DNA of 64,000 nucleotides from positions 1-64,000 of the forward strand of contig JAUWWQ010000013.1 in NCBI GenBank assembly GCA_030616775.1. Reading direction: 5' to 3'. The position numbers were made by a program, and so were the translations under genes. Below the pieces are notes generated by a model, which saw nothing but the letters and a program-made list of their open reading frames with translations, searched no databases and was not told where the DNA came from. Source of the DNA: Planctomycetota bacterium. GTDB taxonomy: Bacteria; Planctomycetota; Phycisphaerae; UBA1845. Positions 1 through 64,000 of the stretch are shown piece by piece; position 1 is the first letter of the stretch; every line of letters begins with the position of its first letter.

Positions 1-1
1 A

Positions 2-334
2 CGGTTCATGCTCGTGGTGCTGGCCGGTGCAGCCGAGATGGAGCGGAACCTCACACGGGAGCGTACGCGGGCAGCGATGGCGGTCAAACGTGCCAACGGT
101 CAACGGATCGGCTCAGTACCCTATGGCCACGACCTCGCTGACGACGGTGTCACCCTCGTACCGAACGAGTCCGAGCAAACGGTGATCGCGGACGTAAAGG
201 CCATGCGGTCCCGTGGCATGAAGCTCAAGCAGATCGCCAACGTGCTTACCGAGCGTGGCGTGCCAACCAAGACCGGAAAGTCCGAGCGGTGGACACATCA
301 GAGCGTTGCGAGAATCCTCAGCCGAACCGGGTAG
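2..334 (+). CDS. Serine recombinase, C-terminal part (cut by window edge)
   Basis: The reading frame is open from base 2, so this is the tail of a longer gene that starts outside the window. The first residues (RFMLVVLAGAAEMERNLTRE) match the end of the catalytic domain and long helix of resolvase/invertase-type serine recombinases, where a [RF]-x-AEFER-x-[LI]-x-ER-T signature is typical. Residues 58-108 form the helix-turn-helix recombinase region, with the usual sequence of a repetitive helix, GVPT+TG and W+x+SV+RIL. These enzymes cut and rejoin DNA at att or res sites through a serine that would lie upstream, outside the window. The protein ends normally at a TAG, so nothing suggests the gene is broken. 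With the tRNA-like fragment at 1200-1280 it suggests the edge of an integrated element. Confidence 0.8.
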   Translation, partial: RFMLVVLAGAAEMERNLTRERTRAAMAVKRANGQRIGSVPYGHDLADDGVTLVPNESEQTVIADVKAMRSRGMKLKQIANVLTERGVPTKTGKSERWTHQSVARILSRTG

Positions 335-1230
335 GACCGTGGGTGGCATAGTTGCCCCTCAAAACGTCAGCCGTCAGGCGAAACGTCAGCGGAAAAGCCA
401 CGTTCAGAGCCCCCAAACGGTGATTCTGACGTTTCTGATGTTAATGACGTTTTACCGAACGTACCCGGCGAGTCGCCGCACTCCTCCTTGAAGTCCGCCA
501 ACCACTCCACGCGCGCGGGCGCACGTATGGGCCATTCGGTGAGGCTATGGATTCCTGTAAAACCAATGCGACATGCAACATGCGAGATCTGCAAAAACGG
601 CTCGAAAACGCCGTCGTAGCGACCCCAGGTGTTGCATTCCACCTATGACTTCCTACCGCCTTGCCTCATGGCGACTCATGCACAATCCCGAAAAAGCCTG
701 TTTCCTGCCTCCCACGTAGGCCAATGGGGGATTCCCGAATTACACATACAGTGTGAGAATACTAAATAGAAAGTCTATTTGCTTTTCTGCGATATCCAGA
801 CAGAGCACGAAACATAGTGCGTCCGGGCGGTTCGTGACCGCGTCTGAGCCCTCGCGCGTGCGCGTAGGCAGGGCACGTTTCGCCGACAGAGCCGAGGCTC
901 ACCCTGCGTCGCCAAACCTAAACCTCCCGATCAGTTTCATTGCCAATTGCACGCGTTTCCGTGGCCGCTGCTGGACGCACGCGCTGTCGATGCCCAGAGC
1001 GTCGGTCGAAACGCTCAAAATGGCTGCATTCGCGTCGTGCATCACTATGCATAATCACGCACTCGCCCCGTCGCTCACCGTGCGCACCATCGCCACAATG
1101 CCAGCCCGGACGGCTTCCGGCAGCTTCGGCCACGCACGAATCACAGACCCAAGATCGGGGTCGTTTTGCAGAGAATCCGGCAAGCATTCCGGCAAGACGC
1201 CCGGCTTACTTGACGTAAGTGCTTTGTTGA
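335..1230. other. Gene-poor accessory stretch beside the recombinase
   Basis: I see no convincing gene here. A minus-strand open frame at 367-642 (91 residues, rich in S, T, G and E at its end) loosely resembles the low-complexity tails of planctomycete accessory proteins, but I cannot name it. Around 361-456 the hexamer ACGTCA and its complement TGACGT recur several times in both orientations (AACGTCAG twice, CTGACGTT once, TGACGTT once), which looks like a protein-binding region. Bases 740-790 are clearly richer in A and T than the surroundings. Confidence 0.4.
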
Positions 1231-1236
1231 CAACAG

Positions 1237-1280
1237 GTTGCGAATCCGGCAACAGGGGTTCGAGTCCCCTTGGGGGTGGT
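1237..1280 (+). other. tRNA-like 3' fragment, possible attachment site
   Basis: Bases 1254-1270 form a perfect tRNA T-arm: a five-base-pair stem AGGGG/CCCCT around the loop TTCGAGT. Just before it (1237-1253) lies a five-base-pair hairpin GTTGC/GCAAC with a seven-base loop, which could be the long variable arm of a class II tRNA (Leu, Ser). After it comes TGGGGGT, where the 3' acceptor strand should be. I find no matching 5' acceptor strand, D-arm or clear anticodon arm upstream. This fits the 3' half of a tRNA left at one end of an integrated element, but it could be a decayed tRNA. Confidence 0.4.
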
Positions 1281-1282
1281 CA

Positions 1283-1314
1283 GGAGAAGCCCTGGTTTTC
1301 CAGGGCTTTTTTCG
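1283..1314 (+). terminator. Rho-independent terminator after the tRNA-like fragment
   Basis: AAGCCCTGG, a TTTT loop, CCAGGGCTT and a run of T form a strong GC hairpin followed by a T tract, the classic intrinsic terminator. It sits 10 bases after the tRNA-like fragment, where a tRNA transcript would end. That supports the fragment being the true 3' end of a former tRNA gene. Confidence 0.8.
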
Positions 1315-1360
1315 TGGCGTCGCCGGGTTGCCCGATAATGTGCCCAAGAGTTCTGGCGGG

Positions 1361-1461
1361 TGGCCCACCTCGTTTCGAGGTGGGGGACGCGATGATCCAC
1401 AAGCCAGCTTCGGACTTCGTTGTATCATCCAGCCCCCACCTTCAGAGAAGGTGGGGCACCC
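1361..1461. repeat. Two palindromic repeats (GTGGG/CCCAC hairpins)
   Basis: Bases about 1363-1386 form CCCACCTCG-TTT-CGAGGTGGG, a nine-base-pair hairpin with a three-base loop. Bases about 1435-1460 form CCCCACCTTC-AGA-GAAGGTGGGG, ten base pairs with a three-base loop. A related element lies at 37874-37905. The shared core (CCCCAC...GTGGG followed by CACCC) suggests a dispersed palindromic family of the REP type rather than terminators, as neither copy is followed by a T run. Confidence 0.6.
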
Positions 1462-1469
1462 GCCGTCAG

Positions 1470-2837
1470 CTATCGGGACTCTGACTGGTTCCCTGCAACG
1501 CTTCGCACCTGGGCGAGGATGCGGAATCTGCTTCTAATCGGCTCATCGTTGGGAATGGGTCGGCCTATCCCCCGACCGGCGAGTATGTCGCATACACTTG
1601 CCTCGACTTCGGGGCTGAATGGAGGATCGAATGGGTCACATGGATCGGAGCCCAAGATATCAATCTCCACATCATCGAACCATCCATCACAATCGGAATC
1701 ACAGAGCCCAGTAGCGACACAGAGAGGTGGACAACCCAGTGATAATCCGCCCCCAACCTTCGAGATGTCTGCAAGAACCGTGCCCGTGACAGACCCGTTC
1801 GAGACCAAGTCGATCAACCTAGTCAGCTCATCGACACGAATAGCAGCGTTCTGTTCTCCCTCTGAGGAGAATCCAAAAGCATGGATTCCGATCACTTGAC
1901 CCCGGTCGTCGAACACGGCACTCCCGCTGACGCCCGGCTCCGTGGAGATGTCGTACTGGATCAACCGGGAGTTCTCTGGTGTTAGAGCCACCCCTGGGTT
2001 AAACGGACGAATCGCACTAATGACTCCACTGAGACAACTGGCCCGTGGTCGGAACTCCCCGGTTGATATACCAACGATATCGATCCCAAGTGTTACATCG
2101 CCTGGAAACCCGCAAAGTCTGACGTTATCAAAGACCTGCAAGTCCGGGGCCGTTGTGGGAAGTATCAGAAAGTCTGGGTTCTCCGAATCAGTCTCGAGCA
2201 GCCCCACGTCAGGCGTAATAATCGCGGAGCCGGTATCGTAGTCCGGGTGTGTCCATACCGTCGTGACCGTTCGTATTGCCCCCGTCTCGTGTTGGACGAC
2301 TGCGGCGAGTCCGTTCGACTCTCGAATGATTCGTTTGATTCCCTCGACGACATGAGCATTGGTGCCAAGCAGATTCGGGCCCACTCCGAAAGCCGTAGCT
2401 ATACCCGATGAAGAATCACTAGCGTATACTACGAGCCATGTAGCTTTCTGAAAGTCTTCGGTCGTGGGGGCCGCGACATTCGGGTCGTTGTTGCAGAACC
2501 CGTCGAAGTTCAACTCATCGTAGTCCGAACAGCCGTCGCCGTCTGTATCTCGTACGTTGTTCGGATTGTCCGTCGGGTCGAAGGGATCGGTGCCGGGGAT
2601 GAAGCCCGTCTCTTCATCGTCGGAGAACCCGTCCCCGTCACTGTCCAGAACAACGCTGTCGTCAGTACCGTCCCCGTCGGTGTCAGGGATGTCGTTGATT
2701 CCACCGTCGTCCGGGACCCCGTCGCTATCGACAACAGTACCACCGTCGGGTCCCGGTCCCACTAGATCGGTAGGTGCATTACCACAGCCGGTCAGCATGA
2801 CGACAAGTATCGGAATCGTGATGAGTAGCCGTTGCAT
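1470..2837 (-). CDS. Secreted trypsin-like serine protease lipoprotein with calcium-type DxDGDG repeats
   Basis: The 455-residue product starts with a lipoprotein signal peptide ending in the lipobox LTGC (Cys18). Residues 36-110 carry DSDGDG/DTDGDG motifs of the thrombospondin type 3 kind, which bind calcium and often act as stiff linkers. Residues 130-345 are a chymotrypsin-fold peptidase: His162 in NAHVV, Asp210 in TPDVGLL and Ser304 in GVSGSAVF give a complete triad. A second short DSDCDG repeat follows at 380-405. So the enzyme should be active, lipid-anchored and outside the inner membrane. The start is supported by AGGAGAG about seven bases upstream. The protease domain is flanked on both sides by calcium-type repeats. 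Substrate unknown; DegP-like PDZ domains are absent. Confidence 0.85.
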   Translation of the reverse strand: MQRLLITIPILVVMLTGCGNAPTDLVGPGPDGGTVVDSDGVPDDGGINDIPDTDGDGTDDSVVLDSDGDGFSDDEETGFIPGTDPFDPTDNPNNVRDTDGDGCSDYDELNFDGFCNNDPNVAAPTTEDFQKATWLVVYASDSSSGIATAFGVGPNLLGTNAHVVEGIKRIIRESNGLAAVVQHETGAIRTVTTVWTHPDYDTGSAIITPDVGLLETDSENPDFLILPTTAPDLQVFDNVRLCGFPGDVTLGIDIVGISTGEFRPRASCLSGVISAIRPFNPGVALTPENSRLIQYDISTEPGVSGSAVFDDRGQVIGIHAFGFSSEGEQNAAIRVDELTRLIDLVSNGSVTGTVLADISKVGGGLSLGCPPLCVATGLCDSDCDGWFDDVEIDILGSDPCDPFDPPFSPEVEASVCDILAGRGIGRPIPNDEPIRSRFRILAQVRSVAGNQSESR

Positions 2838-3261
2838 GGTATAACTCTCCTGAATTGTTTAACTCTCCCGAATGGGTACCGGGCGGAAGGAAGTTACGCT
2901 GGAGACGGAACGTTCCCGCCCTTGTCAGCCAGATCGACAGAGTACAGCTCGAACTTAAGGACTCCGGGGTGCCGACGGTGCCTCCGATAATCGGGACTTG
3001 GCGGGTCGAAAGTGGTATTAGTGGCGGTCCACGAACGGCGGGTGGTCCGGCCTCCCCGCGACTCGGGTTGTTGGCTGCGGGCGTGCGGATCTCTCCCGCC
3101 GCCCAAGGCCACCCCAAATGTGGGTAAGGGTCAGGGCTTGAGCTTACGCGGGGCTGCAAAGGTCTGCTCCACCCCACCTGGATCAAGACGCGGGGCTTGT
3201 GGGTTGGACACGGATTCCTGGGCTTGCGGCCTGCCCGCCCGCTTGCTATAGGAAATACGCA
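2838..3261. other. Intergenic region, nothing recognised
   Basis: This 424-base GC-rich gap separates two genes transcribed away from each other, so it should hold both promoters. I see no gene. Open frames on both strands lack family signatures and overlap each other. Confidence 0.4.
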
Positions 3262-3615
3262 ATGCAACGAACAACTATGGTGCTTGCGGCGCTAATGTGT
3301 GCCGCTACCGCAGGCGGATGCAGCATTGCCGGGTCCTGGAGGACGATCGCCGTTGACCCACCGGGGGCGCCCTTCCCCGTCGACCGGGTGACCTTTGACC
3401 GTGACAACAACTATACAGCCACCGGCTCGCAGGAGGGCGAAATCCGCACAAGCATGGGGCGCTATCGCTGGAATTGGTTCAAGCTGGATGTCATGGAACC
3501 GGGCAGGCTACCCCGCACATACAGCGCCCGACGCCGCTTGGACGGCAGACTGGTGCTAACCTATAAAGAGGGTCGCGGAAAGGTCACGGCCATATTGGCG
3601 AAGACGGACAAGTAG
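3262..3615 (+). CDS. Small lipoprotein of unknown function
   Basis: I chose the ATG at 3262 because an AGGAAA ribosome site lies just upstream and the product then begins with a clean lipoprotein signal (MQRTTMVLAALMCAATAGGC, Cys20). The mature part is about 97 residues and looks like a small beta-rich domain: VTFDRDNNYTATGSQEGE, then GRYRW, then LTYKEGRGKVTAIL. This pattern resembles the short lipocalin-like or META/copper-resistance-like domains that report a value and its deviation, but I cannot assign a family. A longer in-frame start at 3199 would bury the signal peptide and is unlikely. It lies 95 bases before truB on the same strand and may share its transcript. Confidence 0.65.
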   Translation: MQRTTMVLAALMCAATAGGCSIAGSWRTIAVDPPGAPFPVDRVTFDRDNNYTATGSQEGEIRTSMGRYRWNWFKLDVMEPGRLPRTYSARRRLDGRLVLTYKEGRGKVTAILAKTDK

Positions 3616-3710
3616 TTGGCCGGGGGATTTGATCGCAGAGTCCCTTACCCAACGAGGCCCCTGGGTCATGCCCGTAGTCCAGCCTTAGTCTGCGACTCAA
3701 CTCCTCATCA

Positions 3711-4451
3711 ATGGCAACGTTGAACGGTATCATTAACTTCAATAAGCCGACCGGTATCACTTCGGCAAAAGCTCTATATAAAGTCCGCTCGATCACGCAT
3801 CAGCGCAAGAGCGGACACGCCGGCACACTCGACCCTGGTGCGTCCGGCGTGCTCGTGCTTTGCCTGGGACACGCCACAAAGCTGGTCGAGACGATCATGG
3901 ATCAGCCGAAAGTCTACCGTGCCACCGCCCGACTGGACGTGATCAGCGAAAGCCATGACAGCGATCGCCCGCTGAACCCGGTTGAGGTCGCAGAAGAGCC
4001 GACGCTTGAAGCGGTACAGGCTGCTTGCGAGTCGTTTGAAGGCGTCATCGAGCAGGTGCCGCCGCAGATCAGCGCCGTCAAGGTTGGCGGCCAGCCGGCT
4101 TACAAACGAACCGCACGCAGGGAACGCGTTGTGTTGGCGCCTCGCCCGGTGACAGTCTATTGGCTGCACGTGCACGAGTATTCATGGCCGCAGATCGATT
4201 TTGAGGTCTGCTGTGGCCGCGGCACTTACGTACGATCGCTGATTCGCGATCTGGGGGAGGGACTGGGCACAGGTGGGTGCTTGACATCCCTAGTCCGCCG
4301 TCGGGTCGGGCCGTTCATCGAAGCCGACGCCTGGTCACTTACGGCGATGAAAACAGCCTCCGAACACGAGGAATACCTCATTGATCTCGACCGAGCCCGG
4401 CGCCTGCTCGACCCCAGCGCGGTCGTCATCCCAAATCGCCCCGCACAATGA
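3711..4451 (+). CDS. truB: tRNA pseudouridine(55) synthase TruB
   Basis: TruB converts U55 in the T-loop of most tRNAs to pseudouridine. The 246-residue product starts with GIINFNKPTGITSAK, the conserved beginning of the family, and has the catalytic motif GHAGTLDPGASG with Asp41 as the nucleophile. The later blocks PPQISAVKVGGQPAYK and GTYVRSLIRDLGEGLG (RNA binding and active-site Arg) are also present. Length is typical of the short bacterial form without a long PUA extension. TruB is usually found near infB, rbfA and rpsO, but here it heads a group with archease and rtcB. There is no obvious Shine-Dalgarno sequence before the ATG. Confidence 0.95.
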   Translation: MATLNGIINFNKPTGITSAKALYKVRSITHQRKSGHAGTLDPGASGVLVLCLGHATKLVETIMDQPKVYRATARLDVISESHDSDRPLNPVEVAEEPTLEAVQAACESFEGVIEQVPPQISAVKVGGQPAYKRTARRERVVLAPRPVTVYWLHVHEYSWPQIDFEVCCGRGTYVRSLIRDLGEGLGTGGCLTSLVRRRVGPFIEADAWSLTAMKTASEHEEYLIDLDRARRLLDPSAVVIPNRPAQ

Positions 4452-4501
4452 TGCTCCGATAAACATGGTTGCCCACAGCCGGATACGGGCGTTAAATACC
4501 G

Positions 4502-4924
4502 ATGATGGAACCATCCTACGAGCTTTTCGATCACACTGCTGACATGGGTATCCGGGTGCGGGCCGCATCCCTACCCGAGCTGCTCGCACCGGCTGGTGAG
4601 GGTCTGTACGCCGTCATTGGGAATGTGGTGGCCGGCGAGGAGGCCGAACCCGTGGCATTCGATCTTACGGGAAGGGAATCGGCCGAGCTTCTGCGCGACT
4701 ACCTGGCAGAGTTACTCATTCTCTTTGAGCGCGACCATCGTGTGGTCACGGCGGTTGATCCTTCAGTCTTTACCGAAGATCGCCTGGCCGCAACGGTACA
4801 GACCGGGCGCCTCGACGCGCAGCGCAGCGCCTTACTGCGTGAGGTCAAAGCGATAACCTATCATGAACTGGACGTTCGTTTGATTCCCGGTGGTTATGAA
4901 GCCACCCTCATAGTGGATATCTAG
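4502..4924 (+). CDS. Archease, RtcB-activating protein
   Basis: Archease speeds guanylation of the RNA ligase RtcB and lets it turn over more than once. The 140-residue product matches the family end to end: it begins with YELFDHTADMGIRVRA, whose acidic residues form the metal site, and ends with VKAITYHELDVR and EATLIVDI, the family's closing strands. The stop is only four bases before rtcB, so the two are almost certainly co-transcribed and made together, which fits their direct partnership. Two ATG codons stand in tandem at 4502 and 4505; neither has a strong ribosome site. A gap of 50 bases separates it from truB. Confidence 0.92.
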   Translation: MMEPSYELFDHTADMGIRVRAASLPELLAPAGEGLYAVIGNVVAGEEAEPVAFDLTGRESAELLRDYLAELLILFERDHRVVTAVDPSVFTEDRLAATVQTGRLDAQRSALLREVKAITYHELDVRLIPGGYEATLIVDI

Positions 4925-4928
4925 AGCA

Positions 4929-6389
4929 ATGCCTGAGCCCTATACAGGACCGCTGGAACGGATTGACGAGACCCGCTGGCGCATCCCGAAATCCTACAAG
5001 GAAGGCATGCGTGTGGACGGTATCATCTATGCCGACGACATCCTCATCGAGGCGGTCAAACAGGACAAGTCGCCCGATCAGGTCGCCAACGTCGCACATC
5101 TTCCGGGTATCGTGAAGCATTCGCTGGCCATGCCCGACATCCACTGGGGTTACGGCTTTTGCATCGGAGGGGTGGCGGCGACGGATCCCAAACAAGGCGG
5201 AGTGATTAGTCCGGGCGGCGTCGGCTACGACATCAACTGCGGTGTCCGGCTACTTAGCACCAACATCAGGCTCGAAGACGCTCAGCCGCGTATGGAACGC
5301 CTTGTGGAAACGCTCTTCAAGACGGTTCCTTGCGGCGTCGGCCGGGGCGGAATCATCAAGTTCGGTAAGAAAGAGCTTCGACGCCTCATGACCGACGGGT
5401 CGCCATACGTCGTCAACAATGGCTACGGATGGGACGGTGACATCGAGGCCACCGAGGCCGGCGGGTGCATCAATGATGCCAGACCCGACTTCCTCTCCAA
5501 CCGGGCCCTTGAACGCGGGTTCGACCAGTGCGGTACGCTGGGCAGCGGGAACCACTTCATCGAGGTCCAGTTGATCGAGCATATCGACAATCCGCAGGCT
5601 GCCAAGGCGATGGGCCTTACCGAAGGGAACATCAGCGTGATGATCCACTCCGGCTCGCGCGGTCTGGGCTATCAGGTCTGCGACGATGCGATCAAGGAGC
5701 TGCGCAACATACCCCGCAAGTATGGGATCGACCTGCCGGATAAGCAGCTCGTCTGCGCCCCGGTGGAGTCGCCCGAGGGTCAGCGATATCTGGGTGCCAT
5801 GGGAGCGGCGGCCAATTACGCCTGGGCAAACCGGCAAGTCCTCACCCATCTGACTCGCCAGGCATTTGCGGAGGTCTTCGGGCAACCGTCAGAGCGGCTG
5901 GGTATGTCACTCATTTACGATGTGGCTCACAACATCGCCAAGATGGAGCCGTACGACGTCGGCGGGAAGCAGACCGAGCTTTGCGTACACCGCAAAGGGG
6001 CGACGCGAGCATTCCCGCCCGGTCATCCGGAGCTTCCGGATCGCTACAAGTCGATTGGGCAGCCGGTCCTGGTGCCTGGTGATATGGGTCGGTCAAGCTA
6101 CGTACTGGTCGGTCGGCCCGGAGCGATGGAGCACACCTTCGGTAGCTGCTGCCACGGTGCCGGCAGGCGCCTGTCGCGCGGTGCCGCCATCCGGGCCGCC
6201 AAGGGCCGATCCATCAGAAGGGAACTTCTGGACCGCGGTGTTATCGCCAAGGCCCGTGGCCGAACCGGCCTGGATGAAGAGCAACCCGACGCCTACAAGG
6301 ACGTCCTCCAGGTAGTCGACGTCCTACACGCCGCCGACATAAGCCACCGCGTCGCCAGACTCCGCCCCGTGGGCGTGATTAAGGGGTAG
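4929..6389 (+). CDS. rtcB: RNA-splicing ligase RtcB
   Basis: RtcB joins RNA with a 2',3'-cyclic phosphate to RNA with a 5'-OH end, using GTP and Mn. The 486 residues show all key sites: Asp101 and Cys104 in YDINCGVRL, His209 in GNHF, His240 in HSGSRG and His334 in AHNIAK for metal, and His409 in CCHGAGR, the residue that takes up GMP. Length and motif order match the full-length archaeal-type family, the class that normally depends on archease, encoded directly upstream. In bacteria the role is thought to be repair of cleaved tRNA or rRNA, and the neighbouring truB fits that. I see no RtcR/sigma54 activator nearby. No truncation is visible. Confidence 0.96.
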   Translation: MPEPYTGPLERIDETRWRIPKSYKEGMRVDGIIYADDILIEAVKQDKSPDQVANVAHLPGIVKHSLAMPDIHWGYGFCIGGVAATDPKQGGVISPGGVGYDINCGVRLLSTNIRLEDAQPRMERLVETLFKTVPCGVGRGGIIKFGKKELRRLMTDGSPYVVNNGYGWDGDIEATEAGGCINDARPDFLSNRALERGFDQCGTLGSGNHFIEVQLIEHIDNPQAAKAMGLTEGNISVMIHSGSRGLGYQVCDDAIKELRNIPRKYGIDLPDKQLVCAPVESPEGQRYLGAMGAAANYAWANRQVLTHLTRQAFAEVFGQPSERLGMSLIYDVAHNIAKMEPYDVGGKQTELCVHRKGATRAFPPGHPELPDRYKSIGQPVLVPGDMGRSSYVLVGRPGAMEHTFGSCCHGAGRRLSRGAAIRAAKGRSIRRELLDRGVIAKARGRTGLDEEQPDAYKDVLQVVDVLHAADISHRVARLRPVGVIKG

Positions 6390-6428
6390 GGTCCATTCCG
6401 CGAAACACACCTCTGCTCGGCGACGTGT

Positions 6429-6454
6429 GGCGTGCTCGGCTTTTTCCGAGCATG
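6429..6454. terminator. Hairpin between convergent rtcB and Nudix genes
   Basis: GTGCTCGG, CTTTTT, CCGAGCAT forms a seven-base-pair hairpin in the 137-base gap between two genes that converge. The T run lies in the loop rather than after the stem, so it is only a weak candidate for a two-way transcription end. Confidence 0.3.
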
Positions 6455-6526
6455 TTTACGCTTCGCCCACATGCGGCTCAGATCGGGGTATCTTGTCCCT
6501 GCATAACGGCTGGGAAGTGACTTGCG

Positions 6527-7537
6527 TTATGGCGTTTCGTCTTCCTCGAAGCCGCGGATGGTGTGGTAGATGGCCTTGTCGAAGAAAAGTGCGATTCGGC
6601 GGTTGAGTTCCAGGACCCGGTAGACATCGATGGGTCTTTGCCACACACCCTGACTGCGGGCGTAGGTAAAGATGTGCTTCCGTAGCAGGGTTTGCGAGCT
6701 GAGTACTTCGTGCATGGCGAAGCCCTGGGCCTTGCGCTCCTGGCCGAGGGTCCTGTAGAAGGCTCGCACTTCCTGATCGGCCTCGTGCCCTCTGAGCCAC
6801 CTGCGGAACTGCGAGATCGCGATCGAGCACCGGTCGACAAGCAGGTCCGGATCGATCTTCCTGTAGGACAGCGTTGTGGGGTTGGTGCGCACGTCCTCGA
6901 ACCAAGCCTTAGTCACCTCTTTTGCGTGGTCCCGAATGAAGGCGATAAGCGCGTCGGAGAGCATCTCCCGGCCCTCGCCAGCCTGCAGGCTCTGAAACGA
7001 GTCCTGGATGGCCCACTCGTCCCTGTGGGCGTCCACGCACGCATTGATGGCCTTCTCGTTGGCGTCGAAAGCCAACGGCGGAAGCCAATTGATCGGGAAA
7101 TAGGAGACACGCTCGGCGTCGTCGCCGGCCTGTTCAACCCCGCCCGTCTTCTCCAGCTCGAAAGTCACAATGATCAAATCCCCGTAATGATCGCTCTTAA
7201 AAGAGTGCGTATCGAGAAGCCTCAAGACCCGGCCCTCGACCCCGGTCTCCTCCATAAGTTCGCGTCGCGCCGCGGCGGCGATGGTCTCGCCCGTCTCTGC
7301 AAAGCCTATCGGAAGACACCACATCCCTTTGTGGGGTTCCCGTTTACGCCTGACCAGCAGAACCTTGCGGTCTTCGTTGAGCACCACACAGGCGGCCACC
7401 GGAAGAGGATTCTGGTAAGAGATGGTGTCACATGCCGGGCAGACCTCCCGTGACCGATCCTCCACCATGCGTGTCACGACGGCGGCACCACATTGGGAAC
7501 AATATTTGGCCTTTACGGGCATAACGGCCTCCGGCAC
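6527..7537 (-). CDS. Nudix hydrolase with N-terminal zinc ribbon and C-terminal RsbRD-like domain
   Basis: Residues 13-36 form a zinc ribbon (CSQC...CPAC) of the NudC/NADH-pyrophosphatase type. Residues 45-185 are a Nudix domain with a perfect box at 78-100 (G-x5-E-x7-REL-x-EE-x-GV), so it should cut a nucleoside diphosphate linked to another group. Residues about 190-330 are a helical domain resembling the N-terminal sensor domain of RsbRD-type stress proteins, with the pattern F-x-x-W-x-x-x-VR and long amphipathic helices. The joining of a Nudix enzyme to such a domain is unusual and suggests that hydrolysis is gated by a signal. The gene overlaps the end of the methyltransferase gene by 25 bases, so the two are coupled. 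Nudix activity is sure; substrate and the name of the third domain are not. Confidence 0.85.
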   Translation of the reverse strand: MPEAVMPVKAKYCSQCGAAVVTRMVEDRSREVCPACDTISYQNPLPVAACVVLNEDRKVLLVRRKREPHKGMWCLPIGFAETGETIAAAARRELMEETGVEGRVLRLLDTHSFKSDHYGDLIIVTFELEKTGGVEQAGDDAERVSYFPINWLPPLAFDANEKAINACVDAHRDEWAIQDSFQSLQAGEGREMLSDALIAFIRDHAKEVTKAWFEDVRTNPTTLSYRKIDPDLLVDRCSIAISQFRRWLRGHEADQEVRAFYRTLGQERKAQGFAMHEVLSSQTLLRKHIFTYARSQGVWQRPIDVYRVLELNRRIALFFDKAIYHTIRGFEEDETP

Positions 7538-8316
7538 TGGAAGGCGGTATCGTTCTTCTCTATGACCACCTCACCCCCACGTGACAGCAGGGTCCCGGCA
7601 AAACCCACCACCGCCTCAGGCAGGTCGTCGCCCGGCTCCGAGTCCGGAACCAGAAGCTGCTTGAACCTGAGATAGGTGAGCAGCTCGTCCATGTGACCGG
7701 CCCCAAACCGCAAGGAGTTTTGGTAATCGATCCGTGTGACTTCGCCGAACCATCTCTTGAGAAGACTGCCGCCATTCTCCGCCGAGAACCTGCCGGTGAG
7801 GGTGAGCAGCTCCGATCCGGCGTCGTGATCGAGACCCGCAGATCGCAGCAGGCTGACCATACTGCTCTCGGTATGGGTAAGGGTCACAAACAGACCATGC
7901 GGCGCGAGTATCCTGGTTACCTCCGAGAGTATGTCCACGAAGTAGTACAGCGAGTAAGAGCAGACCACCAGGTCGAAGCTCCGATTGGGCCAAGGTAGCC
8001 GCGAGGCGAGTTGCATACAGACGAAGCGTCCTCGGCGACCTGCGGCGGCGATCTTCTCGAGAAACGGCGCTTCATTGGCCCCCCAGGTATCCACTCCCAC
8101 CAGTCGAGCGTCTGGGGCAACACGCCTGGCCAACGTCTCAGCCATGAACCCGAATCCGCAACCGAGATCGAGTATGTCCTTTGCGAAAGAGAGGTCCAGA
8201 TCACACAGGGCGATCTCGCGTACATCGGTACTGTTGGTGGAGCGCCGCTGGATGATGGTGGAGATGGTTTCATGGGTCGAAGGGCACTGGAACGGCCAAA
8301 GCGATGACACCGCCAT
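7513..8316 (-). CDS. Class I SAM-dependent methyltransferase
   Basis: The 267-residue product contains ILDLGCGFGFMAETL, the SAM-binding motif I, followed by VGVDTWG (motif post I) and SFDLVVCSYSLYYFVD with LAPHGLFVTLTHTE (motifs II and III), so it is a Rossmann-fold methyltransferase of the Methyltransf_11/25 kind. I chose the ATG at 8316 because AGGGGC lies just upstream; an in-frame start at 8394 lacks a ribosome site. The last 25 bases overlap the Nudix gene in another frame, which implies a two-gene operon. The C-terminal half (GGSLLKRWFGEVTRIDYQN) resembles enzymes acting on small organic acids or quinone precursors, but the substrate cannot be told. Confidence 0.85.
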   Translation of the reverse strand: MAVSSLWPFQCPSTHETISTIIQRRSTNSTDVREIALCDLDLSFAKDILDLGCGFGFMAETLARRVAPDARLVGVDTWGANEAPFLEKIAAAGRRGRFVCMQLASRLPWPNRSFDLVVCSYSLYYFVDILSEVTRILAPHGLFVTLTHTESSMVSLLRSAGLDHDAGSELLTLTGRFSAENGGSLLKRWFGEVTRIDYQNSLRFGAGHMDELLTYLRFKQLLVPDSEPGDDLPEAVVGFAGTLLSRGGEVVIEKNDTAFQCRRPLCP

Positions 8317-8447
8317 AATGCCCCTATTATTAAGTAAGCGGCTTGTCTTTTCAAACGTCGAACCGGGATTTCGTCGCCGACGTGGGCACCTCATCCGGTG
8401 ATGCCACGGCGGGAGCCGATGTGCATGGCCTTGCTGTCAGCGGAGTG

Positions 8448-9716
8448 CTATTCCGGCCCATCCAACACGCTGAACGGGGAGGATGACGGGAACTTGGGGG
8501 CACCGAGGCCTTCTGCCGGTTCCAGGTCGTCCAACCAACAGGCCTCATCGTCGCGTTTGTAGATCATGAATTGCCCGCGCAACGCAGGATCCTTGGCCCG
8601 GAGGTATCGAAGATAGATGTGCTGGTCATCAACGGCCAGGATCTCGATCTTCCCGGTCTCGTGCGACATCACAAAACGTGCCCGCCGGGCGAGCCCGGAT
8701 CCTCGTCTCAGTGCTTCGCTAAAGACCTCCCAGCCGCGCACGATGGGAACCTTAAAAGATTCGTTTCCCGCGGTCGGCCGACCTTGGAACAAGTAGTACG
8801 GCTGACAACCGATGTACGAAAGCCGACGAAACATCGTCGCGAGCACGTCAGCGTCGTCGTTGATGCCCTTGATGAGCGGGCACTGGTTCACACAGATCAC
8901 GCCGCAGCGAATGAAACAGTCGATGCCTTCAACGGCAACGGATGTAAGCTCCCGCGGATGATCGAAATGTGCCATCAGATAGATGCGCTTGCCAGGCGTT
9001 GAAAACTCCCGAAATGCTTCCTGAAGCTCGAGATCGCGCAGCAACCGCCACGGATCAAATGCGGGGATCTTTGATCCGATCCGGATGATCTCGACGTGCG
9101 GGATCTGCCGCAACGCTTCGAGAGTTTGCCAAAGCCGACGTGTGCTCATCAGCAATGGGTCCCCACCCGTCAGGAGAACGTTGCGGATGCCGGGATTCTT
9201 GGCAATGTAGGCCAGCCCTTCAGACAGGTCGTTCGTAACCTCGACGTTGTCATTCATGAAGAGCCGCTTGCGGAAGCAATATCGGCAGTATGCCCCGCAC
9301 ACCTCATTGCACAGTAGAAGCGCGGTATCCGGATACTTGTGTTGCAGCCCCCGGGCAACCGTGACGGCTTCCTCATTACTAGCGTCCAGCTTGCCCCAGT
9401 CGTTGAGCTCCGCTTCGCAGGGGATGATCAGCCGCTTGATGGGATCATCGGGGTCGTCCCAGTTGATCAGGTCAAGATAGTAGTCGTTTGCCCGGAAGAC
9501 GTATCGCTGGGCGATCTGCTTGAGCCTCTCTCGCTCCTCCGGCGGAATATGTGGGATCTTGTCAATATCACGGATGTACTTCACCCGCCTGAGCGACTCA
9601 GTTCGTGCCTCCAATGTGGTCAGTAAGGGCCGGATCACGGATACCCTTTCGATGTCGAGGACCAATGGACAACCGCAGCGTATTACTACACATCTCGATC
9701 CAACCGTGGGATACAC
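8448..9716 (-). CDS. Radical SAM protein of the lysine 2,3-aminomutase (KamA/EpmB) family
   Basis: The 422-residue product has the iron-sulfur motif CxxxCxxC (Cys140, Cys144, Cys147 in CGAYCRYCFRKR), the family hallmark LLTGGDPLL, and SHETGKIEIL near 350-360, where Lys356 is the likely PLP lysine. These match the aminomutases that move an amino group from C2 to C3 of lysine or a similar amino acid using SAM, a [4Fe-4S] cluster and PLP. EpmB enzymes that modify elongation factor P are close relatives; no efp or epmA gene is in view, so I leave the symbol blank. The first codon is GTG without a clear ribosome site, and a shorter start is possible (GTG at 9638). It lies upstream of the methyltransferase on the same strand. 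Confidence 0.88.
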   Translation of the reverse strand: MYPTVGSRCVVIRCGCPLVLDIERVSVIRPLLTTLEARTESLRRVKYIRDIDKIPHIPPEERERLKQIAQRYVFRANDYYLDLINWDDPDDPIKRLIIPCEAELNDWGKLDASNEEAVTVARGLQHKYPDTALLLCNEVCGAYCRYCFRKRLFMNDNVEVTNDLSEGLAYIAKNPGIRNVLLTGGDPLLMSTRRLWQTLEALRQIPHVEIIRIGSKIPAFDPWRLLRDLELQEAFREFSTPGKRIYLMAHFDHPRELTSVAVEGIDCFIRCGVICVNQCPLIKGINDDADVLATMFRRLSYIGCQPYYLFQGRPTAGNESFKVPIVRGWEVFSEALRRGSGLARRARFVMSHETGKIEILAVDDQHIYLRYLRAKDPALRGQFMIYKRDDEACWLDDLEPAEGLGAPKFPSSSPFSVLDGPE

Positions 9717-9763
9717 TCAACCGCCAAACGGCAACCGAAGAGCCGATGCGCTTGCCCACCTAT

Positions 9764-9800
9764 CCATTATAATTATATCACATAACAAAGGCTTACGTCC
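9764..9800 (-). promoter_or_regulatory. Possible promoter upstream of the aminomutase-like gene
   Basis: On the minus strand two overlapping TATAAT hexamers (9772-9777 and 9766-9771) stand in an AT-rich patch within otherwise GC-rich DNA, about 50 bases upstream of the GTG start. The -35 region is weak (ATGGACG near 9800). Position and the perfect -10 make it the best candidate for this gene's promoter. Confidence 0.4.
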
Positions 9801-10289
9801 ATAAAAAGGCAACTCACCGGCTTACCGAAGGTGGCAAGTGTCACGTTAGCGGTCATGCTCTGTGCGTGTATTTATACCTTTGTGCGGTAAACTAGCTAAA
9901 CGTCGACAACAAGCGGGAAATTACCGGACGGCTGTGAAGCTGGCGTGACATTGCTGCTTCAAACGATCAGCACGGTTAAGTGGCGTCTGAAGCTGTGCGC
10001 ACACGATGAGGAACTTACCTAATATGTCCATTCTCCCAGGATCCCCTAGATTCGCAGCCCTTCACTTTATGGGTATCATTGACCGTCCGGAGGCGAACGG
10101 AGCGGGAAGTTACGCACTTTCGCCGCGGCAGTTCCTCTTGCTCAAATTGGCCACTGAACCAATGTTCGGTGTGTGCTGCGTGCGCATGCTCTGGTGTCTC
10201 CCTATTGGCACCCACACAGCTAACACTGGGTCGATCCCAATGGTCTTGACGCGCGGTGCCTATCGGAAGGCCTCTCGAGGTTTGCGAAG

Positions 10290-10800
10290 CGCCCCGGGGC
10301 AAGATCATTCCATAGCGACAGCTGGCACTGCCGATCACTCAGTAGTGCGTCCAGTGCACCACCGTCTTGAGCGTGTTTGTGACCGAGGCACCCTTGAAGT
10401 ATCCCGCCTAGGCCACATGCTTGCCGCACAACCCGCAGGTGGTGTCCTCGATGGCCAGATCGATCACCGCCTCCGTCGCATACCCCGTAACCAACGGGGC
10501 CACAACGTTGACCAGCAACAACCTACTCACCTCTGGCAACGTCCAGACGGCGCGATTGAAAATGCATTCATACACCGTCCAGTGTTTAGCCGCATGTCCC
10601 AGCAGCGATGTGCCAATGGTGCAGACCAGGTTGGTGAGGGTCGGCATGGACCGACACAACACTCGCCCGGTGGCGATCTGCAGGAACGTGACGTACGTAG
10701 GTTTGCCAAACGCCGCCCCCAGCTCGTGATAAAGGGCCTCCCAGCCTGTTACCAAGGTGGCCTCTATGCCGACCTCCTTTGGTGTGATCAATACAGCCAC
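10290..10800 (-). pseudogene. Decayed DDE transposase (IS701-like)
   Basis: The minus-strand frame from 10800 encodes a segment typical of the N-terminal half of IS701-type transposases: KHWTVYECIFNRAVWTLPEV, SRLLL, then VIDLAIEDTTC in place of the VLALDDT strand with the first catalytic Asp, and CGLCGKHVA. The same frame continues through a TAG at 10408-10410 into AGYFKGASVTNTLKTVVHWT and a TGA before VIGSA. Both stops replace what should be Trp (HVA-W, HY-W) and differ from TGG by one base. After about 10290 the similarity fades, and no C-terminal catalytic Glu region is seen. The element is inactive and old; no terminal repeats could be identified. Confidence 0.6.
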
Positions 10801-10864
10801 ACAATCGGTTCGTCGGGATGGTTCTTCTTGACCCCGAGGTCATCATCAAGATCACTGAAATCGG

Positions 10865-11914
10865 CTAATGTACGCAAAGGTGTGTCTTAAAAAACACAAG
10901 CTGATCGCTCACGCTCTTCTTGAAGTCACTCCCAGTATAGATGTCGAAGTGGCCGATGGGATAATGCTTAACATCCGCATGTTTCCTCAGTTCTTTTTCC
11001 ACTTCGGTGCTTATGGGAGCAAGGATGTCATGGTCACATATCTGAATCAGGACCGGGCAGCGTACCTTCCGGAGGTGTTCGAGTGGTCTGTATCCGTGTG
11101 AGCGCAAAATGACACGAGCACAGACTTCGTTGACAAAGTTCTCCGACGCGAGTCTTCTGTAGCCGTCATACGCATCCGACATGGGAAAAAACGCAATACT
11201 TCCAGGTTTCCCGACGATAGGTATTTTATGGGCCGACAGACCGAGGCGGGACCTCATTACATCACGTTGTCCGTGCATGATCAGGCGGAGAATGTGTCGG
11301 ATGCCTAATCTTTTAACAAACATTTCTCCTGAAGCATGACTATCCAGCCCTGGACATTGCGCACATACACATGCAATACCCTTATCTTGTGCAGCAATCA
11401 CAATACCATATCCACCGCTTGCAGATGTTCCCCAGAGAGCAATTCTTGCCGGATCAACCTCCTTGAGACTCCGAGCATACTTGATCGCTGCTTTATAATC
11501 TTCCAGTTGGTACTGAATCACAAGCAACTGTCGCGGTTCGCCCTCGCTTTCACCATAATGCCGGTAGTCGAATGTAAGTGCAGCAAACCCGGCGGCCTGA
11601 TATCGAAGAGCATAAGGCTCCATGACCATATCCTTAGTGCCGCCAAAACCATTTCCCATAATTATACATGGAACGGGAGTAGACACATCGTCAGGTAGAT
11701 ATAGCCACGCGCTCAATGATGTTCCTTCGACTTCGAAGCTTACGTCCCCCCTGAAGGCGGCTCGTGGTGTGTCGTTCTCCGGGGCCGGCTGACTGGTCTT
11801 CTCCAGGGGTTGCTGTGGAACCGACATGCCAGGGAGAATGGCCACTAGGAAGAGGTAGATGAAGCATGCTGCAAGGATGAAGCCGACAGCTTTAGCAATG
11901 TATAAAAGAGTCAT
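10865..11914 (-). CDS. Membrane-anchored alpha/beta hydrolase
   Basis: I start at the ATG at 11914, with AGGAG eight bases upstream; the longer open frame to 12241 overlaps the DUF6768 gene and has no ribosome site. The 349-residue product has a transmembrane helix at residues 7-28 and then an alpha/beta hydrolase domain: GNGFGGTKD (oxyanion region), the nucleophile Ser164 in WGTSASGGYG, an acid at Asp294/296 in CDHDILAP and His322 in GHFDIY. It resembles the dienelactone-hydrolase/XdhY-type esterases and acyl-peptidases (UPF0227/DUF-type); the exact reaction is open. The domain would face the periplasm or hang on the membrane. It lies 167 bases downstream of the DUF6768 gene on the same strand and may belong to that sigma-factor operon. 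Confidence 0.82.
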   Translation of the reverse strand: MTLLYIAKAVGFILAACFIYLFLVAILPGMSVPQQPLEKTSQPAPENDTPRAAFRGDVSFEVEGTSLSAWLYLPDDVSTPVPCIIMGNGFGGTKDMVMEPYALRYQAAGFAALTFDYRHYGESEGEPRQLLVIQYQLEDYKAAIKYARSLKEVDPARIALWGTSASGGYGIVIAAQDKGIACVCAQCPGLDSHASGEMFVKRLGIRHILRLIMHGQRDVMRSRLGLSAHKIPIVGKPGSIAFFPMSDAYDGYRRLASENFVNEVCARVILRSHGYRPLEHLRKVRCPVLIQICDHDILAPISTEVEKELRKHADVKHYPIGHFDIYTGSDFKKSVSDQLVFFKTHLCVH

Positions 11915-12081
11915 CTCTTCTTCTCCTTTGGACGGCCGTGCTCGGGCCTTCGTTTCCTCGGTCGTATCCAGCGACCCTGCTGACTCCTCGCGGCTAATAC
12001 CGCGTAACGTCAACAGCAGGTGTGGGTACCGGTCGAACGCCTCGCTGAGCACGCCGTGTTCAGAGTCAGCGAGTGGATGAC

Positions 12082-12453
12082 TTACTCCTGCTTTTGTTCG
12101 GACAGTTCTAGCATCCGCAGCTCGAGGCGTTTTATCTCGCGCTGGATGGAGTTGCGGTTCATCTGCATCCAGCCCCACAGCTTCACCATCAGCAGCAACA
12201 TCGCCAGCAGCAAAATGCCCGTGGCATAGAAGATCTGCCACTTGGTGTCGTCGGTCTGGAAGAACTCAATGGCCGCCAGAACGATCAGCACCGGAAGCAC
12301 GACGGAATATATCGTGGCAACTATGGCCATCCACCGCATCTTGCCGCGGAAGATGCCTGCCATCTGCCGGAAGACGCCCTCTTCCCTGTCAAGGTCGTAG
12401 GATGCTTCCCCGTTTGCGAGTGCCTTTCTGATGTCATCGTCGAGCTTACTCAT
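12082..12453 (-). CDS. DUF6768 membrane protein, partner of the ECF sigma factor
   Basis: The 123-residue product has a soluble N-terminus (SKLDDDIRKAL, then a FRQMAGIFRGKMRW block), two transmembrane helices at about 43-63 and 76-95, and a charged C-terminal coil (RNSIQREIKRLELRMLELSE). This order is that of DUF6768 proteins, which in planctomycetes follow ECF sigma factor genes. Its ATG overlaps the sigma factor's TGA (ATGA), so translation is coupled. By position it may be an anti-sigma or membrane sensor, but no zinc-binding HxxxCxxC motif is present, so that is inference. Confidence 0.8.
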   Translation of the reverse strand: MSKLDDDIRKALANGEASYDLDREEGVFRQMAGIFRGKMRWMAIVATIYSVVLPVLIVLAAIEFFQTDDTKWQIFYATGILLLAMLLLMVKLWGWMQMNRNSIQREIKRLELRMLELSEQKQE

Positions 12454-12995
12454 GACTGGTCTCCTTCCAGAAATTTCCTCAGTTGCTCCCGGGCGTGGTG
12501 CAGGCGGCTCTTGACCGTCCCCGCCGGGATGCCGAGGACGACGGCGATCTCAATGATGTTGAGATCCTGGCCGTACCTCAGCGTCAGCAGCTCCTGGCGA
12601 TCCGGCGGCAGTCGCCGCAGGGCAACGGCCACCGCATCGCCGGGACCTTCCCGGGGCGGGTCGTTGTTGGCCCTTTGCCGCTTGGCCAGGGCATCGGCGA
12701 GATTTCTCCGCCGGCCCGTCCTGCGACAGTGGTCCGCGCTCTTGTTCCGCACGATGCGGTAGGCCCAGGCTGCGAACCACGCCGGGTCGCTGAGCTTTCG
12801 TATCTGTCTTAAAACGGCAATCCACGTTTCCTGCGTGACATCCCAGGCAGCGTCGTTGCTGCCGGTAAGTCTGCGTGCGTACCGCCACAGTCGGCGCTGC
12901 CAGCGGCGTATGAGCAGGTCGAAGGACTCGCGGCTGCCTTCCTGGCAACGCATGACGAGCAGTTCGTCGATTACCCTCTCGCGCGCCTTGTCCAT
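12450..12995 (-). CDS. ECF-family RNA polymerase sigma factor
   Basis: The 181-residue product is a sigma-70-like ECF factor. Region 2 spans about residues 22-92, with FDLLIRRWQRRLWRYARRLT (core binding) and DVTQETWIAVLRQIRKLSD (-10 recognition); region 4 spans about 120-175, with LPPDRQELLTLRYGQDLN and a helix-turn-helix IAVVLGIPAGTVKSRLHHAR for the -35. The final residues overlap the start of the DUF6768 gene. ECF factors usually act on their own operon together with a paired regulator, so the DUF6768 protein and possibly the hydrolase downstream are likely targets. No signal is visible in the sequence. Confidence 0.93.
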   Translation of the reverse strand: MDKARERVIDELLVMRCQEGSRESFDLLIRRWQRRLWRYARRLTGSNDAAWDVTQETWIAVLRQIRKLSDPAWFAAWAYRIVRNKSADHCRRTGRRRNLADALAKRQRANNDPPREGPGDAVAVALRRLPPDRQELLTLRYGQDLNIIEIAVVLGIPAGTVKSRLHHAREQLRKFLEGDQS

Positions 12996-13307
12996 ATGCT
13001 CTGCGATATAGTCGCGCGACGGCGCGTCAAGGTTCAGAGAAACTCGGCAAGAATCCGGTGCGTAGCAAGTATTCCCTACCTCTCGTCAGCACAGCACTGA
13101 TGGTTGACCGGGGATCAATGATGTGGGCGAACTTGTGGCTTTGGGAGTACCCGATAAAACCGGTCGTCGATGAGGCCGAATAGTCTCGGCGGGTCACGAG
13201 CGGTCACTCAATTCACGTTTTACATTCGCAGAATCCGCAATTCTGGATCATGAACGCCCGTCTTGAGGCTGGCGGAGGCGACATTCGATCCCCCCGTCCG
13301 TCGCAAA
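12996..13307. other. Intergenic region upstream of the sigma factor
   Basis: About 310 bases without a gene between the sigma factor start and the RCC1-repeat relic. It should hold the sigma factor promoter; I do not see a clear -35/-10 pair or a repeat. Confidence 0.35.
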
Positions 13308-13462
13308 CGTTTTCCGCCCCCCTGGTTCCTGGGACAGCGCGCGACCGCCGTGAAGTCCGTGTTCGGCGTCGGCACGTCGCATTGGCCGAAGTCGTTCAAT
13401 CCCCACGCCGCGATCCAGCCGTCGACCCTCAGGCCAAGACCGTGCCCCCATCCCGCCGCGCC
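13308..13462 (-). pseudogene. Fragment of an RCC1-like repeat gene
   Basis: Read on the minus strand, this stretch encodes about one repeat unit of the kind seen in planctomycete RCC1-like surface proteins: GAAGWGHGLGLRVDGWIAAW, then GLNDFGQCDVPTPNTDFTAVA. The usual pattern is AAGxxHSLxLKxDGSIVAWGxNxxGQCxVPxPNxxFVAVA. There is no start codon, no signal peptide and no further repeats, and the frame ends in a non-repeat tail. The gene was therefore reduced to a scrap just after the stop of the GT4-HIT gene. Confidence 0.6.
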
Positions 13463-13475
13463 GTCACTCGGCCGC

Positions 13476-15824
13476 TCAGGGCGTCCAGTCGGGTGGGCGG
13501 ATTTGGCTGAGGATGTGACGTGCTGTTGCCACCGAGGCGTTGCGGAAAGTATCCTCCTCGGGTGGTGAGCTCAATACCATGTCGCCCGCTACCTCGAAGC
13601 CGCCAACCAGGCCCATTTCCGAGGTGGACGCATATCGTCGGTCACGTGGAAACACGAAGATGCCCGGGCCGCTGCCGGCCGGGGCGATCAGAATGTTAAC
13701 GCGGTGCTGCTGTGGGTTACCCGCAAGCCACTGCTGGGCGGTGTCATGGGCGCGCTTAAGGCCGTCGCCGTCCGCCGGGAACCGGCAGACGGCCGCCGGA
13801 TAGTGATCCTCCCGGCCGGGTTGCAGCCCCTCAATGGGCATGGGTGTGGTCGTGATTTGATAGTGCAAGTGCCAGGGTATGGTCGCCCCGGCTCCGAAGT
13901 CATTGAACAACACCCGGAAGCGCCCAGCCGTCTGCAGATGCAGGTCGAGCATGGCTTCCAGTACGTGGCAGGAGTAAACCTGATCCACGTGCTCGGCGGC
14001 CATTACGGTGAAATGGTTAGGCTCGATCCAGGCGAAGTTGGCACCGGCGAAGTAGTCACGTCCCGCAAGTCTCACAGGCACCAGCGTCTCCATGGGATGA
14101 CACTCGGCAACGTTCTTGGGGCACAGAAAACAGTGTCGCCCATCCGGGTCACGCGGGTCGCGGAAGAGCTTGTTCTCATCGCGGTGCGGGTCCAGGATGC
14201 CCCGGCGCTGAAGCTCGGGCACGTTGCTGCGAACCTCACGATGAGGCATCCACAAGAACCGGTATGACACGCCGCAGCGATCGTCAAACGCCTCACGTAC
14301 CGACATCTCCACCTTCGCGGGGTCGGTCAACAAGAAGCCCTCCCGCCCCTGAGCCTCCCAGGTTTCGATCAGCGTCTCGGCCAATGGATTGTGCGGCTCA
14401 GCGTGCTGCACGGCAATGTCACTGAGCTTGGGCTCGGTGGTTAAGCCCAGATCGGCCAGCAAATTCTCGGTCATGTGGCGCCAGGTGAAGTATGGGACCG
14501 TGATATTCAGGGCGTGCTCACCCATGCGTCTGCGCAGGACGTCGTCCCGCAACAGTCGCACGAGGGCGGCGGCGAATCCCTCGACCAAGTCGGTCGGTAC
14601 GATCACGCCGGCCTGGCCGAAGAGCAGGTTCTTGGACGGGCCCTTATGGTCCAGGGCCACACGTTCGGGATCGGCGCCCAACAGGTACTCGTACACGAAG
14701 GGTACGAGTTTAGACGAGACGACCGGCGTGCCCGAGGCAGCCGCCTCCTGGGAGGTCATCCCGAATCCTTCCATCACCGAAGGCGTGCAGAAGACATCGG
14801 TCACGTTGTACAGCAAGGGGAGCTGGTCCCAGACCGAACCCAAGACGATGACATCGTCTTGAAGGCCTTGATCAGCGATAAGGTTCAACAGTGAATCGTG
14901 CAGGGCCCCGGCATGAGGATCGATGGAAACCAGCAACAGGGCCTCGGGCACCTGTCTCTTGAGGCGGGCAAAGGCCTTGATCAAGATCTCCTTGCGCTTG
15001 GTCTTGTCGGTCCGGCTGATCTCGGTAACAAGCCTACGGCTCTTTAGCTCTTCCACGCTGAGGCCGGATTGCTCGCGAAGGAACGCCCAGACCGGCTCCA
15101 CTTCGTCAGCAGAACGTGGGCGATAACGGGTCTCGTCCACGCAGGGCGGCAGAAAGTAGCGTGCCTCGAAACCATAGTCCTTGCGGACTGTATTCCGAAT
15201 GGCGGTGGAGGTGGCCACGCAGCCGTCGACCGACTCCAGCAGTTTGCGTTCGTGGGCGATCCGCTCGTCAATGCGAAGGTCGGCCCAGGTAGAGGGGTCC
15301 ATGTTGTGCTTCTTCAAAGCACCGAGCGAGTGAGGGACCCAGAGGTGCGGCATACGCTTGCGACCGGCCCCGTTGAGCATGACACCCAGTTGGCCTGCAT
15401 CCCAATAGTGTGAAATGATCAAGTCATAGCTGTCGCCATTCTGATTGAGCTTGCGGGCAAGGTCCTTGGCCAGCTCGGGCAACTGCTCGCTCATGTCCTC
15501 CTTGCGGACGAATGCGGACAGCCCATCTTCGAGATAGATGATCCGCGCGTGTCCGGAGGGATGGTAGATTACGCCGGTCTGCATACGGCCGGTTACGGGA
15601 TGACGATACCCGCCGCGGTTGGCAATGGTCACGCGGTAGCCTTGAGCAACCAGGGCTTCGGTGAACTGGTTGACGTAGACGTTCTGTCCACCGGTGTCGG
15701 GAAGGCCGGGGACCACCTTCCATTCGTGCACACCATGGTTGGTGATCATCAGCACGTGCGTTCGCCCGCTGCGGGTGAAGCACTCGTGCGGGTCATCAAC
15801 AGACAGCTTCCCTGTCGCTACCAT
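13476..15824 (-). CDS. Sucrose-phosphate-synthase-type GT4 enzyme fused to a HIT/Ap4A-phosphorylase-like domain
   Basis: The 782-residue product has two enzyme parts. Residues 22-480 are a retaining GT-B glycosyltransferase of family 4, closest in pattern to sucrose-phosphate synthases: PGLPDTGGQNVYV near the start, SHYWDAG at 138, PHSLG at 164, a phosphate-binding R..K block around 271-278 and the E-x7-E motif (Glu352, Glu360 in MEGFGMTSQEA). Residues about 500-780 match the Ap4A-phosphorylase/GDP-galactose-phosphorylase (DUF4922-like) branch of the HIT superfamily: CFLCPKN at 565, FNDFGAGATIPWHLHYQIT with the H-x-H-x-Q triad at 652-656, and a final GGFEVAGDMVL strand. Such enzymes phosphorolyse or hydrolyse nucleotide bonds. 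The fusion could recycle or supply the nucleotide sugar. AGGAAC precedes the ATG. It follows the phosphatase gene by 92 bases. Confidence 0.85.
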   Translation of the reverse strand: MVATGKLSVDDPHECFTRSGRTHVLMITNHGVHEWKVVPGLPDTGGQNVYVNQFTEALVAQGYRVTIANRGGYRHPVTGRMQTGVIYHPSGHARIIYLEDGLSAFVRKEDMSEQLPELAKDLARKLNQNGDSYDLIISHYWDAGQLGVMLNGAGRKRMPHLWVPHSLGALKKHNMDPSTWADLRIDERIAHERKLLESVDGCVATSTAIRNTVRKDYGFEARYFLPPCVDETRYRPRSADEVEPVWAFLREQSGLSVEELKSRRLVTEISRTDKTKRKEILIKAFARLKRQVPEALLLVSIDPHAGALHDSLLNLIADQGLQDDVIVLGSVWDQLPLLYNVTDVFCTPSVMEGFGMTSQEAAASGTPVVSSKLVPFVYEYLLGADPERVALDHKGPSKNLLFGQAGVIVPTDLVEGFAAALVRLLRDDVLRRRMGEHALNITVPYFTWRHMTENLLADLGLTTEPKLSDIAVQHAEPHNPLAETLIETWEAQGREGFLLTDPAKVEMSVREAFDDRCGVSYRFLWMPHREVRSNVPELQRRGILDPHRDENKLFRDPRDPDGRHCFLCPKNVAECHPMETLVPVRLAGRDYFAGANFAWIEPNHFTVMAAEHVDQVYSCHVLEAMLDLHLQTAGRFRVLFNDFGAGATIPWHLHYQITTTPMPIEGLQPGREDHYPAAVCRFPADGDGLKRAHDTAQQWLAGNPQQHRVNILIAPAGSGPGIFVFPRDRRYASTSEMGLVGGFEVAGDMVLSSPPEEDTFRNASVATARHILSQIRPPDWTP

Positions 15825-15916
15825 CAGCAGTGTTCCTGACGCCTACGAGAATAACCTGCCAGACCGTAGGGAGCCCCCCTGTTCTCCCTTCCACCGGCAA
15901 GCCCACATGATTATAT

Positions 15917-16666
15917 TCACAACCACCCGTATGCTTCCAACCCTTCCTGGACGCCCTCGGCGTAGAAAGCGCGTGCGTGGTAGACGTTAGGAGCCCGAAA
16001 GCCCTTGAGCTCCTCTTCGGCGTTACCTACAGCAATGCTGCGAAAACCGAGTTCGGGACGCATCATGTCCAGATCGTTGCCTGAATCTCCACTGGTAATA
16101 ACGTTATCGGGTCCCAAGCCATAGTGTCGGGCTACGAACCGCACAGCCTCACCCTTACCGGAGCGAATGGGCAGCAGGTCCAGGAATCTACCCGCGGAGT
16201 ACACAACCTTCGCTCGAATGCCCGCTTGCTCGAGCCGACCGTGGATTTCCGCCAGACGCTCTTCGACGTTTTCCTCGAGGTAGTGGCTACTCTTGAAGGG
16301 CGACTGCCACTGCTCGTCCTGCATCCGCGTTTCCGGAATCGAACGGATGATAACCTCGACGGCGTTCTTATCCCAATCCTCAGCGATGGTCTTGTGCCAG
16401 GTAGGGTCCAGGTAATATGCGCCACGGTCCCAGAAATACACGTCCGTGCCGACCATACAAATGCACGCGTCCGAACGGTCGGATGCCGATAAACCGGTCT
16501 GCTGCTTCTCGGCGTAGAAGTCCTGGATCGATTGTAGGTGCCGACCGGTGGAGAAGGCCACCAGGATGCCGTGGGTCTGCAAAGTAGCCCACAATCTGAG
16601 CATCGCCTGGTCGTCGCCGATAAAAGTACCGTCCAGGTCCGTGGCGAGCAATCGCTTTGCCGGCAT
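15917..16666 (-). CDS. HAD-family sucrose-phosphate phosphatase-like enzyme
   Basis: I chose the ATG at 16666, which follows GAGGAG and gives the short N-terminus MPAKRLLATDLDGTF usual for the family. Asp10 and Asp12 of DLDGT are the nucleophile and acid; STGRH is the loop after motif II; a Lys in RSGKGEA is motif III; GDSGNDLDM is motif IV. The small cap of the Cof/S6PP type lies between motifs II and III. These HAD enzymes remove phosphate from sucrose-6-phosphate. The gene precedes the GT4-HIT gene in the same direction, so synthase and phosphatase are made together, as in other sucrose pathways. A related role on glucosylglycerol or mannosyl phosphate cannot be excluded. Confidence 0.85.
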   Translation of the reverse strand: MPAKRLLATDLDGTFIGDDQAMLRLWATLQTHGILVAFSTGRHLQSIQDFYAEKQQTGLSASDRSDACICMVGTDVYFWDRGAYYLDPTWHKTIAEDWDKNAVEVIIRSIPETRMQDEQWQSPFKSSHYLEENVEERLAEIHGRLEQAGIRAKVVYSAGRFLDLLPIRSGKGEAVRFVARHYGLGPDNVITSGDSGNDLDMMRPELGFRSIAVGNAEEELKGFRAPNVYHARAFYAEGVQEGLEAYGWL

Positions 16667-17047
16667 GTAACTCCTCGCCTTATTCGGTTGCGGCACAGCC
16701 CGGTCGTTGGCCGCAGGTCTCAGGTATAAGCTGCAATACAACAGGTAATGGTGACAACAGCTTCTTCCAGCTTGGGCCCGGTCATACCCGACCGGATCGC
16801 CGGCCCAAGGGGCTGCAAATCATAGGCAGAATCGGACGCCCGGGCAAAGGTCTCCCAGGCCGACGTTGATCCCGCCTGTCACCTGAACATCGCCTTGGAT
16901 GACTATCGCGAGACAATCGACGGCCGCCTTGTCGTAAGCGGCGGGTAGCGAGCGCAGGCCTGGGTCTGTAGGATGTGGCTGCGAGTAAAGAACGTGGCGC
17001 AACCATTCTATTCAGACCGGGGTGGGAATAAGGCGAGAGGCTTGATC
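16667..17047. other. Divergent promoter region between the phosphatase and the sugar importer
   Basis: This 381-base gap lies between genes transcribed away from each other, so both promoters should be here. I see no gene, no regulator gene and no obvious operator. Confidence 0.35.
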
Positions 17048-18349
17048 GTGCCGAGCGCCTTGATGCGACGCTTTACGGTACCGGCAGCCTTCGTAGCCGG
17101 TACCGTCCTGGTATCCACGATCGCCCAGTGCAATCGCCAATCGGGATCTACCGGCGCCCGAGTCATTATGGTCTGGGCGCATCATGGGCAAGAGCGCGAG
17201 AACGCCGCCATGCGGCGCATTGCCGAGGCGTTCAACGAGCGTCACCGGGATCAGCAGATACGCATCGACATTAGCTTCTTTCCTGACCGCCAGTACGCGG
17301 ACAAGGTCTCGATTGCATCGGCCTCGGCTTCTCTGCCGGATGTGCTCGACATCGATGGCCCGTACGTCGGCCCCTGGGCGGCGGAAGGAGTGCTGCAACC
17401 CCTCGGTTACCTGGTGAGCGAGAAGCTCAGGACTGACATGCTCCCGTCACTACTGGAACAGGGGACTTATGATGGGAAGCTTTACGCGCTCGGCGCATTT
17501 GAGTCCGCCCTGGTCGTTTACTACAACCGTGACATAATCGAAAATGCCGGCCTGGACCCGCCCGATCGTCTTGCAGGCGCATGGACCTGGAGTGAATTCG
17601 TCGAGGCGCTTATGCGAGTCAAGCCCCACGTTACGATTCCTCTCTCGCTACACATGGACGATCACAGCGACGAGTGGTTTACGTACGCATTCTCGCCTCT
17701 GATCTGGTCCAACGGCGGTGGCCTGATCGATCCTGACTCCGGGAACGTGCTCGGTGTATTGGATTCCAGGCCGACAATCGAAGCCGTCAGACGCTGGCAG
17801 CGGTTGTTTGAGAAGGGGCTGGCTCAGGGCACATCGACAAACCCGAATCCATTCGCGGCGGGCTTGGCTGCCTTTGATTGGACCGGTCACTGGATGCTTC
17901 CGGGCTTCGAGCAGACCACGGCACTTCGATTCGGAGTCATGCCGCTTCCTTCCATGGGGGACAAGCCGGTCTGTGCTTCAGGCAGTTGGTGCTGGGGTAT
18001 CTCACGAGACTGTAGGGACCGGTCGTTGGCGTGGCAGGCAATCCGCTGGTTTCTGGATCCGGCCCAAGGTATTCGACCGATTGTGCAGGCCAACGGGGCG
18101 GTTCCCGGTCGGCGCAGCGCATTTGAGTATTTCCCCGAGTATGACAGAATGCCGCGTCGGCTGTTCCGTGAGCAGCTCGAAGGCGGTGCCCATCCCCGGC
18201 CGCGGACCCCGGTGTACCTGTCGTTGACCAGCGCACTTGCGAGGGCCTTGCGCGATATTGCGCTCGGCGCCGACGTGGAACGTACATTGCGCCGTGCCGC
18301 CGAGTCGGTCCAGCGAGTTGCGGATCGTCAAGGCCGACGCGGAGGATGA
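17048..18349 (+). CDS. ABC transporter sugar-binding protein
   Basis: The product belongs to the extracellular solute-binding family 1 (MalE/UgpB type). It has an N-terminal hydrophobic segment (PAAFVAGTVLVSTIAQC) that looks like a lipoprotein signal, although IAQC is a poor lipobox. The core shows VIMVWAHHGQERENAAMRRI, PDVLDIDGPYVGPWAAEGVL and YDGKLYALGAFESALVVYYN, the classic sugar-binding pattern with aromatic stacking residues, and later WTWSEFVEAL. I prefer the GTG at 17048, which has GAGAGG upstream; an ATG at 17063 is the alternative. It is followed by two permease genes, giving a three-gene importer operon. In this locus the ligand could be sucrose or another compatible sugar, but the sequence cannot prove it. 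Confidence 0.9.
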   Translation: MPSALMRRFTVPAAFVAGTVLVSTIAQCNRQSGSTGARVIMVWAHHGQERENAAMRRIAEAFNERHRDQQIRIDISFFPDRQYADKVSIASASASLPDVLDIDGPYVGPWAAEGVLQPLGYLVSEKLRTDMLPSLLEQGTYDGKLYALGAFESALVVYYNRDIIENAGLDPPDRLAGAWTWSEFVEALMRVKPHVTIPLSLHMDDHSDEWFTYAFSPLIWSNGGGLIDPDSGNVLGVLDSRPTIEAVRRWQRLFEKGLAQGTSTNPNPFAAGLAAFDWTGHWMLPGFEQTTALRFGVMPLPSMGDKPVCASGSWCWGISRDCRDRSLAWQAIRWFLDPAQGIRPIVQANGAVPGRRSAFEYFPEYDRMPRRLFREQLEGGAHPRPRTPVYLSLTSALARALRDIALGADVERTLRRAAESVQRVADRQGRRGG

Positions 18350-18364
18350 TGCAGGGAGGTTGCC

Positions 18365-19252
18365 GTGGCCCGTCGAGAGATGCTCACGGCCTACATGTTT
18401 GTGGCTCCGGCCATTCTTATGATTGCGGCGTTTGTCCTTTGGCCGGCCGTCATCACGTTCCACACCAGTCTGCACAGGACCACACTGACCGACCCGGGAC
18501 CGGGCGAGTACTGTGGAGTCGAGAACTACCGCGCCGTGATGAGCGACCCTGAGTTTCGTCGCAGCGCCATAAACACGATCGTCTTTACGGTACTGGTCGT
18601 TCCTGCTCAGACGGTTCTGGCGCTGCTCCTTGCCCAATGGACCAACGGACCGGGTTGGGCGAGCCGCTCACTGAGACTCGCCGTCCTGATCCCCACGATG
18701 ATTTCACTTACCGTACTGAGCGTTCTGTGGAAGTTGCTTTATGAGCCGGTTTCGGCGACCGGCTCGGGTTTGTTTAACGGGATACTCACCAGCCTGCACC
18801 TGCCGCCGCAGCCGTTCCTGACCAGCCCCCGACAGGCGATGCCGGCCATTGTGGTGATGAGCATATGGCAGGGAGTGGGTTTCCAGATGATGATCTTTCT
18901 GTGCGCCTTGCAGCAGATTCCCGCGCAGCTCCGTGAGGCGGCGTTGCTCGACGGGGCCGGTCGATGGCGTCGATTCTGCCACGTGACCCTGCCGGGGATC
19001 GCTCCAACGGCTGCATTCGTCGTCATGATGACGACCATCTTCGCGTTGAAGCTGTTCGTTCAGCCTTTCCTGATGACCAGAGGCGGCCCGCAAGGATCCA
19101 CCCTGTCGATAGTGCAGTTCATCTATGAAACAACCTTCTTCAGGCGTGATCTCGGTCTGGCCTGTGCGGCCGGTGCGGTCTTCTTCGTAGGCGTGTCCAC
19201 GATCGCCGTCGTTTTACGGCGGATGCTCAGAGCCGCGGAGTGCTTACGATGA
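18365..19252 (+). CDS. ABC sugar transporter permease (MalF/UgpA type)
   Basis: The 295-residue inner-membrane protein begins with GTG after a GGGAGG ribosome site and has six predicted helices. The EAA loop that contacts the ATPase is clear (EAALLDGAGRWRRFCHVTLP, residues about 196-215), with the conserved Gly and Pro. Features such as MFVAPAILMIAAFVLWP and SLHRTTL at the start are typical of MalF/UgpA subunits. It lies 15 bases after the binding-protein gene and overlaps the next permease gene by an ATGA, so all three are one operon. Confidence 0.93.
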   Translation: MARREMLTAYMFVAPAILMIAAFVLWPAVITFHTSLHRTTLTDPGPGEYCGVENYRAVMSDPEFRRSAINTIVFTVLVVPAQTVLALLLAQWTNGPGWASRSLRLAVLIPTMISLTVLSVLWKLLYEPVSATGSGLFNGILTSLHLPPQPFLTSPRQAMPAIVVMSIWQGVGFQMMIFLCALQQIPAQLREAALLDGAGRWRRFCHVTLPGIAPTAAFVVMMTTIFALKLFVQPFLMTRGGPQGSTLSIVQFIYETTFFRRDLGLACAAGAVFFVGVSTIAVVLRRMLRAAECLR

Positions 19253-20109
19253 CAAGGTCCGGGCACACCGTGCGGGCACTGACGGCCTTGGCTGCTCTCT
19301 TTGTCGGCGTTACCTTTCTCATACCTGTAATATGGATGTTTGCTGCCTCGTTGAAGCCGGAGTCGGCGATCCATAGGGACGTTGGGGCGGTCCGCAGCTT
19401 CGTTCCCGCACCGCCGACGCTCGAGAATTACCGCGGCGCATTTCACCGGGGCGATGTCGGAATCACGTTGGTGAACACATTGATTGTGGTTACCGTGATC
19501 ACGCTGGGCGGGTTGCTGGTAAATGGGCCGGCCGCGTTTGCCTTCGCCAGAATGCGGTTTCGGGGCTGCGAACTGCTGTTCCTGCTCATAGTGACTACGA
19601 TCATTATCCCCTTGGAGCTGATCGTCATCCCGTTGTTCATGACCGTCCGGACGACACGCGGTCTGGTCGAGATCATCGGTGAGCGACCTTGGACCCTCGC
19701 CGCCCTGAGCATCCCGTTTATGGCCAAGGCCTTCAACATCTTCCTGCTCCGCCAGTACTTTCTGGCCCTGCCTCGATCCCTCGAAGAGGCGGCATTTATG
19801 GATGGGGTCGGCTGGTGGGGAGTCTACTGGCGGGTGGCTTTGCCCAACGCCAAGACCGCAATCACAACCGTGATACTACTGGACTTCATCGTGCACTGGA
19901 ATGACTTTCTGTGGCCCTTGGTGATCTGCCAGGCCGCCAACACTCGCACAGTGCAGCTCGGTCTTGGTAACTTCTTTACGCAGCCGCCTATATCGTGGGG
20001 GGCCATTATGGCTTACGCAGTACTGGCTACGATACCGATGATGTTGATACTCGGCGTCGGTCAAAAGAGGATTGCGCAATCACTGGTCACTACTGGAATA
20101 CGGGAGTAG
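19249..20109 (+). CDS. ABC sugar transporter permease (MalG/UgpE type)
   Basis: This partner permease starts at the ATG at 19249, overlapping the previous stop as ATGA, with GGAG eight bases upstream; an in-frame GTG at 19240 lacks correct spacing. The product of about 286 residues has the MalG-type opening (IPVIWMFAASLKPESAI), six helices and the EAA loop (EEAAFMDGVGWWGVYWRVAL). The C-terminal block SWGAIMAYAVLATIPMM is typical of the family. No ATP-binding subunit gene (MsmK/UgpC type) is in the operon or window, so the transporter must borrow one encoded elsewhere, as is common for this class. Confidence 0.93.
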   Translation: MTRSGHTVRALTALAALFVGVTFLIPVIWMFAASLKPESAIHRDVGAVRSFVPAPPTLENYRGAFHRGDVGITLVNTLIVVTVITLGGLLVNGPAAFAFARMRFRGCELLFLLIVTTIIIPLELIVIPLFMTVRTTRGLVEIIGERPWTLAALSIPFMAKAFNIFLLRQYFLALPRSLEEAAFMDGVGWWGVYWRVALPNAKTAITTVILLDFIVHWNDFLWPLVICQAANTRTVQLGLGNFFTQPPISWGAIMAYAVLATIPMMLILGVGQKRIAQSLVTTGIRE

Positions 20110-20276
20110 TCTCGATCCCGGGCCAAGAGTTTTACCGGGCGTGCACTTCACCAGTTGGAAACCGGTGCCACAGGGGTCAATGGGATAGGCTCTAACAGCG
20201 GAGAAGTTGGACCCTTACTCCGAGACTTCTGTGCGTTCTGCGCGCATCTTTTGGCGGCGGCGTAGGCGTGGCTTGG

Positions 20277-20337
20277 GTAGCGGCCGGCGTCTCGCCGGCC
20301 GAGGGTCACGGCGGCCTGCGGGGACGCAGGCCGCTAC
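20277..20337. repeat. Compound palindromic repeat (GTAGCGGCC...GGCCGCTAC)
   Basis: The outer arms GTAGCGGCC and GGCCGCTAC pair with each other and enclose two inner hairpins, GCCGGCG-TCT-CGCCGGC and GGCCTGCG-GGGA-CGCAGGCC. The whole 61-base unit could fold as a cruciform. A shorter relative (GTAGCGGCTGGCGTCCCCGCCGGC) lies at 44656-44679, so this is a dispersed family. Confidence 0.65.
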
Positions 20338-20372
20338 TTGAGTCGCGGGCCCGCCCGCATTAGGAAGAGGTC

Positions 20373-21055
20373 GTGTGGACAATGGTGGATTCTTGGGAGA
20401 AAACAGTGGTTGGGATCGGCGAACTGCTGTGGGATTGCTTCGGCGAGCTTCGTCGTCCGGGGGGTGCTCCGGCGAATGTTGCCTTTCACGCCTCCCAGCT
20501 CGGCCTTAATGGTGTGATTTGTTCGCGCGTCGGGTCGGATGCCATGGGTGATGCACTGCTACAGCACTTGCGCGGCCAAGGGCTCGAGATACAGTACATT
20601 CAGCGTGACGGGGAACATCCCACTGGGAACGTGACTGTCGAGACCACGCGCGTTGACCAGCCCAGCTATCGGATCCACGAGAATGTAGCCTGGGACCACT
20701 TGGAGTTCGACAGCCGCTTATCCAACCTTTTTGAAAACGCGTCCGCAATATGCTACGGCACATTGGCGCAGCGATCATCGCAAAGTCGTAGTATCATCGC
20801 GCGGGCTCTGGGCGCGAGCCGAAGCGCTCTGCGGGTTTACGACGTCAATCTACGGCCGCCCTACTATACGCAGCAGACCATCGAGGCCTCCCTGCAACTG
20901 GCTGATGTCGTGAAGCTCAACATTGGCGAGGTAGCCGTTGTCGCACCCATGCTGGGACTTGATGCGGACGATGTGCAGGGTTTCAGCGACACACTTCGAA
21001 TGTCGTATGGAGTTGAGCTTGTCTGCATAACGCGCGGTAAGAACGGTTGCGTCGC
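20373..21055 (+). pseudogene. Fructokinase (PfkB family), 3' end lost
   Basis: The first 225 or so residues are a clear PfkB sugar kinase: VVGIGELLWDCFGE, the sugar-binding GGAPANVAFHASQLG, PTGNVTVET, YDVNLRPPYY and VKLNIGEV, ending with VCITRGKNGCVAM. At that point the fructokinase reading should continue toward the GAGDAF motif, which supplies the anion hole and catalytic Asp. Instead the DNA switches to IS66 transposase sequence in another frame, and the fructokinase frame runs on as nonsense to 21218. Without GAGD the enzyme cannot phosphorylate sugar. The start is GTG at 20373 after AGGAAGAGG; an ATG at 20382 is also possible. Before the lesion the gene converged on the glucosidase-like gene. 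Confidence 0.85.
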
Positions 21056-21351
21056 TATGGCGAGTACATCTTCACCTTCGTGGATTATCCCTACGTGCCT
21101 GCGGATAACAACTTCGGAGAAAGGCAGATCCGGCCAGCGGTCATCTTGCGGAAGAATCCCGACGCGTCGGGATCGAATCGTTCGGACCGCGGCGCGGCCA
21201 CCCAGGCCGTTCTCATGAGCGTGTATCGCACACTGCGTCTTCGCGGCCTCAACCAAACCAAAACCATCGCCGATGCCCTCAAGACCTACCTGACCACCGG
21301 GAAACTCCCGCAGTTACCCGAGTAAACCATTGCACATGGCTGACCTCTTAC
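21045..21351 (+). mobile_element. IS66-family remnant (transposase C-terminus and right end)
   Basis: Bases 21047-21325 encode the last 90 residues of an IS66 transposase: VDYPYVPADNNFGERQIRPA, VILRKNPDASG, SNRSDRGAATQAVLMSVYRT and TIADALKTYLTTGKLPQLPE. The E of NNFGERQIR is the last catalytic residue. The transposase stop is at 21323-21325, and the element seems to end at 21351: read inward from there the sequence begins GTAAGAGG, and IS66 inverted repeats begin GTAA. The left end and about four fifths of the transposase are missing. The remnant joins the fructokinase at about 21050 and the glucosidase-like gene at 21351/21352. Confidence 0.85.
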
Positions 21352-21854
21352 GATCGAGGAAAAAGGTCCGTCCAATCCGATGCCTCCGGGACCTCCAGCA
21401 ACCCGCAGTTATTCGAGTCGTGTGCCCGCAGCCATTTCATCGTCCGGTGAATCTTCCCGAAATAACGCTTGGCAAACTCCTCGTCACCGGTGACTCTCAC
21501 GTAGTTCCAGGCCGCTATGACAGTCCACAGGGCCCCGTCGATGCCGGCTATGTTCCCAATACCGCCATATTGTGGTTCACCCGTGTCGATGTCGACATAG
21601 TTGGGAAGATGACCATCACGAGATTGACTACCCAGGATCGTTTCCAACGAGCGGCGCGAACAGGCCGTAAGCTCCGCATCTCCCAACGGCAAGGACCACA
21701 TTCCGGTCATTGCGGAGTCGCGGGCCCAGACGCTCCCGTAGTTGCTGCCGGGATCGTCGTCGTGCTTGACGCTACAGGCGCTGAAGCCCCGCTGTGTAAC
21801 GTTCATACGGAGGACTTCCTTGGCTCTTTGGAATGCTTCGTCGAGGAGACTCAC
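21348..21854 (-). pseudogene. Invertase/amylo-glucosidase-like glycoside hydrolase, 3' end lost
   Basis: The 168 residues match the first third of an alpha/alpha-barrel glycoside hydrolase related to amylo-alpha-1,6-glucosidases and neutral invertases: GSNYGSVWARDSAMTGMWSL, SRDGHLPNYVD, GIDGALWTVIAAWNYVRVTG and LLEVPEASDWTDLFPRS. Relatives continue with a Tyr and several hundred further residues including the catalytic acid. Here the frame meets a TAA formed by the end of the IS66 remnant, so the protein is cut inside the barrel and is probably dead. The GTG start lies six bases after the stop of the sucrose-phosphate-synthase-like gene, so they were one operon. Confidence 0.8.
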
Positions 21855-21860
21855 GATCGC

Positions 21861-23204
21861 CTAGGTCGCCAATAAGGAGACTTCTTCCAACCAGGTCTCA
21901 CTGTCTGTCTCTCGCTCCTTGGCGCTGTCATGTTCAATGCTCACGCGCGACGGCAGACGTTCGATATGGCTGAGAATCTGCTGGGCGACGCCCGTCCAGG
22001 TAAAACGAGCCCGAGCCTTTTGCGAGCCGTACTTGGCTAGCTGTCCGGTGATCCGTGAATCCTGGAGCACGGCGCAAATCGCATGCCCGAACGCTTCAGG
22101 ATCGAAGGGATTCGCGTAAATGGCCTCCAGGCCCCAGATTAGCAACTCCCAAAGACCTCCCTCGGTGGTGATTACGGTAGGTGTCCCACAAGCCATCGCT
22201 TCAACGGCCGTCATGCCAAACGGCTCGTAACGGCTGCTCAGCGCGAACACGTCGGTGATCCGGTAATAGTCGGCCAGTTCCTCGTCGGAAATGTAATCCC
22301 GGAATATCACCCGGTCGGCCACACCGAGCTTGACCGCCAGCTCCTTGAGTTCGCCGATCTGCTCACGCTCCCGTGAGGTGGGCTCCGTGGAGCCCAAGGC
22401 CAAAAGCAGTCTGGCATCTTTGATCCGCTTGAACACGATGGGCATCGCCTGAATGAGCAGGTCGTACCCCTTATTGTGGGCCATCCGCCCCAGTGCAAGC
22501 ACCAGCCGTCCCTCCACCCCGATCTCCTGCTTCAGCGTCATTCTCGATGCTCGGGATACGGGAAAGAACCGCGTATCGTCGTAACCGGGTGGGACGACGT
22601 GAATCTTCTCTCGCGGCACGTCGTATTCCCCGTCGCACAGAATGTCACGTTGCTGTGATGTGGTTGCGATGAGCCCATCGCATTCGTCGTAGAGAACCTT
22701 TTCCTTGCGGATGCGCTTGCGGAAGTTGTAGTTGCGCTCGAGCTCCTCGGGATCGCCGTCCATGTTGTCTCGCTTCCACGAGCCGATGGAGTGCGGCGTA
22801 TGAAGGTGGGGAATGTTAAGCTTGTTGGCAAGCGACTGCCCGGCCAGGCCTGCGTCCCAATAGTGGCTGTTGATGAACGAGTAGCGCAGTCGTTTGGCTT
22901 CGATGAAGCGTCGCACGTTGGCCACCCACTCAGGGATGTGCTCGCACAGGGTCTCCTTGGGTATGAATCCCTTCCCGCCACATGGGAAGCGAAGCACGCG
23001 CACGCGCGGTGATACCTTCTCCGAGCGCGGCTGGTTCTCGAAGCGCCTGGTGAGGATGTCCACCTGATACCCCATACGGCCCAGGCACTTGCTCAGCTCC
23101 AGGACATATGCGACCTGACCACCGGTGTCGGGTTTACCCAATTCCGGTTCGGCCGCCACGTAGCCGTGTGTTGAGATCATCATTATGCGTTGTTTGACAG
23201 GCAC
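21861..23204 (-). CDS. Sucrose-phosphate-synthase-like glycosyltransferase (GT4)
   Basis: I start at the GTG at 23204, which lies six bases after a strong AAGGAGG; the frame extends to 23300 but without a site. The 447-residue product is a GT-B retaining enzyme: PDTGGQVAYVLELSKCL (donor-side glycine loop), NSHYWDAGLAGQSL, LHTPHSIGSWKRDNM, LGRMAHNKGYDLLI with Arg and Lys for the donor phosphates, and YEPFGMTAVEAMACGTPTV with the E-x7-E pair. These are the features of sucrose-phosphate and sucrose synthases, which use UDP- or ADP-glucose. It shares the start of a two-gene unit with the truncated glucosidase-like gene. It differs from the GT4-HIT protein, so the locus holds two such transferases. 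Confidence 0.88.
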   Translation of the reverse strand: MPVKQRIMMISTHGYVAAEPELGKPDTGGQVAYVLELSKCLGRMGYQVDILTRRFENQPRSEKVSPRVRVLRFPCGGKGFIPKETLCEHIPEWVANVRRFIEAKRLRYSFINSHYWDAGLAGQSLANKLNIPHLHTPHSIGSWKRDNMDGDPEELERNYNFRKRIRKEKVLYDECDGLIATTSQQRDILCDGEYDVPREKIHVVPPGYDDTRFFPVSRASRMTLKQEIGVEGRLVLALGRMAHNKGYDLLIQAMPIVFKRIKDARLLLALGSTEPTSREREQIGELKELAVKLGVADRVIFRDYISDEELADYYRITDVFALSSRYEPFGMTAVEAMACGTPTVITTEGGLWELLIWGLEAIYANPFDPEAFGHAICAVLQDSRITGQLAKYGSQKARARFTWTGVAQQILSHIERLPSRVSIEHDSAKERETDSETWLEEVSLLAT

Positions 23205-24291
23205 CACATACCTCCTTGTTGAACTGGCCGGCAGGCTACGGCTCATCAGATTCCTTGAAGCACCTGAATAAAGCCGATCGCTACATATCAGGAGCGGCAC
23301 CTTCCAAATGTACCGGCGTGACCTCGCGGCAAGACCAAAGGCATGCGCGATGTCACGATGAGACGACAGACGAAGATGCAGCCCTACAACTTGAGAGTCT
23401 ACACCCTCGGCGATCCGCTGGCAATACGTCAGGCTGAGAAAGGCGTCGACTTGTTCTGATCATCCCGGAAAAACGTGTAGAAGTGTGTGACATTCTTGAG
23501 CCAATGATGCGCTGTAGCCCGGCGTTACCTGCGTATCGCATAGAAAGACGGCTCAAAGCGCGTCGCGTTTGCAAGGGGCGCCAGGCCTTGGAATCCCTGA
23601 AAACGCATGCGCCTTAAAAATGGGATTTATCTTGGAAAGTTTTACTATACACGCGAGATGTCCATCGATTACAGTCCATGAATCTTGGCAGCCATCTGGG
23701 CGGTGCGTCAAAGCGTATTTCACAGGTTTGGGGGCTTAGGCATTTTCCCTACGTGGGGACATCCTCCCTGTGACTGATGCCTCGCTTCTTCGCCCCAGAT
23801 GCCGAACCACGCCCTCTACAAACCACGCCGTCAACTGACCCGTTCCCACCTCGGTTGAACCGAGACCACATTCAGTAAACCATGCCCGATCACCTGAGCA
23901 ACGCTTATGAGCCGACCTGCTTAAGGACAGACTGCTCGAAGGGTAAGCGCGCATCCAGGGGCTGAAAATCCATGCGACATTCGTTTCCCGACGTGGTCTT
24001 GGAGTTTCTGAGTTTTCCGCGCACGGGGGATCCATCCTTGGATCCCCGCCCCGTCGGTACCTTGTGCGGTGGGTGTTCCCAAAGAACGATCCGATTGGCT
24101 GTTCGGCCGGTGCTTTGCCTGATTGGCCCTGCGGGGTGACGATTCACGGCCAAGAGTCTGCACGGCCTCCCACTGACCGCTAATCGGCGCACTTTCTTGT
24201 GGCGACTGCGTGGGGTACGATTAGTGTTCCTGACCGGCGGATGGTTGGACCGACGACCACGCCACCGGCCGATGAGCACGAGGTGCCATTT
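23205..24291. other. 1.1 kb without a recognisable gene
   Basis: Open frames on both strands are short and lack family signatures. Visible items are a strong ribosome site and the presumed promoter of the synthase-like gene at the left, an AT-rich patch near 23610-23660, and a perfect nine-base inverted repeat GGGGATCCA-TCCT-TGGATCCCC at about 24025-24046. Such a gap in otherwise compact DNA may be a graveyard of a deleted gene or may hold an RNA gene I cannot see. Confidence 0.4.
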
Positions 24292-24792
24292 ATGATGCTC
24301 CGTATCATGGTTGTTGCGGCGTTGGGCCTGGCAGCGGCTCTGCAATTAGCTAGCTGCACGCCCAGCGAGCCTAACGAGCTGGACAAGCTCGGCACGGTCC
24401 GGCTGACGATTGGCGAACAGCCGTTTGCGCTATGGATCGCCGACGACGACCGGGAGCGGACCCGCGGCCTCATGTTCGTAACGGCCGAACAAATGGCTCC
24501 TTTACAGGACGGCACTCGGCGGGGAATGATCTTCGTGTTCGACCATGAGCACCGCATGAGCTTCTACATGAAGAACACGATCATCCCGCTGGACATCGCA
24601 TACCTCGATTCAGACGGCATAATCGTCGCAATTCATACCATGGTTCCTCTGGATGACCGATCCAACCAATACCCTTCCGGCTCGCCGGCCCGATACGCGA
24701 TCGAGGTCAATGCCAACGTGCTGGCCGATCTCGGCGTCGGTGCGGGCGATAACATTGAGATTCCCGTCTCGGCGTTAAAGGGCACACCCTAA
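24292..24792 (+). CDS. DUF192 lipoprotein
   Basis: The ATG at 24292 follows GAGG and gives a lipoprotein signal ending LQLASC (Cys20 or so), so the 166-residue product is anchored outside the inner membrane. The rest is a full DUF192 domain: LWIADDDRERTRGLMFV, GMIFVFDHEHRMSFYMKNTI, PLDIAYLDSDGIIVAIHTM and PARYAIEVNANVLADLGVGAGD. This is the normal order and length. The family is widespread, small, secreted and has no settled biochemical role; homologues near methylene-blue and metal-stress genes are known. The longer frame to 24199 would hide the signal peptide. Confidence 0.88.
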   Translation: MMLRIMVVAALGLAAALQLASCTPSEPNELDKLGTVRLTIGEQPFALWIADDDRERTRGLMFVTAEQMAPLQDGTRRGMIFVFDHEHRMSFYMKNTIIPLDIAYLDSDGIIVAIHTMVPLDDRSNQYPSGSPARYAIEVNANVLADLGVGAGDNIEIPVSALKGTP

Positions 24793-24807
24793 CCCGTCGA
24801 ATCTCCG

Positions 24808-24870
24808 ACTATCAGCGTTCAGTGATCAGCGGTCAGCAGTCACTCTCTGCTACGCGGCTGACAGTTGCCG
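24808..24870. repeat. TCAGC-type short repeats
   Basis: The stretch between the DUF192 and phosphatase genes repeats TCAGCG/TCAGTG/TCAGCGG/TCAGCAG and their complement GCTGAC several times. It looks like the same kind of intergenic simple-repeat decoration as the GATTG array at 44515-44621, but with a different unit. Confidence 0.4.
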
Positions 24871-24919
24871 GCGTATGCCTGACGCCTGAACGCGGATAGT
24901 TGCTCCCACAGGCCGCACT

Positions 24920-26113
24920 ATGCAGGTGCTCGTTGTCAATCCGCCCGAACAGGCCCTTCCTGAAGGTACAGCAGACCTGATCCGCTCCATTGGCTGGGAA
25001 ATCACCTCAGCCACAAGCTATGGCACTGCTGTCGATGTTGTCGGCAACGGCTCGATCGATGCCGTAATCATGACCGCGCCGGACCAAGTTGCTGCGAAAG
25101 GCGGGGAGGACAGAGAGTTCCACACGCTCCTGCGGGTTCTTGATGCCCGACGGATGGCCGGGGTTGTAATAACTGATGATCCCCGACCAAACGTCCCACG
25201 CGCCCACTCCCTGATCGACACCGTCGATCGTCAGGTCTCCCTCGCAGAGTTGCGGGGGCGGCTGACGGTGATCGAGCGTTACCACGGCCTGGTGAAACGC
25301 CTGGAACAGGAACTGAACAACATGCAGCGGCTCGGGAAGCGCTTGAACGAGCACTTCCGGGAGGTGGATCAGGAGATGCGTCTGGCTGCACGGCTGCAAC
25401 GTCACTTCCTCCCAGACGTTACCAAACCCATCGGCAACGTTCAGTTTGCCACGGTTTACCGGCCGGCCTCGTGGGTCTCGGGTGACATGTTCGATGTCTT
25501 TCGCGTAGATGAAGACAGGACCGGCTTTTACATCGCGGACGTAGTGGGGCACGGGATGGCAGCCAGCCTGCTGACCATGTTCATCAAGCGCGCCATCATG
25601 CCCAAACGGGTAAACGGCGGTGATGTCACAGTATTGACACCGTCTGACACGATGAAGACCCTGAACGACATGCTGGTCGATCAGTCGCTTGCTGATTGCC
25701 AGTTCGTCACCGCCTGCTACGGCTTGCTGAATCACCGTACGCTCACCCTGCAATACGCGCGTGGCGGTCATCCCTACCCCATCCTGATCACGGCCCAAGG
25801 CGCCGTCAGTGATCTGAAATCACCGGGCGGGCTGTTGGGTGTATTCAAGGACGAGAAGTTCCCAACCTTCGAGACTCAACTGCATCCCGGTGACAAATTG
25901 TTGCTCTACACGGACGGTGTCGAGCTTGCCCTTCCCAAGAGCAATCCCAAGTCGGCCGAGATCATGCCGCTGCATCCCGTTTTGCAGCCCATTGCCACCC
26001 AGCCAATCCAGGTCATCATGACGCACATCGAGTCCTTGCTGGACGATGAGACCGGGTCGGTCGATTTGCGCGACGATGTAACCATCGTCGGCCTCGAGAT
26101 CCTTGGGTACTAA
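24920..26113 (+). CDS. RsbU-like PP2C phosphatase with degenerate receiver domain
   Basis: The 397-residue product has three parts. Residues 1-115 fold like a response-regulator receiver (MQVLVVNPPEQALPEG, then SIDAVIMTAPD), but the phospho-acceptor Asp is replaced in VIMTA, so it is a pseudo-receiver. Residues 115-165 form a coiled coil. Residues 165-397 are a PPM/SpoIIE phosphatase domain: LAARLQRHFLP, the metal sites SGDMFDVF and ADVVGHGMAASLL, LLLYTDGVELA and RDDVTIVGLEI. Such enzymes dephosphorylate anti-sigma-factor antagonists in partner-switching pathways. No antagonist or kinase is next to it. The only linked hint is the RsbRD-like domain of the Nudix protein at 6527. Confidence 0.9.
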   Translation: MQVLVVNPPEQALPEGTADLIRSIGWEITSATSYGTAVDVVGNGSIDAVIMTAPDQVAAKGGEDREFHTLLRVLDARRMAGVVITDDPRPNVPRAHSLIDTVDRQVSLAELRGRLTVIERYHGLVKRLEQELNNMQRLGKRLNEHFREVDQEMRLAARLQRHFLPDVTKPIGNVQFATVYRPASWVSGDMFDVFRVDEDRTGFYIADVVGHGMAASLLTMFIKRAIMPKRVNGGDVTVLTPSDTMKTLNDMLVDQSLADCQFVTACYGLLNHRTLTLQYARGGHPYPILITAQGAVSDLKSPGGLLGVFKDEKFPTFETQLHPGDKLLLYTDGVELALPKSNPKSAEIMPLHPVLQPIATQPIQVIMTHIESLLDDETGSVDLRDDVTIVGLEILGY

Positions 26114-26318
26114 CTTCCCGCTCAGACAATCGTCGGTGAGAGCCGCTCTCGTGTTGCACGGTCCTGCGGAGCGAAGCTCGGCAGGGCCATGGCCGCGAAT
26201 AACCGGACCTGCTGCGACGTGGAGGAAATCAGAGAAGCTGCACGTCGGCAAGCCCTGGCCTGGCTTCGCCAGACCATGCCGCCCGCCCGCTCAAGCATTG
26301 TCAAGCACATTATCGCCC

Positions 26319-26354
26319 AAAAAAACGGCCCCCGGTGCAGCGCACCAGAGGCCG
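26319..26354 (-). terminator. Rho-independent terminator of the toxin-antitoxin operon
   Basis: Read on the minus strand, CGGCCTCTGGTGCGC pairs imperfectly with GTGCACCGGGGGCCG and is followed by seven T. It lies 25 bases after the antitoxin stop. It may also stop plus-strand transcripts arriving from the phosphatase gene. Confidence 0.8.
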
Positions 26355-26378
26355 ATTCCATTCCGAATGGTCTGCGGA

Positions 26379-26756
26379 TTACGCCATGATCTTCTCCGCA
26401 TTCGGCCTTACCGACTTCATCAGAACATCGGTCCAGTGATCACGATGCTCGTTGATAAGATCCATAAGCCTACACGCAGTGCGGGATGGTTCACCGCGAC
26501 CCTGCTCCCACTTTTCGATGCACTCGGGGGAAACCGCAAGAATTGCAGCGAATATGGCCTGGCTAACTTGGAGTTCTTCCCTAGTTTTCCTTACTGCTAG
26601 GGCATCATATTGTCTTGGCTCGAGTTTCAGTTCGACAGTCCTGACCGTGAACTTTGCGCTAAGCGGCTTGCCTGTAGCAACAGTTTCGGACAGTTCGCGT
26701 AGCCCATCCACGATTTCTTCGCCGAGAGTCTGCATCTCCTTTTTCTTGTTAGACAT
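26379..26756 (-). CDS. HigA-type antitoxin (XRE helix-turn-helix)
   Basis: The 125-residue product has a helical N-terminus (GEEIVDGLRELSE), a short basic linker and, at about 55-110, a helix-turn-helix of the XRE/HigA2 type: VRKTREELQVSQAIFAAILA and VSPECIEKWEQGRGEPSRTA. These antitoxins bind their toxin through one end and the operon's operator through the other. The start overlaps the toxin's end by eight bases, so synthesis is coupled, and the order toxin-then-antitoxin is that of higBA modules. A likely operator, a perfect palindrome, lies in the promoter at 27215-27233. The terminator follows 25 bases after the stop. Confidence 0.88.
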   Translation of the reverse strand: MSNKKKEMQTLGEEIVDGLRELSETVATGKPLSAKFTVRTVELKLEPRQYDALAVRKTREELQVSQAIFAAILAVSPECIEKWEQGRGEPSRTACRLMDLINEHRDHWTDVLMKSVRPNAEKIMA

Positions 26757-27168
26757 TGATAACCCCTTTCTTAAGAGAGGCCTCGAATCCTTCCAAGAAT
26801 CCTCTAATTTCTTTCTTCTCCGCGTCCGTCAAATCTTCCTTACGTCCTTTCAGGTAGATTGTTATCAAAAGCACAATCGAGTATTCGGGGTAGTACGCGT
26901 AGCACACACGTGCACCCTTCCGTTTTCCTACACCCCACCGGTTTGACGAGAATCTCATCTTGCGCAATCCACCACTTCCCACTACGATCGGAGCGTCCGG
27001 ATTCACCATGATTAGCAGGTGCAACGCATCGCGATCCTTTTCGTCTAACCCGAGTTTCTTCCATGCTTTCTCGAACGGCTTCAATTCGACAAATCGAGCC
27101 CAATCCTCTGGTTTCACGCCCGGAGGATGAGATACCGTCAGCTCCTTTGTACGTTTTCCACTCGGCAA
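26749..27168 (-). CDS. RelE/HigB-type mRNA interferase toxin
   Basis: The 139-residue product matches the RelE/HigB fold: IVVGSGGLRKMRFSSNRWGV, then GKRKGARVCYAYYPEYSIVL, then YLKGRKEDLTDAEKKEIRGF. The family pattern G-G-L-R-K-x-R and GKRGG-x-RV-x-YY is clear; such toxins cut mRNA at the ribosome. The open frame begins with TTG at 27168 without a good ribosome site, and an AAGGAG lies a few codons inside, so the true start is uncertain; a GTG at 27117 would give a shorter protein of usual length. From the promoter at 27211-27240 the 5' leader would be about 35 bases for the TTG. Confidence 0.87.
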   Translation of the reverse strand: MPSGKRTKELTVSHPPGVKPEDWARFVELKPFEKAWKKLGLDEKDRDALHLLIMVNPDAPIVVGSGGLRKMRFSSNRWGVGKRKGARVCYAYYPEYSIVLLITIYLKGRKEDLTDAEKKEIRGFLEGFEASLKKGVINV

Positions 27169-27210
27169 AGTCAGCCCAACTATTATCGACCGCGCAGGAC
27201 CGACTGCTTA

Positions 27211-27240
27211 AATATATCCTACTGAGTAGGATAGTGTCAA
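27211..27240 (-). promoter_or_regulatory. Toxin-antitoxin promoter with palindromic operator between -35 and -10
   Basis: On the minus strand TTGACA (27240-27235), 18 bases, then TATATT (27216-27211) form a near-consensus sigma-70 promoter. The spacer and flanks contain the perfect palindrome TATCCTACT-G-AGTAGGATA at 27215-27233, with nine-base arms. This is exactly where a HigA-type antitoxin would bind to block RNA polymerase. The toxin start is about 35 bases downstream. Confidence 0.75.
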
Positions 27241-27245
27241 GAGGA

Positions 27246-27395
27246 TTATTGTGGTTTCTTGCCACGTTTTTTCGCTGACCAGCGCGTTTTGGCTGCTATA
27301 CGTGCAATATCACTGCGTTTCTTCTTGCTCAGCTTCTTTGCTCTGGCGGGTCCACGAGCTCTATCCGGGCCCTTCACGCGGCGGCCGGATGCCAT
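27246..27395 (-). CDS. Small basic protein (49 residues) upstream of the toxin
   Basis: From the ATG at 27395 the minus strand encodes 49 residues ending at a TAA at 27246. The product is very basic; its middle and end read KKLSKKKRSDIARIAAKTRW and SAKKRGKKPQ. The pattern KRSxIARxAAxxRW recurs in small bacterial proteins of unknown role that often sit near toxin-antitoxin or mobile genes, and looks like a short DNA- or RNA-binding helix pair. It ends six bases before the toxin promoter on the same strand, so it is probably a separate or read-through unit. Its first 20 codons are partly duplicated at 27479-27544. No known family name can be given. Confidence 0.5.
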   Translation of the reverse strand: MASGRRVKGPDRARGPARAKKLSKKKRSDIARIAAKTRWSAKKRGKKPQ

Positions 27396-27544
27396 GAGTG
27401 CCCACCCAGGCCGAGAAACAACGTGTCCCGTAGCCGGACAGTCGCGGCGTCCCGATCCGCGCTACAGGTGTGCTGTCCGGCGGGTCCGCGAGCTCTATCC
27501 GGGCCCTTCACGCAGCGGCCGGATGCCACGAGTGCCCAACCTGG
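27345..27544. repeat. Direct repeat of about 66 bases
   Basis: Bases 27345-27410 and 27479-27544 match at 61 of 66 positions by eye and are separated by 68 bases. Copy one holds the start of the small basic gene (minus strand). In copy two the ATG is replaced by GTG and the reading soon differs from the gene. This looks like a local duplication of the gene's 5' end. Confidence 0.7.
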
Positions 27545-27598
27545 GCTATGATAGTAATGTGGCGGTTTTAGTGACCTTATGACCTTTGGGGAGTAATC

Positions 27599-30556
27599 GT
27601 GAAGCGAAGTAAAAGCCTTTCCCTCACGGTGGCTGGATTGGTGCTCGGCATCCTGCTAGCCCGCCCGACCACTAGTCTTGCCGGTCCCAACCTTATGGCG
27701 ATCACCGACTACGGCGACATACCGTACAGACGGGCGGTGGCCAAAGAGGGCTTTTCGGGCAAGGAGATCATCTACCGATTCGACGATCCGGACTTCGACT
27801 TCGGTCACATTGTCGTCCGGTCGAGCGAACCCAACTCGGTAATTCGCCGCGACCTGTTCGTCGGGTTCACCGGCGATGGCCTCAGCGTGGACACGCGAGG
27901 AGTGGGCGGGGGGGCGACGTCGGTGCGGATCGATGAGATCGAAGTCTGGCTGAGGATTCAGGGCAAGATTCGTCCGGGTCAAAGCTACGAGTGGGAAGTC
28001 GAGGTCGGTGCAGCCAATGAGATCGCCGACACTGGATTCCCGGCGGTCATACCTGCGCTTTGGGCGGACGGCGAACCAATCGGGGTGGAGGTTACGGTCC
28101 GCACGCCCCAACTAGAGGATACCGACAGGATTCAACGGCTGATGCTTCCCCATGGGGCGGTAAAGATCAAGCCCTTCAACCGACAAACCGGTGGTGCGTG
28201 GGTTGTACTCAGGCCTGGCAACTACGGCGCGTTTTTTGCTGTGCGGCGGTTTTCGTTCCGGGAGGTCGACACCCCCGAATCCCTCGCAAGCAAGACTGAT
28301 ATGCCGATCCCGGTTCGCTACGTTCCGATCCGCAGTGTACTGGAAGACGGTGTTGCCGAAGCCCTGGAGCGCGGTGCCGAGGCGCTTAAGGAGGCGCAAG
28401 GCCCGGAGCATTACTGGCCGGGCAGCAATCCGGAAGAAAATGTCAGACTTACGGCACTTGCCGTCTCTGCTCTCGCCGAGCTCGATCCCGAGTCCGATGC
28501 CTTGCTGCCGGCCATGCGATGGCTGTCGGAACAGGAACCGTCGGATGATGCACCTTGGGGCACCGAGACGGCGGCTCGCCGACTCTACTGCCTGGCTCGC
28601 CACGGAGGACTGGACAAGTTCACCGGGGTCATCCATGCCGACGCCCGGTTTCTTACCGATGCCCAGTTCGAGGACGGAGGTTGGTCGGATCGCAGCAGGG
28701 GAGAGCAGCCGGAAGAGACGGCCCACGTTAATTCCGACAATGCCAATTCCGCGACCGTCCTGAGTGCCTTGCGCGAAGCCAGGTTCGCACGCGCGGAGAT
28801 CGACAAGCGCCTGTGGCGGCGCGTCCTACTGTACTGGACCGACGCACAGGCGTTTGACGGCGGGTTTCGGGAAAGGCTGGAACGACATGGCGGCGTTGGT
28901 CAGGCCCCGACCAGTGCCTACACGGCGCTGGGCGCCGCTGCCCTGATCACATCGCTTGACATGGCGGCTGGATTCGGTGGGCGGCGGTGTACAACCTATT
29001 TGGGCAGCCGGAACCAACTCCGGGCGATCGAACGGGCCCTGGGTTGGCTGGATAAAAATTACAAAGAGCCGCTCAGCAGCCTGGGCTCAATGACCGTGGA
29101 TCCCGACCCTTACGCCGAAGCGAAGGCCCTCCAAGTGGTCGGCGAGGTGTCCGGCCTATCCCATTTCAACGAGAAGGACCATTTTGCCGAATCGGCGCGG
29201 ACTCTGCTGCAGCACTATGATCGGCAAAGCAGGATGTTCGGGGTGCGCGGGGCAGATCAATCCTGGGCTGAGTCGCCCTCCATCTTGCGGACGGCGCGGG
29301 CCCTGTCGATCCTCGGGGCAGGAGCCGCGCCGACGGTATGTCAGCGCATCATCGCAGGTGAAGACGAAGACGGTCGGACCCAGTACAACGGCGACGTTGT
29401 CCATCTGGTGCGCTACCTTGGAGCCCAGCGCGGGCGGCCGTTCAACTGGCGACGTACCACGATCGACCGAGACGTGCGCGAGCTTGTGGAAGTGCCCATC
29501 ATGCTGCTAAGCGTCGTCGGCCCGTTCGACTGGTCTAAGGAGCAATGGGACAAGATTCGCGAGTATTGCCTCGCGGGTGGTTCGGTGGTCATTGATATTA
29601 CTGAAGGCCAGGAGGCTGAGCGTAAGGCAGTGATCTCGGCGTTGCAAAGAACATTCCCGGAGTACCGGCTGGAGGATCTGCCGCCTGATTCGCCAATCTT
29701 CTCGAGCGAGACCCAGCTTTCCTCACCCCCAGCAGTCCAAGCACTTGGAAATGGTTTTCGGCAGTTCCTCTTCCTTCCGGCTGAAAGCTGGTCGTGCCAG
29801 TGGCATCTCTATCAGGTGGTTGATCACGAAGACAGCTTCGCCCTGATGAACAATCTGTTGACCTACGCGACCGACGGGACACCTCCGCGCAGCTCATTTG
29901 AACGGTCCACCTACGCCGTCGGGTCGATCCCGGCGCACCTCATGAAAGCCGCGCACCTCGAAGTGGGAAGCGACTTGCCGGCGTATCCGAACCTGATCGA
30001 CACGATGGACCGGTTGATGCAAGCCAATTTCCGACTCGGCGTGACCGAGACCAGCAGCCCGAGCGAGGCGGATATTCTGTGGGTCAGCGTAACCGGCAAA
30101 GCCGTGCCCTCAGAGACAGCCAAAGCTCAAATGCTCGACGCGGTTGGCGCAGGCAGGTACTTGTTCATGGATGTCGTCAGCGGCCGGAGGGACTGGGACG
30201 AAAACACCCGAGGATTCCTGCAAGGACTGGAGGGCATCACCCTCGAGAAGCTGCGTCGCACCCATCCCATCTACACCGGAGAGATTCCAGGCACACAGGG
30301 ATTCGAGGTGGTCCAGGCAAGGTTGCGCAGGGTGCTTCATACGCGGTTTGCCACCAGCGGCCGGTGCGACCTGTACTCAATCCGCTTAAAAGGCGAACCT
30401 GTCGGCGTGTATAGTGCCTATGATATTTCCTCAGGAATCGGGTATCATTACTATCCAAAGTGCCGCGGGGTGATGCCGAAACACGCCAGACGACTCGCCA
30501 TGAACGCATTCCTGACGGCCTATCAGCGGAAAGTGAGCGGGCAGTCAACCCACTAA
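27599..30556 (+). CDS. Secreted DUF4159 protein with prenyltransferase-like alpha/alpha toroid
   Basis: The 985-residue product starts at a GTG eight bases after GGGGAG and has a cleavable signal peptide (about residues 1-28, ending TTSLAG). Residues 50-240 are beta-rich and unassigned. Residues about 250-580 contain QW-like toroid repeats seen in squalene cyclases and prenyltransferases (FEDGGWSDRS, AFDGGFRERL, PTSAYTALGAAALI). Residues 600-790 match DUF4159 (VEVPIMLLSVVGPFDWSKEQ, YCLAGGSVVIDIT), and residues 800-975 form a second similar half. Planctomycetes often carry such genes with MoxR/DUF58/vWA operons; here that operon lies 14 kb away. Function unknown; the layout suggests a periplasmic sensor or scaffold. 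It overlaps the next gene by one base (TAATG). Confidence 0.82.
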   Translation: MKRSKSLSLTVAGLVLGILLARPTTSLAGPNLMAITDYGDIPYRRAVAKEGFSGKEIIYRFDDPDFDFGHIVVRSSEPNSVIRRDLFVGFTGDGLSVDTRGVGGGATSVRIDEIEVWLRIQGKIRPGQSYEWEVEVGAANEIADTGFPAVIPALWADGEPIGVEVTVRTPQLEDTDRIQRLMLPHGAVKIKPFNRQTGGAWVVLRPGNYGAFFAVRRFSFREVDTPESLASKTDMPIPVRYVPIRSVLEDGVAEALERGAEALKEAQGPEHYWPGSNPEENVRLTALAVSALAELDPESDALLPAMRWLSEQEPSDDAPWGTETAARRLYCLARHGGLDKFTGVIHADARFLTDAQFEDGGWSDRSRGEQPEETAHVNSDNANSATVLSALREARFARAEIDKRLWRRVLLYWTDAQAFDGGFRERLERHGGVGQAPTSAYTALGAAALITSLDMAAGFGGRRCTTYLGSRNQLRAIERALGWLDKNYKEPLSSLGSMTVDPDPYAEAKALQVVGEVSGLSHFNEKDHFAESARTLLQHYDRQSRMFGVRGADQSWAESPSILRTARALSILGAGAAPTVCQRIIAGEDEDGRTQYNGDVVHLVRYLGAQRGRPFNWRRTTIDRDVRELVEVPIMLLSVVGPFDWSKEQWDKIREYCLAGGSVVIDITEGQEAERKAVISALQRTFPEYRLEDLPPDSPIFSSETQLSSPPAVQALGNGFRQFLFLPAESWSCQWHLYQVVDHEDSFALMNNLLTYATDGTPPRSSFERSTYAVGSIPAHLMKAAHLEVGSDLPAYPNLIDTMDRLMQANFRLGVTETSSPSEADILWVSVTGKAVPSETAKAQMLDAVGAGRYLFMDVVSGRRDWDENTRGFLQGLEGITLEKLRRTHPIYTGEIPGTQGFEVVQARLRRVLHTRFATSGRCDLYSIRLKGEPVGVYSAYDISSGIGYHYYPKCRGVMPKHARRLAMNAFLTAYQRKVSGQSTH

Positions 30557-31761
30557 TGCTCAAGAATGTAGACATGGGAATCATCTTCCGCGTAATATTG
30601 CTGCTGACACCGTTGCTGGTGGCTACGGCCTTATATGCCGACACCATCATCTTGAAGGATGGCATGTTCGTTGAAGGCGAGATCACGCTCCAGACGAGCA
30701 GGACCGTCCGCGTCAATACGCGCTTCGGTGAGCGGACCTACCGGCGTGACAACATCGAAGAGATCATCGAGAGCGTGGATTCGCTCGATCCTGATGCGGT
30801 CAACAAGTTCGCCGAGCTTCCCGCCCCGGTAAAGGCCGTCCTCAATGCCCGGGCCGAGTACGACCTTGGGCGATACGAGCGGGCGCTGGCCCGGCTGGAG
30901 CCCTTCCGCGACCATCAGGACAGCAAGGCGATCCGGATTAACATCGACTGGCTTATCATTGAAATCAACGAACGCCTGGGGCGCTGGGAGACAGTCCGGC
31001 AGCTCCTTAAGGACAAGAGGAGCAACGGTACCCCGCAGGAGAAGATGCGCGCCAAGGCGCATCTGGACATCTTCAAGGCCAATGCCGACTACGATCTGCG
31101 TTACGTGGGCGAAAAGCACGCTCGCAACTTCATCAAGGATGAAGAGCTGCGGAATCGTGCCCGGCAGCCAAATGCGCTTAAAGACTACAAGATCATGCGG
31201 ATCGCCCTTGAGGAGACCTGCGAGCAGTTGCTGGTTGAAGACCAGATGAGCGTCAAGGCTTTGGCGGACAAGTTGGACCCCGAAGTCACATACGAGGCGT
31301 GTAAGACATTGCCCCGGATCGGTGATGTCGGCAAGTATCTTCCGTACATCGAGGACTTGAAGCGTACCGAGGCTACACTGGCCAAGGCACAGGCGATTCT
31401 GGACGACTATGGCGGTGCCTTCGAGCTGGATATTGTTCGCACGGAACTGCATCACTTGCTGCCCATCCTGATCCGGTTGTTGGAGGAAGCATCCGCGGCC
31501 AGTCCGGAGACCTACAACCCGCCTTTCGATCAAAGGACGGGAAGGCTGACGAGAGAGGGCCGTGAGCAGTGGCGACAGCGCTGTGACGAATTTCTGACAA
31601 CAGCCGAACCAGTCATCAGGCTGGTAGACTATATGGTTGACAGGGTAAACTATTATCCGCAAGCCCTGCGGGATCTACGGAAGGCCCTGCTGGACACGAA
31701 CGAACGATTCAAGCAGATGGTCAGGGCTGTCAGGAAAGCACGGAGCAGGACCCATGTATAG
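30556..31761 (+). CDS. Secreted protein of unknown function with N-terminal beta domain and helical repeats
   Basis: I place the start at the ATG at 30556, which overlaps the DUF4159 stop as TAATG; an ATG at 30574 is the alternative. The product begins with a hydrophobic signal (RVILLLTPLLVATALYA). Mature residues form a small beta domain, DTIILKDGMFVEGEITLQTS with TVRVNTRFGERTYRRDNIEE, a pattern often seen at the front of planctomycete secreted proteins and reminiscent of an SH3-like fold. The rest is helical with TPR-like character (YDLGRYERALARLEPFRDHQ). No catalytic motif is visible. It overlaps the next gene by eight bases, so at least three genes here form one operon. Confidence 0.75.
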   Translation: MLKNVDMGIIFRVILLLTPLLVATALYADTIILKDGMFVEGEITLQTSRTVRVNTRFGERTYRRDNIEEIIESVDSLDPDAVNKFAELPAPVKAVLNARAEYDLGRYERALARLEPFRDHQDSKAIRINIDWLIIEINERLGRWETVRQLLKDKRSNGTPQEKMRAKAHLDIFKANADYDLRYVGEKHARNFIKDEELRNRARQPNALKDYKIMRIALEETCEQLLVEDQMSVKALADKLDPEVTYEACKTLPRIGDVGKYLPYIEDLKRTEATLAKAQAILDDYGGAFELDIVRTELHHLLPILIRLLEEASAASPETYNPPFDQRTGRLTREGREQWRQRCDEFLTTAEPVIRLVDYMVDRVNYYPQALRDLRKALLDTNERFKQMVRAVRKARSRTHV

Positions 31762-33697
31762 AACACTACATCCCGGACTATGTTGGAGCAGGTGGTTTGC
31801 TGCAGCGTTGCTCTTGTGCACAACCACGACCTATGGCATCGACCCTGGCAGCGCCAAGGAGTTGATGACCGCCGGTAAACTTCAAGAAGCAATCGATCTG
31901 CTGACCAAGGAGGTGGAGGAGAATCCTGCACATGAAGCCGCCCGGATTCTTCTGGCCGAAGCGTACGAAGATGCTGACATGCCCGATGACGCGATCGACA
32001 CATGGCAGGACTTGATCGCCCTTTCACGCAATGAAGCAAACCTCGGTAAGGCCCGACGGGCGATAATCCGACTGCGACGCCAAGAGTTGGACCGAACCGA
32101 CCTGGCAAACCTGTCGTCCACGCGTCCACGTGAGGACCCCTTCAAGATTCCCATGCCGGGAATCGAGTGGGAGGGATTAGAGGTGGTCGAAGACTCGAAC
32201 TACCTTCCGCCTATTCTCCCGCCACCGCACGACTCCGAGGTTCCTCCCTTTGCCCATGAGACGGAGCATTTCACGGTGTACTCAGCCAATGAGAGGTTGT
32301 CCAAGGTCATAGGCGAGCGGGCAGAAATCTATCTGGACTTCATGACTGAGAAGCTGTTCGCCGGGCGGTCGTGGGCAGTGCGGTTCCCGATCATTGTGTA
32401 TACAACCTATGAGGACTATGTCCAGCACGGGGCCCCGGCGGGCTCGGGCGGCGTCACGATGCCGGAGATCACCGGTGGGATTCGGTTCATCCTACTCTTC
32501 CAACTCAGATCCGAGTCGCTCCTCCGAGGGGGCTCCAGCCGGGGCGGCTCGGGCGGCGCCGGCGGCCGACAGGTCTGGAGGTACGGAATCGAGAGCGTCT
32601 TGCCACACGAACTCACCCACGCGGTGATCAGCGAGTTCTTCGCCGGACAACCCACGCCGCTGTGGATGCACGAGGCCGTTGCGGGAAGGTTTGAACAGAC
32701 CCGCGATCATTATGGCGAGGCGGCGCGGCTGGCACGCAAGGCGGTGGCCGGGGAGTACTTCCGGATGCGCGACCTGTTCGACCAGGAGGGTTATCCGGAG
32801 CGGGTCGCCCTCTTCTACGAACAGTCGGCGACTGTCGTCCTGTATCTGTTTGAAGCCGGGCCCGAGGCAATGCACGTGTTCTTGAGCGAGCTGGCAGCCG
32901 GCAACGACCACGACGCGGCTTGTGCCGCGGCCCTGGGTATCCCCAAGGAGAATGCCGTCGAGGAGTTCGAACGCCGATGGGTCGAGTGGATGAGAGTGCG
33001 ATACATCAAAGACCTCGATGCCGCGCAGGACGGGACGGACGTCGCTGAGGCTGTCAGGAGCGATCACGCAATCTTCCGGCCCTCAGTCAACGAAATGGAT
33101 ACCTTCGACAACCTGGAGAATTGGCGACAGATCGACCTCGGTTCCCTGGACGCGTTCATGGGTGTGGGGACCTCGAAAAAGGACTGGTCCGCCGGCGGGG
33201 GCAAGCTGCGATGCAGCGTCTCCGGTGAAAAGGGCTCAGCCCTTCTTGGTGTCCGCATGAATGAAACCGCACCGGTGGCCGTCAGTTGTGACGTCAAGTT
33301 CCTCGGAAACCCGGGTGACGAAAACCACTGGTTCGGATTCGCCCAGCTTGACGCCGATTTGAATGATACCAATGTCGAGGTGATCGCGTCACTGCCCGAC
33401 AGCGCACAGCACAAAGTGGTATGCCTCTGGTCGGACGAATTAGCCATTTATGTCGACGGGATCTGTAGAGGACGATATCCGGCGTTCCACGTAACGGGTG
33501 ATGCTCCGGATATTGACTACCCGCTGGCACTCGTCGCTTACGGGCCTGTGGAAATCCAAGGCCTGAAGATCGCGTCGATCGACAAGTTCTCCGAAAGACC
33601 CCTTCTTGCCCAGGACGACGGCCAAACTCAACGACCGGATGATAGAAGACGGGACCGCCGTGGGCGTAGAGGGCGCCGCGGCCAGCCGGAGCCCTGA
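31754..33697 (+). CDS. Secreted gluzincin-type metallopeptidase-like protein with TPR and basic tail
   Basis: The 647-residue product has a signal peptide (ending TTTTYG), TPR-like helices at about 30-110, and a peptidase-MA-like domain at about 160-420. The zinc motif HExxH is present as PHELTHAV, and PLWMHEAVA about 25 residues later gives the third ligand, a Glu, in the usual P-x-W-x-x-E-G-x-A position (Gly is Ala here). A glycine-rich insertion (GGSSRGGSGGAGG) precedes the motif. Residues 450-620 form a beta-sandwich resembling a concanavalin-like domain (FDNLENWRQIDLGSLDAF). The tail is highly basic (RRRDRRGRRGRRGQ). It overlaps the upstream gene by eight bases. Substrate unknown. Confidence 0.8.
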   Translation: MYRTLHPGLCWSRWFAAALLLCTTTTYGIDPGSAKELMTAGKLQEAIDLLTKEVEENPAHEAARILLAEAYEDADMPDDAIDTWQDLIALSRNEANLGKARRAIIRLRRQELDRTDLANLSSTRPREDPFKIPMPGIEWEGLEVVEDSNYLPPILPPPHDSEVPPFAHETEHFTVYSANERLSKVIGERAEIYLDFMTEKLFAGRSWAVRFPIIVYTTYEDYVQHGAPAGSGGVTMPEITGGIRFILLFQLRSESLLRGGSSRGGSGGAGGRQVWRYGIESVLPHELTHAVISEFFAGQPTPLWMHEAVAGRFEQTRDHYGEAARLARKAVAGEYFRMRDLFDQEGYPERVALFYEQSATVVLYLFEAGPEAMHVFLSELAAGNDHDAACAAALGIPKENAVEEFERRWVEWMRVRYIKDLDAAQDGTDVAEAVRSDHAIFRPSVNEMDTFDNLENWRQIDLGSLDAFMGVGTSKKDWSAGGGKLRCSVSGEKGSALLGVRMNETAPVAVSCDVKFLGNPGDENHWFGFAQLDADLNDTNVEVIASLPDSAQHKVVCLWSDELAIYVDGICRGRYPAFHVTGDAPDIDYPLALVAYGPVEIQGLKIASIDKFSERPLLAQDDGQTQRPDDRRRDRRGRRGRRGQPEP

Positions 33698-33799
33698 TCC
33701 AGGGTCGCTGATTACATCCACGTTAATCCCGCGCCGCAGGCACTTGCACGAGCGCACTGAATCGCTGAAGATGCAGCCCGAAGTTGTGGAACAGGCATC

Positions 33800-36574
33800 A
33801 TGAGCGTCGATCCTCCGCTACCCGACGTCGATTCCGACGACGACTCTCCTCGTCGGGCCAATGATGCACCGGAAGGCAGAGAAGGTGCCTCGCCCAGTCC
33901 GCCCATACCGTCCACCGAAACGCTGCGCGATGCTCCGACACGCGCGCCCAAGCGGATCGGGCACTACCACATCAAGCGGGTGTTGGCCTCCGGCGGGATG
34001 GGTACGGTCTACGAAGCGACGCAGGAGAAACCCCGCCGAACCGTGGCGCTGAAGCTCATGAAGCATGGGATCGCGTCACGGTCAGCGCTGCGCCGCTTCG
34101 AGTACGAATCGCAGATTCTCGCCCGGTTGCGGCATCCCGGCATCGCCCAGGTCTATGAAGCCGGTACCCATCGCGACGACAGCGGCACCGTGCCCTTTTT
34201 CGCCATGGAGTACATCGTCGGGGCCAAGCCCATCACGAGATACGCCAAGGAAAAGAAGCTCGGCACGCGTGAGCGGATGATTCTGTTCGCCCAGGTCTGC
34301 GATGCGGTCCACCACGGCCATCAGAAGGGCATCATTCATCGGGACCTCAAGCCGTCCAACATCCTCGTGGATGCGAGCGGTCAGGTGAAGATCATCGACT
34401 TCGGCGTGGCCAGATCGACGGATTCGGACCTGGCCGTCACGACCTTGCAGACGGACATCGGGCAACTGATCGGCACGCTTCAGTACATGTCCCCGGAGCA
34501 GTGTGAGGCCGACCCGCACAACATCGACACGCGAAGCGATGTCTACGCCCTGGGCGTCGTCTTCTATGAACTGCTTTGCGGCAAGCTGCCCTACGACGTG
34601 ACGCGTGTGGCCCTGTACACCGCGACGCGGATCATTCGTGAAGAGCAACCGGCGAAGCTGAGCACGCTGAACAAGACCCTGCGCGGCGACGTGGAGACGA
34701 TTGTGCTCAAGGCGCTCGAGAAAGACCGCGAGCGTCGCTACCAATCAGCCACGGACTTCGCCCAGGACATTCGCCGCTATCTCAGCAACGAGGCGATCAT
34801 CGCCCGACCGCCGAGCGTGATCTATCAGTTCCGTGTCCTGATGCGTCGAAACAAGCCGGTCTTCGCCTCGATCGCCGTCGTGTTCGTCGTACTGGTGTGC
34901 GCCACGATCGTGAGCACCACCCAGTACTTTAAGGCAGAGCGAGCCCGGCTGGAGGCAGTGGCCGCGCGGGACGTAGCGAGGCAACAACGCGATCGGGCGA
35001 TTACGGCGGAGCGGCGTGCAGAGGAGGAGGCCCAGCGCGCCCTAACAGAAGCCGCCAAATCTGAGCAGATCGCCACCTTCATGAAGGACATGCTCAAGGG
35101 TGTCGGCCCTTCCAAAGCTTTGGGCCGGGACACGACCATGCTCCGCGAGATTCTGGACCAGACCGCGCAGCGGGTCGGCGCAAAGCTTGCGAATCAGCCG
35201 GAAGTTGAGGCGTCGATCCGCAACACCATCGGTCAGACCTATGTGGACCTCGGCATTTTCGGCGCGGCGGATGAACACCTGCGAGCGGCCGAGGCAATAG
35301 CCACGCGCGAACTCGGTGACGAGGATCCGCAGACCCTCCGAATCAGAGCCGCGTTCGCCAGGCTACTTCAATATCAGGGAGAGTTTCCAGCGGCGGAAGC
35401 GCTGGTGCGCCGGACGCTGGAAATCCAGCGTCGCGTACTTGGTCATAGGCACCCGGACACACTGGCGTGTTTGAACAGCCTTGCCGACCTGCGAGGGAGG
35501 CAAGGGTATTACGCCGAAGCAGAGACACTCTACCACCAGGCGCTGGAAGCCCGGCGTGACGCACTCGGCAATGAACATCCCGATACGCTCGGGACGATGC
35601 ATAGTCTGGCTACTGCACTTCGTACCCAGGGGAAGTATCCGGAGGCGGAGACGCTCGAACGTCAGACGCTGGCGATCCGACGCCGTGTTCTCGGCGACGA
35701 TCATCCCGATACGCTGGACTCGATACAAAACCTGGCCGTTGTGCTTCGACATCAAGGAAAACAAGCGGAGGCGGAGCCGCTCTATCGCCAGAGCGTTGAC
35801 ATCAAGCGCCGGGTCCTCGGGGCCGAGCATCCTTCGACCCTGAAATCGATGAACAACCTGGCGTTCGCGCTTGAAAAACAAGGCAAGTACGCTGCGGCGG
35901 AAGAAGTGTATCGCCAAACGGTCGACCTCAAGCGTCGGGTCCTCGGCGACGAGCACCACTCCACTCGGGTCTCGATGGGTGGCTTGGCAGGCGTGCTGCA
36001 CCGCCAGGGCAAGTCGGAGGAAGCGCGTTTCTATCACACCGAAATGCTCGTCCAGCTCAGACACCTCGTAAACAGCCCCGACGCGGATTCCAACGCGTTG
36101 AACTCATATGCCTGGTTCCTGCTGAAATGCGAGTCGACCGACCTGCGGGACCCCGAGGCGGCGCTGCTCGCCGCCCAGAAGGCCGTCGAAGTCAGTGAAC
36201 CGCCCAACTTCGGCATGCTCGACACTTTGGCGCTGGCCTATCGGATGACCGGTGACATTGACAAAGCCATCGAGACACAGCAAGCGGTCGTCGCACTGCT
36301 TCCATCCGGCGAGTCGGAGATGAGAACGAGGTTGGAGATCACGCTGGGTGAGTACTTCACCGAAAAGGGAGCGTTTGCCGAAGCCGAGCCGCTGTTTCTC
36401 GAAGCCTACCACCAGACAAAAAACCGTCTGGGAGCCGGACCGGAACAGATTCGCGAGGCGCTACAGCGCCTCGTCAACCTCTACGAAGCCTGGAGCAGGG
36501 CCGACAAGGCAGACGAATATCGAGCGATGCTGCCGAGCGCGGATAGTCCCGAGCAGGACAATGAGGATGATTGA
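33800..36574 (+). CDS. Membrane Ser/Thr protein kinase with C-terminal kinesin-light-chain-type TPRs
   Basis: The 924-residue product has an acidic, Pro-rich N-terminus, then a PknB-type kinase at about 52-330: GGMGTVYEA (glycine loop), Lys85, His180-Arg-Asp182 in HRDLKPSN and DFG at 200-202, all intact, so it should be active. A transmembrane helix lies at about 353-372, followed by a coiled coil (380-425) and at least eight TPR units of the kinesin-light-chain type (RRVLGDDHPDTLDSIQNLAV and repeats) up to about 850. So the kinase domain is cytoplasmic and the TPRs lie on the other side of the membrane, or both are cytoplasmic if the helix is not inserted. The last 80 residues end in an acidic tail. 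Such multi-TPR kinases are expanded in planctomycetes. Confidence 0.93.
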   Translation: MSVDPPLPDVDSDDDSPRRANDAPEGREGASPSPPIPSTETLRDAPTRAPKRIGHYHIKRVLASGGMGTVYEATQEKPRRTVALKLMKHGIASRSALRRFEYESQILARLRHPGIAQVYEAGTHRDDSGTVPFFAMEYIVGAKPITRYAKEKKLGTRERMILFAQVCDAVHHGHQKGIIHRDLKPSNILVDASGQVKIIDFGVARSTDSDLAVTTLQTDIGQLIGTLQYMSPEQCEADPHNIDTRSDVYALGVVFYELLCGKLPYDVTRVALYTATRIIREEQPAKLSTLNKTLRGDVETIVLKALEKDRERRYQSATDFAQDIRRYLSNEAIIARPPSVIYQFRVLMRRNKPVFASIAVVFVVLVCATIVSTTQYFKAERARLEAVAARDVARQQRDRAITAERRAEEEAQRALTEAAKSEQIATFMKDMLKGVGPSKALGRDTTMLREILDQTAQRVGAKLANQPEVEASIRNTIGQTYVDLGIFGAADEHLRAAEAIATRELGDEDPQTLRIRAAFARLLQYQGEFPAAEALVRRTLEIQRRVLGHRHPDTLACLNSLADLRGRQGYYAEAETLYHQALEARRDALGNEHPDTLGTMHSLATALRTQGKYPEAETLERQTLAIRRRVLGDDHPDTLDSIQNLAVVLRHQGKQAEAEPLYRQSVDIKRRVLGAEHPSTLKSMNNLAFALEKQGKYAAAEEVYRQTVDLKRRVLGDEHHSTRVSMGGLAGVLHRQGKSEEARFYHTEMLVQLRHLVNSPDADSNALNSYAWFLLKCESTDLRDPEAALLAAQKAVEVSEPPNFGMLDTLALAYRMTGDIDKAIETQQAVVALLPSGESEMRTRLEITLGEYFTEKGAFAEAEPLFLEAYHQTKNRLGAGPEQIREALQRLVNLYEAWSRADKADEYRAMLPSADSPEQDNEDD

Positions 36575-36837
36575 CGTACAAAAGGGCACGCCACCCTATT
36601 CTTGACATGTTGGCTCTGGGCTACTTCATGACTGGGAACATGGCCAAGGCGATTGAGACGCAGGAAAAGGCCATCGCACAGCTCCCCCAGGATGATCGCG
36701 CTGAGTACGAAGCCACCCTCGCCAAGTACCGCCAGGCCGCTGAGGCCGAATCCACGGATCAAGGGCAGGCCGTACCAACCGACACGGACGACGAGAACTC
36801 AAGGACGCCCGATGATCCTCCAGGTGCCGGCGGCTGA
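36571..36837 (+). pseudogene. Relic of a second TPR-kinase gene, C-terminus only
   Basis: The 88-residue frame starts with TTG overlapping the kinase stop. Residues HPILDMLALGYFMTGNMAKA, IETQEKAIAQLPQDDRAEYE and ATLAKYRQAAEAES parallel the kinase's own FGMLDTLALAYRMTGDIDKA and IETQQAVVALLPSGES, so this is the end of a paralogous TPR protein. The start lies within that TPR helix, and nothing upstream belongs to it. It is probably what remains after unequal recombination between tandem kinase genes, although translation by coupling to the kinase stop cannot be excluded. Confidence 0.65.
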
Positions 36838-36948
36838 CACACAGCTTGACTCGGCCCTTCTGCTCCATGCTCGGGAGTAGGGTCTGTCGTAGGATTACCG
36901 ATCTTGCGATACCGTTCCCGAATCTCTGAGAAAGAGACACGTTGCCTC

Positions 36949-37794
36949 TCACGGCTGGGGGAAGGGCTTTTTGTCCGCGAGCCAGAGGAACGCCAGGCTG
37001 GGTCTGACACCGGTGGGTAAAAAGATCCGGACAGTCAGTCGGGCCAGTGGCCGGCCGAAGATGACACCGAGCAATCCGCCGAGCACTTGCACACCCATGT
37101 GAGCCATCACATAGAGCAGGCCCCAGTCGAGCAAATGTGGGGCCTCGTAGCGCCAGGTGATCGCGACCAAAACACCCGCCACAATAGGCACGGCCAGCAT
37201 AAGCCCGAAATACGCACCCCGGTGCCAATGTGGAACGACGACCACGGCAAGCGCCCCACCTACAAATGCGATCAGAGAGGAGGTAATCAACATTGTGGCT
37301 ATGAAGAGCTTCCTATACGGATAGTCTGCCTGGACCTCCAAGGGACCATAGCCGCTCCACGTACGGATCGTCGTGTTGTTGATCCGTTCGACGCGGGAAC
37401 CTCCCCGCACAGTCAACTCGTCCAGATTTGCGTAGCTCATCGCCCCCTCCGCAATACCCAAGGAGACTAATCCGGCGAGGAGCGTGAGCATCCAGATGGC
37501 CAGCAGTAAAGACGTCCACCGGTGAAGCCAGGGCCTAAGGGCCGTGGAAGTGTCGTTGGCGGGCTGGAATCGGCCGCATTCCGGACAGCGGACTACAGGG
37601 ATCCCCGTGTAGTCATCACGGTACACTGGCAGCGTGCGGAGGTTGTACGCACAACCCTCGCAAAAGCGGTCCAACTCGATGCAGGCACGCGTTGCCCCGC
37701 GCGTCTCCGGAGATTCGGATCCTGGTTCGATTGTTGCCTCGTGTGACCCTCTCACGGTCAGAAGTACCTGCCGGACATTAGGGCTTCCTGCCAT
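36949..37794 (-). CDS. Four-helix membrane protein with zinc-ribbon-like motif
   Basis: The 281-residue product has a soluble N-terminus with CEGCAYNLRTLPV and VVRCPECGRF (about residues 45-76), two Cys pairs that should bind zinc. This zinc-ribbon plus membrane-helix layout is common among small planctomycete membrane proteins. Helices follow at about 95-115, 165-188, 195-215 and 225-250, with a soluble loop (GGSRVERINNTTIRTWSGYG) between the first and second. I do not recognise a family. The ATG at 37794 has only a weak ribosome site. The gene stands alone, with 154 bases to the kinase relic and a palindromic repeat upstream. Confidence 0.7.
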   Translation of the reverse strand: MAGSPNVRQVLLTVRGSHEATIEPGSESPETRGATRACIELDRFCEGCAYNLRTLPVYRDDYTGIPVVRCPECGRFQPANDTSTALRPWLHRWTSLLLAIWMLTLLAGLVSLGIAEGAMSYANLDELTVRGGSRVERINNTTIRTWSGYGPLEVQADYPYRKLFIATMLITSSLIAFVGGALAVVVVPHWHRGAYFGLMLAVPIVAGVLVAITWRYEAPHLLDWGLLYVMAHMGVQVLGGLLGVIFGRPLARLTVRIFLPTGVRPSLAFLWLADKKPFPQP

Positions 37795-37871
37795 CGCATA
37801 CTTCGGGTGTTAGACGAACCACGTCTGCCCCTCGCCCAGGGATTCGCCATACCGGTGGCAATATTTTCTCG

Positions 37872-37907
37872 GTATCCCCCACTTCTGAGGAGGTGGGCCA
37901 CCCACTT
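37872..37907. repeat. Palindromic repeat related to those at 1361-1461
   Basis: CCCCCACTTC-TGAG-GAGGTGGG followed by CCACCC repeats the core of the 1435-1460 element (CCCCACCTTC...GAAGGTGGGGCACCC) with a few changes. It lies between the zinc-ribbon membrane protein gene and the histidine kinase gene. Confidence 0.55.
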
Positions 37908-37997
37908 CAACTTGTGGTTTGAGCTTTGACGGAGCACCATCCCAGGACCTCATCGGATTGCGCCACTCCGCCGTTGCCCGTCAGGAGATCTGTCCGA

Positions 37998-39758
37998 TCA
38001 CCTGGGACCATGCGTGTCATCGCTGTCGGCCGGGCCCGCAGACTCGATGGGCAGCTTGATGTGAAAGGTCGTCCCCTCCCCAACGACGCTCTCGAATTCG
38101 ATCTCGCCCTTGAGTTCAGTAACTATTTTATTGGCGGCTGCAAGCCCCAAACCGGTCCCTCCTTGTCCCTTGGATGAATGGAAGGCATCGAAGATTTTGT
38201 CTCGCTCCTCGGGCTCAATGCCGGGACCGTTATCGCTGATGGAAACGATCACCTGACCTTCATCGGCCCGATAGCTCGTGGAGATGTTGACCCGTCCGCC
38301 GCTACTGGGAACCGCCTCGATGGCATTCAGGATGATGTTGTTGAGCACTTGATGTATACCGTCGGGATCCAAGGGGACCGGCGGCATGTCCTCAAGATCC
38401 GTCAGGATCATCACCGACTTTTCGTCAGCACGGTTCTGCACAAGGGCCACAGCATCCTCGATGAACCTCTCGAGTTGGGACATCTCGACGCAGGGTTGGC
38501 GTTCCTTGCTGAACGTGAGCATGTTCACGGTGAGAGCCAAGATGCGATCGAGATTGCGACGGATCAGCGCCCAGCCTGACTGGGTCGTCTCCATACATCT
38601 AGTCTTGAGACCCTGCTCCACGACTTCGGCGCCACCCTGCATCCCCTGAAGGATGTTACGGATGTAGTGTGACAGATAGGCCACCGTCTCCCCGGCAGCC
38701 GCGAGACGTTCGGTATGGACGTGGGATTCGAGCAGTTGCATGTTTTCGATGGCCATCCCCGCAAGCCGCCCAACTGCTACCGCGATTCGAAGTTGCTCCT
38801 GGGTGTAGGTGTGTCGCGACATCGAGCAATCAAGATGAAGGATGCCACGGATCTGCTCGCGGGCAATGATAGGCACGCAGATGATGCTTCGCAGCCCGAG
38901 ACGGTGGATGCTGTCCTGTTTGCTCTCGCGGCTGAAACGATCGTCGGTCATTGCATTGGCACAAAGTATGCCCTCCCTGGTCTTGAGGACGTGATTGATG
39001 ATGGTCTGGGAGGTGACGATCTTGGGGCGCCGGCCTCGCTGCCGGCTCCGATAACGAACGACTTGAGGTGTAAGCTTATCCGTGTCTGGGCTGTACATCA
39101 GCAATATCAGCCGGTCGACAATGAGATGGTCGAAGATGATATCCGTCATCCGCCCCAGGAATGCCTCCACCGATTCAATAGTCCCGATCATTTCGGCGAT
39201 CTTGTAGACAACATTCCAGGCAGCAACGGCGTCAGCCGTCTCCGGCGGCTGAAGGATCACACTCTCTGCCGAGGCGTCCACGACCGAAAGGATCGATGAA
39301 CCGCCCGAGGGGATGCTCAGGTCCAGGTCGACAAGATCGCTAATCATCTGGGCACCGGTGAAGCTTTCAACATGTTCCAGCCCGCTGAAGACCAGAAGCG
39401 TGCTGCCCACCTTGATCTGATCTCCGTGCTTGAGCTCCGTGGGCGCTACGATCCGCTGCCCGTTGAGATAGGTACCGTTCGAGCTGTGGAGGTCGACCAG
39501 AATCCACGCATCATTGGCCGGGCGGATCTCGGCGTGCCGTCGAGATGCGCCGTTGTCTGTCAGCTGAATGTGATCGGACGAGCGCCCAATGACGGCCGGC
39601 TCGTCCGGCGTCTGATACGTACGACCTTTATCTGGACCCTGCAAAACATACAGCGTGGGCAATGTGAGCGCTCCCGAAACGGAGGTGAGCCGAACCGCGC
39701 TCGCATAAAAGATAGTGGATGGCCACGGTTCCGGCTGCGGCATGCCGCTTGTACACAC
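37998..39758 (-). CDS. FHA-GAF sensor histidine kinase
   Basis: The 586-residue soluble product has, in order: an FHA domain at about 35-125 (VIGRSSDHIQLTD, SRRHAEI, SSNGTYLNG), which binds phosphothreonine; a GAF domain at about 180-345; a dimerisation domain with the phospho-acceptor His364 (YLSHYIRNILQGM); and an ATPase domain with N box (NNIILNAIEAV), DNGPGIEP and GTGLGLAAANK. All key residues are present, so it should autophosphorylate. FHA input suggests that a Ser/Thr kinase, perhaps the one at 33800, feeds it. No response regulator gene is next to it. The start is GTG at 39758; a TTG at 39662 after GGGAG, which begins just before the FHA domain, is a good alternative. Confidence 0.9.
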   Translation of the reverse strand: MCTSGMPQPEPWPSTIFYASAVRLTSVSGALTLPTLYVLQGPDKGRTYQTPDEPAVIGRSSDHIQLTDNGASRRHAEIRPANDAWILVDLHSSNGTYLNGQRIVAPTELKHGDQIKVGSTLLVFSGLEHVESFTGAQMISDLVDLDLSIPSGGSSILSVVDASAESVILQPPETADAVAAWNVVYKIAEMIGTIESVEAFLGRMTDIIFDHLIVDRLILLMYSPDTDKLTPQVVRYRSRQRGRRPKIVTSQTIINHVLKTREGILCANAMTDDRFSRESKQDSIHRLGLRSIICVPIIAREQIRGILHLDCSMSRHTYTQEQLRIAVAVGRLAGMAIENMQLLESHVHTERLAAAGETVAYLSHYIRNILQGMQGGAEVVEQGLKTRCMETTQSGWALIRRNLDRILALTVNMLTFSKERQPCVEMSQLERFIEDAVALVQNRADEKSVMILTDLEDMPPVPLDPDGIHQVLNNIILNAIEAVPSSGGRVNISTSYRADEGQVIVSISDNGPGIEPEERDKIFDAFHSSKGQGGTGLGLAAANKIVTELKGEIEFESVVGEGTTFHIKLPIESAGPADSDDTHGPR

Positions 39759-40401
39759 TCATCCAGCTACTTGCCAGTGCGGAGAATCATATCCGACAGC
39801 ACCTGGATTGTCAATCTGCAGACCACCTATCGGTTGGGGAACAGGGCAATCGCATCTTATTGGCGTCGCTTGAGGCCTTCTGGCGGGCGATACCCGATAA
39901 GGTCTGAGTTTCTTGGGCCGAAGCGAGGGGGTACGGTCGATAGTTACAGCGGAAATGTCTTCGTGAGGCCTCGCACTCAACACAAACCTTCATTGAAAGA
40001 CGCGCCACCCGGTCGCTAAGGCCCAGCCGTCGCCTTCAGGGCAGCGCAAGAAAATACAGCGTACCACGCCCCCATGGTTTGCCGGTGCACAGCTTCGATA
40101 CCCTTGTGCAGGAACTGGGCACACTCTGCCGCAACCGTTGCTGTATCCAAGCCGATCCGTCTGGTAGCAGCTTCACGCAAGACACGCAGCCCACTCAACT
40201 GCAGGCTCAGGCCTTTGGGCTCCTGGGCCTGTAGCCAGTCTCGGCAAACGCCCCTGAACCGTAACCTCAGTTGCCCACAAGATTTGCGCCTTGCCCATCA
40301 CCGGAACTTCGACTTAGGGGATTTCACGCAGGGAAGCTCTCCGCGTCTGCACGGGGGCGATTCACTACATGGACCGCAATACTCTCCTGGTAGAAGCGGC
40401 A
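39759..40401. other. Intergenic region, no gene recognised
   Basis: About 640 bases separate two minus-strand genes. A 60-residue minus frame at 40016-40198 (LDTATVAAECAQFLHKGIEA and on) is the best open frame but matches nothing I know. The region upstream of the histidine kinase gene should hold its promoter. Confidence 0.35.
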
Positions 40402-41403
40402 TTAGCGCGGAAAGCGGCTGGGCGACTCCGGTGCACCGGTTCTGGCAGATAGGTAGGCCGCTTCGATCACTGCCAGCGTGGGCAGATGTTCCTCGGCCTT
40501 AGACTTAAGGGGTAGCGCGCCCGATAGTCGTGATGCTCCGAAGGCGCTGATGGCGTGGGCCACCGGGTTGGGTGTTCGCGCCCCGTGATACTCCACCAGC
40601 TTGCCGCCGCGCGGGATGATGGTCAGACCGTCGGCACCGACTTCGACCGTACCCTCAACACCCATAAACGTGACTCTCCATGAGGGTTCGGCTACGCCGC
40701 GAAGGGCGGTCACGCATGCCGTCCGTTCCTGTCCGAAGCCAAGTACGACGATGGCGGTGTCTTCGGTGTCGTATTTCCGGGGCGCACCCGGTGCAACGGC
40801 GACTCCGCATTGGGCGTACACAGTCTCCGGCAGACCGAGCAGGTGGACCAGCATGTCTACCGCTTCGTAGGCCCCGTTAAGCAGGACCCCTCCGCCCGCC
40901 CGGACCGAATCGCCGCGCCACCCGACAGGCGTGTCGGCGGTCTGCACATGTACTGTCGCAGCATGCACGTGTCCGGTGGACTCCGCCAGACGGTTGAGCG
41001 CCGCATACGCCGGCTCAAACTGCCACAGCCGTGACACTACCAACGGGCGTTCATTGGCGGCGAACTGGTCCACGAGGCGCTGGGCTTCCCGAACGCTGCG
41101 GGCACACGGCGCCTTGTGAAACACGCCGATTCCTCGTGCCGCGGCCATCTGCACGAACTCAATGGACTGAAACGGTTCGAGGGCCACAAAGAGCAGGTCC
41201 AGACCGGAGTGGGCAGTCTCTACTATCAGCGAGCGGTAATCTTCAAACACCCCTGCGGCTACCGTATCCGTGTACCGTCTGAGCACTTCGGAGTCCGTGT
41301 CGGCTACAGCCGCCAGCTCGAACTGCTCAACCGAACGGATCGCGGCGAGATAATCCGCGCCCACGCCCGCCAGTCCCATCAAGGCGACCTTCAAACGTTT
41401 CAA
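40402..41403 (-). CDS. Gfo/Idh/MocA-family NAD(P)-dependent oxidoreductase
   Basis: The 333-residue product has an N-terminal Rossmann fold (VALMGLAGVGADYLAAIRSV, AAVADTD) and the C-terminal alpha/beta domain of the family. In place of the usual CEKPLA the catalytic strand reads GVFHKAPCARS, so the key Lys is present but Glu is replaced by His and a residue is inserted. TLP-type residues and NGAYEAVDML in the second domain fit a dehydrogenase for a sugar or inositol. The start is TTG, six bases after GGAG. It follows the BatA-like gene by 101 bases on the same strand; any functional link to the vWA operon is unclear, and it may be an independent gene. Confidence 0.85.
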   Translation of the reverse strand: MKRLKVALMGLAGVGADYLAAIRSVEQFELAAVADTDSEVLRRYTDTVAAGVFEDYRSLIVETAHSGLDLLFVALEPFQSIEFVQMAAARGIGVFHKAPCARSVREAQRLVDQFAANERPLVVSRLWQFEPAYAALNRLAESTGHVHAATVHVQTADTPVGWRGDSVRAGGGVLLNGAYEAVDMLVHLLGLPETVYAQCGVAVAPGAPRKYDTEDTAIVVLGFGQERTACVTALRGVAEPSWRVTFMGVEGTVEVGADGLTIIPRGGKLVEYHGARTPNPVAHAISAFGASRLSGALPLKSKAEEHLPTLAVIEAAYLSARTGAPESPSRFPR

Positions 41404-41504
41404 GGTCTACTCCACGGCAGTGCCAGGCTCGCCGTTACGCTTATGCAGACACCTGGTCGAGAAAGCTGTTCGACAAGGCGGAAAGCTCGCCCCGAACACT
41501 GATC

Positions 41505-43529
41505 CTATATAAAGATACGATGATTGTAGACCACCCATTCCACAAGCAGCAAGGCGAGAACCGCCAACAACAGATAGGGCCAGAAGGGCTGGTTCACCTC
41601 GATGCTGCCGGCTTGGGTTTCGACGGAATCCGCCCCGATCGTAAGCCTTGGTGCCGGTTCGACCTGACCTTCAACCGTATTGAACAGGTTGACCGCGAAG
41701 ACATCATCGCCGGGGACGCCGGGTTCCACGCGGTAGGTGCCGACTTGCCGTGTCCGGGCGTAGTGGATCGTCTGATACCCGGCTGAGGGAACCTGATCCT
41801 CGACCCCGTCCGGCCTGAGGATCTTTACGTCATCGACCTTTTTTGGAATGGGAAGCGTGACCGGCTCGCCGGGTGACACGCTTTTCTTGCCGGTGGTCGC
41901 AACATTGGCGGCCAGGTATTGAACCGCATTCTGCATGAACACCACAAAATCAACACTGGTCACCCAATAGGTGTTCATCAGCAGGTTGCCGAACTCATCC
42001 TCGGTGAGCAGGGCAAACGCGCTGATCAGAAACTGACTGGCGTCGCGCGTCAGGTAGGCGAGCACCGGTGACGTTTCGCCATCCACCAAGGAGACCGCTT
42101 CGGGTGGCAACTTCAGATCAAGCCACTCGTAGACGTACAGAGTCTCGACGGCCACATGACGCAGAATCGGATGCGTATCATCCCAGTTGAAAATGACCTG
42201 GTTGTCGATCATTTCGCCGGCCGCTACGCCTTCGATCCGGGGAAGGGCGCCGAAAAAGAAATAATTCCCCTGCGGGAGCCGTCTGGTCGAATGCCGGTCC
42301 ATGATGACCACGTCAAACGCGCTGCGCTGGCCCTCCATCAACACCTCATCGTCGTCCTTCTCGTACTGATCGCCCGTCATTTTGACAAGTTCGAGCGGAA
42401 GCGTGGACAGCACGTCTTCCAGGAAGAGGTTCCCATCGGTTACCAGTAAGACACGCAGGTGACGTGGCGCTTCGATAATGGTCCAAGCCCGATCATCCGC
42501 CGAGAGGGCATCATCCACACGCAGCACGACCTCGACTACACCGCCGCCTCCAAACTCAACCTCATCAAAGGCAACCACCCACACGCTGCCCACTGCGGGC
42601 TCGGTCGATTCGGAACCTGACTCAATTTCACCCGCGCCAACCGCGTCCAACTGAATGGATTGAACGTCTACGCTGTGTCCGTCGACATACAGTACAGCGT
42701 CCAATCGGACGGGTTCCGAGCCGAAGTTGCGGACGGTGGCAGCCACCTCGAGCACCTCCGGCTGCTCGTAATTCCGCCGTGCGTCCATGGCCACAATGCC
42801 CACGTTGTCGCTGCGCGCACCGATGGGGGTCATCTGGAATCTGTCAACGTCGAAGCGCTGCAAGGCCACGCGGTCGGCATCCTCGAGCCGTCCGTCCGTA
42901 AACAAGAACACACTGGCCGGCGGAGCGGCAGACTCCGGGGCAATCTCGCTTCCCGCTTCCTCCGTGCCGATCATGATGTTCTGCGTGTACGCCTCGGCGA
43001 GGCTGACCGCTTCGGTGAGCGAGGAGCGGCTCTGTGTCTGTTCGATGGAATCGATCTTGCGCTTGAGGGCACGTTTATCGGTGTCGAAGGACGACACGAC
43101 TGTGGCACGATCACAAAATGCTATGACCATCGCCCGGGCATCGTCGCTCATGTTATCCACGCACATCTTGGCCTGCTCCTTCGCAGTGGCAAGTCGCGAT
43201 CGCCCATCGGCCTCTACGACGCCCATCGATGCCGACTGATCCACCAGGATGATGATCGTGCCTTCGTGCGTTTGGACGGTCTGGAGCATCGGTTTGCCCA
43301 GCGCTACAGCCGCGACGATCAAAATCAGCAGTTGCAATAGCAATAGCAGACTACTTCGCAGCCTTTGAAACGGCGAGTTGACCTGCAAGTCCTCCACGGA
43401 GCGCTTCCATAAAAGCGTCGAGGGCACCGGTCGAATGCTCCGCTTCAGCTTGAGAAAGTAGAGTGCCACCAGCGGAGGGATGGTAAGCCCGGCGGCAATG
43501 GCAATGGCTGTGGGACTCAAAAAGCTCAT
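41505..43529 (-). CDS. BatA-like membrane protein with von Willebrand A domain
   Basis: The 674-residue product begins with the BatA-type N-terminal region: a first helix (PTAIAIAAGLTIPPLVALYF), then SIRPVPSTLLWKRSVEDLQV, then a second helix. A vWA domain follows at about 90-230 with an intact metal site, DQSAS (DxSxS), a Thr in SSLTEA and Asp in LFTDGR. Residues 240-350 form a beta domain (ATVRNFGSEPVRLD), and a third helix lies at the end (PYLLLAVLALLLVEWVVYN). In Bacteroides Bat proteins act with MoxR and DUF58 partners in stress tolerance; here the DUF58 gene is 61 bases upstream. The start follows GAGG. It is the last clear member of the operon. Confidence 0.88.
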   Translation of the reverse strand: MSFLSPTAIAIAAGLTIPPLVALYFLKLKRSIRPVPSTLLWKRSVEDLQVNSPFQRLRSSLLLLLQLLILIVAAVALGKPMLQTVQTHEGTIIILVDQSASMGVVEADGRSRLATAKEQAKMCVDNMSDDARAMVIAFCDRATVVSSFDTDKRALKRKIDSIEQTQSRSSLTEAVSLAEAYTQNIMIGTEEAGSEIAPESAAPPASVFLFTDGRLEDADRVALQRFDVDRFQMTPIGARSDNVGIVAMDARRNYEQPEVLEVAATVRNFGSEPVRLDAVLYVDGHSVDVQSIQLDAVGAGEIESGSESTEPAVGSVWVVAFDEVEFGGGGVVEVVLRVDDALSADDRAWTIIEAPRHLRVLLVTDGNLFLEDVLSTLPLELVKMTGDQYEKDDDEVLMEGQRSAFDVVIMDRHSTRRLPQGNYFFFGALPRIEGVAAGEMIDNQVIFNWDDTHPILRHVAVETLYVYEWLDLKLPPEAVSLVDGETSPVLAYLTRDASQFLISAFALLTEDEFGNLLMNTYWVTSVDFVVFMQNAVQYLAANVATTGKKSVSPGEPVTLPIPKKVDDVKILRPDGVEDQVPSAGYQTIHYARTRQVGTYRVEPGVPGDDVFAVNLFNTVEGQVEPAPRLTIGADSVETQAGSIEVNQPFWPYLLLAVLALLLVEWVVYNHRIFI

Positions 43530-43590
43530 CGGCCAAGCCTCGCTCCGCGAGCCGATGACAGGGTTCCACTGTCGAGCCGCACCCTGGACA

Positions 43591-44493
43591 TCATTTCAAC
43601 AACCCTCGCCGGCGGAAGTAGGACAGCACGATCTGATCAAAGGGTACTTCGGTGCTTGTGAACAGGTAGCTTATCCCTCGCCGCGTGCAGTATTCGCGAA
43701 GCCGCTCACAGTACGCCTGCAGGTTCTGCTTGTACCGATTGAGGAGCGCCCGGCTGACGGTGACTTCAGCCACATCATCATCTTCGACGTCTGTAAGTCG
43801 CAGGTCGCCAACGATCCTGGGGTCAATCTCCTCCGGACTGAGAATCTGAACGGCGTACAGATCGTAGTTGCGGCCCAGCAGATATCGCATGCCCTCCTCA
43901 TAGCTGGCCTTTTCGAAGAAGTCGCTAAGCACCAGTACGATGCCCGGCTGGGGATGCCGAATCGCAAACTGCTTTCCGGCTTCCGGCAGGTTACTGACGC
44001 CCTCGCAGGTCAAATCCGTTAGAAACTCAATCAGCTTGAACATCAAATGCCGCCCGCGCACGCCGGCGATCTGCCCCCGCAGACCGTTGGCATACCCGTA
44101 CAGGCTGACCCGATCGAAGTTGATCAGACCGATATAAGCAATGGCTGCGGCAATCCGACGGGCGTAGAGCCATTTACCCGGCTCGCCCCAGTCCATGCTC
44201 TTGGATATGTCCAGCAGCACGCTGACATGCAGGTCTTCCTCCTGCAAGAAGAGCTTGACGAAAAGCTGATCGAGCCGGGCGTAGATGTTCCAATCGAGAA
44301 ACCGCAGGTCGTCCCCGACGACGTAGCTGCGATAATCGGCGAACTCCACCGACTCACCTCGCCTTTTGGTCAGCCGCTCCCCGCGCATCTTGCCGGCGAA
44401 GATCTTCCGACTAACCAGGGCAAGCTGATCCAGCTTGTTCATGAACGCCGGATCAAGCAGCTCGTCAAGCTTTGTTCGATTAACCACTGCCAC
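43591..44493 (-). CDS. DUF58 domain protein
   Basis: The 300-residue product is a DUF58 protein, with the signature RRGESVEFADYRSYVVGDDLR followed by FLDWNIYARLDQLFVKLF, and a von Willebrand-like domain with an altered metal motif (LDISKSMDWG, DxSKS). These proteins work with MoxR ATPases, possibly to mature membrane or secreted complexes. The start is GTG at 44493 with only a weak ribosome site (GGAG 13 bases upstream); a GTG at 44487 is possible. In most bacteria this gene directly follows moxR; here a DUF3800 gene and a repeat array lie between. Confidence 0.88.
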   Translation of the reverse strand: MAVVNRTKLDELLDPAFMNKLDQLALVSRKIFAGKMRGERLTKRRGESVEFADYRSYVVGDDLRFLDWNIYARLDQLFVKLFLQEEDLHVSVLLDISKSMDWGEPGKWLYARRIAAAIAYIGLINFDRVSLYGYANGLRGQIAGVRGRHLMFKLIEFLTDLTCEGVSNLPEAGKQFAIRHPQPGIVLVLSDFFEKASYEEGMRYLLGRNYDLYAVQILSPEEIDPRIVGDLRLTDVEDDDVAEVTVSRALLNRYKQNLQAYCERLREYCTRRGISYLFTSTEVPFDQIVLSYFRRRGLLK

Positions 44494-44514
44494 AGTCTTG
44501 CATCACTCCGGATT

Positions 44515-44621
44515 CAATTGTCGATTGACGATTGTGGATTGTCGATTAAACAAGGGGTTGGTCGCTCAATCGACAATCGTCAATCTCCATCCGACAATCC
44601 CCAATCCGCAATCCCCAATCG
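44515..44621. repeat. GATTG repeat array with inverted arms
   Basis: The left arm (44515-44546) repeats GATTGTCGATTGACGATTG and similar; the right arm (44567-44621) is its reverse complement with variants (CAATCGACAATCGTCAATC, CAATCCGCAATCCCCAATC). The unit is the pentamer GATTG spaced by two to five bases. The arms could pair into a long imperfect hairpin. It stands between the DUF3800 and DUF58 genes, within the operon. Confidence 0.7.
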
Positions 44622-44655
44622 CGTTATGCTGCCGCTTCGGCCATTGTCGGCATAA

Positions 44656-44679
44656 GTAGCGGCTGGCGTCCCCGCCGGC
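44656..44679. repeat. Short copy of the GTAGCGGC palindromic repeat
   Basis: GTAGCGGCTGGCGTCCCCGCCGGC repeats the left half of the 20277-20337 element, with GGCG-TCCC-CGCC as the inner hairpin. It follows the GATTG array by about 35 bases. Confidence 0.55.
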
Positions 44680-44776
44680 AGTTTCTTCTTTCAGTCTTCC
44701 GTGTCATTATTATAGGACTTAAGCAAGCTGCGGTCCCGCCGATCTTGCCCAGCCATCCAAATATTTTTCTTTTCTG

Positions 44777-44807
44777 TTGACATTACGTCCCTCGATCGTC
44801 GTATATT
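44777..44807 (+). promoter_or_regulatory. Sigma-70-like promoter pointing into the DUF3800 gene from its 3' side
   Basis: TTGACA at 44777-44782 and TATATT at 44802-44807 (spacer 19; 18 with GTATAT) form a good promoter on the plus strand in an AT-rich patch. A GGAG follows at about 44810. No plus-strand gene lies downstream, so it would make RNA antisense to the DUF3800 gene, which ends at 44870. Confidence 0.4.
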
Positions 44808-44869
44808 AGAGGAGCCTGGGTGCTGTGCGGAGGTGTCGGGTCAACCCGACGATCGCTAAGCCGCGCAGA

Positions 44870-45592
44870 TTACCCGGGCCACTTTTTTGCGCGCCAATAC
44901 CACACGCTGAATTTAGGGCACCGGTTTCTTACCTCGCGCAGACCCGCATGTTCCCAGGCCTTAGGCAAGAAGCTTGGCACATCAACTTTCTCGCAGAGGT
45001 ACTTGCGGATCTGATTCTTGTACTTGTTAGCCGTCGGCCTGAGGTTGTTGAGAACACATCCGAGAAGCAAGTCGCACGCCTGCAGACACTGGTACGAACG
45101 AATCTTGGAGGAGACTTCGGCCAGGTGCCGAAACGTACGCTTCCCTCCTGGAGGGTTGAAGCGTTCGGAAATGCGCTCCAGAAACTCGTCTCCCCGACAC
45201 CGTGTAAGCTCGTCCGCCAAGAACACCGCGTCCTTCACTTGCATGACATTAGGATGAAGGAGCATTTCCGTGAATTTTTTGTAGGCCCGCGCCTTGAGAA
45301 TCGCCGCGGATTCGTCGGGCCGACCGAACCGGCTGTAATCGAACTTGTGCTGCGGCACGACTACGCAACGGAAATACGCCGAGTCCGCGATGAACTCATC
45401 AACCACGCGACTGCACACCCTGTAGCCGAACGCCGTCTTGCACCATGTATACTTGATCTCGACCTCACACCCTGTCTCGCGCCTGACATCTTCGATCCGC
45501 CGGTGCAGAGTCGACGAATCCGGCAGGAACAGCGCGCCGTACAGCAAGTAATCATGCGCGTTGTCATAGGATTCGTCGAAGTAAACGATCAT
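44870..45592 (-). CDS. DUF3800 protein
   Basis: The 240-residue product opens with the DUF3800 signature MIVYFDESYDNAHDY (the YxDES motif, with the acidic residues of an RNase-H-like fold), then EIKYTW and SAYFRCVVV, and has the usual later LQACDLLLGCVLN block with an Asp that completes the acidic site. DUF3800 proteins are common in accessory and phage-defence islands and are suspected nucleases. It starts eight bases after the moxR stop with its own AGGAG, so it is transcribed with moxR, although it is foreign to this operon type. The next 376 bases carry repeats. It is intact. Confidence 0.88.
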   Translation of the reverse strand: MIVYFDESYDNAHDYLLYGALFLPDSSTLHRRIEDVRRETGCEVEIKYTWCKTAFGYRVCSRVVDEFIADSAYFRCVVVPQHKFDYSRFGRPDESAAILKARAYKKFTEMLLHPNVMQVKDAVFLADELTRCRGDEFLERISERFNPPGGKRTFRHLAEVSSKIRSYQCLQACDLLLGCVLNNLRPTANKYKNQIRKYLCEKVDVPSFLPKAWEHAGLREVRNRCPKFSVWYWRAKKWPG

Positions 45593-45600
45593 CTAATCTC

Positions 45601-46620
45601 CTAAGCCGCTGCTTCCGCCATCGTCGGTGTGTTGTCGAGTATCTCCTTGAGCACGTCGTCGGTGCTGATTCCTTCCGCCTCGCCCTCGAAGTTGAGCAAG
45701 ACCCGGTGTCGCATGGAGGGCAGGTAGATCTTTTTAACGTCACTGAAACTGGCGTTGAACCGGCCGTCGAGCAGGGCGTGCAGCTTGGCACCCAGTGTGA
45801 GAGCCTGCACTGCCCGCGGGCTTGCACCCCAGCGCACGTACTTGTTGGTGGCTTCCACGGCGTAGGGGCCGCCGGGGTGCGATGCCAGGGACAGGCGAAT
45901 GGCGTACTCCTGAACATGTGGGGCAATCACGATCCGGCGAACCAGGTTCTGCGTGCCCAGGATCTCCTGACCGGTCATGGCTTTTTGAACCGATGGGCGG
46001 TAGTCGGTGGTCGTCCGGTCCATGATCGTCTTCAGTTCGTCCTTGTTCGAATAGCTCACGATGAGCTTGAACAGAAACCGATCGAGCTGGGCCTCGGGGA
46101 GCGGATATGTGCCCTCTTGTTCGATGGGGTTTTGCGTGGCCATCACGAAAAACGGTTCCTGGAGTTGATGACTAGTGCCGCCGACAGTCACCGAATGCTC
46201 CTGCATGGCCTCCAGAAGCGCCGATTGAGTCTTGGGCGTCGCCCGGTTGATCTCGTCGGCCAGGATTATCTGACCGAACAGCGGGCCTTTCTGGAACTCG
46301 AAGGTGCGCTTCCCGGATGCGGGATCCTCCGAGATGATCGTCGTTCCGATGATGTCCGCCGGCATCAGGTCGGGGGTGAACTGAATTCGCGAGAACTTCA
46401 AGTCCACGGCCTCGGCCAGCGTGCGGATCAGGTATGTCTTACCCAAACCGGGCACCCCCTCGATCAGCACGTGACCGCCGACAAACAGGGCCGTCAAGAC
46501 TCCCTCGACGACCTCCGTGTGACCGACGATTACCTTGCCGATCTCATCACGAACAGCGTGAAACTTCCTGCAAAACTCCTGCGTCGCCTTTTCAACAGCC
46601 GGATCAATCTGTGATGCCAT
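45601..46620 (-). CDS. MoxR-family AAA+ ATPase
   Basis: The 339-residue product has Walker A GVPGLGKTYL, Walker B LADEINRATPKTQSALLEAMQE with the MoxR-specific E-x-x-A-x-x-x-x-Q pattern, sensor 1 in ATQNPIEQEGTYPLPEAQLD and the Arg finger in FLFKL..., all typical. MoxR ATPases act as chaperones for vWA proteins. AGGAG precedes the ATG by six bases. Its partners are encoded on both sides: the large vWA protein upstream, and the DUF58 and BatA-like proteins downstream beyond the DUF3800 insertion. Confidence 0.95.
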   Translation of the reverse strand: MASQIDPAVEKATQEFCRKFHAVRDEIGKVIVGHTEVVEGVLTALFVGGHVLIEGVPGLGKTYLIRTLAEAVDLKFSRIQFTPDLMPADIIGTTIISEDPASGKRTFEFQKGPLFGQIILADEINRATPKTQSALLEAMQEHSVTVGGTSHQLQEPFFVMATQNPIEQEGTYPLPEAQLDRFLFKLIVSYSNKDELKTIMDRTTTDYRPSVQKAMTGQEILGTQNLVRRIVIAPHVQEYAIRLSLASHPGGPYAVEATNKYVRWGASPRAVQALTLGAKLHALLDGRFNASFSDVKKIYLPSMRHRVLLNFEGEAEGISTDDVLKEILDNTPTMAEAAA

Positions 46621-46732
46621 GGCTCGCTCCTAACGGTTCGACACTCGTACAATCAGGACGCACCACACTTTTGTTACCGTGTTGCGTATTCTGAATCCTC
46701 GGGTACCGCTGCATTCCTTCACATTTCGACGT

Positions 46733-49700
46733 TTATTCGTCCTTCTTCTTCTGATCGCGCTCAGCGCGCCTTTTGGCACGTAGGAGTCGCGAGGTGGTTG
46801 TCGGCTTTTCTTCGGCCTCCTGGTCTTGCGCTGGTGGTTCTCCGGGTTTGGGTTGCGGCTGGACCGTCTTGGCGCCGCCGAGGGCTTCATGCAGATCACC
46901 CGCGGGCCTGGCTGCCCGCTCATCCCCGACATCGAAACGGCGTCTGGCGGTCGCTCGTGGCAGTGGGGTGCCCTCCGCTTCTTGGGTGCCTTTAGCCGCT
47001 TCAGCTTCGAAGCCGTCGCGGACCCGCTCGCGCGCGCTCTTGAGCTTCTCCAGTGCGATCGCGCTGCGGTCACCTGTTTGCCGTAGAGCGGTGACAGTAT
47101 GAGTCATAAAGTCAAACAGCGGTCCAATGTATCGGAATCGGATGGTCCACCCGATCAGCTCTGCCAGAAGAAACACACCCAGAACGCCCCACCACGGACC
47201 ATGTCGCATGTCCAGACCGAACAGCAAGACGACGACTATCACGACCTCCACGACGACGGAAAGCGCCAACCAACTAGCCAACCGCCGGACCGCCACGTCA
47301 AGCAGAAAGGCCGGCAAGAGCAGCCATGCGAGCACCCACTCCCAAGCAGGCCGCTTCGCTTCGGTCGGCGGCAGATCATGCTTGAACACGCCGGCCTCTT
47401 GGGGTTCGACATCCAGCCAACGGCCGCCGGTGGTTTCAGCCACCTGCCGCAACAGGGCTTCGTTGGGCATCAGATCACGATACTCCGGTGAGAACGGGAC
47501 CGACAGGCCGGTCCGAATCGTCCCCAGGCTGCTTCCATCGGCACTGTGAACATGGACGTTGGCGAGATACTGGCCTGCATGTTCGATCGGGATGTCCGCT
47601 TCATAATGCCCGGGCCCGGTCTGCATGAACTGAACGGGCATGGCCTGGTTGCCGGGACCGATGATCTTGGAACGCAGTTGCAGCAGATTGAGGTAGCTTG
47701 CATCCTTGTCCAGGGCGTCGATCACGATGCGCCCGCGGTTCCCGTCGACCTTGGTGTAGGTGTCGAAGTTGGCGGGCGTATCCTGCCGCATGGTCCAGCG
47801 AACGATCTGGGCCCACAACTTGGCGAACTTGGGCCACTGCGTCCAGGCCTCCCCCCACACCGGCCAGTAGCCGCTCGTAAACGCCACCGTCTTGCCCAGC
47901 TCGTACTGCCAGTGGGCCAACAAAGGGTCTTCACCGTCGTCGGTGAAGCGCACCATGGGCATGATCACATTGGGACTTGGCTTTGGTGATGTCAGGACCA
48001 TACCCTCCAACGGCGGCAAAGATTCAGTCGGCTCCACACCGGCCAACAATTCGCTCTGGGCATGTAGAATCTGCGGCTGCAGCGTCTCTTCGATGATCAG
48101 TGGACGACGGACGACCTTTGACTCCTTGACGAAGATTTGGGGGAGCTGCCGCGGGTTTCGGGCTCCATAGAACTTGCCACCGGTCACATTGGCGATTCTG
48201 CGCAGCGTTCCGGTCATCACATGCGCGCCCCATCCAATGGCAATCGTGCTGACTGTGATCTTGGCCTTTACATAGTCAGCAAGTAGTCTTTGTGACGGCC
48301 CCTGGGCGTCGCCGTCACTCAGGATAATGACGTGTTTTTGGGCGGCGTCTCGGCCCCGACCTGCCGTCAGCTCTTTATACGCCATTCGCATGGTCGTGCC
48401 GAAGTCGGGCATGTCCCCGATCTGCATCCTGTCGATTCTGGCCTTGACCGCCGCTTTGTTGGTGTTCAGATCCAGGGGTACTTCCCAGTTCTCTCCGCCC
48501 GGGGAGTAGGTATATGTGAGCACGCCGAAATAATCCTGCGAGCTGATCGTATCGGCGCTCTTTTTGGCCATCTCCTTCCCCCAGTAATTGCCCCGGGCGA
48601 TTTCGCAACTGTGCATGATCAGCACTAATGCGCCTCGCGGGATCACACGCTTGTGCTTGATCTCGAAGGAGACAGGCATGACCTCCTCAACGGGGCTGCC
48701 TATCCAACCGCCCGCGCCGAATCCCTCGTCCCCACCAAGCATGATGAGTCCGCTGCCCATGTCCTTGACGTAGGTGGCCAGGTCTTGCTGCTGCTGGTCG
48801 GTGAATGTGGCGGCCGGAACATTGGCCAGGATGATCGTCGAGTAGTTCATCATCTGCAGAAGCCCGAACTCGCCGAGCTCGGCCGTGGTCTTGATATCAA
48901 CGTTTACGTTCTCGCTGAGCAGGGCTTCATAGAGGGGAAGGTCAAGCTGTCGATCCGGGCTGACCAGAAGCGCCCGGCTCTTGCCCGACACAAACGTAAA
49001 GGCGCTGGCCGTGTTGTTCAAGGCGGTCACGTCCATCGACTCGTCGTCCGGGCGGAACGTGGCCTCGAAGGTGTGCGCACCCGCCCCGTGGACGGGCAGC
49101 TTTATAAAGAAAGTGCTTTTGCCCGGCTTCAGATCGACCCTGGCCCGATCTTTCGGGAGGTTGACCAGTTGCCCATTCTGATAGATGGAGATCGTGCCCG
49201 AGACACGTTTATTGGTATGCAGGATCATGCGGATGGGCACCTGCTCACCCGGCTCGGCGTGCGTTGGCGCGATCATCCGATCAAAGTAGACCTCGTTGCG
49301 ATGGGCGTACCACAGTTGTACCACGTCGACGGGGATGCCATCCGCCTTGGCCCGCCGGGCTTCGGTCAGCAGGTCGCCCATATTGTCGTTCCCGTCGGAC
49401 ATCAGCACGATGCGCTTAGCCGTGTCGTGCGGGAACATGGCCATCGCCAATCGCATCGCCGAAGCCACATTGGTGCGATCCATATTGGGCATGATGGGAA
49501 GTCGGCCGGGCGGGACGAAGTATCCACCGCGCATGGGCAGTTGTTCCAGGTAGGCGTCGCGGGCGAAATCGATTACGCCTACCCGATCATCGGGTGGCAA
49601 GTCAGTGGTTGCTTGACGGATGTATTGCTCTTGATACTCCTGCAGCGGCTGGACGCTGTGCGAACGATCCATCAAGAAGATGACCGTCAGATCGTCGTTG

Positions 49701-49906
49701 CGTCGGACCTGCTCGACGCCGGCCAGACAGCACGCAACCAGAATCACCAGCAAGCTGCGAACCACCAGGGCCAGCACCCTTCGCATCGGATCGAGCCCCG
49801 CCAGGCTCCTGAGCGACGCCACGATCAGCACCGGCACCAGCAGGCACAGCCACAGCCACGCCGGCTGCTGGAAGTCAAACGGAAGGGTCATCGCGACGCC
49901 GGTCAT
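46733..49906 (-). CDS. Large membrane protein with two von Willebrand A-like domains
   Basis: I start at the ATG at 49906, which overlaps the NHL gene's stop as ATGA. The product of about 1057 residues opens with two helices (PAWLWLCLLVPVLIVASLRS and VLALVVRSLLVILVACC). A vWA domain follows with an intact metal site (FLMDRSHSV, DxSxS; MSDGND later). A beta domain and a glutamine-amidotransferase-like fold come next (GLIMLGGDEGFGAGGWIGSP), then a second vWA-like domain in which the DxSxS is lost (VLIMHSCEIARG) though DFGT and SDGD remain. Two or three helices (VLAWLLLPAFLLDVAVR onward) and a long charged tail close the protein. This layout matches planctomycete proteins linked to MoxR. It probably spans the inner membrane and presents the vWA domains for complex assembly. 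Confidence 0.87.
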   Translation of the reverse strand: MTGVAMTLPFDFQQPAWLWLCLLVPVLIVASLRSLAGLDPMRRVLALVVRSLLVILVACCLAGVEQVRRNDDLTVIFLMDRSHSVQPLQEYQEQYIRQATTDLPPDDRVGVIDFARDAYLEQLPMRGGYFVPPGRLPIMPNMDRTNVASAMRLAMAMFPHDTAKRIVLMSDGNDNMGDLLTEARRAKADGIPVDVVQLWYAHRNEVYFDRMIAPTHAEPGEQVPIRMILHTNKRVSGTISIYQNGQLVNLPKDRARVDLKPGKSTFFIKLPVHGAGAHTFEATFRPDDESMDVTALNNTASAFTFVSGKSRALLVSPDRQLDLPLYEALLSENVNVDIKTTAELGEFGLLQMMNYSTIILANVPAATFTDQQQQDLATYVKDMGSGLIMLGGDEGFGAGGWIGSPVEEVMPVSFEIKHKRVIPRGALVLIMHSCEIARGNYWGKEMAKKSADTISSQDYFGVLTYTYSPGGENWEVPLDLNTNKAAVKARIDRMQIGDMPDFGTTMRMAYKELTAGRGRDAAQKHVIILSDGDAQGPSQRLLADYVKAKITVSTIAIGWGAHVMTGTLRRIANVTGGKFYGARNPRQLPQIFVKESKVVRRPLIIEETLQPQILHAQSELLAGVEPTESLPPLEGMVLTSPKPSPNVIMPMVRFTDDGEDPLLAHWQYELGKTVAFTSGYWPVWGEAWTQWPKFAKLWAQIVRWTMRQDTPANFDTYTKVDGNRGRIVIDALDKDASYLNLLQLRSKIIGPGNQAMPVQFMQTGPGHYEADIPIEHAGQYLANVHVHSADGSSLGTIRTGLSVPFSPEYRDLMPNEALLRQVAETTGGRWLDVEPQEAGVFKHDLPPTEAKRPAWEWVLAWLLLPAFLLDVAVRRLASWLALSVVVEVVIVVVLLFGLDMRHGPWWGVLGVFLLAELIGWTIRFRYIGPLFDFMTHTVTALRQTGDRSAIALEKLKSARERVRDGFEAEAAKGTQEAEGTPLPRATARRRFDVGDERAARPAGDLHEALGGAKTVQPQPKPGEPPAQDQEAEEKPTTTSRLLRAKRRAERDQKKKDE

Positions 49907-50826
49907 GGTCGGATGATCTGGACTCGACTGTTGAGCGAATCGACAACGTACACGTTCCCACCGGGGCCGAACGCGGCGCCCCACGGGGCAAACAGCTCAC
50001 CGGGTTTGCGGCCGCCACCGCCCCAAATGCGCAAGGAGCGCCCGTCCCTGGTAAACCATTGCAGACGGTTGCCCTCATACTCGCAGACCATGATCTCCCC
50101 ACTGGGTGACACACTAATGTCATAAGGATAGCGGAGCTTGCCGGGGCCGTTGCCGAAGCCGCCAAACGCCGCCAGCGCCTTGCCGTTACGCGAGAGCCTC
50201 ACAATCCGATGGTTGCACGCATCCGCGATCCAGAGAGTCTGCTGATCGTCGATGTCGATCCCGGCCGGACGGCGGAGGGGTTTGCCGTCGATAAGTCCCT
50301 CACCTATCGCGTCTACGAACTTCAAATCCGGCGACCACTTTGTGATTCGATCGTTGCCCTGGTACTCGCTGACGTAGATGAATCCGTCGGCGTCGACGGC
50401 CACGTCGGTAGGCAGGAGGAGCTCACCGTCACCAGTACCTTCGCGGCCGAACGAGCCGAGTTGATTCCCGTCCCGGTCAAAGACCGTAACGCGGTGATAA
50501 TGGGTGTCGGCGACGAAAATCCGCCCGTCCGGGTGCACGGTCAGGCCCACGGGTTTGCCCTGGGCCGTCTCCGGCATTCGCCAATACGTCTCGAGAGCAC
50601 CGTCGGCGCCGAAGCGCTGCACGCGACCGCTCTTATCCACCACGAACACCGACCCGTCGGGTTCCGCGGTGATCGCCCGAGGATAGCTGAACGCACCCGG
50701 CCCCAGACCCACACCTCCGAAGATCCCGATCACACCGTTGGGCGTAATTGCCGGCGGTTCGCAACCGGCAACCAGGCCCAGGACAACAGGTAACAGGACC
50801 AGGCAGATTGCAAGCCGTGGGAGCAT
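49903..50826 (-). CDS. NHL-repeat (beta-propeller) lipoprotein
   Basis: I start at the ATG at 50826, which gives a lipoprotein signal ending LVAGC (Cys22); the longer frame to 51021 overlaps the upstream gene. The 307-residue product has six NHL repeats forming a beta-propeller (PRAITAEPDGSVFVVDKSG, PVGLTVHPDGRIFVADTHYH and so on), used for binding protein or carbohydrate. It hangs outside the inner membrane. A six-codon frame (MARVVI) directly upstream ends in a TGA that overlaps the start as TGATG, and has its own AAGG, so translation may be passed on from it. It is coupled by ATGA to the large vWA gene. Confidence 0.85.
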   Translation of the reverse strand: MLPRLAICLVLLPVVLGLVAGCEPPAITPNGVIGIFGGVGLGPGAFSYPRAITAEPDGSVFVVDKSGRVQRFGADGALETYWRMPETAQGKPVGLTVHPDGRIFVADTHYHRVTVFDRDGNQLGSFGREGTGDGELLLPTDVAVDADGFIYVSEYQGNDRITKWSPDLKFVDAIGEGLIDGKPLRRPAGIDIDDQQTLWIADACNHRIVRLSRNGKALAAFGGFGNGPGKLRYPYDISVSPSGEIMVCEYEGNRLQWFTRDGRSLRIWGGGGRKPGELFAPWGAAFGPGGNVYVVDSLNSRVQIIRP

Positions 50827-50965
50827 CAAATGACAACGCGAGCCATTATGAACCTTCACCCCGCGCTCAACTGAGACAACATGACATGAACCACAGGGTT
50901 TAGCCTGCGCGGATATCCGTGCGGCATTTCGGCCGCGACTCGTTTGAGTCGTTGTTTGCACTCGC

Positions 50966-52753
50966 TTAGTCCTTGTCCGCGTCCTTGCGAGTCTGTTCGA
51001 TGGACTCATCCGCGTTATCAACGTCAGTGGCCGCTTTTGGTTCGCTGAATTTGACGTCTTTTATAGACCTCTGCACGGTGGAGAAATAGGTCTTCACCGC
51101 CTTGTGGTATTGGCGCGGGATGCGATTGCGGTTGATCCGGTCGCTGGCGTCGTGCTCGGCGGCCATGACGACATCGGTGAATTCGGACGTAACGTCGCCT
51201 TTGACCTGCTCTCCGTCGAAAAGGAACTGCCCGATGATGGCCCCTTTGCCGGTATGCACCTTGCCCCGCTCGGTTTTGAAGCCCACGGAGGTCTGCTCCT
51301 CGGGCGCAAGCCCTCCGCGTCCCTGCCCCAGCCGTCCCATTCCAACGCCCGGTCTGTTCCCCTGGCACCGTCCGCAGCCTCGACCCTTGCAGAATGAGCA
51401 AGGCCGATCGAGGCCATCCCTGGTGTTCTGCAAATCCGCTAAGGCCGAGTCAAGTTGGCTCATTTCCTGTTCGAGCGTTTCGAGGTCGCTCAATTGATCA
51501 GCAGCCACGGATAACCCCGCCAGAGCCTCACCCATCTGACCCGGGTTGCTGCACTGGCACCCCTGCTTCATCGCTTGGGCGAGCTTCTTGGCCATGCTGC
51601 CGGCCTGTTGCCGACGCTGGAGCTGCTTGACCAGCTTGTCAATCTGCTGCTGACTCATTCCCTTTTCTTCAAGCTGCTTTTTGATTTGATCCAGATCCTC
51701 CTTCGTGAGATTCTGGAGCAGCCGTTCGAGGTCCTCTTTCTTGATTCCGGCCTGCTGGAGTTTCTCGGCGAGCTTTTCGTCTTTGGAAAGCTTCTCGAGT
51801 TGCTTAGCAATATCTTCGAGCTGTTTGCTGATCTTGGTGACCAGCTCCCTGTCCTCTTCCGACTTCAAGGTCGCCAGTTGCTCCCGCAGGGCTTTGATCT
51901 CCTCTTTGGCGGTTTTGAAATCGCCCTTGGCCAGGGCCTTGGTGAGTTTTTGTGTCGGTGCATTGGCGGATTGCGGCACCCTAATACCGCGCAACATCTT
52001 GCGCATTTCTTTCGTCGCTTCGTACTTGCTGCTTTTTCGTTTTTGTTTGACGGCGTCGGCCAGCTTGTCGATCTTCTTGATGGCCTCATGGCGGATATCC
52101 GCCGGCCTTTGCAGCTTGCCGCCAGCCACCACGTCCCGGACGCCCAGCTCCTCTTTGAGGTCTTGCAGAGCCGGATTGGCTTCAGCCATCTTCCGGACGG
52201 CATCCATCTTCCGCTTGACTGCGACCTTGGTTTGCTCCAACTGCGCGGTCTGCTTGTCGGCTTCCGTCGCCTCACTCGACTTGAGCAGACCCGGCGATAC
52301 AAGAAACATCAGTGCAGCAAGAATGATCGAGGCCGCGCTCCACCCGAACGTCTGTGGCATCTTCAGGCGGATGTGCTGGCGAGCTGACAGCGATCCGCTC
52401 ACGCGCTCCGCATCGGCGACAACAGCTCTGGCAAACAGGTCGGCCGCGCCGGCGCAATATTGTCCGCTGCTAAGGCGCTCACGAAGGCCTGCCGCCTCAT
52501 CGAGCGTAACTGCGGCGAACGCGGCGTCCTCGCGTCTGGCCACCATCCATGCCGTGGCCCCGACCATTGCACCGGCTGCCAGACCTGCGCCGATCCAATG
52601 CAGCGGCATCGGCAGGTCGTACAAACGCTGGATCAGCACCACAAGGGCGAAGATGCCGGCCGCGACGGCTACGAACCAGGACACGGCGTAAAGCCAACTA
52701 TTGACCCAAAGCCGGTACTGGGCGGTCCGGATTTGCCGTTCGAGTTGCGTCAT
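50966..52753 (-). CDS. Coiled-coil membrane protein heading the MoxR/vWA operon
   Basis: The ATG at 52753 follows GGAGG; an earlier in-frame ATG at 52801 has none. The 595-residue product has two helices near the start (YAVSWFVAVAAGIFALVVLI and IGAGLAAGAMVGATAWMVA), another at about 140-160, and then a very long coiled coil rich in Lys, Glu, Gln and Leu (about 165-400). After it come a zinc-ribbon-like CSFCKGRGCGRC (CxxCxGxGCxxC, as in DnaJ-type zinc centres), a glycine-rich stretch, and a small C-terminal domain (YHKAVKTYFSTVQRSIKDVK). I know no named family. Its place at the head of the MoxR operon suggests a structural partner for the vWA proteins. Confidence 0.8.
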   Translation of the reverse strand: MTQLERQIRTAQYRLWVNSWLYAVSWFVAVAAGIFALVVLIQRLYDLPMPLHWIGAGLAAGAMVGATAWMVARREDAAFAAVTLDEAAGLRERLSSGQYCAGAADLFARAVVADAERVSGSLSARQHIRLKMPQTFGWSAASIILAALMFLVSPGLLKSSEATEADKQTAQLEQTKVAVKRKMDAVRKMAEANPALQDLKEELGVRDVVAGGKLQRPADIRHEAIKKIDKLADAVKQKRKSSKYEATKEMRKMLRGIRVPQSANAPTQKLTKALAKGDFKTAKEEIKALREQLATLKSEEDRELVTKISKQLEDIAKQLEKLSKDEKLAEKLQQAGIKKEDLERLLQNLTKEDLDQIKKQLEEKGMSQQQIDKLVKQLQRRQQAGSMAKKLAQAMKQGCQCSNPGQMGEALAGLSVAADQLSDLETLEQEMSQLDSALADLQNTRDGLDRPCSFCKGRGCGRCQGNRPGVGMGRLGQGRGGLAPEEQTSVGFKTERGKVHTGKGAIIGQFLFDGEQVKGDVTSEFTDVVMAAEHDASDRINRNRIPRQYHKAVKTYFSTVQRSIKDVKFSEPKAATDVDNADESIEQTRKDADKD

Positions 52754-53070
52754 TGTGCTGCCTCCGCGTTCATTGCGGTGCGGGGGATGCTTATGCTCCA
52801 CCTATATGCTACCCGGTCGGGCAGTGACAGACAAACTCGCCAGCGTTTGTCACCGGCTCCGGGAGCCCCGCGTCTATGGCTGTCCGACACTGATTCTCCC
52901 CTGATTCTGACACCTGATTCTGTCTATTCGCCCGATCGACCGACAATATTTGACAAGGTGCGGAGGCGAATGTCCTGAATCCGCCTCGCCGCATATATCT
53001 GGTACAATGTCGGGTCGCAGATGAGGCCTTGGGTTCTCAGCCAGGAACAACCCGCAAGGGGCCTGCCACC
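52754..53070. promoter_or_regulatory. Divergent control region with hairpin and CTGATTCT direct repeats
   Basis: This 317-base gap separates two divergent operons. GACAAAC and GTTTGTC (52830-52836, 52845-52851) form an inverted repeat. CTGATTCT occurs three times in a row at 52890-52897, 52901-52908 and 52914-52921, spaced 11 and 13 bases, close to one helix turn. TTGACA at 52950-52955 and TACAAT at 53003-53008 may be parts of plus-strand promoters. Together they look like binding sites for a regulator shared by both operons. Confidence 0.5.
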
Positions 53071-55107
53071 ATGCGCACGGTGCCCGCTAATTGGGACGGA
53101 CGAAGAATTGCACTGTTATGGTCGGCTGTACCGAAGCCCTGGGTACGGTTGCTCATCGTGGGGATGGCATACCGCCGCACGCGGGTCAGGCCCGTCCTCT
53201 GGGCGGCCCTCGCATTGTTAGCGATCCTTATTGTTGGACCGGCCGCCTCAGCGGATCAACCTGAAAGTAAGGCCACACAGCCCACCGATGTTGACCAGAC
53301 GCCACCGGAGGAGGAGGGACCGCCCCCTTCGTTCGTGGTCGTCGAGGGGCAGATCACCGACCACATCGGCGCCGGCCAGGCGGGAGTCAGCGTTACGGTA
53401 CGGCGGAAAACCGCGGACGGCACCATCGGCGATGTGATCGCAACCACTACGACGGACAAGCTCGGCGACTTTGTGATAACCGCGCCGGAACCGATACGTG
53501 GTGATATCGTGGTCACGTTTTCCAAACCGCTTTACACCGATCTGACCCGCGAAGTCCATGTGGGCGATGATGAGTTCCCGCCCTATCTCGCCGAGATGCT
53601 TGAGGGCAAACTGGTGGTCATCGGCCGCGTCGTCGATGCCCGTACCGACAAACCGGTGTCGGGTGCATCGGTTAACCTCAAAGCCCAATACCAGGATTGG
53701 TATGAGAACACGGACGAGCAGGGTCACTTCACGATCAAAGGCGTGTTTCCGGGTGATGGTGAACTGATCGTCGAATCCAAGGGCTACGGGCGGGAGCGGG
53801 AACCGGTCGCCAGGCTGGAGGATTTCGGCGAGATCATCGTGTCGCTCAAGCCCGAGCGAATCGTGCATATCAAGACGGTCGGTGACTCCGGTGAGCCGAT
53901 CCCCGGCGTGACCGTGGAATGCTATGACCGGGCGCACGACGATTTCCGCACAGTCGTCACAGACGAAAAGGGGGCCGTCACCTTCCGCGGAGTTAACTTT
54001 GACGCTGCCACGCTCACAGTACGGCTCACGCACGATGAGTACGTATCGAGCGAGGGATTCGATCGCCAGATCCTCCCGCCGGAGCAAGAGGTCGAATCTA
54101 CGCATCGTCTGGTGATGGCCCGTGCAGGCCGCATCACCGGTCGGGTCACCGATGCCGACACGGGGAAGCCGGTCAACGGGGCCCGCCTTATCACCGGCGA
54201 TGACTACTCCTATAACTCGCCGCGCGATTGGGCCGGGTACAAAGGCAACTACACGATCCAGGGCGTCAAACCCGGAAGTACGACCGTCACCGTTCATGCG
54301 TCCGGCTATGCCCCGGACTTAAAAACGGTGAACGTGACAACTGGTGGCACCGCACAGCTCGACTTTTCACTCAGCGAAGGAGCCGTACTGCTCGGCGCAG
54401 TGAAGGATGATGACGGCAAACCGGTTGCCGACGCGTATGTCGAGGCGACGCTGTGGCGAGGCCGGTCCACCCTGGGCCTGCGCGCCTGCACGAACGATGA
54501 AGGCAAGTTCTCTATCGCCAACGCTCCTCACGATGAATTTGAAATCGTTACTCTGGCACGTGACTACCGTGAGGTGAACAAGACGGTCAAGGTGAGCCCG
54601 GGCAAGATCGTCCAGATCACTCTCCCATCGGCGCCTAACGCGGGCGATCCGCGAAATCTCCCCGGTCTTAGGGTGGGTAACCCGGCCCCGGACTTGACCC
54701 TGACCACGGTGAAGGGGAAGGTGCTTAACCTGGCCGACCTGAAAGGCAAGACCGTTTTGCTGGATTTCTGGGCGACCTGGTGTGCCCCCTGCATCGAGGA
54801 AATGCCCCAATTGATAGCCGTTTACGAGAAGTTCGGCTCGCGCAAGGACTTCGTTATGATCGGCATCAACCGGGATTTTGAAGCGGCAACGCTGATGGGT
54901 TTTCTCAAGAAGAACGACAAGCTCAAGTGGCATCAAGTCTTCGGAGAGGCCGGCGGGGTCGAAACCGCCTGCCAAAAGTTCGGTGTCACATGGATACCGC
55001 GCGTCTTTATGATCGGGCCGGACGGCAAGATCATTGCCAACGAACTCGGCGGCAAGAATATCGTTACACGCGTCGAGCAACTGCTGGAGGATGACGAATC
55101 GAGGTGA
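53071..55107 (+). CDS. Thioredoxin-like (TlpA-type) protein with repeated carboxypeptidase-regulatory domains
   Basis: I chose the ATG at 53071, with AAGGGG nine bases upstream, although an ATG at 53164 just before the signal-like helix (RPVLWAALALLAILIVGPAA) is also possible. The 678-residue product then carries five or so carboxypeptidase-regulatory-like beta-sandwich domains (VVVEGQITDHIGAGQAGVSV; VIGRVVDARTDKPVSGASVN; ITGRVTDADTGKPVNGARLI; LLGAVKDDDGKPVADAYVEA), and a thioredoxin fold at the C-terminus with an intact FWATWCAPC motif (Cys571, Cys574). It is exported and probably reduces or forms disulfides outside the inner membrane, with the beta domains as spacers. It overlaps the next gene by GTGA. 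Confidence 0.88.
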   Translation: MRTVPANWDGRRIALLWSAVPKPWVRLLIVGMAYRRTRVRPVLWAALALLAILIVGPAASADQPESKATQPTDVDQTPPEEEGPPPSFVVVEGQITDHIGAGQAGVSVTVRRKTADGTIGDVIATTTTDKLGDFVITAPEPIRGDIVVTFSKPLYTDLTREVHVGDDEFPPYLAEMLEGKLVVIGRVVDARTDKPVSGASVNLKAQYQDWYENTDEQGHFTIKGVFPGDGELIVESKGYGREREPVARLEDFGEIIVSLKPERIVHIKTVGDSGEPIPGVTVECYDRAHDDFRTVVTDEKGAVTFRGVNFDAATLTVRLTHDEYVSSEGFDRQILPPEQEVESTHRLVMARAGRITGRVTDADTGKPVNGARLITGDDYSYNSPRDWAGYKGNYTIQGVKPGSTTVTVHASGYAPDLKTVNVTTGGTAQLDFSLSEGAVLLGAVKDDDGKPVADAYVEATLWRGRSTLGLRACTNDEGKFSIANAPHDEFEIVTLARDYREVNKTVKVSPGKIVQITLPSAPNAGDPRNLPGLRVGNPAPDLTLTTVKGKVLNLADLKGKTVLLDFWATWCAPCIEEMPQLIAVYEKFGSRKDFVMIGINRDFEAATLMGFLKKNDKLKWHQVFGEAGGVETACQKFGVTWIPRVFMIGPDGKIIANELGGKNIVTRVEQLLEDDESR

Positions 55108-56018
55108 ACGAAGCGCCGGGTGAACCACTATCGCAGGCCGGAACGCGCCCGGCAGGCTTCGTCGAGCCCACGCACGAGCGGGCCGTCTCCGCACTGAAAG
55201 CAATAGAGGCCAATCGCATCACCGACGCCGAGAAACACATCGCTGCCATCCCTGACTCGCCTTTGATTGATCGGGCGTGGAAGTCGCTCTTACGCGGGCT
55301 CACATCCGTCCAGCAAGCTGATTTTGCAGGGGCTGAAGTGCTATTGCTGCGAGCTTGTTCCGTGGGTCTTATAGCCGGCCTGGGGAAGCGAGAAAACGTA
55401 GATCCGGACGCGCTGCGGCTTTGTGCTTTGGCGCTTCACCACGCAGGACGACTGTACCGCCGGCAGGATCGGCCCAAGGATGCCTTTCACGCTCACCTCG
55501 CCGCCCATCATCTGCGTCAACAACATGGCTCGCTCGACGAATTGTGGGAGATTGCGGTCGAACTCGGTCTGGATGCTGACGTGGATAGGCGTTACCAGGA
55601 AGCCCAGAAATGGCACCGGACAGCCATCGACATTGCCGAGAAAACGTCAGAGGAACCGGCGCGCAGGCAGGCGGTCGCCTGGAGCAATCTGGCGGTGTCT
55701 TACGCGGATGGCGGGCGGTACGATGAAGCGGTGTCAGCCGCTCGAACGGCCCGTGACTGGTGGCGACAACACGACATCGGGGCCGCCAGTGCAGCCCAGG
55801 CCGACCTCAAGCTCGGTGGCATCCTGCTCAAGCAGGGTGAGGCTCTGCACGAGCGCGGCGATCCGAATGCAAAGTTCCCGCTCGATGAAGCGATCAAGTG
55901 GCTTGCTGCAGCCCACGAGGCATTGCAGGCATTCGGCCCGGACGATGCCGTCGATGCCCAGCTCTGCCTCGAACAGCAGGATTTCGCCCAGCGACTCCTC
56001 GCCTCGCTCGATCCTTAG
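55104..56018 (+). CDS. TPR-repeat protein
   Basis: The 304-residue product starts with GTG overlapping the stop of the thioredoxin-like gene (GTGA). It consists of helical pairs of the TPR kind: LCALALHHAGRLYRRQDRPK, YQEAQKWHRTAIDIAEKTSE, RRQAVAWSNLAVSYADGGRY and AQADLKLGGILLKQGEALHE. No signal peptide or membrane helix is visible, so it seems to act in the cytoplasm, while its coupled partner is exported. No catalytic motif is present. It probably scaffolds other proteins. Confidence 0.8.
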   Translation: MNEAPGEPLSQAGTRPAGFVEPTHERAVSALKAIEANRITDAEKHIAAIPDSPLIDRAWKSLLRGLTSVQQADFAGAEVLLLRACSVGLIAGLGKRENVDPDALRLCALALHHAGRLYRRQDRPKDAFHAHLAAHHLRQQHGSLDELWEIAVELGLDADVDRRYQEAQKWHRTAIDIAEKTSEEPARRQAVAWSNLAVSYADGGRYDEAVSAARTARDWWRQHDIGAASAAQADLKLGGILLKQGEALHERGDPNAKFPLDEAIKWLAAAHEALQAFGPDDAVDAQLCLEQQDFAQRLLASLDP

Positions 56019-56108
56019 GGATCTCCGTCCTGCAACCGCGATCCAGGGTCGTTCTGAGCTCGACCTTCCGGTACACTCCCCGACAACTTGTATGAGGAGT
56101 CAGTGACC

Positions 56109-57650
56109 GTGCCGTATCAAGATTTGCAGACGTTTATTGGGGATCTCGAGGCTCGTGGCCAGCTCAAGCGGATCGCCGCTGAGGTTGACCCGGTCCTGGA
56201 GATCTCGGCCATTGCCGATCGGGTGAGCAAGCTGCCGGCTGCAGGTGACGTCGAGCCGCCGGTGACTGATCCGGTTCATGGGCGATACGGCGGGCATGCG
56301 CTTCTGTTCGAGAATGTCAAGGGCTCAAACATCCCCGTGGCGATCAACTTGTTCGGCAGCTATGAGCGCATGCGCTTGGCGCTGGGCGTAGCGAGTTTCG
56401 ACGAGCTGGCCGAGCGCGTGCAGCAGCTTGTCAAACCAGACATGCCCACAACGCTGATCGACAAGATCAAGAAGCTCCCACAGCTCGCCAGGCTGGCGGG
56501 ATTCGCGCCCAAGGTGGTCAAGCGAGGCAGGTGTCAAGACATTGTCCACACCGACGACGCCAGTCTCCTGGACCTGCCGATCATCCAGTGCTGGCCCCAC
56601 GACGGCCGGCCGGGCTGCGGCGGCAAACCGCCCGACGACACTACAGGCACCGGACGCTACATCACCTTCGCGGGCATCCACACGAATGATCCTGACAGCG
56701 GGACGATCAACGTCGGCATGTATCGCGTGCAAGTCTTTGACAAGAGGCTCGCAGCCCTTCACTGGCACGTGCACCACGACGGGGCCCGCAACTTTCGCAA
56801 GTATAAGAGCCGTGGCGAAAAGATGCCTGTGGCGATCGTGTTTGGCGCGGAGCCGGTGTTAACGTACGCAGCCACCTGCCCCCTGCCGCCCGATGTCAGC
56901 GAGCTGCTCTTCGCAGGCTTCTTGAATGATGGTGGTATTGAGCTGGTCCCGTGCAAGACGATTCCCATGGAGGTACCAGCCAATGCCGAGATCGTCATTG
57001 AAGGATGGGTCGACCCCGAGCATACTCTCGTAGAGGGGCCGTTCGGTGACCACACCGGTTTTTATTCGTCGGCTGACCGCTACCCGGCACTTCACGTCAC
57101 TGCAATCACGCACCGTGAGAATCCGGTCTTTCCTGCAACCATTGTAGGTTTCCCACCGCAGGAGGATTACTACCTGGGCAAAGCCACCGAGCGTATCTTC
57201 CTGCCGCTGCTGCAGGTGCTCATTCCGGAGATCATCGACTATCACCTGCCCATGTTCGGGGCCTTCCATAATTGCGTCTTTGTGAAGATCCGCAAGGAAT
57301 ACCCCCTGCAGGCCCGCAAGGTAATCAGCAGCCTTTTTGGTGCCGGGCAGATGATGTTTTCAAAGATGATCATCGTTGTCGACGAGCACGTAAACGTCCA
57401 CGACGAGCAGGACGTTCTGTTCCGCATGGGAGCGAACGTCGACTGGCGGCGCGATACCGTCATCGTGGAGGGACCTTGCGACATCCTCGACCACGCCGCA
57501 CCCTACTGCGGTACCGGTGCCAAGATAGGCATTGACGCGACCCGCAAGATTCCCGGCGAAGGTGTGATCCGCGACTGGCCCGAAGAATTGAAGATGAGCG
57601 ACGAGATCATCGAGCGAGTCGAACGCCGCTGGGCGGAATACGGATTGTGA
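56109..57650 (+). CDS. ubiD: UbiD-family decarboxylase
   Basis: I start at the GTG at 56109, nine bases after GAGGAG, giving MPYQDLQTFIGDLEARGQLK, the usual UbiD N-terminus; earlier starts (TTG 56088, GTG 56103) have poor spacing. The 513-residue product has the prenyl-FMN site elements NINVGMYR (as TINVGMYRVQVFD), the conserved HWHVHHDGARNF and EGPFGDHTGFYS with catalytic Glu309, and GAFHNCVFVKIRKEYPLQAR. UbiD enzymes decarboxylate aromatic or unsaturated acids with prenylated FMN made by UbiX; no ubiX is in the window. In this length class the substrate is often 4-hydroxybenzoate or a polyprenyl derivative, but it could be another acid. Convergent with the gene at 57718. Confidence 0.93.
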   Translation: MPYQDLQTFIGDLEARGQLKRIAAEVDPVLEISAIADRVSKLPAAGDVEPPVTDPVHGRYGGHALLFENVKGSNIPVAINLFGSYERMRLALGVASFDELAERVQQLVKPDMPTTLIDKIKKLPQLARLAGFAPKVVKRGRCQDIVHTDDASLLDLPIIQCWPHDGRPGCGGKPPDDTTGTGRYITFAGIHTNDPDSGTINVGMYRVQVFDKRLAALHWHVHHDGARNFRKYKSRGEKMPVAIVFGAEPVLTYAATCPLPPDVSELLFAGFLNDGGIELVPCKTIPMEVPANAEIVIEGWVDPEHTLVEGPFGDHTGFYSSADRYPALHVTAITHRENPVFPATIVGFPPQEDYYLGKATERIFLPLLQVLIPEIIDYHLPMFGAFHNCVFVKIRKEYPLQARKVISSLFGAGQMMFSKMIIVVDEHVNVHDEQDVLFRMGANVDWRRDTVIVEGPCDILDHAAPYCGTGAKIGIDATRKIPGEGVIRDWPEELKMSDEIIERVERRWAEYGL

Positions 57651-57717
57651 CGGAGATTTGTTTGCCCTACCTGCGGTGTCAGTGTCGTGGCGATGCGTTG
57701 CTGACTGGTAGCCGCAC

Positions 57718-59802
57718 TCAGATGATCACTCGAACGTCGGCGGCCTTGGTCCCCTGCTCAAACGCGAAAAGCGGGTTTATGTCCAGCTCGCGGATTTCCG
57801 GGTTATCGAGCAGCATTTGCGAGACGCGCTGGATGATCTCGATCAGGGCAGCCAGATCGACGCCGGCCTGACCGCGCACGCCAGTCAGTAACTTATAAAC
57901 CCGTAGTGATTCGATCATCTCCCGGGCCTCGCATTCGGTGACCGGGGTGATCCTGAAGCTCACGTCCTTGAGCACTTCGACGAAGATGCCGCCCAGGCCG
58001 AACATGACCACGTACCCGAGCCCCTCGACGGCCTTGGCCCCGACGATCACTTCATGCCCGCCGTGCAACTGTTCCTGCACCAGAAACCTCAACCCTGGCG
58101 AATCGGCGAACCTGTCGGAGAACCGCTCGGCATGCTCTCGCAGTGAATCGGGATCGCGGATATCGAGAACCACACCGCCGCTCTCTGTCTTGTGCACGAC
58201 AGTCTCGGCGTCAACCTTGAGGGCGACCGGATAGCCGATCTGCTCTACAGCGGTGAGGCATTCCTTGGCGTTGGGCACGGATAGGTGTCTCGCCACGGGG
58301 ATGCCGTAGCAGGTCAACAGGTCGTATGCTAATGCGGCCGGCAAAACGTGCAGTCCCGCCTCTGCAGCTTCCTTTAGCAGTGATCGCGCTCGTGAGGCGT
58401 TCGCATCAGTGAATGAAACGGGAGCTTCGGAAGGCCGTTTGAGCAGAGCGGCGTATCGCCCCATCGATGCCAGTACCTTGGCACCCGTCTCCGGCATGTC
58501 ATAGGTCGGAACACCGCTGTCACGGATAACCTCGAGGGTCTTAGCCCAACCCTTCTTTTCGGTCATGACAGTGGCCACGATGGGTTTTTGCGACCGGCGA
58601 TTGGCGTCAGCAATCTCGCGGGCCACGCCCAGCGTATCCACGAAGAACGGTGTCACGAAGTTCAAGAAGATCGCGTCGATACCGTCATCGTCTATCAACG
58701 CGCTCATGGCCGCGGCGAAGTGTTCCGGACCGGCCGTGGCCAGAACATCTATCGGATTGTTGATCGACGCTTCCGGATAGAGCTTCTCTCGCAAGAGGGT
58801 CTCGGCCTTCTTCGACAGCGGCGGCATGACCATACCGGCCTCGATCAGCTCGTCGGTGGCAATAATCGCCGGTCCGCCGGTGTTGGCGATCATGCCCACA
58901 CGATTACCCGCCGGGACCGGCTGCGATGCGAAACCGATGGCCGATTGGCAGAGCTCCTCGATGTTGCGAAAGGCGACGATTCCGGCCTTATCGAAGACCA
59001 GTTCAACGGCCGTGTCCTGCTTTATCATACCACCGGTGTGCGATGACACGGCCTTGGCTCCCTCGGCGGTTCGACCCACTTTCATGCCCAGGATCGGGTT
59101 TCGGCGTGCGACGTGCTTCGCTGCCTCCAAAAACGCTCGTGGATCCGGCAGGCTCTCGATGTGCACGACGATAACCTTGGTCTGCTCGTCCTCGCCGAAG
59201 TGGCGGATGATCTCGGGAATCGACACGTCGCATGCGTTGCCGTTGCTTGCATATTGCCGTACTCCGACGCCGAGTTCCGTGATCCTTTGGTGGATCACCT
59301 CACCCACGCCGCCGCTTTGAGCCACGATCGAGATATGGCCGGGCATCGGCCGGGTGAACGTGAAGTTGCAGTATGCCCGCACCGCCGGATCGGTGTTGAT
59401 GATCCCCTGACAATTCGGACCGAACACGCGAATACCCGTCTTCTTGGCCACCGCGAGGAGCTGATCTTCCAATGCCACCCCTTTGTCACCGATCTCGCTA
59501 AAGCCGGCCGTGTTGACGATCACCGCCTTAACTCCCTTTTTGGCACAGTCTTCGACACAGGCTGGAACGAGTGTGTTCTTAATGACGATGTGGGCGACAT
59601 CGACGGGATCGGGCGTATCAAGAATCGATGGAAAGGCCGTAAGCCCGCGAATCTCCCCGCCCTTGGGGTTGACCGGGTAGATCGGCCCGAGGTAGCCGAA
59701 TTCCAGCAGGTTCTCGATAATGCGGTAGCCAATGGTCAGCTCCCGATTGGAAGCACCCACCACCGCCACCGCCCGCGGCGAAAACAACGCATCAAGTGCC
59801 AT
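57718..59802 (-). CDS. ADP-forming acyl-CoA synthetase (acetate-CoA ligase), alpha-beta fusion
   Basis: I chose the ATG at 59802 after GGGAG; the longer frame to 60078 has no site. The 694-residue product has, in order, a CoA-binding domain (SPRAVAVVGASNRELTIGYR; residues 8-130), a succinyl-CoA-ligase-like domain (to about 465), which holds the catalytic His in VSSHTGGM, and an ATP-grasp domain (about 480-690: PVALKVDAETVVHKTESGGV; GLGGIFVEVLKDVSFR). This single-chain order is that of ADP-forming acetyl-CoA synthetases, which make ATP from acyl-CoA, ADP and phosphate. No acetyltransferase domain is attached, unlike protein acetyltransferase Pat. It stands alone and converges with ubiD. Confidence 0.92.
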   Translation of the reverse strand: MALDALFSPRAVAVVGASNRELTIGYRIIENLLEFGYLGPIYPVNPKGGEIRGLTAFPSILDTPDPVDVAHIVIKNTLVPACVEDCAKKGVKAVIVNTAGFSEIGDKGVALEDQLLAVAKKTGIRVFGPNCQGIINTDPAVRAYCNFTFTRPMPGHISIVAQSGGVGEVIHQRITELGVGVRQYASNGNACDVSIPEIIRHFGEDEQTKVIVVHIESLPDPRAFLEAAKHVARRNPILGMKVGRTAEGAKAVSSHTGGMIKQDTAVELVFDKAGIVAFRNIEELCQSAIGFASQPVPAGNRVGMIANTGGPAIIATDELIEAGMVMPPLSKKAETLLREKLYPEASINNPIDVLATAGPEHFAAAMSALIDDDGIDAIFLNFVTPFFVDTLGVAREIADANRRSQKPIVATVMTEKKGWAKTLEVIRDSGVPTYDMPETGAKVLASMGRYAALLKRPSEAPVSFTDANASRARSLLKEAAEAGLHVLPAALAYDLLTCYGIPVARHLSVPNAKECLTAVEQIGYPVALKVDAETVVHKTESGGVVLDIRDPDSLREHAERFSDRFADSPGLRFLVQEQLHGGHEVIVGAKAVEGLGYVVMFGLGGIFVEVLKDVSFRITPVTECEAREMIESLRVYKLLTGVRGQAGVDLAALIEIIQRVSQMLLDNPEIRELDINPLFAFEQGTKAADVRVII

Positions 59803-60183
59803 AGTCTGATCTCCCTTCCGGGCCTTCGCAGCATGCCGGGAAACGAATGACCTTGCACGCGGGATGCCATCGTATCCCGAAAGGGCGGTTCCGCACAGCG
59901 GCCTCAATTTGACCGCTTGACGCTCTTCGGAGGTGCGATGAGAATGCCCGAGCGGGCATGAAGCTCCAACGAGCTCGGCGGGATTCCCTGCGCGGTGGGA
60001 TTCCGAGGCCGAGGAGCCGGCTAGGATTGGCTGGGCGAGCAGGCGGGTCGAAACCCCTGACGGAATCGTTCCAACCATAAGAACTAACGTATCTGGATGT
60101 TGTGGCAGTCCAACACAGCCTGGGCTGCCGGCATGATAGTTGCAGACAAAGGCGCATGTTCGGATGAACTAAGGAGACGCGGT
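59803..60183. other. Divergent region between the CoA synthetase and an NDN-rich lipoprotein
   Basis: This 381-base gap holds the starts of two diverging genes. I see a small hairpin, ATGCCCG-AG-CGGGCAT, near 59945-59960, but no gene or clear promoter. Confidence 0.35.
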
Positions 60184-61263
60184 ATGAATCTTCCTGTCAG
60201 GTTTCGACACGTGTTACTGGTGCCTCTGGCGGTCAGCATCATTCTTGCGGCCGGCTGCCCTGCTACTGACGGCGGTGGACCCTCCGACGGTAACGAGAAT
60301 GTCAACGACAACGGTGACGAAAACGTTAACGACAACGGAAACGAGAACGTCAACGACAACATCGATGACAACGCAAACGAGAACGACAACGGGACCGGCG
60401 ATGATGGCGACACGAGTCAGTTGGGCGAATGGGCGAACGCCTTGGGCACCTATCTCTTCGTAGGCAACTGCCCGGGAAGCGGTGGCTGGGTGACACTGGT
60501 GCAGGTCGGCCCCACGCTCGTCCTCCAAGGCCTGGAAGAAAACCCTGACATATCGCTGACTCTTGACGGTTCCACGGCCACCGCCGGCGACGTTGTGGCG
60601 TTCACCATCGGCGGCCACGATCTCACCATGGTACTCGAGGGCGGCCTCATCGCGTTCGACCTGGTCCAGTACGAGTTGGGCGGCTTCTGTGACGCAATCA
60701 TGACACCGTTGGATCGTGACTGTTTCCAGTCCACTGGGCGGGGAACGGTCACCCTGGATGTTGAGGACACGGACTGCGCCAACGGTATTGAGCTGGATTT
60801 GGCCTCCGCCGGATTCGATACGGCCGTGGTTGAGCTGGACCCGGCGCCTTACACGACCGGCACCGACATCCAGACGGAGCTGGTACAACTCGAACTGGCC
60901 GCCGACCTGGGTGGAACGTTCGGACAGGTCGTCATCCGAGAACGCGACGACAAGCAGTCGACGGGGAAGATCGAGAACGTGGTCGCCGATGACAACGGTG
61001 ACTTCGTGAGCGGAGACAGCTTCTTTGACGTCTTCATCGAGGTGGAAATAGCAGGCATGGGCCTTTTGTTGGACACGGCCGACACGCCGTTCCGGCTGGA
61101 CGCCGGCACGATCATGGAGTTGCCACCGCTCAGCAGCGACTACTTGCCGCCGCCCTCCTCCCCCCCGGTTGAGCTGTACATGGTGGGAACCTCGACGCAG
61201 GTCGGGTGGTTCTGCCATGCCCAGCACACACCGACGGAGGTCGTTCCCTGCGACGAGCCATGA
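60184..61263 (+). CDS. Lipoprotein with asparagine/aspartate-rich linker
   Basis: The ATG at 60184 follows AAGGAG at a spacing of seven bases and gives a lipoprotein signal ending LAAGC. Residues about 35-78 are a low-complexity linker of NDNGDENVNDN-type repeats, common in planctomycete lipoproteins between the lipid anchor and the folded part. The rest (residues 80-359) looks beta-rich and acidic, with pairs of Cys (CDAIMTPLDRDC, DTDCANG) that may form disulfides. No enzyme motif is visible. It diverges from the CoA synthetase. The linker comes from a DNA tract repeating AACGACAACG, which may expand or shrink. Confidence 0.78.
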   Translation: MNLPVRFRHVLLVPLAVSIILAAGCPATDGGGPSDGNENVNDNGDENVNDNGNENVNDNIDDNANENDNGTGDDGDTSQLGEWANALGTYLFVGNCPGSGGWVTLVQVGPTLVLQGLEENPDISLTLDGSTATAGDVVAFTIGGHDLTMVLEGGLIAFDLVQYELGGFCDAIMTPLDRDCFQSTGRGTVTLDVEDTDCANGIELDLASAGFDTAVVELDPAPYTTGTDIQTELVQLELAADLGGTFGQVVIRERDDKQSTGKIENVVADDNGDFVSGDSFFDVFIEVEIAGMGLLLDTADTPFRLDAGTIMELPPLSSDYLPPPSSPPVELYMVGTSTQVGWFCHAQHTPTEVVPCDEP

Positions 61264-61500
61264 ACAGGTAGCAGCCAAGGAAGGGGATGGGTAGAGCTAA
61301 GCACGGCGCAACCCGCTGGGGAACGACTCGCGCAGCAGACCTCACGGGCTTACGTGTTTTAAGCACCCCGTATAGGGAACTTACGTGCCGTTCGCTGCTT
61401 GGGATCCTCACGTTGCAGAGGGACTCCAGATTGCAGCCCAGCGATTCATCGCTGGGAAACGTAGAGGGCAGAACGCTCCGGTCCGGTCAAATCACGTGTG
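61264..61500. other. Short gap between the lipoprotein and the EF-G-like gene
   Basis: About 240 bases between convergent genes; no clear hairpin terminator and no gene. Confidence 0.35.
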
Positions 61501-63528
61501 TCATCCGGCTGCGGCTTCGTGTTCCTTTTTGTGCTGGTCGACGATCTGTTGTTGGACGTTGGCCGGAACGATCTCGTAGTGCGAGAACTCCATCGAGTAG
61601 CTGCCCTCGCCACCGGTTATACTCGAGATCCGGGAGTTGTAATCCGACAACTCAGCCAGCGGGACGACGGCACGGATCAGGGCCATGTGCCCGGGCAACA
61701 TGTCTTGCCCTTGTGGGCGACCGCGTCGTGAGGCCAGGTCACCCTGAATATCGCCGACATTGTCCGCCGGCACGGTCACTTCAACGTTTACGATGGGCTC
61801 CAGAAGGACGGGCTTGGCCTTCATGAAAGCAACTTTGAACACCCCGCGGCCGGCGATCTGAAAAGCGATGTCCTTACTGTCCACCGGGTGGGTCTTGCCG
61901 TCGATCAGTTCGACTTTCAGATCGGTGACGGGGTAACCGGCCAGCACTCCCTCGACCATCTGGGCTCGTACGCCCTTGTCGACGCTGGGCCTGTATCCCT
62001 GGTCGATGGCGCCGCCGAATATCTTGTCGATAAACTCATAGCCTTCGCCCCGCTCGGCCGGCAGCATGTTGATAATGACCCGGGCGAACTGTCCGGCGCC
62101 GCCGGTTTGCTTCTTGTGGGTGTACTCGATGTTACGGGCTGAGCCGGTGATCGTCTCCCGATAGGGAATCTTCGGAGCTTTGGTGTCCACCTCGAGTTTG
62201 TATTGTTTGGCCATTCGCGCAAGGTAGGTGCGCAGTTGCATCTCACCCATTCCGCGTACCACCAGCTCACCGCCCGTGCCGCGTTCCGACTTGAAGCACG
62301 GATCCTCCTCCATAAATCGTTTCAGAGCGCCGCCGATCTTGTCCTCGTCCCCCCGAGCCTTGGACTGCAGGGCCAGAGAGAACATCGGCTGCGGGAACGT
62401 AGGCATGGCAATTGTGCCGCCCTTCTCAGAAAAGAGGACGTCACCGATGTCGAAGTCCAGCTTGGCCAGCGTAATGATGTCGCCGGCCACACCGGCTTCG
62501 AGTTCACCGTGCTCGGCGCCGAGCGATCGCATGACCTGTCCGGGCCGCGCGCCTTTGGTCATCCCAACGATCTTGAGGGCCATGTCCGAGGCGAGCTTGC
62601 CGGAATGAACCCGAATCGCCAGATACTTGATGTTACTCCTGGGATCGGTGGTGATTTTGAACACCTGACCGATGAAGGGTCCGTCCTGGGTCGGCTCGAT
62701 TTCTCTTTCGGCCTCACCATCGACCAGCGTGCGTCTCTTGCCAGTCACCGGCGAGGGGCACATGAATTCCAGAGCATCCAGGAATTCCGTGATACCGACG
62801 TCACCTCGCGAGTTGGTGAACAGTATGGGGACCAGTTCACTCTGGGCGACGGCCTTGGCGGCAGCGTCTCGAGCCTCCTGATCGGACATTTCGCCACCGA
62901 GGTACTTCTCCATCAGTTCTTCATCAGTACCGACCACCGTTTCGATCAGGGCCGTGTGCGCCTTGCCGACATCGGAGAAATCGGCCTCTCCCGATTCGTT
63001 GACGAAGCAGTCGACGACCTCCTTGCCGCCCGAGGCCGGGAGATTCGCCGGCACGCACTGGGAGCCGAAGGTCTCCTGAATCTGCGCAACGAGCGCGGGT
63101 AGGTCGATGTTGGATGCGTCAATGTGGTTGACAACGATCCAAACGCCCAGCCCGTACTCGCGGGCCCGCTCCATCATCTTTCGCGTATTCACTTGAATAC
63201 CGGCACTGGCTGAGATGACGACCACCGCGCACTCAACACCTGCCATGGCCGCAATGCCCGGTCCACAGAACGCGGGCGTGCCGGGCGTGTCAATGATGTT
63301 GACATGCATTCCCTTATGCGTGAGGTAGCACAGGGCCGAGTCGAGCGAGGACAGCTTCTCCTTCTCCTCATCGGAGTAGTCAAGAATCGAGGTCTTCTCT
63401 GGTACGTTCCCGAGGCGGTTGGTCGTGCCGGCTTTGAACAGCAGCGCTTCAGCGAGCGAGGTCTTGCCGGACCCGCCGTGGCCAACCAGGGCGATGTTCC
63501 GATAACGATCAACTTCTAAGAGAGCCAT
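61501..63528 (-). CDS. EF-G-like translational GTPase (paralogue)
   Basis: The 675-residue product has the EF-G domain order: GTPase with P-loop GHGGSGKT (16-23), DTPG (80-83), then domain II (GQVFKITTDPRSNIKYLAIR), III, IV (GGAGQFARVIINMLPAERGE) and V (SRRGRPQGQDMLPGHMALIR). In the guanine motif the usual NKxD reads NHID (134-137). This glycine-rich P-loop and the NHID are those of the EF-G-like subfamily whose role is unclear and which is common in planctomycetes, next to a normal fusA elsewhere. AGGAG lies seven bases before the ATG. No fusA, rpsL, rpsG or tuf gene neighbours it, as would be expected for the main EF-G. Confidence 0.92.
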   Translation of the reverse strand: MALLEVDRYRNIALVGHGGSGKTSLAEALLFKAGTTNRLGNVPEKTSILDYSDEEKEKLSSLDSALCYLTHKGMHVNIIDTPGTPAFCGPGIAAMAGVECAVVVISASAGIQVNTRKMMERAREYGLGVWIVVNHIDASNIDLPALVAQIQETFGSQCVPANLPASGGKEVVDCFVNESGEADFSDVGKAHTALIETVVGTDEELMEKYLGGEMSDQEARDAAAKAVAQSELVPILFTNSRGDVGITEFLDALEFMCPSPVTGKRRTLVDGEAEREIEPTQDGPFIGQVFKITTDPRSNIKYLAIRVHSGKLASDMALKIVGMTKGARPGQVMRSLGAEHGELEAGVAGDIITLAKLDFDIGDVLFSEKGGTIAMPTFPQPMFSLALQSKARGDEDKIGGALKRFMEEDPCFKSERGTGGELVVRGMGEMQLRTYLARMAKQYKLEVDTKAPKIPYRETITGSARNIEYTHKKQTGGAGQFARVIINMLPAERGEGYEFIDKIFGGAIDQGYRPSVDKGVRAQMVEGVLAGYPVTDLKVELIDGKTHPVDSKDIAFQIAGRGVFKVAFMKAKPVLLEPIVNVEVTVPADNVGDIQGDLASRRGRPQGQDMLPGHMALIRAVVPLAELSDYNSRISSITGGEGSYSMEFSHYEIVPANVQQQIVDQHKKEHEAAAG

Positions 63529-63865
63529 CGGTCACTCCTATGACGAACAGCGGTCTTTGCGGCCGCGCCTGTGACATCTCATGCGAGGATGGGCCCGCCG
63601 GGGTCATTTCGCGGAGTTGAGATGCCAAACACTCCGCACCGGCTGAAGCCGGCGGCACAAAGGCCGCGGCCCGATCCCTGGCTGAAAGTTCCCGGCATGC
63701 GCAGGAGTCCGCATGTTAACGGAACTCTCCCGTCAGCCAAAGCCTGACCAGAGGGATTTTCCGAATCCGGGCGGTTTCCGAGCACCGCCAATCCAGATAG
63801 GGGCCAGGACCGCTGGGGCGGCGCCGGCGTCGCGTGCGCGCTGTCACAGGCTACAATAGCCTGGC
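63529..63865. other. Divergent region before the right-edge gene
   Basis: About 340 bases with one clear hairpin, CCGGCT-GAA-GCCGG near 63641-63656, and a TACAAT at 63852-63857 directly before the start codon at 63866. No gene seen. Confidence 0.35.
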
Positions 63866-64000
63866 ATGAACTCGGATTCTGGCGCTAACGCAGAGCCGGT
63901 CCGCGCGTCACAATCTCCGGTTGTGAGCTCGGTTACGCCGAGCCCGCACACGCTGCGGGGACCGCTCGATGGGCCCCCTCGCGGAAGGGATCATGTGGAT
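63866..64000 (+). CDS. Possible gene start, cut by the window edge
   Basis: From the ATG at 63866 the frame is open to the edge, with 45 codons rich in Ser, Pro and Gly (MNSDSGANAEPVRASQSPVV and on). TACAAT lies eight bases upstream, so a short-leader or leaderless transcript is likely. A flexible Pro/Ser-rich beginning is common at the N-termini of planctomycete regulatory proteins, but nothing identifiable is in view. There is no clear ribosome site. Uncertain because only the first 45 residues can be seen. Confidence 0.4.
   Translation, partial: MNSDSGANAEPVRASQSPVVSSVTPSPHTLRGPLDGPPRGRDHVD

Follow-up and report, generated by a model that had tools for sequence, protein, structure and literature searches.

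What might a single bacterial polypeptide do that carries a sugar transferase at its N-terminus and a domain of the HIT superfamily at its C-terminus? The question is raised by an open reading frame in a stretch of 64,000 nucleotides (hereafter the window, meaning the whole stretch that was analysed). The source genome measures 4.45 Mb and is 98% complete, and its relatives, judged by name, are MAGs of the Phycisphaerae (Planctomycetota).

The fused reading frame and its seam

The frame counts 782 codons, with an ATG start and zero internal stops (Table 1). As the preliminary description had it, one uninterrupted chain holds both domains, and all the motifs named there were located: TGGQNVYV (residues 44-51), SHYWDAG (138-144), E352-x7-E360, CFLC (565-568) and HLHYQ (652-656). 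A Pfam search with the protein returned Glycos_transf_1 with an E-value of 5.4e-24, the GT4 domains spanning residues 45-457. The profile search of the C-terminal part, on which the claim of a second domain hung, matched PF16269 (DUF4922) at residues 562-658 with 34.5-36.6 bits, above the gathering cut-off of 23.6. The join had been put at around residue 490 and is now placed at about residues 463-479. The full-length AlphaFold model (pLDDT 79, pTM 0.60) is poor near the linker, and the domain contacts were left unread; a staggered alignment is probably behind its weak C-terminal part.

Table 1. Positions of the fused reading frame, its domains and key residues, and the neighbouring genes in the window
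Feature	Position	Strand	Basis
Fused ORF, 782 aa, GT4 glycosyltransferase + DUF4922/HIT domain	13476..15824	(-)	ORF + Pfam
GT4N domain, residues 1-462, own clade of SPS-related GT4	14439..15824	(-)	Pfam, alignments, tree
K108, aligned with TeSPS R105 (acceptor phosphate)	15501..15503	(-)	alignment; TeSPS roles PMC7264703
R188, aligned with TeSPS R178 (acceptor phosphate); Gln in sucrose synthases	15261..15263	(-)	alignment; TeSPS roles PMC7264703
Seam/linker, residues 460-480, EPKLSDIAVQHAEPHN; stop and new start codon here in relatives	14385..14447	(-)	junction comparison
DUF4922 domain, residues 480-782, predicted Apa2 (Ap4A-phosphorylase) fold	13479..14387	(-)	PF16269, AlphaFold model, Z 21.3
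C565-F-L-C568, with H612 and H652 possible GalT-type zinc site	14121..14132	(-)	homologue alignment
H652-L-H654-Y-Q656, HIT-type H-x-H-x-Q	13857..13871	(-)	homologue alignment
SPP-like HAD phosphatase SPP-N, directly upstream of fused ORF	15917..16741	(-)	S6PP 2.3e-57; tree
Sugar ABC importer, binding protein	16973..18349	(+)	SBP_bac_1
Sugar ABC importer, permease A	18365..19252	(+)	BPD_transp_1
Sugar ABC importer, permease B	19240..20109	(+)	BPD_transp_1
PfkB-family (fructokinase-like) kinase, 3' end lost after about residue 230	20373..21218	(+)	PfkB; G002 comparison
GH100-like (neutral invertase-type) hydrolase, N-terminal 168 aa only	21348..21854	(-)	homologues match Glyco_hydro_100; G002 comparison
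GT4b, second SPS-like GT4	21861..23300	(-)	Pfam, alignment, tree; G011 block

Orthologues were sought in 100 relatives and in one genome per species for ~85,000 species. This search yielded G038, G056, G059 and two MAGs labelled Actinomycetes, and five further genomes with both parts were found among the relatives of the latter two. The fused state was seen in the window genome only; the ten other genomes with both parts (10/10) have them as adjacent separate genes in the same order. Of the full-length homologues, G038 is the closest (64%); its two genes (L034 4576-5955 and 5968-6981) are in frame and the junction reads GTT TAA GGA AGG TAA AGC ATG, with a length that differs by one codon from that of the window seam. 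At seven junctions the stop of the GT4N gene and the start of the DUF4922 gene overlap (ATGA, ATGGCTGA and similar). Considering that the two genes of the relatives abut or overlap, and that the window seam lacks a stop, an ATG and anything like a Shine-Dalgarno sequence, the fusion is most readily explained by the loss of a stop in one lineage within an already tight operon, as represented by one MAG. In the two genomes of the same genus the gene is interrupted before the seam, by 100 N after residue 444 (G002) and by the end of the contig after residue 116 (G001).

The fused frame could instead be an assembly or consensus error of this MAG, the living organism having two adjacent genes, which would be compatible with any reading of the function. 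Such an error would agree with the two genes in all ten relatives with both parts, one base change could mask the stop (e.g. TAG to GAG at codon 464), and a second site ~6 kb away (21051-21348) looks rearranged in this MAG when compared with G002. We nevertheless hold it to be fairly unlikely, as a ribosome-binding site and an ATG were lost besides the stop and the seam length is within one codon of that in G038, which points to a natural, frame-preserving change.

The GT4N domain and its acceptor site

The N-terminal domain, here called GT4N, scored 75.9 bits against TIGR02472 (sucrose-phosphate synthase, SPS), compared to a cut-off of 576 and to 667-675 bits for bona fide SPS of the same class, and 13.9 bits against TIGR02470 (sucrose synthase, SuS), compared to a cut-off of 810.4. 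In the tree, the GT4N clade falls outside the group of SPS, SuS and GT4b. Its sister clade consists of GT4 proteins of about 590-620 amino acids, with a 140-residue insert and a Gln for the second Glu of E-x7-E. Members of this sister clade are encoded at L102 (G026, 8870-11274), L010 and L013, and in L102 and L013 the next gene encodes a P-loop kinase.

In TeSPS the acceptor phosphate is held by R105 and R178 (PMC7264703). The aligned K108 and R188 are invariant in 11 of 11 GT4N sequences, which thus have the basic residues of the SPS acceptor site. Moreover, K108, Y140, S166 and R188 all match SPS, MshA differing by a Thr at 166. In SuS from the same class positions 108-109 are occupied by R-F, 166 by A and 188 by Q (Q188 in 3/3). 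Given K108 and R188, as opposed to the Gln188 of the sucrose synthases, GT4N probably accepts a sugar phosphate. Its donor motif reads EGFGM, versus EPFGL in SPS, and in view of this and of the low SPS score another donor or acceptor is possible (mannose, for example, or a reaction that yields something other than sucrose).

The identity of a sucrose synthase, which the preliminary description had also used, was rejected because score and tree speak against it and the acceptor site resembles those of SPS and MshA, not that of SuS. Its assignment to the SPS type holds for the acceptor residues, but not for the TIGR02472 cut-off, which was missed, nor for the clade. With SPS (TIGR02472; TeSPS 6KIH, HoSPS 2R60) the domain has in common the GT4 fold, the TGGQ loop, E-x7-E, the acceptor-phosphate residues and an SPP neighbour; it differs from SPS in clade, score and donor motif. 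Going by these sequence comparisons, GT4N is a separate clade that keeps SPS-type phosphate-binding acceptor residues and is neither a bona fide SuS nor a curated SPS. We know of no SPS with a HIT partner.

Fold and residues of the DUF4922 domain

AlphaFold modelled the C-terminal domain (303 residues, using 14 homologues) with a mean pLDDT of 95. A sequence search of the domain against the PDB gave no match, and relatives were obtained by fold comparison alone. In the structural alignment yeast Apa2, an Ap4A phosphorylase (PDB 4i5w/4i5t/4i5v), was by a wide margin the top match (Z 21.3, rmsd 3.0, 250 of 303 residues); weaker matches (Z 5-8) were found to DUF4931, the ADP-glucose phosphorylase At5g18200 (Z 7.4) and GalT (about 6), and the fold also matches HINT. 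The H-x-H-x-Q motif (H652, H654, Q656) on such a fold places the domain in the HIT superfamily, as had been proposed from the motif. The fold shared with Apa2 extends over nearly the whole domain, although identity is ~18% and the DUF4922 domain, unlike Apa2, adjoins or is fused to a GT4. At E-values up to 1, DUF4922 was the sole Pfam match in the C-terminal part, with none to the Ap4A phosphorylase/ATP adenylyltransferase families or to the GalT domains.

His652 and His654 are invariant in the homologues (14/14), and H654 is the predicted nucleophile. Likewise, Cys565, Cys568, His612 and His652 are invariant (14/14); they form a putative zinc site of the GalT type, the set being one that we take to resemble the zinc ligands of GalT. 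To our knowledge, no activity has been described for this DUF4922 clade. Position 656 is Gln in 11 of the homologues and His in three, all actinobacterial; hydrolysis is possible in these three, given their H-x-H-x-H. With Q656 in place of the third His, the motif is the two-histidine one of the GGP/GDPGP type, and in GGP the lack of the third His is reported to give phosphate the advantage over water (PMC11066809). VTC2/GGP, GDPGP1 and At5g18200 thus share superfamily and motif with the domain, to which their chemistry (NDP-hexose + Pi; PMC11066809) may extend; they differ in being stand-alone plant and animal enzymes of other pathways. In plants, some homologues carry the annotation DUF4922/GDP-D-glucose phosphorylase (PMC11047344; for the DUF4922 superfamily annotation see also PMC9871823). 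Phosphorolysis of an NDP-sugar, as suggested in the preliminary description, is the most economical reading of what the domain may do.

A GalT-like exchange, in which the HIT domain would shift NMP between two sugar-1-phosphates and so provide an unusual donor for the GT4, appears improbable to us. HIT transferases with H-x-H-x-Q (GalT) do catalyse this, and GGP has a weak guanylyltransferase activity towards hexose-1-phosphates (PMC11066809), but the predicted fold is much nearer to Apa2 than to GalT and the GalT Pfam domains were not matched.

Gene pairing and a proposed NDP-recycling unit

GT4N and DUF4922 are adjacent or fused in all genomes that have both on an unbroken contig (11/11), and DUF4922 comes directly after each GT4N on such contigs, both in the Phycisphaerae (4/4, the fusion counted) and in the actinobacterial MAGs (7/7). 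As the genes adjoin in every such genome, and in two phyla, a functional link is indicated rather than a chance join. This bears out the earlier view of the protein as part of a pathway, and suggests that the GT4 and DUF4922 steps work as a unit. The converse is looser, since in G808, G822 and G730 there is no GT4N near the DUF4922 relative. Relatives were absent from the viral contigs searched, and a plasmid search gave no full-length match. A chance or frameshift join as the origin of the pairing was rejected, the genes being neighbours in ten other genomes from two phyla; the fused state itself rests on one MAG.

In G233 (L046 7438-9795) a gene for a trehalose synthase of the TreT type (PF21269, 2.2e-56) lies 9 bp before a more distant DUF4922 relative, which is an independent GT4-DUF4922 pairing with the same logic. 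TreT is likewise a GT4 that exchanges NDP-glucose and a non-reducing disaccharide; its acceptor is free glucose and it is not fused to DUF4922. In G076 a typical DUF4922 gene overlaps a GT2-like glycosyltransferase gene (L049 136-2122; GT2 read from the sequence). These partners bear on the proposal that the domain senses or hydrolyses Ap4A or another dinucleotide and so sets sugar synthesis by stress signals. Ap4A phosphorylase is indeed the best fold match, but a fold does not specify a substrate, and the partners are glycosyltransferases (GT4N, TreT, the GT2 of G076) and not stress genes; with nothing beyond fold similarity speaking for it, this signalling role seems very unlikely.

The phosphatase SPP-N forms a clade of its own and was, among the examined genomes, found beside GT4N only. 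An intact SPP-N precedes GT4N in the Phycisphaerae and in one actinobacterial MAG. In the actinobacterial MAGs the unit comes after a LacI-type regulator (as read from the sequence), a binding protein, two permeases and a GH32N protein. A protein of the S6PP family is missing from seven actinobacterial genomes of the set, and in G759 a decayed SPP-like gene, without its DxDGT motif and conserved lysine, stands before an intact GT4N-DUF4922 pair (L080 2446-3153). The unit is thus also kept where there is no phosphatase.

We propose, and give it an even chance, that the protein is a unit of a glycosyltransferase and a nucleotide-sugar phosphorylase in which NDP is recycled. The DUF4922 domain would interconvert NDP-glucose + Pi and NDP + glucose-1-phosphate via a nucleotidylated H654, and the GT4 domain would pass glucose from NDP-glucose to a phosphorylated acceptor, or back, with fructose-6-phosphate the likeliest candidate. 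Both sites would handle NDP and NDP-glucose: as the GT4 would release NDP and consume NDP-sugar and the HIT phosphorylase would do the opposite (or both the reverse), NDP would cycle as a cofactor. The net balance would be glucose-1-phosphate + fructose-6-phosphate = sucrose-6-phosphate + Pi. Formation of NDP-glucose from NDP and glucose-1-phosphate is estimated to be uphill in free energy, and the synthetic direction would therefore need a strong pull. In the Phycisphaerae the adjoining SPP-N may provide it, drawing the reaction towards a free non-reducing sugar; in the actinobacteria without SPP the unit may run towards breakdown. The same net reaction is known from the sucrose 6F-phosphate phosphorylase (GH13_18, RgSPP; PMC6521584), which shares the gene context of importer and kinase, but is a single glycoside phosphorylase of unrelated fold without a nucleotide cofactor. 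No paper on a coupled SPS or TreT and NDP-sugar phosphorylase was found in the open-access literature.

The two domains, their conserved pairing and the acceptor and HIT residues were observed and the fold is predicted; substrates, nucleotide, coupling and direction we infer. In favour of the recycling unit we count the Apa2-like fold, H-x-H-x-Q, the pairing with GT4N, the TreT case, the acceptor residues, the SPP-N clade and the sucrose genes nearby (GH100-like, GH32N, PfkB, ABC importer). The lack of a described activity for the clade, the members with H-x-H-x-H, the uphill formation of NDP-glucose, the low SPS score, EGFGM and the absent or decayed S6PP in actinobacterial genomes count against it.

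Alternatively, the DUF4922 domain could be an editing or overflow valve that clears wrong or surplus NDP-sugar and keeps the transferase specific, or halts synthesis at high phosphate, neither supplying the donor nor completing breakdown. Of the two directions phosphorolysis is favoured, and among characterised sequence relatives the nearest that papers name are phosphorylases of GDP-glucose and GDP-galactose (see PMC11066809, PMC11047344). A clean-up role of this kind is ascribed to GDP-D-glucose phosphorylase. The strict one-to-one adjacency or fusion with one GT4 and the retention without SPP, however, fit a catalytic partner better than general clean-up, and we regard a valve as unlikely. 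More tentatively, and doubtful in our own estimate, the recycling unit would be a one-protein disaccharide-phosphate phosphorylase/synthase, in which a Leloir transferase and a HIT nucleotidyl-phosphorylase run on a small NDP pool without nucleoside triphosphate, so that two sugar phosphates are joined into a non-reducing sugar phosphate or released from it, TreT-DUF4922 being a second independent use. DUF4922, for which no assigned bacterial function was found, would gain a specific, testable role beside glycosyltransferases, and the fused protein offers a handy test object in a single polypeptide. If the proposal is true, a Leloir transferase is coupled to a phosphorylase with the nucleotide merely as cofactor, and pathway annotation would overlook a way in which sucrose-like sugars are made or broken down.

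Some minor observations concern the surroundings. GT4b is likely the housekeeping sucrose-phosphate synthase, as judged from its sequence, its place in the tree and a gene block in G011. G011, which has GT4b without GT4N-DUF4922, carries another SPP (about 33% identical), and its sucrose genes form a compact block GT4b-SPP-GH100-like with PfkB convergent (L104 6937-11265). An Rfam search of the window between 9 and 26 kb gave no match. The PfkB and GH100-like genes of the window (20373-21854) are truncated at their facing ends, where ~1.1 kb of G002 is replaced by ~298 bp of unrelated sequence, either by a deletion or by an assembly misjoin. Elsewhere in the window genome a short ORF of 176 aa gives a second, weak DUF4922-like match (L059, G000:C36:93427-93747), which has a counterpart in G038.
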